A stretch of DNA of 33,954 bases. Source: a marine gamma proteobacterium HTCC2080. Lineage in GTDB: Bacteria; Pseudomonadota; Gammaproteobacteria; Pseudomonadales; Halieaceae. The position numbers were made by a program, and so were the translations under genes. Below are positions 1 to 33,954 of this stretch, one piece after another. Numbering within the stretch: the stretch's first letter is position 1; each line of letters begins with the position of its first letter. The notes under the pieces are model-generated. The model was not told where the DNA came from. It made no database searches and saw only the letters and a list, made by a program, of their open reading frames with translations. The stretch is from the NCBI GenBank assembly GCA_000169115.1, contig AAVV01000021.1, forward strand, positions 1 to 33,954, in the 5' to 3' direction.

Positions 1-3
1 TCG

Positions 4-630
4 CTATGCGGAACTCAGGCTCTTCGACTGATCTTTCTGCAAACTACGAATCGCCCAGATCAACAACCCGATCAGGAAAAACGCGCTAGGGGGCAACAAT
101 AACAATCCGTTAGGCGCGTACCACCCTCCCTCGGTGACCAAGGGCAAGACTTCTAGACCAAATAACTTTCCAGATCCCAATAGCTCTCGCACAAAAGCGA
201 CGGCCATCAAAATAAATGAATACCCCAATCCGTTGCCAAAGCCGTCGAGAAAACTTGGCACCGGTGGGTTTTTCATAGCGAAGGCTTCAGCCCGCCCCAT
301 CACAATACAGTTAGTAATAATCAAGCCAACAAAAACTGATAACTGCTTAGAAGTATCGTAGGCATAGGCTTTGAGAATTTGATCCACAACGATCACTAAG
401 GAGGCAATCACGGTCATCTGCACAATGATGCGAATGCTAGATGGAATGTAATGGCGAATGGCAGAGATAAAAAAACTGGAAAACGCAGTCACCAACGTCA
501 AGGCAACCGCCATCACCAAGCTGACCTGCATCGACGAAGTAACCGCTAAAGCCGAGCAGATGCCCAAAATCTGTAGGGCGATGGGATTATCCCGGAAAAC
601 CGGTCTAAAAAGTGTGTCTTTAATGTCCAT
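4..630 (-). CDS. nqrD: Na+-translocating NADH:quinone reductase subunit D
   Basis: NqrD is one of the two small, six-helix, inner-membrane subunits (with NqrE) of the sodium-pumping NADH:ubiquinone oxidoreductase. The 208-residue product is almost entirely hydrophobic, and its length matches the family (about 210). It starts [12 protein letters not shown] and carries the conserved stretch [19 protein letters not shown] near residues 106-124. That stretch includes one of the cysteines known in this family to sit near the intramembrane iron centre. The ATG overlaps the nqrC stop by one base (TAATG), so translation is probably coupled. The stop lies three bases from the window edge; nqrE and nqrF would be expected further left and are not visible. 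Identity is secure from sequence and operon context. Confidence 0.96.
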
Positions 631-1406
631 TAGGCATCTCCCTCACGTAGATTTTGGAGATACGACTCGAAGCCCCTATCACCCAGCCAGTACTGCACTA
701 AATTACTGACCCCACGACTTGTCAGTGTGGCGCCGGATAAACCATCGACTTCCCAATCTGCACTGGAAGCCTGGGGGTCAACCGTGCCCTTTTTTACGTT
801 AATGGCCACGTCGCCCTGACGGTAGACCTGCTTACCTTTCCACAGGTTTTTCCACCGGGGGTTGTCTACCTCACCGCCTAGCCCAGGGGTTTCTCCGTGT
901 TCGTAAAATCCCAGTCCGGCAACGGTATTGCCATCAGATTCCAATGCGATGAACCCGTACAAGGTGGACCACAAACCATACCCATGTATCGGAAGAATGA
1001 TTTTATCGAGCCCGCCTTGATCGTCGTTTACGAGGTAAACTAACGCGTATTTAGACTGACGAATAATATTAGCGACATCTACCGAGGCCTCTAACGTTAT
1101 TGACGTTGCAGGGTCTTTGGCAGCAGCTCTCTGATCGAAGGTAGTCGCGTCAATTTCACTCACATAATCTCCGGTCTCAATATCAATCACGCGGGAGTCC
1201 ACTCGCTGAAACTGCTCTTCAACGGTCAGCTCAGGATCGTACAGACCCGCAGCCATCAAGATATTGCGCTTTAAATCACGCGTTTTATTCACCTCTTGGG
1301 CAGGCTTGAAAACCACTGCCGCCGTGGAAACAACAACCGAGCAAACAATGCACAGGGCAAGTGCCACAGTGACAATACGCCCCAAACTTTCCTTGTTACT
1401 GGACAC
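630..1406 (-). CDS. nqrC: Na+-translocating NADH:quinone reductase subunit C
   Basis: NqrC is the FMN-carrying, periplasm-facing subunit of Na+-NQR. I start it at the GTG at 1406 (VSSNKESLG): an AAGGAGA ribosome-binding site sits about seven bases upstream. The upstream in-frame start at 1475 would run deep into nqrB. The 258-residue protein has one N-terminal membrane helix (about residues 10-35) and then the FMN-binding domain. The covalent flavin site is the SGAT motif in [10 protein letters not shown], with the acceptor threonine at about residue 227, close to Thr225 of Vibrio NqrC. It overlaps the end of nqrB by 11 bases and touches nqrD, consistent with a single transcript. FMN is attached there through a phosphoester bond by ApbE in known systems; no apbE gene is in this window. 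Confidence 0.95.
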
Positions 1407-2598
1407 GGGCGAGTCTCCTTTTAATGTTGGCCTGAACCGCAAAATGATCGAACAACGGTGCAAATAAGTTTGCAAATAAAATCGCCAGCATCATGCCTTC
1501 AGGAAACGCAGGGTTAATGACTCGGATAAGAACACACATGACACCGATCAGTGCACCATAAGCCCATCGACCACGATTCGTCATAGCTGCTGACACCGGG
1601 TCGGTCGCCATGAAGAATGCACCGAAGGCGAAACTCCCTACCACCATGTGCCAATACCAAGGCATCGCGAACGCTGGATTTGTATCGGAACCCACGACAT
1701 TGAGAAGCGTTGAGAAGACGATCATCCCTGCAAAGCACCCCGCGACCACTCGCCAAGAGGCGATGCGGGTCAGCAGCAGCACCGCGCCACCAATCATAAT
1801 CATCAGAGTTGAGGTTTCACCGATAGACCCCGGAATTGTCCCCAAAAACGCATCTATCCAGCTGATTGACTCGGTCAGGCCGGGCATCCCCTCAGCCGCT
1901 ACTACACCCAAAGGCGTAGCACCACTATAGCCGTCCACGGCAGTCCAAACAGCGTCACCAGACAATTGTGCCGGATAAGCGAAGTATAGAAACGCTCGAC
2001 CGGTCAGCGCTGGATTCAGGAAGTTCTTGCCCGTGCCGCCAAACACCTCTTTGCCGATGACGACACCGAAACTAATGCCCAAAGCGGCCTGCCACAGTGG
2101 CAGATCCGGCGGTAATGTCAGCGTGAACAGCACCGAAGTGACGAAAAAGCCCTCATTGACTTCGTGCCCACGCTTCATAGCGAATAATACTTCCCAGAAT
2201 CCTCCCACCACAAAGGTCACGAGGTACAGGGGAAGAAAATGTAGCGCGCCAAACAAGAAACAATCCCAGAGACTCGTCGCGTCATAACCGCCCAAAACAC
2301 CGATGACTGAACCTCGCCAGCCCCCTAGGGCGTCAATACCCATTCCCGACATGGCATCGTTTGCTTGAAAACCCAGATTCCACATACCGAAAAACATGGC
2401 GGGGAACGTTGCCATCCAAACTGTGATCATAATGCGCTTAAGATCAACGCCATCCCGCACATGGGCGGTTGAGCGGGTCACATGATTGGGTGAATAGAAA
2501 ATAGTGTCTACTGCCTCGTAGAGGGCATACCATTTTTCGTAACGTCCCCCTGGCTTAAAGTGGGGCTCGAGATTGTCGAGAGTGCTGCGCAACCCCAT
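1396..2598 (-). CDS. nqrB: Na+-translocating NADH:quinone reductase subunit B
   Basis: NqrB is the large multi-helix membrane subunit of Na+-NQR. It binds riboflavin and a covalent FMN and forms much of the sodium path. The 400-residue product begins [14 protein letters not shown], as the family does. It has about ten membrane helices, the conserved [19 protein letters not shown] block near residues 192-210, and the flavinylation motif DGYSGATPL with the acceptor threonine at about residue 228 (Thr236 in Vibrio). It starts three bases after the nqrA stop. Its ribosome-binding site, AAGGAGG, is formed by the last nqrA codons, a strong sign of coupled translation. Its end overlaps the nqrC start. 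Confidence 0.96.
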
Positions 2599-2601
2599 AA
2601 G

Positions 2602-3948
2602 TTATCCCTCCTTCTCTATGCGCGTTAAATTGTCGCGCAGTATCGGTCCGTACTCATATTTGCCGGGGCACACATAGGTGCACAGCGCTAAGTCTTCTTC
2701 ATCAAGTTCTAGGCAGCCCAACGCTTGTGCCGTTTCAGTATCACCAACCAGCAAAGCCCTAAGCAGCTGAGTCGGTAAGATATCCAAGGGCATTACGCGC
2801 TCATAGTTACCCACTGGCACCATTGCGCGCTCCGATCCGTTGGTATTCGTCGTCATGGCACTTGGCTTCATCCCGAACCAACTCGATAGATAAATACCCA
2901 TGACCGAATGCTTGCCAGAGCCAGGGGACAACCACCCCATAAAGTCTCGATCGCGACCCTCAGCGAGCGCCGTTACCTGATTGTGATAACGACCCAAATA
3001 GGCGCTATCAGATTGTACGGCTCGTCCCCCAAGCACGGAGCCTGAGATAACCCGCACGTCTCCAGCCGCCAACTCTCCTGCAGTGAGTGCCTGCAAATCT
3101 GCACCTACGCGGGTTCGTATAAGACGAGGGCGCTCAACCTCGGGGCCGGCCAGAGCCACTACTCTATCAGTGTAAAGTTCGCCCTTTAGGAATAAATAAC
3201 CCACAGCTATGACGTCTTGGTAACCCACTGTCCAGGCTATCCTCCCAAGCGACGCGCCCATTAAAAAATGAATGTGCGTGCCAGCCAATCCAGCCGGATG
3301 CGGTCCCGAAAATTCTGCCAGCTCTACTCGAGCGTGTTCACCCTTTGGAATATCCGTGCCAGGTGCTGTACACAGGTAGGTCGAGCAATTTGCCATTTCT
3401 GCAAGAAGATCCTGCCCCAAGGTAAACGCTTCAGCATGCTCAGCGATAATCGCCGCAGGATCGGGCGCCAGTGGGTGAGTATCAATCGCCGTTATGAAAA
3501 GCCCTGCGGGTTGGCTTTCTGGATCAGCCACCTTGCCATAAGGCCTCGCGCGCAACGCAGTCCATTGACCGCTTGAAATGAGCTGGTTACGGATAGCTTC
3601 ACCGGAAAGCGCCCGCGCCTCTTGGAGACTATGCGCGCCGAAGTCTACGGGCTCCAAGCTGTCATCAATTTCAATAACCAGTGACTGGAACACCCTGCGG
3701 GCACCACGATTAAGTGCCACAACCTTGCCAGAAGCGGGAGCTGCAAAATTTATGCCCAGCGTCTTTTTATCGCTGAAAATGATTTGACCCTTGCGAACCG
3801 TATCGCCCTCGGATACGGCCATCGTGGGCTTCATACCCTCGTAATCAGCACCGACCAGCGCAACGTTTCTTACGTTTAAAGAGGAATCAATGTTGGAATC
3901 TGCTGCGCCAGCGAGTGGTATATCTATGCCGCGTCGAATTTTGATCAT
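2602..3948 (-). CDS. nqrA: Na+-translocating NADH:quinone reductase subunit A
   Basis: NqrA is the soluble cytoplasmic subunit of Na+-NQR, associated with quinone binding, and the usual first gene of the operon. The 448-residue length and the opening [16 protein letters not shown] match the family. Other family-like segments are [19 protein letters not shown] in the N-terminal barrel-sandwich-like domain and [15 protein letters not shown] near the C terminus. The start is the ATG at 3948, with only a weak GGAAG upstream. The 240 bases between it and the gap gene hold a candidate promoter and two hairpins, so the operon appears to have its own regulated start rather than being a simple extension of the gap transcript. 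Confidence 0.96.
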
Positions 3949-4026
3949 GTGCGCTTCCGCTTGTGTCTACTCGTCTGCACCCGGGGCTCGGGGTACGCTT
4001 TCGGGGAGTAGTAACTCAGCGCCTAG

Positions 4027-4092
4027 CGGCACGAAACGAGTCGTTGAGCCTCCCCCGAGTCAACTTCTCGTGCCGGGCGCTTTGCACGCCCG
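4027..4092 (-). promoter_or_regulatory. Two tandem hairpins in the nqrA leader
   Basis: Read on the minus strand, a 6-bp stem with a 7-base loop (CGGGCG at 4092-4087 with CGCCCG at 4079-4074) is followed by a large stem-loop. The large one is closed by CGGCACGA/TCGTGCCG at 4075-4068 and 4034-4027, with an inner GTTGA/TCAAC pairing and a CTC/GAG tip. The two share a base at their junction. Neither is followed by a T-run, so neither looks like a standard terminator. They lie between the candidate nqr promoter and the nqrA ATG and would form the 5' untranslated leader. They could instead be 3'-end structure for the gap transcript. The pairing is seen; the role is inferred. Confidence 0.45.
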
Positions 4093-4153
4093 AACGTCCT
4101 TACAACTTTGATCACCTCATGGGCGCCTGCGGCAACCCCTGTTCGGCGCCGCA

Positions 4154-4182
4154 ATTGTACCGGACGCCCTCACAAACTCCAA
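4154..4182 (-). promoter_or_regulatory. Candidate sigma-70 promoter for the nqr operon
   Basis: On the minus strand, TTGGAG (4182-4177) and TACAAT (4159-4154) are separated by 17 bases. The -10 matches the consensus at five of six positions, the -35 at only three. The hexamers sit just past the gap stop codon. Transcription would start near 4147, giving a leader of about 200 bases before nqrA. Confidence 0.4.
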
Positions 4183-4188
4183 GACAAC

Positions 4189-5673
4189 TCAAAGCGTGCC
4201 AGAATCACCCATTGGATAGGTCAGATAGCTGATGCCTGCCATTTTTTCGAGGACCCTGTAAACCTGGCAACTGTAACCGTATTCATTGTCGTACCAGAGG
4301 TAACAAACCACGTGTGCGCCGTTAACAATAGTCGCTTGCGCATCAAAGACACAGGCCGCTCTGGATCCCACAAAATCTGACGACACAACTTCAGGCGACG
4401 CTGAAAAATTGATCTGTTTGCGCATTGTCGAGTGCAGTGCCGTATTGCGCATGAATTCATTTAATTCCTCAACGGTCGTCTCTTTCTTGAGGGTTAGGTT
4501 GAGAATTGCCATCGAGACGTTAGGCGTTGGCACGCGGATAGCGTTGCCAGTTAGTTTCCCCTGCATTTGCGGCAAAACTTTGGCAACTGCCTTCGCTGCA
4601 CCCGTTTCTGTTATCACCATGTTTAATGGTGCAGAGCGACCCCGGCGGTCGGCTTTGTGATAATTATCAATCAAGTTTTGGTCGTTCGTGTAAGCGTGAA
4701 CCGTTTCGACATGACCACTGACGATACCAAATTCATCATCAATCGCCTTTAACGGTGGCGCGATCGCATTTGTGGTGCATGATGCAGCGGAAATAAGACG
4801 ATCACTTGGGGCGATGTCATGGTCATTGATACCGGCTACGATATTTTTAAGCTGCCCCTTACCCGGTGCGGTCAAAATAACCTTCGAGACCCCTTTGCCC
4901 TGTAAGTGACGAGACAATGCCTCATCGTCGCGCCACACGCCCGTGTTGTCGATGACAATGCAGTCGTTGATGCCGTGTGCCGTATAATCGACCTCTTCAG
5001 GACGATCGGCATAGATCACTTTAATCTCATTGCCGTTGGCGACAAATGACTGTCGATCCTCATCGACCCGTATAGTGCCCTGAAATGCACCGTGCACTGA
5101 GTCTCTACGCAGCAGGCTGGCACGTTTGACCAGGTCATTTTCGGCACTTCCACGACGTACGACAATGGCGCGCAAACGCAAACTATCTCCACCATCGGTC
5201 TTGTTGATTAGAATCCGCGCCATGAGGCGGCCGATACGCCCAAAGCCGTACAGCACAATGTCTACCGGCTTTTCCACTGGGCGCTGGGTCGACTTTACGA
5301 GGAAGTCGAGTTGTTCGGCGACATATTCCTCTAGGGTCATGCCCTCACCCTGAGCTTTGTCGAAGAACTCTACGGCCAACCTACCCACATCAATGTGGCT
5401 CGGGCCCAGCTGCATCTCACGCATCGCCTCGAGTACTGGCGCCGTTTCAAACTCGGAAAGCTCATTGTGCTCAACTTGCCGCACATAGCGGTGGCTTTTC
5501 ATGATGTCCAGAACAGACTGATTCACCAAGGAGCGGCCGTAGATGTAGCATTTTACGTTTTGCTCCCGGGCCAATGCGCCCACCTGAGGGATCATTGCCT
5601 CAGCCAAAGCCTCCCGCTCTTTCCAATCTGAAAAATAATTGTCTGGGCGCTCGCGTTTGCGCTGGTCAGTCAC
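4189..5673 (-). CDS. gap: Glyceraldehyde-3-phosphate dehydrogenase, long form with N-terminal extension
   Basis: This is an NAD(P)-dependent glyceraldehyde-3-phosphate dehydrogenase of central carbon metabolism. The GTG at 5673 is chosen because AGGAG lies six bases before it; the only longer form would use a TTG at 5700. The 494-residue protein is much longer than classical GAPDH (about 330). Roughly the first 135 residues form an extension of charged helices, including an ALAEAMIPQ segment. The dehydrogenase begins at the Rossmann motif YGFGRIGRLMA (about 142-152). The catalytic cysteine is in SAASCTTNAIAPP (Cys299), and the histidine of HAYTNDQ is near 326. A long GAPDH of this type next to mfd is what I recall from Pseudomonas (PA3001). 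Cofactor preference and the role of the extension are not visible from sequence. Confidence 0.93.
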   Translation of the reverse strand: MTDQRKRERPDNYFSDWKEREALAEAMIPQVGALAREQNVKCYIYGRSLVNQSVLDIMKSHRYVRQVEHNELSEFETAPVLEAMREMQLGPSHIDVGRLAVEFFDKAQGEGMTLEEYVAEQLDFLVKSTQRPVEKPVDIVLYGFGRIGRLMARILINKTDGGDSLRLRAIVVRRGSAENDLVKRASLLRRDSVHGAFQGTIRVDEDRQSFVANGNEIKVIYADRPEEVDYTAHGINDCIVIDNTGVWRDDEALSRHLQGKGVSKVILTAPGKGQLKNIVAGINDHDIAPSDRLISAASCTTNAIAPPLKAIDDEFGIVSGHVETVHAYTNDQNLIDNYHKADRRGRSAPLNMVITETGAAKAVAKVLPQMQGKLTGNAIRVPTPNVSMAILNLTLKKETTVEELNEFMRNTALHSTMRKQINFSASPEVVSSDFVGSRAACVFDAQATIVNGAHVVCYLWYDNEYGYSCQVYRVLEKMAGISYLTYPMGDSGTL

Positions 5674-5715
5674 GGGAAACTCCTGAAATCGGGAATACAA
5701 GGTGGGTATTGGGTT

Positions 5716-5744
5716 ATTATCCGACCACGTACGCTCGGCCGCAA
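5716..5744 (-). promoter_or_regulatory. Candidate promoter for gap
   Basis: On the minus strand, TTGCGG (5744-5739) and GATAAT (5721-5716) are spaced by exactly 17 bases, about 45 bases before the GTG of gap. The -10 is a 5/6 match and the -35 is weak. A small dyad, GGGCA-GCT-TGCCC, lies just upstream at 5753-5765 in the 149-base divergent gap/mfd interval and could be an operator. I saw no convincing promoter for mfd. Confidence 0.35.
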
Positions 5745-5822
5745 GTAATTGCGGGCAGCTTGCCCAGAGAATGACGCCAATTGGGCATTTTTACATTGAT
5801 CAACCCTTTCTACGGACACTGA

Positions 5823-8800
5823 ATGTTTTCCACACTTGTCGCTTCTACTCCCTGGCCAGAAAAGCAGGGATCTCGCTCGGCGTTGGGACCCTGTCCGGGT
5901 ACAGCCACCGCTATGGCCGTTGCAGAGCTCGCCAAACAACAGGCGCTGTTGGTTGTTGTCGTGCCCAGCTCTGCAAGTGCGGCCGCACTGGAGCGTGAAT
6001 TACCGCTTTTTAGCGCTGCTGACCTTAATGTTCTTACGCTCCCTGACTGGGAGACTTTGCCATACGACAATTTTTCACCCCACCAGGATATCGTCTCCGA
6101 GCGCTTAAGCACTTTTCATCAGCTGAAAGACATAGCATCGGGCATACTGATTGTTCCAATTACCACCCTCATGCAACGAACCCCCCCGGTTCACTACGTG
6201 GCTGGCAACAGTTTAGTACTTGATGTCGGACAAGCTCTTGATAGTAAAACCCTCATTCACAACCTCACCCTAAATGGCTATCGCGCTGTCGATACGGTCT
6301 ATGAGCACGGTGAGTATGCTGTGCGAGGATCACTGCTCGACATCTTCCCTATGGGTAGCCAAGTACCCTACCGCATCGATCTTTTCGACGCTGAAATTGA
6401 AAGTTTGCGCACATTTGATCCAGAGAACCAGCGCACAATTAGCAAAGTCGAGTCAATTCGATTGTTGCCGGCTCGAGAATTTCCCCTCACGGAAGAAGGC
6501 ATACGACGTTTCAAATTGAACTGGTATCGAAAGTTCGATGGCGACCCGGAAGCCTGCCCGTTGTTTAACGAAATTTGTGCCGGGCGGGTACCTGGTGGCG
6601 CCGAGTATTTTCTCCCGCTTTTTTTTGACAGCTGCGGGACCGTTTTTGATTACATACCCGATCATGCGGCCCTCATAACCCTTGGCGATCATTATCAGGC
6701 CGCAAGCCAGTTTTGGACGGAAATCACTTCTCGACATACCGAATATGGCGTTGATGTGCGACGACCACTGCTACCCCCTTCCGAAGTTTTCATACCGACA
6801 GAAGTGCTATACGAGGACCTCAGGAGCTATGCCGTACTCGAACTGCGTACGGAACAAGATGCGCCGGTTCATCAGAAAACCGGATTGCTGCCTCCACCTA
6901 ACCTTAACGATACGTATCAGGGCGCCACCGCTCTTGAACGGCTTGCAGCATTTATCGAAAAACATGAAGGACCGGTCTTGCTGTGTGCAGAATCTCCCGG
7001 TCGACGAGAGGTACTTCTTGAGGGACTAAATGAGTTAGGGCTTCACCCAGAACCTGTTGCCGAATGGCCCGAGTTCATCGCGCAAGGTATTTCTCTGGGG
7101 ATCACTGTGGCTCCGGTCGACCGAGGGTTGTACCAAGGCAAGGGCCAACCGACACTGATCGTTGAAAACCAGATTTTTGGCGCACGGGTCGCTCAGCGAA
7201 GGCGTCGTCGCACAGTTGAAGAAAACAATGCAGATGCCATTGTTCGGGATCTTACCGAATTACGGCCCGGTGTACCGGTTGTTCACCTGCAGCATGGTGT
7301 TGGCCGTTATATGGGACTGCAATCTCTGGAGATTGACGGTGCACCGGCAGAATTTTTACTGCTGCAGTACGCAGATGCTGACAAACTTTATGTCCCCGTT
7401 GGCTCGTTGCATCTAATTGCGCGCTATACCGGGGCTGACCCCGATACAGCGCCTCTACACCGACTAGGCAGCGAACAATGGGAGAAGGCGCGGCGCAGAG
7501 CCCGAGAGAAGGCCAATGACGTCGCCGCGCAACTCCTTGAAGTTTACGCTCGCCGAGAGGCCAGACAAGGGTTTCAGTGTGAGCTCGACGAAACCGCCTG
7601 GCAGCGGTTTTCAGAGGAGTTCCCTTTTGAAGAAACTCCAGATCAAAGCGCGGCTATTGAAGCCGTTCGCGCTGATATGTGTGCGACCAAGGTTATGGAT
7701 CGCCTAGTCTGCGGTGACGTCGGTTTTGGAAAAACCGAAGTAGCTATGCGAGCAGCTTTTATTGCCATACAGAACAACAAGCAGGTGGCCATACTGGTTC
7801 CCACCACCCTGCTCGCCCAACAGCATTACAACAGCTTTCGAGATCGGTTTGCTGATTGGCCAGTAAAGGTCGAGGTCGTCTCTAGGTTTCAGTCCAATAG
7901 TGATATCACTAGCGTTCAAAAACGCGTGGCATCAGGAGACGTCGACTTACTAATTGGCACTCATAAACTTCTACAAAGCACTTTTGCCTTTGAGGACCTG
8001 GGACTCTTGGTGATCGATGAAGAGCACCGCTTTGGTGTTAAGCAAAAAGAGGCGATCAAGGCCCTGCGTGCCCAAGTTGATATTTTGACCATGACAGCAA
8101 CACCCATTCCCAGGACCCTCAATATGGCCCTAGGCGGACTACGCGACCTATCTATTATCGCGACGCCTCCAGCTCGTCGCTTGTCGATCAAAACCTTTGT
8201 TCGGGAACACTCCATCTCTCTGGTCAAGGAAGCCATCCTGCGAGAAACCCTGCGGGGCGGGCAGGTTTATTACTTACACAATGAGGTCAAAACGATCGAA
8301 GAAACCGCAAGTCGTCTTCGAGAAATGTTACCCAACCTCTCGGTTGGCGTTGGACACGGGCAATTACGCGAAACGGCACTTGAGGGTGTCATGACCGACT
8401 TTTACCACCTGCGCCATCACATCTTAGTGTGTAGTACGATCATCGAAACGGGCATAGACATACCTAACGCCAACACGATTATTATTGACCGCGCTGATAA
8501 GTTTGGGTTGGCGCAACTTCACCAGCTCAGGGGCCGCGTTGGACGCTCTCATCACCAGGCTTATGCCTATCTTCTTTGTCCACCTCGATCGACCATGACC
8601 TCTGATGCTGAAAAACGTCTGGAAGCCATCGAGGCTGCTGGCGCGCTAGGTGCAGGGTATTTGCTGGCGACCCACGACTTGGAAATACGCGGCGCAGGTG
8701 AGCTACTTGGGGACGAACAGTCAGGCCAAATACACAGCGTTGGATTCGGACTGTATCTCGACATGCTCAACAACGCAGTTCGAGCGCTTAAACGAGGTGA

Positions 8801-9275
8801 AATTCCAGATGTTGACGGGCCGCTGGACAGTGGCACAGAGGTAAAATTACACATACCCGCTCTTATTCCCGACGACTACCTGCCCGACATCACATCTCGG
8901 CTGGTACTGTATAAACGCATTGCCGCGTCGATGACCCATGAAGCGCTACGTGAAATTCAGGTAGAAATGATAGACCGCTTTGGTTTACTACCCGACGCCA
9001 CCAAAAATCTTTTTACGCAGGCGACAATCAGAGTACGTGCACAACGATTGGGCATTGCTGAAATTGAAGTCGGTGATGGGGGTGGTAGCATCGCGTTCAC
9101 CGACAAAACTCAGGTTGAACCCATGACACTGGTTAAACTTGTGCAAGGCGATCCTAAAACCTACGGGCTCGCGGGTTCCAACAAACTGCGATTTAGTTGT
9201 GAATTACCCGAGCTGCCTGAACGACAAAGCTTCATCGAAAGCCTACTCGAGAAACTTGATCAGGAGACATCATGA
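5823..9275 (+). CDS. mfd: Transcription-repair coupling factor
   Basis: Mfd is a DNA translocase that pushes stalled RNA polymerase off damaged template and recruits UvrA. The 1150-residue length is typical (E. coli 1148). The order of domains is visible. A UvrB-like N-terminal module covers roughly residues 1-340. The RNA-polymerase-interacting domain runs from about 483 (PVVHLQHGVGRYMGL) to 530. The RecG-like motor has Walker A GDVGFGKT at 631-638 and the Walker B box DEEH at 732-735, with the later block GIDIPNANTIIIDRAD. A C-terminal TRCF domain includes LPDITSRLVLYKRIA. The start has only a weak GGACAC upstream. The stop overlaps the next gene by four bases (ATGA), a coupled pair. Confidence 0.98.
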   Translation: MFSTLVASTPWPEKQGSRSALGPCPGTATAMAVAELAKQQALLVVVVPSSASAAALERELPLFSAADLNVLTLPDWETLPYDNFSPHQDIVSERLSTFHQLKDIASGILIVPITTLMQRTPPVHYVAGNSLVLDVGQALDSKTLIHNLTLNGYRAVDTVYEHGEYAVRGSLLDIFPMGSQVPYRIDLFDAEIESLRTFDPENQRTISKVESIRLLPAREFPLTEEGIRRFKLNWYRKFDGDPEACPLFNEICAGRVPGGAEYFLPLFFDSCGTVFDYIPDHAALITLGDHYQAASQFWTEITSRHTEYGVDVRRPLLPPSEVFIPTEVLYEDLRSYAVLELRTEQDAPVHQKTGLLPPPNLNDTYQGATALERLAAFIEKHEGPVLLCAESPGRREVLLEGLNELGLHPEPVAEWPEFIAQGISLGITVAPVDRGLYQGKGQPTLIVENQIFGARVAQRRRRRTVEENNADAIVRDLTELRPGVPVVHLQHGVGRYMGLQSLEIDGAPAEFLLLQYADADKLYVPVGSLHLIARYTGADPDTAPLHRLGSEQWEKARRRAREKANDVAAQLLEVYARREARQGFQCELDETAWQRFSEEFPFEETPDQSAAIEAVRADMCATKVMDRLVCGDVGFGKTEVAMRAAFIAIQNNKQVAILVPTTLLAQQHYNSFRDRFADWPVKVEVVSRFQSNSDITSVQKRVASGDVDLLIGTHKLLQSTFAFEDLGLLVIDEEHRFGVKQKEAIKALRAQVDILTMTATPIPRTLNMALGGLRDLSIIATPPARRLSIKTFVREHSISLVKEAILRETLRGGQVYYLHNEVKTIEETASRLREMLPNLSVGVGHGQLRETALEGVMTDFYHLRHHILVCSTIIETGIDIPNANTIIIDRADKFGLAQLHQLRGRVGRSHHQAYAYLLCPPRSTMTSDAEKRLEAIEAAGALGAGYLLATHDLEIRGAGELLGDEQSGQIHSVGFGLYLDMLNNAVRALKRGEIPDVDGPLDSGTEVKLHIPALIPDDYLPDITSRLVLYKRIAASMTHEALREIQVEMIDRFGLLPDATKNLFTQATIRVRAQRLGIAEIEVGDGGGSIAFTDKTQVEPMTLVKLVQGDPKTYGLAGSNKLRFSCELPELPERQSFIESLLEKLDQETS

Positions 9276-10702
9276 AAGGTCAGCAAAACCCCAAGTGGGT
9301 GCTTAGCCTGCTAATGGTCAGCTGCATCGCTGCTGGACAAGATACGGCGCTGATTCCCGTCAACGTCCCTGATTCTCTTGACCCAAATCAAGGCTCAGGA
9401 TGGCTACGTATTGAGCTCGCAGTGTTGGTAGACAATAGTAGTGAAGTGATCGCCTCGGAAGCATGGCCACCCTACCCTACTACCCAGTATCCCAACAGCC
9501 ATCGTCGCCTAGAGGACGACCAAGTGTTGAAGGCATTGTCTGGGAAATATCCCCAATCTGAGATTATTTCGGAGCCTGATGGCTCAATCACGCTACTTAT
9601 TCCCGACCCTCAGCAGATCGTGGCCAAAGCGAAAGCCGACGCTCTAGCGGCGCAGCAGCAAGAAATCATGCAAAACATGGGGCAAAATTCGAGTAGCAGT
9701 GATGATATCCCAGCGTCCATCGACCAAGCTTCACCGCCACCTGAACCAGCCGAAAATCCTGAGCCAATTGCGTTGGAGATGATCGAGGCTCCTGACAAGC
9801 CTGCAAATGCCGGAGCGGATTGGCTGTCCGCTTTTAATGACCCATCAGTGACAGACATGCCTGACAACTCAGCACTGCCTTCCGCGGATGGTCTGGATCT
9901 TGCCGAGGAAGATACTGCGGAGCCCACAACACCCCTACCAGTATTACCTAAGAGTTTTACAGTCCAACCCGTACAATTGCTGTCCCAGGGTCTTGATCAA
10001 TTGGTTCGAAGCAATCCCGACCGACTCGCGCTGAGCACCTCCTGGTTACAGGCTCCCGAGGTTGCCAACCTACCCATTGTCTTCGACAATTCAGGGGACG
10101 ATCCAGAGTGGCCTCAGCTTCAGGGCTTTGTACAAATTCGCACTGGAGATACGCTAAAAATCGGGGTAAATTTTTGGTGGAATACACAAGCCGCTTACCT
10201 GCCGGAAGGCTTTTACATGACGCCTCCGCCCATGGCTCCTCCACAACGACTATGGCGGGACGAGACGTCATTACTTCCCTTGCCAGGGGCAACGGTCGCA
10301 AAACGACAAGCGACGTTCAAAGCCATCGAAACGCATCTAGACGCCGGGCTACCCTTGATCGAGTTCGTAGACCCCACGACAGGATTTTTTCGAGAGCTCA
10401 CACCAGAGGCAAACGACCAAAACAACTTCTCGCCCCCTGAGACATGGCCCTGGCGGCACTTCATTCACGTAGCCGATACTCGGTCGGTGTCTGAAGGTTC
10501 CATTCGCTATTTCGATCATCCAGTACTCAAGATTATTGCAACCTGGCAAGAGCTAACCTGGGGTGAGGTTTACCAAATAGGCGCTGCGGATCGTGAGCGC
10601 GAAGAGCTTGAGGCTGCTATTGAAGCGGCGCAAAGCGCTGCCGCTGACTCAATCGCAGCGCCGGTAAGTCAGGTGCCGCCTAATAAGCAATCTCTGCGCT
10701 AG
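9272..10702 (+). CDS. csiV: CsiV-like envelope protein
   Basis: The 476-residue product has an N-terminal signal-like segment (VLSLLMVSCIAAG), so it is probably exported to the periplasm. A WLRIELAVLVDN strand follows near residue 44. A low-complexity, acidic and proline-rich middle runs from about 130 to 220. The C-terminal block FIHVADTRSVSEGSIRYFDHP leads into a WQELTWGEVYQIG end. Having this gene directly after mfd, with a conserved YFDHP motif, fits the CsiV family described in Vibrio as a peptidoglycan-binding periplasmic protein affecting cell shape under D-amino acid stress. The assignment is from recalled family features and position; the family has no enzymatic motif. It is coupled to mfd by an ATGA overlap and converges on the MscS gene, sharing a CTAG at the stops. 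Confidence 0.65.
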   Translation: MKGQQNPKWVLSLLMVSCIAAGQDTALIPVNVPDSLDPNQGSGWLRIELAVLVDNSSEVIASEAWPPYPTTQYPNSHRRLEDDQVLKALSGKYPQSEIISEPDGSITLLIPDPQQIVAKAKADALAAQQQEIMQNMGQNSSSSDDIPASIDQASPPPEPAENPEPIALEMIEAPDKPANAGADWLSAFNDPSVTDMPDNSALPSADGLDLAEEDTAEPTTPLPVLPKSFTVQPVQLLSQGLDQLVRSNPDRLALSTSWLQAPEVANLPIVFDNSGDDPEWPQLQGFVQIRTGDTLKIGVNFWWNTQAAYLPEGFYMTPPPMAPPQRLWRDETSLLPLPGATVAKRQATFKAIETHLDAGLPLIEFVDPTTGFFRELTPEANDQNNFSPPETWPWRHFIHVADTRSVSEGSIRYFDHPVLKIIATWQELTWGEVYQIGAADREREELEAAIEAAQSAAADSIAAPVSQVPPNKQSLR

Positions 10703-11826
10703 GCCTTAGGCTCCTGAGGGCCTGCCCCAGAAAGATCAGGCTCGCTGTCTAAAAGTAGCGTGCGTGTAGGGAATGCAACCTCCGCTCCTTGCGCGGAGAT
10801 GATTGACAAGACCTTAAGCAAGACCTCCTGCTTGATGGCATGAAATGTTGCCCAGTCCGTGGTTTTGGTGAATGCGTATATGAAAAAATCGAGGGAAGAC
10901 GGGCCGCAAGCCACAAAATTAACCATGAGTGTTCGACTCAAATCTATCGCTTCATGGGACTCGAGCATCGCTTTAACATCTGCAACAATCCTACCCATGA
11001 CAGCCACGTCGTCGTAACGGATACCGATCGTTTCGTAAATCCGTCGATTGTTCATGCGAGATGGATTTTCCACCGCAACGCTAGAGAAAATCGAATTAGG
11101 AATGTAGAGCGGCCGCTGATCAAATGTCCGGATGCGGGTCATCCGCCAACCGATATCCTCAACTGTCCCCTCAATCTCCCTATCTGGAGAGCGAATCCAG
11201 TCGCCAACCGTGAAGGGACGATCGAGGTAAATGCTGAGCCCTCCCAAAAAGTTAGCCAGTAAATCCCTCGCAGCAAAACCGACGGCAATTCCACCAATAC
11301 CCCCAAAAGCTAGCAACCCCGACACAGACACTCCCAGGGACTGGAGAACCATCAGTAAAACAACAATGCCAACGCTAATGCGGATCAGTCTTAGGGAGGC
11401 GCGTATCGTCGCACGATCATCTGACTGCCGTTTTCCTCGGTGTTCACTCAGCAATTCTGCCTCAGCACCCTTAAGCGCTCGCTGGGCTATCCACGCCAAA
11501 AGTAAAATGAGCGCAGTATCGGCAGCCTGCCTCACCAGCGTCCTAAGTTGATCTGCGCCTTCAAACAACCCCAAAGATAAGTAAACAACAAGCAACCAAA
11601 TAGCCCATTTACTAGGGCGCATGAGGGCGTCTGTGAGGACGTTATCCCAGCGCATCGCGGAACGCTCAGCAGAGCGCTGTAACTGGCCAAGAAGCCGGGT
11701 AATTAAGAGATGACCTAATAGCCCCAGAACCAACAGCATCGCTAGCACCAAGGCTGCGACAGGCAAGTTAAGGTGGGCGGCGAAAGGCGCTAGTTCTTGG
11801 GCGAGAACCTGAGCAGACACGTCCAT
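10699..11826 (-). CDS. MscS-family small-conductance mechanosensitive channel
   Basis: This is an inner-membrane channel that opens under membrane tension to release solutes during hypo-osmotic shock. The 375-residue protein has hydrophobic helices near 22-45, 72-88, 103-120 and 131-152. The Gly/Ala-rich pore helix follows at about 155-185 (LLAFGGIGGIAVGFAARDLL). The beta domain starts at RPFTVGDWI and includes GTVEDIGWRMTRIRTFDQR, the hallmark block of MscS. It has one or two more N-terminal helices than E. coli MscS (286 residues) and resembles the YnaI/YbdG-sized subgroup. It starts 156 bases from lexA, divergently, with no clear ribosome-binding site. Its stop overlaps that of the CsiV-like gene, so there is no room for a dedicated intergenic terminator. 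Confidence 0.92.
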   Translation of the reverse strand: MDVSAQVLAQELAPFAAHLNLPVAALVLAMLLVLGLLGHLLITRLLGQLQRSAERSAMRWDNVLTDALMRPSKWAIWLLVVYLSLGLFEGADQLRTLVRQAADTALILLLAWIAQRALKGAEAELLSEHRGKRQSDDRATIRASLRLIRISVGIVVLLMVLQSLGVSVSGLLAFGGIGGIAVGFAARDLLANFLGGLSIYLDRPFTVGDWIRSPDREIEGTVEDIGWRMTRIRTFDQRPLYIPNSIFSSVAVENPSRMNNRRIYETIGIRYDDVAVMGRIVADVKAMLESHEAIDLSRTLMVNFVACGPSSLDFFIYAFTKTTDWATFHAIKQEVLLKVLSIISAQGAEVAFPTRTLLLDSEPDLSGAGPQEPKA

Positions 11827-11915
11827 AGTTTAAATAGGCATCATTGGAGAAAGCGTGATGCTAACTCACAGCAGAGAGTAAAGGCTACGCTAAAAATACG
11901 CGCGACAACCTCTGG

Positions 11916-11944
11916 GTGACACTCTTATAATTACTGTATATAAT
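11916..11944 (+). promoter_or_regulatory. lexA promoter
   Basis: GTGACA (11916-11921) and a perfect TATAAT (11939-11944) are separated by 17 bases. Transcription would begin near 11951, about 30 bases before the lexA ATG. The -10 lies inside the first SOS box, so bound LexA would block polymerase directly. Confidence 0.75.
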
Positions 11945-11949
11945 GACAG
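11934..11949. promoter_or_regulatory. SOS box 1 (LexA operator)
   Basis: CTGTATATAATGACAG is a perfect match to the gammaproteobacterial LexA consensus CTGT-N8-ACAG, with the AT-rich centre typical of strong sites. It covers the -10 hexamer of lexA, indicating autorepression that is relieved when RecA triggers LexA self-cleavage. Confidence 0.9.
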
Positions 11950-11950
11950 C

Positions 11951-11966
11951 CTGTACATAAAACCAG
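11951..11966. promoter_or_regulatory. SOS box 2 (LexA operator)
   Basis: CTGTACATAAAACCAG keeps the CTG-N10-CAG core, with one departure (CCAG in place of ACAG). Its start is 17 bases from that of box 1. Two tandem operators before lexA is also the E. coli arrangement. This one is probably weaker. Confidence 0.75.
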
Positions 11967-11982
11967 CTCCAGGAGAGCCTCT

Positions 11983-12582
11983 ATGCTCAAGCTAACCGCT
12001 CGCCAAGAACAGGTCCTTGACGTTATCAAGCGCTGTATAGACGACACCGGCTACCCCCCAACTCGAGCAGAAATTGCGCGTGAGCTCAGCTTCAAAAGCG
12101 CCAATGCCGCCGAGGAGCACCTCAAGGCCTTAGCCCGCAAAGGTGCAATTGAGATGATCGCCGGCGCTTCAAGGGGCATCCGTCTCGCAGATACCCAACC
12201 AACAGGACTCGCCGTCGTAGGTCGGGTCGCCGCAGGTTCACCAATCCTAGCTCAGGAGCACATAGAAGAGCGCTGCAGTATTCCCTCGCATTTCTTCAGC
12301 CCTAGGGCAGATTACTTACTGCGGGTATCCGGTGACAGTATGATCAACGCTGGAATTCTCGACGGCGACCTGCTTGCAGTGCACAGCACCCCCGTCGCCG
12401 CTGAACAGCAAATTGTAGTGGCGCGCATTGATGATGAAGTGACCGTGAAAAGACTGCACCGACCCAATAGCCAACACGTTATGCTACTCGCAGAAAACGA
12501 AGACTACGCGCCTATAAAAGTTGACTTAGCGACCCAGGCATTTGCCATTGAAGGGGTCAGTGTTGGTGTGCTTCGACGCTAA
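11983..12582 (+). CDS. lexA: LexA repressor, SOS regulator
   Basis: LexA is the repressor of the SOS DNA-damage regulon and a self-cleaving serine/lysine peptidase. The 199-residue protein has the N-terminal winged helix ([30 protein letters not shown], then [15 protein letters not shown]). The cleavage pair is Ala84-Gly85 in RVAAGSPI. The catalytic Ser119 is in RVSGDSM and Lys156 in [10 protein letters not shown]. These positions are the same as in E. coli. An AGGAG site lies seven bases before the ATG. Two SOS boxes show autoregulation. No sulA-like cell-division inhibitor follows, although lexA-sulA adjacency is common in pseudomonads. The space is instead occupied by a tandem repeat. Confidence 0.98.
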
Positions 12583-12662
12583 ACGCTAGGCGTTGGACTT
12601 ATGGGCGGGGCATCGAGATGGGCTCTAGGTTGAGTGACGCCCTGTTGGACGACTAACCGTCG

Positions 12663-12753
12663 GGATCTATGTCTTCGATCTACCAGTTCGATCTACCAGT
12701 TCGATCTACCAGTTCGATCTACCAGTTCGATCTACCAGTTCGATCTACCAGTT
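12663..12753. repeat. 13-bp tandem repeat, six perfect copies plus a degenerate one
   Basis: The unit CGATCTACCAGTT occurs six times without a mismatch from 12676 to 12753. A decayed copy (8 of 13 bases) lies just before it at 12663-12675. Every copy, including the decayed one, contains GATC, giving seven GATC sites at an exact 13-bp period starting at 12664. The array lies between convergent lexA and the small gene at 12753-13022. Its last base supplies one base of that gene's TGA stop. The period is not a multiple of three and no long reading frame needs it, so it is non-coding. Copy number is likely to vary between strains. Function is unknown. Confidence 0.95.
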
Positions 12754-13022
12754 CAATGGACAGTGCGTCCTCCAGCAGCTTTCTTCGATTCCGCAGCTTC
12801 AGCATCGACTTCCACACTGCTCATCTCAGCTAGACGAGCAGCAGCTTGAATACCAGCTTGGATCATGGCTTTTGCCACCTCAAGATTATTTTCCATGAGA
12901 TAGGCTGAAGCCTCTGCAGAAAACTGAATACTGACTAGGGGCTCAACCCCCTCCTCTTCGGCACGCTGCAGCACGATTTCGCCATCACCCAGATCAACAA
13001 TTTCCAACAGAGCAGTAGTCAT
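12753..13022 (-). CDS. Small conserved hypothetical protein
   Basis: The product is 89 residues, soluble and acidic, beginning MTTALLEIVDLGDGEIVLQR. A central SIQFSAEASAYLMENNLEVAKAM segment reads as strand then helix, and the tail is alanine-rich (VDAEAAESKKAAGG). An AAGGA site about seven bases before the ATG supports the start. I recall small unnamed genes between lexA/sulA and topA in Pseudomonas (around PA3009), so this is likely a conserved member of that neighbourhood. It carries no motif that suggests a function. It shares strand with topA but lies 89 bases after the preceding gene. Its stop codon directly abuts the 13-bp tandem array, so expansion of the array could in principle alter the C terminus only if the stop were lost. 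Confidence 0.75.
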   Translation of the reverse strand: MTTALLEIVDLGDGEIVLQRAEEEGVEPLVSIQFSAEASAYLMENNLEVAKAMIQAGIQAAARLAEMSSVEVDAEAAESKKAAGGRTVH

Positions 13023-13111
13023 GTGCTGTCCTTAACCATATGGCCGAGCTTGAATTTTAGCAGTCCAAGAACCTCCATACCACCCGCTTGCTCCTGATTT
13101 TGTAGTTCTGA

Positions 13112-13576
13112 TCAACATTCGTCTAGGCCACTGCTCATACGACTGATAAGTGCCTCAAGTTCTCGACAGCTAGACAGATAATCATCTGCTTGGGGCCTGC
13201 CTACGGTCGATGCTAGGCGTCCAGGGGGCAAGGGCCTCTCAACACCCCGCTCAGGCACGGCCTGTAATACAGCGAGCCAGCCGTGTCGTTCTAGTTCACG
13301 GTACTCCGCAATCTCACTGGGTTCAGCGATACCCAGACCCAGCTTTGGCAAATCTAATGTGCTGTGGGGAGGCTGCTCTGGGAGCGGTGTCAGTCGAACC
13401 ACAGCAAGCAAGAACCATCCGTAAGCGTTCAGCAAGTGCAATCGAACAGCAGGACCAAAGGCCGCTTCAAGAATATTGCTATCAATTCGCTTGAGGCTGA
13501 GCTGTTCGCTCCATGCGCTTAGCAGCAGCCTTGCCATATAGAGCGAATGATTGGCTAACCCCGAAGCACTGCTCAA
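13112..13576 (-). CDS. Conserved hypothetical protein downstream of topA (DUF6586-like)
   Basis: The product is 154 residues and starts at a TTG (13576) only five bases after the topA stop. A GAGGG lies about ten bases upstream, so it is probably translated from the topA transcript. The predicted protein is helical, with LYMARLLLSAWSEQ near the N terminus and the hydrophobic segment LHLLNAYGWFLLAVVRLT around residues 47-64. A C-terminal helix holds CRELEALISRM. The position after topA and the LYxARLLL pattern recall the Pseudomonas PA3010 family (DUF6586), but I cannot verify this. The function of that family is not known. A shorter product from the in-frame ATG at residue 14 is possible. Confidence 0.7.
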   Translation of the reverse strand: MSSASGLANHSLYMARLLLSAWSEQLSLKRIDSNILEAAFGPAVRLHLLNAYGWFLLAVVRLTPLPEQPPHSTLDLPKLGLGIAEPSEIAEYRELERHGWLAVLQAVPERGVERPLPPGRLASTVGRPQADDYLSSCRELEALISRMSSGLDEC

Positions 13577-13581
13577 GCAAC

Positions 13582-16341
13582 TTAGCCCTCAGATAATGGC
13601 TTGGAACCGTCACCGGCGAGACTTGCTCGTTTGGTGGCCGGAGTTTTTTTAGCCACAGCCTTTTTCTTAGCCTTGGCTTTCTTCTTGGGTGCTGCTTTCT
13701 TTTTTGGTGCCTTAGCCGTTCCCGAGACTTGCCAAGCTCCATTGTCAAAAAATGCCTTCCAGCCGGTCGCCTTACCATCAACATCAGTCATGACATATTG
13801 TTCTTTGGTCTTGCGGCTGTAGCGAATCTGGCTTCGATTGCCCGCATCGTCAGTAAGAGGTGCATCGAATAAAAAATGGTATTTTGGATCTATCTCACCT
13901 TGATGCGGCAAAAGCTCGTCAACGAATGGGGGGCGCGTTTCACGATTTTTAGGAAACTTACTCGCAGCGAGGAACAAACCTGATGCTCCGTCTCTCAAAA
14001 TGTAGTGATCCTCAACCTTGATACAATCGAGCTCCGGCATTGGTACGGGATCCATTTTCGGCGGCGCCGCTTCACCACTGCGCAATAGTTTGCGCGTGTT
14101 CTTACACTCCGCATTAGTGCAGCCAAAGTACTTGCCAAATCGACCGGTCTTGAGCTGCATGTCTGCCGCGCATTTATCACACTCAATGGTCGGGCCATCG
14201 TAGCCCTTTATTCGGAATTTCCCGCTTTCAACCTCATAACCGGGGCAATCAGGATTGTTGCCACAAACATGTAATTTTCGCTCCTCATCAATGAGGTAGC
14301 TGTCCATAGCGGTATTGCAGAGCCCACAGCGTCGCTTTTGAAGCAACAACCGAGACTCGGCCTCGTCATCAGCGTCGGCACTGATCGCCTCATCACCGGA
14401 AGTCAAATTAAGCGTGCTCTTGCAGCGCTCTTTGGGCGGCAAGCTGTAGCCAGAGCACCCTAAAAATACTCCGGTACTCGCCGTTCTAATTTGCATAGGG
14501 CGATCGCATGTACCGCAGGGTATCCCCGTCGGTGTTGGATCATTCAGCTGCATGCCACCTGGATCTGGTGAGCCCGCTTGATCTAGCTTTCCCCGAAAAT
14601 CACCGTAGAAGTCGTTGAGCAAATCCTTCCAGTTCAAGCGTCCATCAGCAACGTCATCGAGGTTGGCTTCCATTGAAGCGGTAAAACCATAATCAAGTAA
14701 ATCTGCGAAAGACGCCTGCAGTCGCTGGGTGACAATGTCTCCCATCTTCTCAGCATAAAGACGTCGATTCTCGAGGCGAACGTAGCCGCGGTCTTGGATC
14801 GTAGAAATGATCGCGGCATAGGTTGAAGGCCGGCCAATACTGCGCTTTTCCATCTCTCGAACCAAACTGGCCTCACCGTATCTTGCAGGCGGCTTGGTGA
14901 AGTGCTGCTTGGGGTCTACCTGCTGGAGCTTCAATGTCTCGCCAACCGTCAAAGCGGGCAACTCGGCATCATCGCCTTTACGCGACATGGGCGCTTGAAC
15001 ACGGGTAAACCCATCAAATTCAACAACGCGCCCTCTTGCAGTGAGCCCATAGTCAGCCGCAGCAACTGTTACTGTTGTCGAACGGTAACGTGCGGGGGTC
15101 ATCTGGCAGGCCACGAACTGACGCCAAATCAGCTCATACAGGCGCTCCGCGTCACGCTCCATACCCTGCAGATCATTTTGAGTAACTCTTACGTCTGACG
15201 GGCGAATCGCTTCGTGAGCTTCCTGCGCACCTTCTTTAGACGAGTAACGTAGCGGCGCCTCGGGAAGATAATCCCCAGAATAGTTTTTACCGATGTATTG
15301 CCGACAAGCAGCAACTGCATCATTGCTAAGGTTCGTAGAATCGGTCCGCATGTAGGTAATGTAGCCCGCCTCATATAGTCGCTGAGCTAACGTCATGGTT
15401 TTCTTAACGCTAAACCCAAGGCGCGTACTAGCAGACTGTTGCAATGTTGAGGTGATAAAGGGCGCGCCGGGCTTGCTGCTAGTCTTACGCGCTTCCAGAT
15501 TGCTCACTTCGAAAGTGGCAGCCTCTAGAGCCGCCACTGCCGTCATAGCCTCAGTTTCAGTTTTAGGCGCAAACTTTGCCCCGGCGCGGTACTTAACTTC
15601 AAAGCGAACAGCCTCGAAACCCTCTGGCAACAAATTCGCATGAACTTCCCAATACTCATCGGGAACAAAAGCTCGAATTTCTCGCTCGCGCTCGACCACA
15701 AGCCTTACCGCGACCGACTGAACGCGCCCAGCAGACAGCCCTCGAGCTACTTTAGCCCACAGCAGAGGCGATACCTCGAAGCCCACAACGCGATCTAGAA
15801 ATCGCCGCGCCTGCTGAGCATTGACTCGATTGGTATCCAACTCCGTGGGTTTTTGGAAAGCCTCCTGAATAGCTTTCTTAGTGATTTCGTTGAAAACGAC
15901 GCGCTGATAACGACTCTCATCGCCCCCAATCGCCTCTCTTAGGTGCCAGGCAATCGCCTCTCCCTCTCTATCAAGGTCAGTCGCGAGATAAATTGCATCA
16001 GACTTTTCAGCCAGCCGGCGCAACTCAGAAACAACCTTTTCCTTGCCGGGGAGCACCTCATAACGCGCATTCCAATCGTGATCGGGGTCGATCCCCATGC
16101 GACGGACAAGTTGTTCGCGCTTCTTTTTATCTTGATAGCGCTTCTTTGCCTCTGGGGCCATTTTTCGAGTCAGTGCCGCCTGAGCAGCCCGCTCCTTCGG
16201 ATCTGAGGATGTCGCGCTACCTGATGTGGGCAAATCACGGATGTGCCCGACACTGGACTTGACGATAAAATCGTTGCCTAGGTATTTGTTAATCGTTTTC
16301 GCCTTAGCGGGCGATTCGACAATGACTAGAGATTTTGGCAT
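13582..16341 (-). CDS. topA: DNA topoisomerase I (type IA)
   Basis: TopA relaxes negative supercoils by single-strand passage. I start it at [17 protein letters not shown] (16341), the conserved family start; a longer form from 16407 has no family support. The 919-residue protein shows the Toprim acidic residues Glu9 and D122-x-D124-x-E126 (TDLDREGE) and the catalytic tyrosine Tyr330 in [12 protein letters not shown]. In the C-terminal half are three four-cysteine zinc modules (CGTC...CSGY...C; CGLC...C...C; CDKC...CTNAEC). A very basic Lys/Ala tail ([17 protein letters not shown]) closes the protein, a DNA-binding extension seen in several proteobacterial TopA proteins. A candidate promoter with TTGACC lies about 70 bases upstream. 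Confidence 0.97.
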
Positions 16342-16406
16342 AGATAACGGCTTCGCATCCTTGAGCGCGCAGATTTCCTTCATGAATCCGCAGCTGAAGG
16401 AGCGCA

Positions 16407-16436
16407 TATATACGGTGCGAGTTACCCTGAGGTCAA
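16407..16436 (-). promoter_or_regulatory. Candidate topA promoter
   Basis: On the minus strand, TTGACC (16436-16431, 5/6 to consensus) and TATATA (16412-16407, 4/6) are separated by 18 bases. The start site would fall near 16400, giving a leader of about 60 bases before the topA ATG. Confidence 0.45.
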
Positions 16437-16492
16437 GGGTGAAACCAGAGTTGTTTCAATTTCATCCGCCAAAACGCCGATTAAATCCCGTA

Positions 16493-16942
16493 TCAGTCTG
16501 CCTTCAAACTGCCCGCAACCCCCGACTCAATAAGCTTTTCGACCTGACAGTAGGCGCCCTCTCCGCCTCTCTCGTCCCAAAACACCTGTATATCCTCGTC
16601 ACTGAGAAATATCACTTCAATGTGCTCTGTTACAGCCGTGATGACAGCAGATACCGGATCGCCGCTACGAGACTCCCAACCGACTTTGGAGCGCACCCAC
16701 AACTCAGGCTCTAGACCTCGAATCGCGACATCAAGCCTTCGGCTGTAGCAAACAAGAGATTCATAGGAGGCTCGCTGTAACCGTGCCGGGATGTTTTTCG
16801 GCTCGCGCAGTTGCACCAGAACTCCCGCCTTTCGCGCCCGCTCACGAAAACCCACCACTGCCCGTTGGTGTTTGCTGGGCAATACACTCAACAACGGCCC
16901 TAGCGCCGCGGCGATGGTAATAAAAATAATTATGTAGACCAC
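16493..16942 (-). CDS. Membrane-anchored conserved hypothetical protein
   Basis: The product is 149 residues and begins at a GTG. One N-terminal membrane helix (VYIIIFITIAAALGPLLSVL) is followed by a basic segment (PSKHQRAVVGFRERARKAG) and a soluble cytoplasmic domain containing LWVRSKVGWESR and EVIFLSDEDIQVFWDERGG. Topology from the positive-inside rule: the N terminus is outside and the bulk is cytoplasmic. A similar protein sits next to topA in Pseudomonas as I recall (around PA3012); no function is known to me. It precedes topA on the same strand by 151 bases, which include a topA promoter candidate, and is divergent from the universal stress gene. Confidence 0.8.
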   Translation of the reverse strand: MVYIIIFITIAAALGPLLSVLPSKHQRAVVGFRERARKAGVLVQLREPKNIPARLQRASYESLVCYSRRLDVAIRGLEPELWVRSKVGWESRSGDPVSAVITAVTEHIEVIFLSDEDIQVFWDERGGEGAYCQVEKLIESGVAGSLKAD

Positions 16943-17018
16943 TTCGGAGGCATCCCTATGCTAGATTGTCAGGATAAACCAAAGGCGCCAGAGAGCGCGA
17001 TTTATCGAGAATTGGGTT

Positions 17019-17465
17019 ATGGCATATCAAAAAATTCTTGTGGCAGTCGATTTGGGTGCAACGACAGACCGTTTGTTGACCGCGGCTAAAGGCATTATGG
17101 ATGATTCAGGGTCGGAGCTACACGTGCTCCATGTCGTGGAGCCCATCAATATCAGCTACGGCGCTGACATCCCCATGGACCTCTCTACCATCCAAGATGA
17201 AATCTACGAGCAGGCTTCCGAGCAGCTAACGAATTACTGTCAACACTACGGTGTTCCAGAATTACAAAGACATCTGGTCATCGGCCATCCTGAGGCCGAG
17301 ATCGCTAGCGCTGCAAAACGCCTCCATGTCGACGTGATCGCTGTGGGAAGACATGCACGTTATGGGCTCGCCCTACTTTTAGGCTCGACCACGGATGGTG
17401 TGTTACACCACGCCGGTTGTGATGTATTGGCGGTGCATGTTGACCAACCGGAGGAGCCCTCCTAG
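17019..17465 (+). CDS. Universal stress protein (UspA superfamily)
   Basis: This is a small cytoplasmic alpha/beta protein of 148 residues, typical for a single Usp domain, linked in the family to survival under starvation and stress. It opens MAYQKILVAVDLGATTDRLL. The nucleotide-loop region is AVGRHARYGLALLLGSTTDGVL. In ATP-binding relatives the first part of this loop reads GxxG; here the second glycine is alanine (GRHA). The later GS of LLLGST is kept, so ATP binding is uncertain. The end CDVLAVHV is the usual last strand. It is divergent from the membrane hypothetical (76-base gap), and its stop overlaps that of the glutaredoxin-like gene through a shared CTAG. Confidence 0.93.
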   Translation: MAYQKILVAVDLGATTDRLLTAAKGIMDDSGSELHVLHVVEPINISYGADIPMDLSTIQDEIYEQASEQLTNYCQHYGVPELQRHLVIGHPEAEIASAAKRLHVDVIAVGRHARYGLALLLGSTTDGVLHHAGCDVLAVHVDQPEEPS

Positions 17466-17695
17466 GCGTTTTGATTCAACCAATGCGAAAGTGCCTGACC
17501 ATCAAAAGGCCATCCCAGCTCGCGTCCTTGCTCATCTGCTACTACGGGTATTCTGATACCGTAACGCTGAATTAGCGCAAGGTCTTCCTCAATGTCGACA
17601 GCACAAAAGTGCACTCCGACCGCCAGCAAGATACTTTCTGCATGCTCACATAAATGGCAGCCAGCGGTCGTGTAAAATAGCAATGGCTTAGTCAC
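17462..17695 (-). CDS. Glutaredoxin-like (DUF836-type) thiol protein
   Basis: The 77-residue product has a thioredoxin fold. It begins at a GTG with a strong AAGGAG nine bases upstream. The redox motif is C13-H-L-C16 in TTAGCHLCEHAE, and the cis-proline loop is RIPVVAD. This matches the short glutaredoxin-like family PF05768 found in many proteobacteria. The family is presumed to take part in thiol-disulfide exchange, but individual substrates are unknown. It converges on the universal stress gene and is divergent from the methyltransferase gene, whose start is only about 31 bases away. Confidence 0.88.
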   Translation of the reverse strand: MTKPLLFYTTAGCHLCEHAESILLAVGVHFCAVDIEEDLALIQRYGIRIPVVADEQGRELGWPFDGQALSHWLNQNA

Positions 17696-17726
17696 TCAAC
17701 CCAACTCCTTGGTTAACTTTAATTTT

Positions 17727-18494
17727 ATGTCCGATCGCTCAAGCTTAGAAAATCGCCATCAAATATTAACCATTTACGGGCGCAACGCCGTGTTTGAAGC
17801 CCTTTCTGACCCAACTATCGCATGTCTAAGGTTGCATTGGGCAACGAGCAATCAAAAATCTCCTGCAACAAAACGGATCCTGCAAGCATCAGAGGCCAGA
17901 GGAATAGACGTCAGAGAACACACGCGAAAAACATTGTCGCGCATTTCTCGTAATGGCAAACAAGATCAGGGCGTAGCGTTGGATATCACCTGCGAGAAGT
18001 TCAGCAGTTTCGATGAGCTCAAAGACTCCCTCTCTACCTCGTCGTTACGCATTCTAGCTCTCGATGGCATTACCAACCCACAAAATGTGGGCATGATAAT
18101 TAGATCCGCCGTCGCGGGAGGTATTGATGCCATCCTCTACCCCAAAAAAGGGGTGGCAACGTTGGGGCCCTTGGTTATCAAAGCATCTGCGGGCATCGTG
18201 TTTAAAGCGCCCATCATACCCTGCGATAGTCTGGCCCCAGCGCTGGAGCAGCTACAAATTGGCGGTGCCGCCATTGCAACGCTAGAAGGTAATAGTGCCA
18301 CCTCGCTCTTTACTTATCGTCCCGCAAAAAGCGTCGTGTATGTTTTGGGAGGTGAAAGCGACGGCGTATCTTCGCAGGTCTCTAACCTCGCCGATATTAA
18401 ACTGCACATCCCTATGGGTTCGGGCGTAGAGTCTCTCAATGTTGCAGTAGCAGCGTCATTGGTGGCCTATACCGACCACTTGACTAGCCAATGA
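17727..18494 (+). CDS. TrmH/SpoU-family RNA 2'-O-methyltransferase
   Basis: The protein uses S-adenosylmethionine to methylate a ribose in rRNA or tRNA. The 255-residue form from the ATG at 17727 has an N-terminal substrate-binding domain starting ILTIYGRNAVFEAL and then the knotted SPOUT domain. The three signature blocks are present: LDGITNPQNVGMIIRSA, YVLGGESDGVS and IPMGSGVESLNVAVA. The layout resembles RlmB (23S rRNA G2251), but motif details such as GGESDG in place of GAEGKG make the exact target uncertain. A TTG at 17709 could add six residues. I see no good ribosome-binding site for either start. Its promoter must overlap the start of the glutaredoxin-like gene. Confidence 0.88.
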   Translation: MSDRSSLENRHQILTIYGRNAVFEALSDPTIACLRLHWATSNQKSPATKRILQASEARGIDVREHTRKTLSRISRNGKQDQGVALDITCEKFSSFDELKDSLSTSSLRILALDGITNPQNVGMIIRSAVAGGIDAILYPKKGVATLGPLVIKASAGIVFKAPIIPCDSLAPALEQLQIGGAAIATLEGNSATSLFTYRPAKSVVYVLGGESDGVSSQVSNLADIKLHIPMGSGVESLNVAVAASLVAYTDHLTSQ

Positions 18495-18570
18495 AGACGC
18501 TAGTTGAAACCCTTATAAATTTCAAACGCTCACAGGTAATCCGCCGAGACCAAGGGCAACCCAACAGCCG

Positions 18571-19746
18571 TTACTTGGCGAGGGAACCCATAGCATCTTC
18601 AAGCCCACCCAGCGTAAGCGGAAACATATTCCCTTCCATTAGTTGATTAGTGATCCCAATCGATTGCGTGTACTGCCACTCATCTTTAGGCACTGGATTG
18701 AGCCACACACACTTACTGTAGGTATCTCTCAATCGACGCAACCATGACTCCCCAGCCTCTTCATTCCAATGCTCTACTGAACCACCAGGCTGAACGATCT
18801 CATAGGGTGACATCGACGCATCACCCACAATGACTACCTTGTAGTCATGACCATACTTGTGCATCAAGTCGAGGGTTGCTGTGCGCTGATTGTGGCGCCG
18901 AATATTATTCTTCCACACGCTTTCGTAAACAAAGTTGTGAAAGTAAAAATATTCGAGATGCTTAAATTCTGTGTGGGCCGCTGAGAACAACTCCTCACAA
19001 ACTTTAATATGCGGGTCCATTGACCCACCTACATCAAGAAACAACAGCACTTTAACGGCATTATGTCGCTCAGGAACCATTTTGATGTCGAGCATTCCAG
19101 CATTACGCGCTGTAGAGCTTATGGTGTCATCGAGATCGAGTTCATCCGCCGCGCCTGTGCGAGCAAACTTTCGTAAGCGTCTCAGAGCAACCTTAATGTT
19201 ACGGGTGCCCAGCTCAACGCCATCGTCATAGTTTTTGAAATCGCGTCGATCCCAAACTTTAACGGCGCGCTTACTCTTACCCTCACCCCCAATGCGGATA
19301 CCTTCCGGGTTATACCCATCGTTACCAAAGGGAGATGTTCCCTCAGTGCCTATCCATTTATTGCCGCCCTTGTGCTTTTTTTTCTGCTCTTCGAGTCGCT
19401 CCTTGAAAGTCTCAATCAATTTCTCCAGGCCACCCAAAGATTCAATTTTTTCCTTCTCTTCATCAGAGAGCTGCTTAATAAACTCTGATCGAAGCCAGTC
19501 GTCTGGAATTAAAGCTTCGATGACATCATCTAGCCCCTCTAACTCACGAAAGTGGAGTCCAAAAGCGCGATCAAAGCGATCGTAATATTTTTCATCTTTG
19601 ACCATCACCGCTCGAGACAAATTGTAAAAGGCGTCGATGTCAGCGAAGGCAAGGTTGCGCCTCATAGCCAACAACAAATCCAAAAGCTCCCGGGGCGTCA
19701 CCGGGATGCCAGCATCCTTTAAACCATGGAAAAAATTTACCAACAT
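18571..19746 (-). CDS. VWA-domain protein, CoxE-like, partner of MoxR ATPase
   Basis: The 391-residue cytoplasmic protein has a helical N-terminal half and a von Willebrand A-like domain starting near residue 230 (VKVLLFLDVGGSMDP). The metal site is DVGGS (238-242) rather than the usual DxSxS, so the first serine is glycine. Related CoxE-like proteins, as I recall, carry the same change. A charged, Lys-rich linker (EEQKKKHKGGNKW) separates the two parts. It follows the MoxR gene by 12 bases. MoxR-VWA pairs act as chaperone-like systems that insert cofactors or remodel protein complexes, but the client of this pair is unknown. It is the last gene of the dnaX-recR-rnd transcription unit. Confidence 0.88.
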   Translation of the reverse strand: MLVNFFHGLKDAGIPVTPRELLDLLLAMRRNLAFADIDAFYNLSRAVMVKDEKYYDRFDRAFGLHFRELEGLDDVIEALIPDDWLRSEFIKQLSDEEKEKIESLGGLEKLIETFKERLEEQKKKHKGGNKWIGTEGTSPFGNDGYNPEGIRIGGEGKSKRAVKVWDRRDFKNYDDGVELGTRNIKVALRRLRKFARTGAADELDLDDTISSTARNAGMLDIKMVPERHNAVKVLLFLDVGGSMDPHIKVCEELFSAAHTEFKHLEYFYFHNFVYESVWKNNIRRHNQRTATLDLMHKYGHDYKVVIVGDASMSPYEIVQPGGSVEHWNEEAGESWLRRLRDTYSKCVWLNPVPKDEWQYTQSIGITNQLMEGNMFPLTLGGLEDAMGSLAK

Positions 19747-19758
19747 GGCAACTGCCCC

Positions 19759-20604
19759 TTAACGCGTTTCTCGCCGATGCATAAACGCCAGCCGCTCTAG
19801 CAGCTGCACATCCTGCTCGTTTTTCAGCAGCGCGCCATACAGTGGCGGGATCGCCTTAGACGCATCTCTATTCTTTAGGACCTCGTCAGGAATTTCATCG
19901 GCCATTAACAACTTCAACCAATCAATAAGCTCTGAGGTAGAGGGCTTTTTCTTGAGCCCTGGGATCGATCGCAGTTCAAAAAACACCTCAAGCGCTTCAG
20001 CAACAAGGTCTTGAGTAATACTTGGATGATGCACGTCAATTATCTCGCGCATCGTATCCCGGTCAGGAAAGTTGATGAAGTGGAAGAAACAGCGACGCAA
20101 AAACGCATCGGGCAGCTCTTTCTCGTTATTAGAAGTAATGATAATAATTGGCCGCTGCTTCGCTTTAATAGTCTCGCCAGTCTCGTAAACAAAGAATTCC
20201 ATACGATCAAGCTCTACCAACAGGTCGTTGGGAAATTCAATGTCAGCCTTATCAACCTCATCAATGAGCAAGACCACTTGCTCATCCGCGTCAAACGCCT
20301 CCCACAACTTGCCCTTTTTGATGTAATTGGCGATATCCTGAACTTTGCCATCACCCAGCTGCGAATCCCGAAGACGCGACACCGCGTCGTATTCATAAAG
20401 GCCCTGTTGTGCCTTGGTTGTCGATTTAATGTGCCATTGGATGAGGCGCATACCTAGGCCTGCGGCCACTTCCTCAGCCAACATAGTCTTGCCCGTGCCA
20501 GGCTCACCTTTGATCAGCAAGGGGCGCTCAAGATTAACGGCAGCATTAACTGCCATTCGAAGGTCATCGGTGGCGACGTAACGTTCAGTACCTGTAAATT
20601 TCAT
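19759..20604 (-). CDS. MoxR-family AAA+ ATPase
   Basis: The 281-residue protein is a single AAA+ module. Walker A is GEPGTGKT at 33-40, Walker B is VLLIDEVDKAD with Asp115-Glu116, and sensor 1 is IIITSNNEKELPDAFLRR. A C-terminal lid helical bundle follows. Family members form hexameric rings and work with VWA-domain partners to remodel protein complexes. The partner here is the next gene, 12 bases downstream. The ATG overlaps the end of the small membrane-protein gene by four bases (ATGA), so the three are probably co-translated. Confidence 0.95.
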   Translation of the reverse strand: MKFTGTERYVATDDLRMAVNAAVNLERPLLIKGEPGTGKTMLAEEVAAGLGMRLIQWHIKSTTKAQQGLYEYDAVSRLRDSQLGDGKVQDIANYIKKGKLWEAFDADEQVVLLIDEVDKADIEFPNDLLVELDRMEFFVYETGETIKAKQRPIIIITSNNEKELPDAFLRRCFFHFINFPDRDTMREIIDVHHPSITQDLVAEALEVFFELRSIPGLKKKPSTSELIDWLKLLMADEIPDEVLKNRDASKAIPPLYGALLKNEQDVQLLERLAFMHRRETR

Positions 20605-21026
20605 GAGATATCTCGGGGTTGAGTTGATTGGAAATTGTCCGGTTGTACGCCGGAAGATGGATCTTTGGATGTATATTCAGCTCGCGATAAGCGAGGCTTC
20701 AATGGAAAAAGCCAAAATGACAAGGCCGCCAAAATCATGCAGCCCGCGCTACTTGTCAGTAATACCCACACGGCATGACGTGCCGAAGACCAGCCATCAA
20801 GAAATGCCGCATTAAACAGCGCCACAATGAGTGCTGGCGCCAGGGAGTCGGCCTCGAGACCGGGCATTACAGGCGTCAACAGTAATGCAGCCAATAGACC
20901 CGTCAACAAACGCCTGTAACCCTCGGGCAACGGGGCCAACCAAAATCGGTGAATCAGCACCAGGGAAATGAGGCCCGCACCGGTGTAACAAAGCATAGCG
21001 ACCACATAGGATTGGCTAGTGAGCAT
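20601..21026 (-). CDS. Small inner-membrane protein of unknown function
   Basis: The start is the ATG at 21026, with GAGG six bases upstream (a TTG at 21032 is the alternative). The 141-residue product has about four hydrophobic segments: SYVVAMLCYTGAGLISLVLI, LLTGLLAALLLTPVM, LAPALIVALFNAAFL, and WVLLTSSAGCMILAALSFWL. A polar C-terminal tail follows. It overlaps ycgL upstream by 11 bases and moxR downstream by four. I recognise no family. Its placement suggests that it could anchor or serve the MoxR/VWA pair at the membrane, but that is inference from position only. Confidence 0.78.
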   Translation of the reverse strand: MLTSQSYVVAMLCYTGAGLISLVLIHRFWLAPLPEGYRRLLTGLLAALLLTPVMPGLEADSLAPALIVALFNAAFLDGWSSARHAVWVLLTSSAGCMILAALSFWLFPLKPRLSRAEYTSKDPSSGVQPDNFQSTQPRDIS

Positions 21027-21282
21027 CAGCAACCTCGGTGGATTCAGCGCCGGAGCCCGGAGGCAACTGCAAAAAGAACCCTTGCTCTGAAATTGCGCTC
21101 AGAACTTCTTCAGCATCATAACGAGCCAACTGGCGCTCAGAGGTCAAATTCAGAGACAACGCCAACTCAGGAGATCCAAATGTTTGGCGAAGCACCTCCG
21201 GTAACTCATCAAAACTGGCGCCTCTGGGCAAATAAAGATAAGTGTCTTTTTTTCTCGAACTGCGAAACACTTCAACCAACAT
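21016..21282 (-). CDS. ycgL: YcgL-domain protein
   Basis: The protein has 88 residues and begins [20 protein letters not shown], the conserved YcgL start, with GGAGAG seven bases upstream of the ATG. Later segments, LALSLNLTSERQLAR and AISEQGFFLQLPP, also fit the family (PF05166). YcgL is a small alpha/beta fold of unknown biochemical role found mainly in gammaproteobacteria and often next to rnd. It overlaps the rnd stop by 11 bases, so it probably depends on rnd translation. Confidence 0.92.
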   Translation of the reverse strand: MLVEVFRSSRKKDTYLYLPRGASFDELPEVLRQTFGSPELALSLNLTSERQLARYDAEEVLSAISEQGFFLQLPPGSGAESTEVADAH

Positions 21283-22414
21283 CGTGGTGCTCTCCCAGCA
21301 AACGCTGCGCCTCAAGTTCTAAGGGTTGAATAACCGCCGCTTTACGCCAGCCCTGCCAATGTACCGGACGGGGCACACTGCCATCACCGGTGGCAAAGCT
21401 TGCGAGCATTTCAAGCTCCCTAGAAGGCATCAATATTTCCACATTCATCCCTAATTCAAGTGCCAATGCTGCCATGGCGGGTGCCAAAGACTTAGCAAGC
21501 TTGCGCACCCGACTATTAGAAGGTGCCGGAATGGGCGCAGGCGGATCACTCAAGCCTCGCTCACTGGCACTTTCAATAAGGGTCATCAACTGCTTACCCT
21601 CTCTGCGCACAACACCCGCAGGCATGCTATCAGCCGCCGCTAGCTGTGGCATCGAGGTGGGAATTCTTTTCGCAAGATCTAGGATTACTTTATCGTGCAA
21701 AATCCAATTGCGTGGTCGGTTGCGATCGCGAGCCTTCGACTCACGCCAGTCTATCAAATCTAGCAATACGGCAAGCTGTTGAGAATTGAGTTTCCAAGCC
21801 GATTTGAATTTTGCCAAGGGGCCTCGACCACCCGTCACCATTGCGGCACTTTCCTCAAGAATCCAGGATAAATAACCGCTGGCTTCAGCCCGCGCCTCAA
21901 GTATGGGCCAGCACTGCGCCAAAAAAGTGACGTCCTGCATAGCGTAATGGCATTGCGCGTCGGTTAATGGACGCACTAACCAATCTGACTGAGTTTCGTC
22001 TTTGGCGACATCAATGCTCAACAGATCATGCACTAGGTCTCGGTAGCTCAGACCGAAGCCGAGGCCCAGCATAGCCGCAGCCTTCTGAGTATCGATCATC
22101 GGTCGTGGAAGCACACCTAGCCAGCGCTCAAAAACCTCCAAGTCCTCACTAGCACTGTGCAAAATTTTGATGAGGTCTGTTTGACGAAAAAGCTTCTGCA
22201 GTGGTTGCGTATCGTCGAGCGTTAAGGGATCAAGCAACCAACATTGCCCGGCAGCAGCAAGCTGTATCAGGGCAACTTCAGGATAAAAAGTATCTCGGCG
22301 TCTGAATTCGGTATCCACCGCCACAAATGCCTCCTGAGAAATCAGGGCGACCATCTCATTAAGCGCCGTAGTATCTCTCACCCATCGACAGCTGGTATCT
22401 GGGAATTCAATCAT
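21272..22414 (-). CDS. rnd: Ribonuclease D
   Basis: RNase D is a 3'-to-5' exoribonuclease that trims tRNA precursors and other small RNAs. The 380-residue length is close to E. coli (375). The DEDD-y active site is complete: Asp34 and Glu36 in [10 protein letters not shown], Asp91 in [10 protein letters not shown], and Tyr157/Asp161 in YAMQDVTFL. An HRDC domain follows ([21 protein letters not shown], about residues 210-270), and then a second helical C-terminal region. The ATG overlaps the recR stop by four bases, placing it in the same translationally coupled string. Confidence 0.96.
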
Positions 22415-23025
22415 TTCGAACTCTCACCCGGTAGCGGTGTGCGGCCACTCAGTGCGTGCGCAAGCGTTGAAGCATCGAGGTATTCAAGTTCCCCGCCTAA
22501 GGGAACGCCATGGGCAATTCTGGAAACTGCTATATCCTCCTGTTGCGCTCGCTGGGCAATATAAAACGCTGTGGCCTCTCCCTCCACCGTTGGATTAGTG
22601 GCTAGGATCACTTCCCTAATCGCCTCAGACCTAAATCGCTCCTCCAACCGATCGAGACCAATATCCTCTGGACCAATACCATCGATTGGAGACAGGTGCC
22701 CCATAAGTACGAAATAGAGCCCTCGGAAACTAGCGGTTTGCTCAAGTGCCATGACATCTCCGGGGGCCTCAACAACGCACAGCAAGGTGTGATCCCGACG
22801 AGGATCGGAGCACAGCTCACAGAGCTCGAGCTCTGTAAAATTTCTGCAGGATTTACAGCGGCCCACACGTTCAAGCGCCTGAGACAGTGCCCCCGACAGA
22901 GTTTCTGCCCCTTGCCGATCGCGCTCTAGCAAATGCAGTGTCATGCGTTGCGCCGACTTCGGGCCGACCCCTGGGAGGCAGCGCAAAGCTTCAATGAGGT
23001 CATTAATAGACGGAGATAGCTTCAT
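22411..23025 (-). CDS. recR: Recombination protein RecR
   Basis: RecR works with RecO (and RecF) to load RecA onto SSB-coated single-stranded DNA during gap repair. The 204-residue protein has the N-terminal helix-hairpin-helix ([15 protein letters not shown]), a four-cysteine zinc site at Cys57, Cys60, Cys69 and Cys72, and a Toprim domain beginning [15 protein letters not shown]. The cysteine positions are identical to those in E. coli. It follows ybaB by 11 bases, the standard dnaX-ybaB-recR order. Confidence 0.98.
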
Positions 23026-23036
23026 TTATAAATGCC

Positions 23037-23354
23037 CTAGATAGGCATCTTGAAGCCGTCTGGAAGATTAATACCCGCAGTTACCGAAGCCATACATTCT
23101 TGCGCAGCTGCCTGCGCGCGACGCACCGCGTCGTTGACCGCGGCGGCTAGCAAGTCCTCTAATATTTCTCGGGGCTCTTGCATTAGGGACGGATCAACCT
23201 CAACACCCGAAACCGCCATATCACCCCTCATGCGCACCTTCACCAAACCGGCTCCAGCCTCACCGGTGACCTCGACTGCTTTGACGCTCTCCTGCGCTTT
23301 CGCAAAGCCCTCTTGCATTTGCTGAGCCTGCTTCATCAAGTTACCAATTTTCAT
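23037..23354 (-). CDS. ybaB: YbaB/EbfC nucleoid-associated protein
   Basis: The protein has 105 residues and forms a dimeric DNA-binding protein in this family. It opens MKIGNLMKQAQQMQEGFAKAQ, has the central segment GLVKVRMRGDMAVSGVEVDPSLM, and a C-terminal helix running into GINLPDGFKMPI, all typical. It lies 12 bases after dnaX and 11 before recR, the widely conserved arrangement. Confidence 0.97.
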   Translation of the reverse strand: MKIGNLMKQAQQMQEGFAKAQESVKAVEVTGEAGAGLVKVRMRGDMAVSGVEVDPSLMQEPREILEDLLAAAVNDAVRRAQAAAQECMASVTAGINLPDGFKMPI

Positions 23355-23366
23355 GCTGTCCGCCCT

Positions 23367-25073
23367 CTATTGCCTAGGTCTGATACTGCCATCTACGACC
23401 ATACCGTCAAACTCAGCCAGCAACGCTGCTAGCTGGGGATCATGCTCCAAAGCGAGCTCTGCCTCGCGCTGGCGCTCGGCCGCCTGTATTTGCCGCAACC
23501 TGAAGGGCGTTAATTCACCCACCTGCCCAGCCACTATCGAGACCTCAACGGGCAATGTCAGAAGCTGGTTAAACGCCATTTCTAGGGCAGATACCTGCCT
23601 CTCCTGGAATAGAGACGCATTGTTACTGTCGATCACAAACTCAAGCCGCCTTCCTTTGATCGCCACTAATTCACAGTGCAACGCCACGCTTTGCGTTATT
23701 CCCACGAGCCCTAACTCATCAAAAAAAGCAGGCCATGACTCGGACGAGGGTAAATCGGCCGCATCATCAGTAGTCACTTGCGGTGCAACCGTTAGTGGCG
23801 GGAGATTTACCGCTGCACCTGTCGGTTCCAGCGCCCCAGAAACTGGCAACGCCGCAGCGGGCTTGATCGCGATAGTCTCCGCTTCATTTGCTGTTTTCAC
23901 CACCGGCGGCGCCGGTGGATCAGGCTTTTTTCTAGCGGGATCTACTCCTGATGGACCACCGCCGCTGCCACTGCCCGCCACTGGCATCTCTGCCGGTCTG
24001 AAGGCGATCATGCGTAGCAGCGTCATTTCCAGTGCAATGCGCGGGTCTGGAGCCACCGGTAAATCCCTGCGTCCGTTAACGGCGAACTGATAAAACAGCT
24101 GTGTCTCGTCTAAGGAAAGTGTCGCAGCCAGCTCTCGAATTTTATTTTCTTCCAACGTATCACCAGTCAGACTGCCCGGAACCATTTGAGCCAGGGTGAG
24201 CTGATGCAGTAACGAAATTACTTCCTCTAACGTAGACGCGTAATCGGGTGCGTGCTCAGCAATACTGTCGACGCAGGCCAGTATTTTTGCAGCATCACCC
24301 TCAGCGACTCGCGTCATAAGCTCTAACACTCGCCCTCGATCTACGGTACCAAGCATGTCCCTAACGTCGGCTTCTTGCAGCTGGCCTGACCCATAAGCTA
24401 TTGCCTGATCGGTTAAACTCAACGCATCCCGCATTGACCCGGCCGCGGCTCTACCTAACAGCGTCAATGCTGGGCTTTCGAACTCAACAGCTTCCTCTGC
24501 CAAAATCTTCTCTAGGTGCTCCACTACCTGCTCAGGCAGCATGTTTTTCAAATTAAACTGCAGGCAACGTGACAAAATAGTCGCGGGTAGCTTCTGTGGG
24601 TCGGTGGTTGCTAATAAAAACTTCGCATGAGGGGGTGGCTCTTCGAGTGTTTTCAGCAATGCGTTGAAGCTGTGGTTAGACAGCATATGCACTTCGTCGA
24701 TTAGGTATATCTTGAAACGTGCGCGGCTGGGTGCGTACTGAACGTTATCAAGCAGCTCGCGGGTGTCTTCTACCTTTGTTCGGGACGCCGCGTCCACTTC
24801 GATCAGGTCAACAGACCGCCCTTCGGCAATCTCACGACAAGACCCACATTCTCCACAGGGCTCAGAGCCTACCCCTACTTCGCAGTTTAAACACTTTGCC
24901 AATATCCTAGCGACCGTGGTTTTCCCCACGCCCCGAGTACCGGTAAACAAATAAGCATGGTGCAGTCGATCGTTGTCGAGCGCATTCACCAATGCCCGCA
25001 GCACATGTTGCTGCCCCACCATTTCGTGGAATGTGCGGGGGCGCCATTTTCGCGCTAACACCTGGTAACTCAT
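23367..25073 (-). CDS. dnaX: DNA polymerase III subunits tau and (by frameshift) gamma
   Basis: DnaX is the motor of the clamp loader. I start it at MSYQVLARKWRPRTF (25073), the conserved start; a longer form from 25127 would run into the SRP RNA gene. The tau product is 568 residues. Walker A is GTRGVGKT (45-52), the zinc cysteines are Cys64, Cys73, Cys76 and Cys79, and Walker B is LIDEVH at 124-129. A proline/alanine-rich linker follows from about residue 375. At codons 381-383 (Arg-Lys-Lys) the mRNA reads AGA AAA AAG, and a -1 slip there gives alanine and then a TGA. The resulting gamma form would have 384 residues, carrying the ATPase and collar region but lacking the tau C-terminal region that contacts helicase and polymerase. 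Confidence 0.97.
   Translation of the reverse strand: MSYQVLARKWRPRTFHEMVGQQHVLRALVNALDNDRLHHAYLFTGTRGVGKTTVARILAKCLNCEVGVGSEPCGECGSCREIAEGRSVDLIEVDAASRTKVEDTRELLDNVQYAPSRARFKIYLIDEVHMLSNHSFNALLKTLEEPPPHAKFLLATTDPQKLPATILSRCLQFNLKNMLPEQVVEHLEKILAEEAVEFESPALTLLGRAAAGSMRDALSLTDQAIAYGSGQLQEADVRDMLGTVDRGRVLELMTRVAEGDAAKILACVDSIAEHAPDYASTLEEVISLLHQLTLAQMVPGSLTGDTLEENKIRELAATLSLDETQLFYQFAVNGRRDLPVAPDPRIALEMTLLRMIAFRPAEMPVAGSGSGGGPSGVDPARKKPDPPAPPVVKTANEAETIAIKPAAALPVSGALEPTGAAVNLPPLTVAPQVTTDDAADLPSSESWPAFFDELGLVGITQSVALHCELVAIKGRRLEFVIDSNNASLFQERQVSALEMAFNQLLTLPVEVSIVAGQVGELTPFRLRQIQAAERQREAELALEHDPQLAALLAEFDGMVVDGSIRPRQ
23900..23949 (-). promoter_or_regulatory. Programmed -1 ribosomal frameshift signal in dnaX
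   Basis: Three elements line up on the mRNA sense (minus) strand. An AGGAG Shine-Dalgarno-like element lies at 23949-23945. Thirteen bases later is the slippery heptamer A AAA AAG at 23931-23925, in the correct zero-frame phase. Six bases further on is a hairpin, CCACCGGC-GCC-GCCGGTGG at 23918-23900, with eight perfect pairs and a three-base loop. After slipping, the next codons are GCC and TGA (23922-23920), inside the spacer. E. coli dnaX uses the same heptamer and the same arrangement, with a stop two codons on. The layout is seen; that slippage occurs in this organism is inference. Confidence 0.88.
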
Positions 25074-25107
25074 AGACCCATTGCCGATTGTCACCCGAAT
25101 AATTGGA

Positions 25108-25217
25108 GGTGACCCGAGCAGCCACACCCCGGCACCCGAATCAGTAACTACCGTTGCTCCCTTCCGGGCCTGGCGGAGTTCATTACCTATCGCTGCGAGG
25201 GGACCACCCGAGTCACC
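25108..25217 (-). ncRNA. ffs: Signal recognition particle RNA (4.5S)
   Basis: The minus strand holds the conserved SRP apical hairpin: CCAGGCCCGGAAGGGAGCAA with the GGAA tetraloop at 25165-25162. The asymmetric internal loop that binds Ffh surrounds it. The outer ends pair: GGTGAC at 25217-25212 with GTCACC at 25113-25108, continued by mostly G-C and G-U pairs inward. That gives a rod of about 110 nucleotides, similar to E. coli 4.5S RNA (114). End coordinates are from the pairing and may be a few bases off. It lies 34 bases before dnaX on the same strand, an arrangement also known in Pseudomonas. The RNA works with Ffh and FtsY to target membrane proteins. Confidence 0.93.
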
Positions 25218-25222
25218 ATTGA

Positions 25223-25239
25223 CCCCGCAATGAGCGGGG
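25223..25239 (-). other. GC hairpin in the presumed 5' leader of the SRP RNA
   Basis: CCCCGC-AATGA-GCGGGG is a perfect six-pair stem five bases upstream of the mature SRP RNA end. If transcription begins near 25238 (see the promoter candidate at 25245-25273), the hairpin would be the removable precursor leader. There is no T-run on either strand, so it is not a normal terminator. Confidence 0.4.
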
Positions 25240-25244
25240 CGCGT

Positions 25245-25273
25245 AGTGTCGCGAAAACTAAGCTGATCCGCAA
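25245..25273 (-). promoter_or_regulatory. Candidate promoter for ffs-dnaX
   Basis: On the minus strand, TTGCGG (25273-25268) and GACACT (25250-25245) are spaced by 17 bases and followed by a GC-rich discriminator (ACGCGCCCC), as expected for a stable-RNA promoter. Both hexamers are weak matches, so this rests mostly on geometry. Confidence 0.3.
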
Positions 25274-25303
25274 CATTAAGCGTGACGTAAGTTCTAAGAT
25301 TGC

Positions 25304-25322
25304 ATGTTAATCTAATTTACAT
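25304..25322. promoter_or_regulatory. Imperfect palindrome upstream of the efflux operon, possible TetR operator
   Basis: ATGTTAAT-CTA-ATTTACAT has seven of eight arm positions paired around a three-base centre. It lies about 52 bases before the adaptor gene's ATG. TetR-family repressors bind dyads of this size, and a TetR gene ends the operon, so autorepression is plausible. I could not place a clear promoter around it. Confidence 0.4.
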
Positions 25323-25374
25323 TGAGCAAAACACCTCGATCAATGCCCCAACCGATGCACTGGAGCTCAGCACC

Positions 25375-26493
25375 ATGCCAGAAACAACCCATAAACTACT
25401 CAGCACCGGGACTTGGCTCGCTGTAGCTGCCGCTATTTGCCTCGCCTTCGTTATCACTGGCCTCATCAAGGCCAATGTGCAATCGACAGAAAAACAAATT
25501 AGAGAGCCACTTCCCGTAGACGTCATACCCTACCAACGCACAGATCACTATATTCGACAATCAAGCTACATTGGCACCGTCCGAGCGCGCCGAGACAGTG
25601 CCTTAGCCTTTGAAGTAGCAGGAACACTAGAAACTCTGCCTGCTCGGGAAGGTATGTCCGTTGCTAAAGGACAAATACTGGCCACACTAAATACTGACCA
25701 GCGCTTAGCCAGATTACGGGCTGAAGAGGCGAACCTCGCGAAAATCACGACGAACCTCGAACTGGCCACCCTAAAACGCGAACGACTCGCCGACTTGCTG
25801 ACCCGGGGTTTAACCTCACAGCAAACTTTCGATGATGCCCAACTGGGAACCCGAGCGCTGGAACAGGCCCAGCGAGCGGTCAGCGCCAGAAGAGATAGTG
25901 CGAGTCTCGAAATTGAAAAGAGCACATTAAAAGCGCCCTATTCCGGTGTCGTGGCACAACGCTTCGCCGATCAGGGTGGGGTTGTCACCCCTGGCACCCC
26001 GATTCTCCGACTGTTAGCCCAATCAAAATTTGAAGCGCATGTGGGTGTACCGGTCGCCATTGGCGATTCACTCAAACTGGGGGAGCTATATTCACTGACC
26101 ATCGGAAAACAACGCTTGCAGGCAACGCTTAAGAATTTACGCGGCGATGTCGATGCCTTAACGCTTACCGTTGGAGCCATTTTTTTGTTACCCGATAACG
26201 CTCGTGTTAAAACGGGTGAAACCATTCATCTTGAACTGGCTGAATCGGTTTATGCGTCAGGCGGTTGGGTACCCCTGTCAGCATTGACTGCGGGTAATCG
26301 TGGCCTTTGGAATGTACTAGCAGTAAAAACAACATCGCAAGGTGAAGTCGCTGCACGGGAATCTGTAGAAATTATTTACAGCGAAAATGACCAAGTTTTT
26401 GTCGCAGGGACACTCGCGGCTGATGCCCGAATTATTGCCAGCGGACTTCACCGGTTAAGCCCCGGGGCCCTAATAGCCCCCTTGGAGGATTAA
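25375..26493 (+). CDS. RND efflux periplasmic adaptor (membrane fusion protein)
   Basis: The adaptor links the inner-membrane pump to an outer-membrane channel. I choose the ATG at 25375 (MPETTHKLLS; GGAG about ten bases upstream) over a TTG at 25300. The 372-residue protein has one N-terminal membrane anchor (about 12-30) and no lipobox. The split biotinyl-lipoyl domain is seen as LAFEVAGTLETLPAREGMSV and then KAPYSGVVAQRFADQGGVV, with a helical hairpin between them (about 105-175). Beta-barrel and membrane-proximal domains follow. It is four bases before the permease gene. No TolC-type channel gene is present, so the pump must borrow one from elsewhere. Confidence 0.93.
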   Translation: MPETTHKLLSTGTWLAVAAAICLAFVITGLIKANVQSTEKQIREPLPVDVIPYQRTDHYIRQSSYIGTVRARRDSALAFEVAGTLETLPAREGMSVAKGQILATLNTDQRLARLRAEEANLAKITTNLELATLKRERLADLLTRGLTSQQTFDDAQLGTRALEQAQRAVSARRDSASLEIEKSTLKAPYSGVVAQRFADQGGVVTPGTPILRLLAQSKFEAHVGVPVAIGDSLKLGELYSLTIGKQRLQATLKNLRGDVDALTLTVGAIFLLPDNARVKTGETIHLELAESVYASGGWVPLSALTAGNRGLWNVLAVKTTSQGEVAARESVEIIYSENDQVFVAGTLAADARIIASGLHRLSPGALIAPLED

Positions 26494-26496
26494 TCT

Positions 26497-29400
26497 GTGA
26501 TCGCTCGCTTGTTGTTCAAAAATCCGCGCTATCTTACCCTCATATTACTCATCGTCGCCGCGGTAGGCACTAGCTCTTACTCCAGCCTAGGGCGTCAAGA
26601 AGACCCAACAATCACGCCGTTTGTCGCCAAGCTGGAAACATTTTTCCCGGGCGCCAGTCCAGCGCGCGTGGAGTCGCTGGTCACTAAACCACTAGAGGAT
26701 GCCTTGCGAGAGGTTCCCGAGGTTACGGAAATTCAATCGACGTCTGCGGCAGGCGTTTCAGTAATCAGCATTGAAACCGATTATCGGTTGTCCCTCGCTG
26801 GCATAGAACGAGTGTGGTCAGAACTACGCGACATAGTAGCCGCCGAGGCTGAAAACTTTCCCGTCGGCGTTAATCCTCCGCTATTCGAAGATGACATCAT
26901 TACCGCCTACGTTAAAATTCTCTCGATTTCCGCCAAACCTGGCAGGGACATACCGCCATCGGTTTTGCGCAGAGAAGCTGAGATTCTTGCCGATGCTATT
27001 CGCGGTGTACCCAAAACCAAACGCGTCACCTTGTATGGGGCACCCGAAGAGGAGGTGCTAGTAGAGCTCAACGAGGCCCAACTGGCTGCTCTCGGTATCA
27101 ATGTCAGCGAGGTTAGCGAAATCTTGCGAAAGGCAGATGCCAGGACACCGGCGGGCAGCCTAACGGGTAGTGGCTCCGACATCGCAGTTGAACTCTCAGG
27201 AGAATTTACAAACCTCGAGACGCTGCGAGAGCTTCAGATACGTGCACTGCCCAACGGACGCGTTTTGCGGCTTCAGGATATTGCCACGCTGTCGCGAACA
27301 GAGCGCACGCCTGCATTCAGCTACGCGCTGTCCAACGGCCGACGCTCGGTGCTGCTAGGGGCCGAAATGATCCGAGGCTATCAAGCCGATGCCTATGGCA
27401 AACGTTTTGATACATTCTTAGACGCCTACCGGAGCCAAGCCCCAGAGGGTTTAAGCATCGAGATCGCCTATGATCAGAGCCAATATACAGAGGCGCGTCT
27501 CACTGGGGTGATCACCAACCTACTAGCCGGGGTTTGCATCGTTCTCGCCGTACTTTTTGTCACTTTAGGGTGGCGCGCTGCGTTGGTTGTCGCCGTGATA
27601 CTGCCAATGTGCACCCTTCTGTCCATGGTTGGACTTCTTTACCTTGAGGTACCCATTCACCAGATGTCACTAACAGGCCTAGTCGTCGCCTTGGGATTAT
27701 TGGTGGACGGCTCTATTGTTATGACTGATGAGGTGCGAAAGCGCCTTATCAAGGGTATGTCGCCATTGAAGGCGCTAGAAGCCTCGGTCGGTCGCTTGCG
27801 AATACCATTGATCGCATCCACGGTAACAACAGTTTTAACCTTTTTACCGATGGCGATTTTAGAGGGGCCAGCCGGAGATTTTTTAGGTTCTATTGCCCTT
27901 TCAGTTATCGTAATGCTGTTGGCATCCATGTTACTCGCCCTCACCGTAACGCCGGTGCTTGCAGCGCGCTTGCTGCCAACAGGATTGAATGAGGGCTATC
28001 GATGGTGGCAAGCAGGCATCGACTTGCCCGCGGTAAGCCGCAGGTTTGCCACGTTATTAACGCAATCTCTGCGTAATCCGCTAGGCGCTATCGCCCTTGC
28101 ACTATGCCTTCCCGTCACTGGCTTTCTATGTGCCAGCACCCTGACCAACTCATTTTTCCCAGGAGTAGATCGGGATCAGCTGTACCTTCAGGTGACTCTG
28201 ACGGAAAGTGCATCGATTGAAGATGCCTTGAGCCTGGCTCAAAAAATAGATGCTGACCTCGCAAAGGAAGCATTGATTCGACGAGTCGATTGGACCATCG
28301 GTGAAAGCGCCCCAGCTTTTTATTACAACATGCGATCCAACAAGAAGGGACGGCCCGGTTGGCTGGAGTCGCTCATCCTTACCACTGACGCAGACGCAAC
28401 GGATGCGCTAATCCGTCGCCTACAGCGTCAATTAGACCGCGACTACCCTGCCGCGCAAATTATTGTTCGAGGCATTGATCAAGGGCCGCCAATCGAAGCA
28501 CCTCTCGAAATCACAGTGACAGGACCCAATGTCAAAACATTACAGGCGCTGGGTGAGCAGTTTAGACAGCGTATGGATGCGCTCCCTGACGTCACACACA
28601 CCAAAGTTTCGATGGAGGCAGGGCCGCCTAAGTTAGTATTCCATTTGGAGGAGGACAAACTTAAGCAGGTAGGACTGAGTCGAGTGACAGTAGCCACCGC
28701 CCTAGATGCCGCTTTACGAGGTAGGCTAGGCGGTGAACTCCTTGAAGATACAGAACGTCTCCCTGTGCGCACAAGACTCGCACGAAGTGACTGGTCAAAT
28801 AGCAACCTCCTGCAAAATTTGCGCATACCGGTCAGTCAATCAGGCTCAGCTATTCAAGCCGTGCCGTTGAGCGCCCTGGGATCGGCGGCTCTAGAACCCG
28901 ATGACAGTCCAATCACCCGAGAAAATGGCGAGCGACTTAACCGAGTGCAAGCATTCCTAGTCAGAGGGATACTGCCAGAGGAGGCGTTAAAACTGCTTCG
29001 TGCAAGATTGGCCCAAAACCCTATCGAGCTACCGGCTGGATATTCTTACAGTTTTGGTGGTGACACGGATGAGCGTGCAGGTGTGATCGAAGACCTCATG
29101 GCGCCGCTAGGCATTATCATGGCTGCCTTGGTGGCAACAATCGTACTGACCTTCAATTCGTGGCGCCTATCCGCTATCGCTGTGTTGGTATGCGGTTGCT
29201 CATTTGGCCTGAGTCTTCTGGCACTCGCGCTATTTCGTTACCCATTAGGAATAACGCCACTTATCGGTGTGATTGGATCTATTGGTGTTTCTATTAATGC
29301 GGCAATCATTATTCTTACTGCCCTGCAGCAAGATTCCGAGGCAGCTAAGGGCAACCCACAAGCAATTGTTAGGGTCGTACGGGATTCGAGCCGCCATATT

Positions 29401-29610
29401 GTGTCGACAACCATCACGACTTTTGGCGGCTTCTTGCCACTCATTCTCGAAGGGGGCCGATTCTGGCCCCCCTTTGCCGTGGCGATTGCAGGTGGCGTGC
29501 TGCTTTCAACAGTCATATCGTTCTTTTTAGTACCACCGCTGTTTTATCTCACCGTCCGGCGCTACGACGTGTCCGAAGCTCTCAATGTCACTGAGGGCGC
29601 ATCAGGATGA
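26497..29610 (+). CDS. RND-family efflux permease
   Basis: This is a 1037-residue inner-membrane pump with the twelve-helix, two-large-loop layout of the AcrB superfamily. It starts at a GTG preceded by GGAGG. The N terminus is MIARLLFKNPRYLTLILLI, and the first porter loop has FVAKLETFFPGASPARVESLVTKPLEDAL. The helix 4 motif is VVALGLLVDGSIVMTDEV: Asp404 is kept at the place of AcrB Asp407, but the second acidic residue (Asp408) is Gly405. In helix 10, GVSINAAIIIL places Asn934 where AcrB has Lys940. The proton relay therefore differs from the drug-pump paradigm. Substrates cannot be told from sequence. Confidence 0.95.
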   Translation: MIARLLFKNPRYLTLILLIVAAVGTSSYSSLGRQEDPTITPFVAKLETFFPGASPARVESLVTKPLEDALREVPEVTEIQSTSAAGVSVISIETDYRLSLAGIERVWSELRDIVAAEAENFPVGVNPPLFEDDIITAYVKILSISAKPGRDIPPSVLRREAEILADAIRGVPKTKRVTLYGAPEEEVLVELNEAQLAALGINVSEVSEILRKADARTPAGSLTGSGSDIAVELSGEFTNLETLRELQIRALPNGRVLRLQDIATLSRTERTPAFSYALSNGRRSVLLGAEMIRGYQADAYGKRFDTFLDAYRSQAPEGLSIEIAYDQSQYTEARLTGVITNLLAGVCIVLAVLFVTLGWRAALVVAVILPMCTLLSMVGLLYLEVPIHQMSLTGLVVALGLLVDGSIVMTDEVRKRLIKGMSPLKALEASVGRLRIPLIASTVTTVLTFLPMAILEGPAGDFLGSIALSVIVMLLASMLLALTVTPVLAARLLPTGLNEGYRWWQAGIDLPAVSRRFATLLTQSLRNPLGAIALALCLPVTGFLCASTLTNSFFPGVDRDQLYLQVTLTESASIEDALSLAQKIDADLAKEALIRRVDWTIGESAPAFYYNMRSNKKGRPGWLESLILTTDADATDALIRRLQRQLDRDYPAAQIIVRGIDQGPPIEAPLEITVTGPNVKTLQALGEQFRQRMDALPDVTHTKVSMEAGPPKLVFHLEEDKLKQVGLSRVTVATALDAALRGRLGGELLEDTERLPVRTRLARSDWSNSNLLQNLRIPVSQSGSAIQAVPLSALGSAALEPDDSPITRENGERLNRVQAFLVRGILPEEALKLLRARLAQNPIELPAGYSYSFGGDTDERAGVIEDLMAPLGIIMAALVATIVLTFNSWRLSAIAVLVCGCSFGLSLLALALFRYPLGITPLIGVIGSIGVSINAAIIILTALQQDSEAAKGNPQAIVRVVRDSSRHIVSTTITTFGGFLPLILEGGRFWPPFAVAIAGGVLLSTVISFFLVPPLFYLTVRRYDVSEALNVTEGASG

Positions 29611-30269
29611 ATAACTCCAACAATGGCTACCATCATGGACACCTTAGGGACTCACTGATTCTAGCCGCAGCAGCATTAATCGAGGAGCAGGGGTCTCTTT
29701 CATTTAGTATCACTGATGCCGCAAAAAGAGCCGGCGTGAGCAGTGCGGCACCCTATCGACATTTTCAAGACAAAAACGACCTGCTTGATAACGTCAGGGA
29801 CCTTGCATTTATGGGGCTGCACCAAGCACTCGAGGAGACGCAACAGCAACACAGGCACAACTCAGATACCGTTGCTGCTGTCTACGCTATGGGACTGACA
29901 TATCTAAAATACGCACGGGGCAAACGGGCTTTTTTCTCTCTCATGTGGGAGGACCATGGCCAAATGCAGCCGGAGCGCCAAAACCTAGCACACAAAAGCG
30001 TGGGATTCTCTTTGCTGCTTACCTCCGTGGAAAACCACTTGATGCAGACAGGCGGCACAAGTGTTTGCAGCACTAATCAACAAACAGCATTACACGTAGC
30101 CACTCAACTCTGGGCACTCGCCCATGGCGTAGCCACGCTTGAGGGGAGTCAAATGCTCGACATGTTCGACAAATCAGCTCAAGCCGAAAGTATACTTATC
30201 CAAGCCACATCCGCACTACTCGCTGGCGTGAGTAACATAGACACTAAACTTGCAGGGCAAGCAGGCTAG
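29607..30269 (+). CDS. TetR/AcrR-family transcriptional regulator
   Basis: The 220-residue product has a TetR helix-turn-helix near residues 15-62 (SLILAAAALIEEQG, then FSITDAAKRAGVSSAAPYRHFQDKNDLL). Its helical ligand domain ends with a WALAHGVATLEG segment typical of the WHG C-terminal family (PF13305). The ATG overlaps the permease stop by four bases, so the regulator is made from the efflux transcript. It probably represses its own operon through a site upstream of the adaptor; the dyad at 25304-25322 is the best candidate. The inducing ligand is unknown. Confidence 0.93.
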   Translation: MNNSNNGYHHGHLRDSLILAAAALIEEQGSLSFSITDAAKRAGVSSAAPYRHFQDKNDLLDNVRDLAFMGLHQALEETQQQHRHNSDTVAAVYAMGLTYLKYARGKRAFFSLMWEDHGQMQPERQNLAHKSVGFSLLLTSVENHLMQTGGTSVCSTNQQTALHVATQLWALAHGVATLEGSQMLDMFDKSAQAESILIQATSALLAGVSNIDTKLAGQAG

Positions 30270-30390
30270 CGAGTGCCGATTGTGCACAGCACCATCTAGG
30301 TTGCAAACAGCTCCGAACGCAAAGATCAAACCTGCATGTCTCACCGGAAAGCTAAAGCCTTTAGTTCTTCAAAATGTCCATATTTGCTAC

Positions 30391-30419
30391 TTGGGCGCAG
30401 TGATCAGCAATGGCATACT
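30391..30419 (+). promoter_or_regulatory. Candidate tRNA-Arg promoter
   Basis: TTGGGC (30391-30396) and CATACT (30414-30419) are separated by 17 bases. A GC-rich discriminator (GCCGCCCC) follows, as in stringently controlled tRNA promoters. The predicted start near 30426 is only about four bases before the mature tRNA. Confidence 0.4.
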
Positions 30420-30429
30420 GCCGCCCCAG

Positions 30430-30506
30430 CCGCTCGTAGCACAACCGGATAGTGCAACGGCCTTCTAAGCCGTAGGTTGCAGGTTCGAATCCTGCCGGGC
30501 GGGCCA
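30430..30506 (+). tRNA. tRNA-Arg, anticodon UCU
   Basis: A 77-base cloverleaf can be drawn. The acceptor is CCGCTCG/CGGGCGG with one T-G wobble. The D arm is GCAC/GTGC with loop AACCGGATA. The anticodon stem is ACGGC/GCCGT with loop CTTCTAA (anticodon TCT), the variable loop is AGGTT, and the T arm is GCAGG/CCTGC with loop TTCGAAT. The discriminator is G and the 3' CCA is encoded. It reads AGA codons. The first pair is C1-G72, where many bacterial tRNA-Arg genes have G1-C72. Confidence 0.96.
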
Positions 30507-30556
30507 ATATCTCCCATCGGTATTTGCTGAACTCAAAGTCAATAAGGCTCAATTCA

Positions 30557-31417
30557 ATGAATTCGAAGCGATCGGTTATTGTTCATTACCACACCTTCAA
30601 AAATAGCGGCACATCCTTTGATGAGCTACTGACAGCCAATTACAAAGACAACCACCTGTGCTTTGACGGACCATTTCCTTACACCATGTTCAACCAGCAA
30701 GAGTTGCTCAAGGTGATCCGCAGAAGCCCTACGAAGATTGCCTTTTCATCGCACAGCATAAGACTGCCAGTGCCAACTGACTTAGACGTCAATGCCGTCG
30801 CTGCACTCTTTATAAGGCATCCACTTTTGCGGATCCGCTCAGTATACGGCTTTGAAATGCGCTCTGAAGGAATCAAGGCCAAGCTGCAAACTGCGGTGAA
30901 GAGCAAGCTCTTTAAGAAAAAAGCAATCCCTCAAGAAGCCACTGCCACAGCTGACCAACAACCGACTTTTGATGAATGGGTCACCTATCTGCGCGGCCAT
31001 ACAGCAAGCAATCTCAATGCTGGACTCCTAAGCAACAGTCAAACCCATATGTTTTGCGGTGTTTACGGCAGCGCAGGAATTGCAAAGACTTTTTTCGCTG
31101 ATGGTCCCAAGGCTGTCCGGCTCAGCGACCTTGACCAGGCAAAGCGTAACCTGCTTGCCGTCCCTTTGCTTGCACGTACAGAGACGTTCGAACAGGACGT
31201 AAAACGCTTCCCAGAAATCCTGTCTCGCTATGGAATCGAGTTCAACTATCAAGATTTTCCCGCAGCCAACGTGAGCAATCCCAATGCTGACGGCTCCGTC
31301 AAGGACCGTCTCCAACACGTCGAAGAAGAGCTCAGTGAGGACAACTTGACTTGGTTAAGCTATGCCAATGCACAGGACTTAGAGCTTTACAACTTTAGTA
31401 CTGAGATTCTCACGTGA
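30557..31417 (+). CDS. Sulfotransferase-like protein
   Basis: I use the ATG at 30557 (AAGG nine bases upstream) rather than a TTG at 30524. The 286-residue protein has the 5'-phosphosulfate-binding loop signature near the N terminus, HYHTFKNSGTSF, with Lys15, Gly18, Thr19 and Ser20. It also has a 3'-phosphate-binding block, LFIRHPLLRIRSVYGFE, with Arg87 and Ser95. These fit PAPS-dependent sulfotransferases of the Sulfotransfer_2-like group, which often sulfate cell-surface or exopolysaccharide carbohydrates. The acceptor is unknown, and no glycosyltransferase or PAPS-synthesis gene is nearby. It stands alone just after the tRNA gene, suggesting accessory DNA, but no integrase or repeat marks a boundary. 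Confidence 0.75.
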   Translation: MNSKRSVIVHYHTFKNSGTSFDELLTANYKDNHLCFDGPFPYTMFNQQELLKVIRRSPTKIAFSSHSIRLPVPTDLDVNAVAALFIRHPLLRIRSVYGFEMRSEGIKAKLQTAVKSKLFKKKAIPQEATATADQQPTFDEWVTYLRGHTASNLNAGLLSNSQTHMFCGVYGSAGIAKTFFADGPKAVRLSDLDQAKRNLLAVPLLARTETFEQDVKRFPEILSRYGIEFNYQDFPAANVSNPNADGSVKDRLQHVEEELSEDNLTWLSYANAQDLELYNFSTEILT

Positions 31418-31568
31418 CGCTGCAAGTATCTCGACCCTAAGCAAACACCGAAACGGCCCTACAGTTATCGCAACAGGATTCCCACTGTCTGCCACCCATA
31501 AAGCTCGAGGGCTGGAGTGCTGTCACCCCGCCTCACAACGTGACACCGCAAGCGGGCCACCAAACCAC

Positions 31569-33002
31569 TTATCGCCCGAGTTTTCGCAGTGGCGCGCTGC
31601 GGCCGAGAATAGTTTCTAACTGACGCTGGTAGAGCGACTCAGAGCCCTCTCTAATTGGAGCGCTTTGCAAATAGGTACTTGAAGAAGCCGCACTCTCGAG
31701 CACATCATTGCTGCCCGCGTCCGCCACCACTGGTTGGCCTTGGCTTTTGCCCACCACGTTATCTTCAGTATTAGCTCCCAGAGTGATATCGGTTGTCGCC
31801 GTCGAGGCTGCAAACGAGTTGGCGAGAATAGCCCAGCCGCTCACCGTACTACCCAAGCCGCCATCGGCGACGTCGCCACTGTCTAGCGATACCCAAGTAG
31901 AAGCTGAACCCGAAAAAGTATTGGCGCTGATAACCCCATTTGAGGTGTCCAATACTGCCAGCCCTGAACCGGCACTGTTGGTATCGCTTCCGGTAAATGT
32001 ATTTGATGTGATGATCATCTCGTGGACAATACTTTTACCCTGCTGAGCAGACAGGAGGCCGTACCCTTCGCCATGCACGCCACCATCAATGAACTTATTT
32101 TTACTAAAGGACGTTTTGTTAATAGCAGGCGAGGCGCTGCTGTTACCGACTAATACCCCTGTGGTGCCGAATAAGCCTGCCAAACCGCCGGGGTATTGGA
32201 CGTCGTTATAGTAAATTTGATTCCGATAGATGTTTGTAGCCTGACTGGCGTCCACGATAGAGATCGGAATTCCCAAACGCTCCATTGGGTTATTGAAGGT
32301 GATATCTACTTGGCCGTTGGCCGAAATAGAGCTCAAGATACCAATATCAAGGTCCCTAATTTGGTTACGGTTTACAATTAACGAACCCAAAGCCTTATTC
32401 TCTTCCGGCAGGGCACCACCACTTTCAGGAAAACATGCAGGGGCGGCGTCCATAGTGATGCCTGTCGTGAAGTCGAGCGCCGATGCGCCGCCACCCTCGA
32501 TGATAATCCGGTCGACAACACCAAAAACCACTCGATCTCCGGTGCAATTCTCAGGGTTTGAATAGAACCCGATCACTGAAGCAGATCCGCCGGAAGTGCT
32601 ACAAGGTTCATTGACCGTTAATTTCATCCGAGTTACTACAGCATCGCCTACAATAAAGCGCAGTGCGGCCCCTGTTGTGCAATCAAGTGATCCGTCTGTA
32701 ACATTAATCGTCGTCAGGTCGAAGGATCTTCCGCGCAATCGTCCCTCGTAGTCGTTTGCCGTAACTCCCCCGATCGAGTAAGCGTCAGAGGTTAAGTAGA
32801 CGTCCTTGTAGCCGTTAGTGACCGCCGCGTCCAGGGCACATTGAATGTTATCCGTGTCGTCGCCGCCGGCACTGGACTGTACTTTAACAATCCCGCCATC
32901 GAGCTCTACTTCCGCAGAGCAGCCAAGATCCTGGGCGAATGCTGCGGGAGCAGAAAAAGTGAGGGCAATCATCAACCAACGGGCTACAAATACTGGGTTC
33001 AT
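31569..33002 (-). CDS. Secreted right-handed parallel beta-helix protein
   Basis: I start it at MNPVFVARWLMIALTFSAPAAFAQ (33002), a good signal peptide with predicted cleavage after AFA. The mature protein (about 454 residues) begins with DDTDNIQCALDAAVTNG, the usual cap of pectate-lyase-like folds. It then contains repeated strand turns of the type N-x-I/F, for example VNRNQIRDLDIGILS, YRNQIYYND, SKNKFIDGG, TSNTFTGSD and SANTFSGSAS. There are six cysteines in the first half, which may form disulfides in the periplasm or outside. Catalytic residues of polysaccharide lyases are not apparent, so it may be a binding or structural protein, or an enzyme of an unrecognised type. It faces the sulfotransferase-like gene convergently. 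Confidence 0.75.
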   Translation of the reverse strand: MNPVFVARWLMIALTFSAPAAFAQDLGCSAEVELDGGIVKVQSSAGGDDTDNIQCALDAAVTNGYKDVYLTSDAYSIGGVTANDYEGRLRGRSFDLTTINVTDGSLDCTTGAALRFIVGDAVVTRMKLTVNEPCSTSGGSASVIGFYSNPENCTGDRVVFGVVDRIIIEGGGASALDFTTGITMDAAPACFPESGGALPEENKALGSLIVNRNQIRDLDIGILSSISANGQVDITFNNPMERLGIPISIVDASQATNIYRNQIYYNDVQYPGGLAGLFGTTGVLVGNSSASPAINKTSFSKNKFIDGGVHGEGYGLLSAQQGKSIVHEMIITSNTFTGSDTNSAGSGLAVLDTSNGVISANTFSGSASTWVSLDSGDVADGGLGSTVSGWAILANSFAASTATTDITLGANTEDNVVGKSQGQPVVADAGSNDVLESAASSSTYLQSAPIREGSESLYQRQLETILGRSAPLRKLGR

Positions 33003-33502
33003 TATCACTAAATCTCTCTTTATTGGGCCGTAGTGCCTGACCGTAAATGACAAACGTGCTTGCGATACACAATCGTACTACGCCTCCTTGTCGGAGACCA
33101 ATAGCGTAGCAAAAAATGTGCGGCCTCCCGCAAAATGCATTTTGGCGCGTATCGTGCCACCCGCTTTTTGCTGACGACTCGAGCTCAATACCCCAAGGCA
33201 CAAGACAAAAACTGGCGTAAAGCCATCACAATGACCGCTAATTTTGAGGCTTGCGTCACATTAAAGCGGATATCAATCGTAAAACACTAGCCATAAATGC
33301 ATATTGCGATGAAAAATTAGAATAAATTTGACTTTGCAATTTTTATGGCATACCTTGCTTCTCAAGTCAGGAAGACCCGCTTATTTGCGATGAAGGTCAT
33401 GGATGGCCAGCAACCGGAACCGAAGTTCCACTCGCAAAGAAGCCACCGGGGCATGGAACGCCCCACCCACTTTAGATCAGAAAACTCTCAGATAGACCCA
33501 GA
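33003..33502. other. Gene-free interval upstream of the beta-helix gene
   Basis: These 500 bases hold no reading frame that I accept. The longest candidate, 62 codons at 33345-33533 on the plus strand, runs into the regulator remnant and has no recognisable sequence. The stretch 33250-33345 is distinctly AT-rich. A TTGACT there has a plausible -35 look, but no good -10 follows. A 14-bp palindrome lies at 33131-33144. The leader and promoter of the beta-helix gene must be in this interval. Confidence 0.6.
33131..33144. promoter_or_regulatory. 14-bp perfect palindrome
   Basis: CAAAATGCATTTTG is a perfect palindrome about 130 bases before the beta-helix gene start. It could be an operator for a dimeric regulator, but nothing else supports that. 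Confidence 0.3.
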
Positions 33503-33954
33503 TCAATCGGCTTCCGCACCGCCTCTGAGCTGAGTGGCGAGGGGTAGCGCGGTTGTGTTCTTGATCTCCGTGACGGCAATGTGCGAGTGAAGCTCCCTGA
33601 TCATTTCCATTGTATTCAACGTGTTGCGCACGAAATCTTCGTAGTGCCGAACATCACGTGTGACTATTTTCAGAACGTAGTCCCAGATCCCGGTCATGGT
33701 GTAACACTCTAAAACCTCTGGGTGATGAATAATGTCCGCTTCAAAAGCCAGCAAATTTTGCCGCCCTGATTGGGTCAAGTTGACTGTGGCAAACACAACC
33801 ACCTCCATGCCCAGCAGCTGCCGATCTAGCAGCGCGACCTGGCCTTTGATAACCCCAGACTCCTGAAGCGATTTACCCTGCGCAGCAAGCGACTGCGACA
33901 TGTGCACCCGCCCGCTAGATCAGCAGTGCTGATGGCGGCATCGCTTTGCAAACA
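33503..33954 (-). pseudogene. Lrp/AsnC-family regulator with disrupted DNA-binding domain, 5' end beyond the window
   Basis: The frame ending at 33503 encodes an intact Lrp/AsnC effector (RAM) domain: SGVIKGQVALLDRQLLGMEV, ECYTMTGIWDYVLKIV and IRELHSHIAVTEIKNTTALP. It has no complete helix-turn-helix, and a stop codon lies upstream at about 33922-33920. The missing half is visible in another frame: LQSDAAISTADLA runs in from the window edge (to about 33913), and RLLRRVNR lies at 33891-33868. VHMSQS between them and LQESGVIKG after them are in the first frame. Together they spell a normal Lrp N terminus broken by apparent losses of 1, 2 and 1 bases near 33907, 33891 and 33868. This is either a pseudogene or sequence error. 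A GTG at 33907 could still start a RAM-only protein of 134 residues. Confidence 0.65.

Follow-up and report, generated by a model that had tools for sequence, protein, structure and literature searches.

Does the dnaX gene of the marine gamma proteobacterium HTCC2080 yield one protein or two? The question is raised by a cassette on the minus strand, at 23900-23949 of the 33,954-nt stretch of DNA analysed here (the window; contig AAVV01000021.1), in which a Shine-Dalgarno (SD)-like sequence, a slippery heptamer, a stop codon in the -1 frame and a hairpin follow one another inside the open frame of dnaX. We conclude, with a probability of roughly 0.92, that the cassette is, like that of E. coli dnaX, an element for programmed -1 ribosomal frameshifting, a textbook kind of element (PMC5009743, PMC3711429, PMC4066793). 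Very probably, a fraction of the ribosomes shifts back by one base here and terminates early, such that a short and a long protein would be produced from the same gene.

Translation from the ATG at 25073 gives 568 codons and a tau protein of 568 aa and 61.6 kDa. A longer ORF of 586 aa starts from a GTG, but this GTG lies within the SRP RNA gene, which favours the ATG as the start. The order dnaX-ybaB-recR is common to the window and E. coli. The product predicted from the -1 frame has 384 aa, a mass calculated from the sequence of 42.0 kDa and the C-terminus ARKKA. Thus, the lengths of both products and the Arg-Lys-Lys-Ala end agree with an earlier reading made from the sequence alone (hereafter the sequence-only reading), as does its mass of about 62 kDa for tau, whereas its estimate of about 41 kDa for gamma is too low. 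That reading also placed the cassette in the linker, and codon 383, at which the slip is predicted, does lie there, because it falls between the end of domain III (residue 357) and the start of the alpha-binding domain V (residue 444). The features of the locus are collected in the table.

Table. Features of the dnaX locus in the window (nucleotide positions are those of the window; domain positions are residues of DnaX)
Feature	Position	Strand	Basis or remark
dnaX, full-length tau	23370..25073; stop codon 23367-23369	-	translation; Pfam; NCBIfam gamma/tau models
Pfam domains of DnaX	delta2/AAA; gamma3 = domain III 233-357; tau_5 = domain V 444-559		Pfam search
Predicted gamma	23920..25073	-	383 codons in the zero frame, followed by Ala and TGA in the -1 frame
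Internal SD-like AGGAG	23945..23949	-	13 nt before the heptamer
Slippery heptamer A_AAA_AAG (AAAAAAG)	23925..23931	-	zero-frame phase; 48/48 assessable genus loci
Spacer CCTGAT	23924-23919	-	6 nt, heptamer to stem
-1 frame stop TGA	23920..23922	-	second codon after the slip
Downstream hairpin, 8 bp, 3-nt loop	23900..23918	-	6 nt after the heptamer
Hairpin parts	CCACCGGC 23918-23911; loop GCC 23910-23908; GCCGGTGG 23907-23900	-	read from the sequence
SRP RNA gene	25113..25209	-	just upstream of dnaX; RF00169, 68.5 bits
ybaB/ebfC	23037..23354	-	downstream neighbour of dnaX; Pfam PF02575
recR	22411..23025	-	downstream neighbour of dnaX; Pfam RecR/Toprim

Every element named in the sequence-only reading, from AGGAG through the in-phase heptamer to the hairpin, with the distances between them, was found at its place, and the TGA lies two codons after the slip and within the spacer ahead of the hairpin, as had been claimed. 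The heptamer has the X_XXY_YYZ phase within dnaX, and the stop follows directly after the slip, cutting the product before the tau-specific domains. The spacings of 13 and 6 nt both fall inside the published ranges, which are given as 9-14 nt for the SD (PMC5009743) and 5-8 nt for the downstream structure (PMC4066793), so that by position the hairpin is a predicted stimulator. In its own genome, the 16S 3' end GGCTGGATCACCTCCTT is present, and a pattern search, which a divergent gene could escape, finds one tRNA-Lys gene with the anticodon UUU and no CUU copy, indicating that AAG is read by tRNA-Lys(UUU) alone.

In the mechanism that we envisage, the anti-Shine-Dalgarno of the ribosome would pair with AGGAG behind while the hairpin resists in front, and tRNA-Lys(UUU) on A_AAA_AAG would re-pair one base back in a fraction of ribosomes. 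The slipped ribosomes would add Ala, stop at TGA and release gamma, which consists of domains I-III and would serve in clamp loading; the unslipped ones would go on to tau with its polymerase-binding C-terminal domain. We infer from the sequence that slippage occurs at some efficiency, that gamma and tau are both expressed and that gamma is put to use.

The likeness to the E. coli dnaX element (RF00382) extends to the gene, the position in the linker, the heptamer, the stop at -1 codon 2, the upstream SD and a hairpin a few nt downstream, and by eye both stems have an ACCGG...CCGGT core. The two elements differ in the SD (AGGAG at 13 nt in the window, AGGGAG at 10 nt in E. coli), in the stem (8 bp with a 3-nt loop against a reported 11 bp; PMC5009743) and in the end of the product (KKA against KKE). 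They also differ in their response to the Rfam model: RF00382 matches the E. coli element (locus L299, the positive control, 96.8 bits), and gives no match in the window nor in the seven relatives tested. Searched against Rfam, the window cassette matched no family, the sole hit up to E 10 being a sub-threshold snoRNA model; the same cassette scan recovers the E. coli element, and the E. coli control is a strict cassette as defined below.

How much of this could be expected by chance? The motif AAAAAAGNNTGA occurs once in the window against 0.10 expected, and because 10 of 100 shuffles also contain it at least once, the bare motif alone is weak evidence. Across the 3.58-Mb genome, AAAAAAGNNTRA occurs 11 times, compared with 25 for a reversed control pattern. 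Alone among the 11, the dnaX copy has its heptamer in phase far inside a long open frame; an SD core accompanies it, and no other copy folds as stably downstream. The case for the predicted element rests on conservation rather than on a single occurrence of the motif.

For the genus, 57 genomes were searched, and 48 contained a dnaX match at E<=1e-60. We read 50 loci, of which 48, from 47 genomes, were assessable (L090 and L131 were not). Loci of named records that were shorter than the gene, L057 and L059 among them, were counted as read. After the count of heptamer and stop, the second dnaX copy of one genome (L126 of G039) was excluded from the genus counts. Short-tailed loci were excluded from the strict-cassette, A-run and two-frame stop counts, L125-L130 (partial or duplicate) from the synonymous-identity alignment, and L125 and L126 from the energy tests. 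For a locus to count as a strict cassette, we required the heptamer, a -1 stop no more than 9 codons on and an SD core (AGGA, GGAG or GAGG); the expectation was derived from synonymous shuffles.

A_AAA_AAG together with the stop at -1 codon 2 is kept in all 48 assessable loci, the stop being TGA in 46 and TAG in 2; the sequence-only reading had named disruption of the A-run in close relatives as an observation that would speak against it, and the run is broken in none of these loci. The neighbouring codons vary in what they encode and are fixed in the bases that the signal requires: the preceding codon stands for A, V, R, G, P or T and always has A as its third base, codon +1 for P, S, T or L with T always last, and codon +2 for E, D or R while always creating the -1 stop (L125 is unreadable, with Ns, past this codon). 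Between the collar and the heptamer lie 12 to 29 codons; therefore, the cassette persists while the surrounding linker is remodelled. When 42 genus sequences were aligned by codon and examined in ten-column windows by a pairwise measure that ignores phylogeny, the cassette ranked first of 431 windows for excess synonymous identity (0.520 vs a mean of 0.072, sd 0.070). Moreover, one codon alone serves each of Pro +4, Pro +7 and Val +8 in 42/42 aligned sequences; at the protein level, the genus also conserves the peptide KK(P/S)(E/D)PPxxPV. Strict cassettes are found in 41 of 46 genus loci against 0.29 expected from the shuffles, which ignore phylogeny. These statistics, with the same limitation as to phylogeny, indicate selection on the signal beyond that on the protein: the required bases are maintained where the zero-frame protein does not need them. 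Another candidate slip site, T_TTT_TTT near the end of dnaX, was rejected, being present in 5 of the 47 genus loci examined.

The two predicted stimulators differ in the kind of test that supports them. SD cores occur at 0.144 per site at a spacing of 8-15 nt in the genus vs 0.007 at 20-59 nt, and at 0.258 vs 0.019 in the rest of the family. At a spacing of 8-15 nt, a core is present in 41/46 genus, 47/50 family and 23/38 order loci, and the cores of relatives cluster at 10-14 nt; five of 47 genus loci (L088, L094, L107, L117 and L128) are without a 4-base core, each with a G run there. The energy of the SD duplex reaches p<=0.05 against synonymous shuffles in 0/46 genus loci, and because it is not significant per locus the positional test was adopted, so that the SD enrichment is positional only. 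With respect to the hairpin, the stem score exceeds that of synonymous shuffles at p<=0.05 in 44/47 genus, 22/50 rest-of-family and 8/38 order loci; in the rest of the family, 28/50 stems are individually non-significant and five loci are without a stem by a simple scan. The energy of the whole fold in the downstream 45 nt supports the hairpin less strongly, with p<=0.05 in 26/46 genus, 12/50 family and 12/38 order loci. The sequence-only reading had proposed that the elements be examined for preservation at synonymous sites or co-variation. Preservation was found, as the first rank of the cassette attests; covariation of the stem was not, as 6 of its 8 pairs are invariant among 26 distinct genus sequences, the remaining ones showing one A-U to G-U change and a loose innermost pair. 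Given that these six pairs never vary, covariation is uninformative, and the evidence comes from synonymous constraint instead. Within the genus, the premise of that reading that heptamer and stop, spaced SD core and stem are all retained is borne out by the counts given above.

Beyond the genus, the search of the order comprised 195 genomes (193 with dnaX), from which 61 loci were read and then 20 more, and that of the class 113 genomes (110 with dnaX), from which 106 loci were read (29 and 77); the order sample is biased to high-scoring matches, and its proportions are not frequencies. Strict cassettes are present in 49/50 loci of the rest of the family other than genus g6 (0.40 expected), in 0/7 of g6, in 22/60 of the rest of the order (0.50 expected) and in 0/29 of the first class batch (0.02 expected). 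The second class batch of 77 loci contains one strict cassette (L353), six loci with heptamer and stop and without an SD, 67 with none and three that are too short. Among the named records other than Pseudomonas, those that combine heptamer, stop and SD include Microbulbifer (L022, L029), Marinobacterium mangrovicola (L018), Amphritea balenae (L026), Nitrincola alkalisediminis (L077) and HTCC2143 (L004); one locus of the family (L136) has heptamer and SD with a distant stop. The heptamer was found in 0/38 named Pseudomonas loci, in agreement with a report that P. aeruginosa dnaX expressed in E. coli yields only tau (PMC3290774).

The cassette is not universal in the family, as genus g6 has lost it: all seven assessable g6 loci are without it, the eighth being too short, and this absence reads as loss because the g6 loci sit among cassette carriers on DnaX trees. 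On these trees, L177 stands apart from the other g6 loci, and one loss or two both fit. In another g6 locus (L138), the retained sequence GAG AAA AAG CCT GCT has the look of a decayed cassette. The idea that loss of the cassette follows the gain of tRNA-Lys(CUU) found no support: a pattern search detected no CUU genes in 78 family genomes (67/78 matched, all UUU), and among the 195 order genomes there is one credible CUU gene (G147, family f31, with a dnaX lacking the cassette), a second hit (G249) not looking like a tRNA.

The alternative explanation with the closest precedent is transcriptional slippage on the A-run, in which RNA polymerase would add or drop As and either shifted frame would stop early, giving the same end product. 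Thermus thermophilus dnaX employs this mechanism on A9 (PMC1088944), and it resembles the window in having one gene with a short and a long product and an A-rich slip site. Furthermore, dnaX linkers of other Gammaproteobacteria contain runs of A9-A11 with stops in both shifted frames, and the window itself has a +1 stop 10 codons on. Such a case, in which the product is a truncation, is described as hard for comparative analysis (PMC1088944). The distribution of stops over the two frames offers a sequence criterion that separates the mechanisms in this situation. Transcript slippage sends ribosomes into both shifted frames, and ribosomal -1 slippage into one. Where an A6 run comes with an SD, the first 9 codons contain a -1 stop in 40/40 genus (19.0 expected), 49/50 family (18.1) and 27/27 order loci (12.8), and a +1 stop in 14/40 (9.7 expected, a slight excess), 3/50 (10.7) and 6/27 (7.8), respectively. 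Nearby stops are thus enriched in the -1 frame and not consistently in the +1 frame, which fits ribosomal slippage; the contrast is a group result, because of the +1 stop at codon 10 of the window. Loci with A9 or longer runs, in contrast, have stops in the -1 frame in 19/19 (10.0 expected) and in the +1 frame in 16/19 (6.0) in the order, and in 12/14 (6.8) and 12/14 (4.9) in the class. The run at the heptamer is exactly six in 47/47 genus and 51/51 family loci, and among 38 order loci it is six in 32 and ten in 6; the A6 and long-run classes are not perfectly discrete, as one locus (L396) has seven. T. thermophilus dnaX differs from the window in its homopolymer of about nine As and in its nearby stops in both non-zero frames (PMC1088944, PMC5009743), whereas the window has A6 and only the -1 stop is conserved in its group. 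Moreover, transcriptional slippage would give no reason for a kept SD and hairpin. We therefore place the window in the ribosomal class and regard transcriptional slippage in it as very improbable.

The remaining alternatives concern what the conserved bases are for. Conceivably, two lysines happen to fall in a low-complexity Pro/Ala linker and the hairpin is imposed by the Pro-Pro-x-x-Pro-Val peptide, a view to which the conservation of that peptide in the genus lends some weight; yet shuffles that preserve the protein yield almost none of the observed strict cassettes, and the single codons of Pro +4, Pro +7 and Val +8 go beyond what the peptide demands, which makes coincidence a still more improbable account. 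Least credible of all is the idea that an antisense gene, or an internal start following AGGAG, constrains the sequence: a 245-codon ORF on the plus strand (23353-24090) does overlap the cassette, but its frame is open for at least 200 codons in just 1/47 genus loci (median 81), ATG, GTG and TTG are all absent from the 20 nt after AGGAG, and the constraint is concentrated at the cassette. It is also unlikely, if less so than the foregoing, that the cassette is maintained while very little gamma is made, as a pausing site or weak switch. Efficiency is not readable from sequence, and the signal has proved dispensable in genus g6; a pausing role, however, would not keep the -1 stop, which is retained even where TAG replaces TGA. 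The programmed -1 frameshift thus remains our preferred reading of the window element.

The long A-runs encountered in this comparison appear to represent a second state of dnaX. Linker runs of A9 or longer occur in 9/60 order loci vs 2.89 expected (sd 1.40, maximum 7 in 200 shuffles) and in 14/103 class loci vs 4.03 expected (sd 1.61, maximum 8). They are found in 0/112 strict cassette loci vs 23/153 others; within order and class alone, the figures are 0/23 vs 23/140 (Fisher p 0.047, ignoring phylogeny). The 20 further loci, fetched to test the long run as a lineage trait, have A9 in 4/4 new loci of family f24 and A10 in 5/5 of f34 (three of which share identical DnaX N-terminal parts) and 1/1 of f39. 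In the same set, all three new f36 loci have A6 with an SD, the five new f33 loci comprise one strict cassette, two with heptamer and stop without an SD and two with nothing, and the two new f21 loci comprise one strict cassette and one A7 locus without an SD. Both shifted frames stop within 9 codons in 26/32 long-run loci vs 6.3 expected; two of these 26 have a G+C of 0.71 and 0.68 (L302, L360), and local base composition could contribute. On a quick 102-row tree with many weak forks, a minimum of 6 changes is needed for the A9+ state and of 14 for the ribosomal state; in this tree, one cassette carrier of f34 stands beside six A10 carriers, and the A10 family f3 pairs, with 87% support, with the cassette carrier f28.

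The A9-A11 loci are candidates for Thermus-type transcriptional slippage, and the combination of these runs with stops in two frames suggests switches to that mechanism; ribosomal slippage at A10 loci is also possible because A10G still contains A_AAA_AAG. We lean slightly towards the view that in Gammaproteobacteria near this lineage dnaX keeps the short product and repeatedly swaps the mechanism that makes it: a ribosomal cassette (A6G with SD and hairpin and only the -1 stop conserved) in the family of the window and many others, a run of A9-A11 (no SD, stops in both frames) elsewhere, and neither in the sampled Pseudomonas and g6.

Alternation between ribosomal and transcriptional slippage among dnaX homologues is known in principle (PMC1088944), and other routes to two DnaX products have been reported. 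The reversed dnaX of a GeneTack cluster shares frameshifting in dnaX with the window and differs in that its tau spans two ORFs and needs the shift (PMC3711429), whereas tau of the window is a single ORF; Caulobacter crescentus likewise has two DnaX products, but obtains gamma by proteolysis of tau (PMC5009743). According to a review, most bacteria besides enterobacteria and Thermus keep no dnaX frameshift signatures (PMC3290774). Among the matches listed in our searches, from which subscription journals were mostly absent, none joined dnaX, frameshift and Halieaceae, and none treated A9-A11 dnaX runs in these orders; as those journals lay mostly outside the search, this silence is weak evidence of novelty. 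The mechanism is known, and the maintenance of the cassette in this lineage has apparently gone undescribed so far.

Thus, a marine family keeps a dnaX frameshift signature at synonymous sites in 23 of its 24 sampled genera, in a form that the standard RNA model does not match. The role of gamma has long been controversial (PMC5009743), and relatives whose genomes have the ribosomal cassette, an A9-A10 run or neither of the two provide a natural comparison for it. The turnover of mechanism is a more interesting lead than the window element itself: if it is real, close relatives in two states, within f34 and between f28 and f3, would allow direct tests of why selection favours gamma and of how one mechanism gives way to the other.

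Outside the genus of HTCC2080, the dnaX frameshift cassette has a slightly different layout: in loci from the rest of the Halieaceae, such as L132, L141, and L145, codon 3 is frequently the site of the -1 stop (NNNNTGA), and a spacing of 13–14 nt is common for the upstream SD core. The cassette is absent from all of the loci L138, L143, L151, L155, L156, L160, and L177, which belong to a single family genus (g6) nested within the cassette carriers, and this absence reads as a loss. One of these loci, L138, retains GAG AAA AAG CCT GCT, which looks like a decayed cassette.

Within the genus of HTCC2080, one genome bin (G039) contains two dnaX loci, L104 and L126, that are identical over the 96 nt around the heptamer, and is probably a mixed assembly. 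The dnaX match L088 (G041) has one TAA within the aligned region, a disruption that is either real or derived from assembly. A second heptamer in dnaX, T_TTT_TTT, is directly followed by TGA in the -1 frame; it encodes AFFDE and is present in 5 of the 47 genus loci, and therefore is probably a coincidence.

Additional features in and next to dnaX
Feature	Position in window	Strand	Context
SRP RNA gene	25113-25209	(-)	upstream neighbour of dnaX
T_TTT_TTT, in phase	23721-23727	(-)	dnaX domain V

In the window, about 40 bp separate the end of the SRP RNA gene from the downstream dnaX ATG, and an SRP RNA gene likewise adjoins dnaX at L084, L086, and L145. A pattern search of 195 order genomes yielded a sole credible tRNA-Lys(CUU) match, G147:C44:32150-32186; the dnaX of that genome (L234) does not have the cassette.

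Runs of A9–A11 are present in the dnaX linkers of L200, L202, L216, L224, L230, L236, L239, L248, L249, L302, L360, and L378–L387, mostly close to the collar, and in most of these loci both shifted frames have nearby stops. Given these sequence features, the respective genes, which come from several gammaproteobacterial families, are candidates for transcriptional slippage. By eye, the E. coli dnaX stem (L299, near 3765-3829) and the window stem (23900-23918) share an ACCGG...CCGGT core, and this resemblance may point to a shared ancestry of the two dnaX elements.
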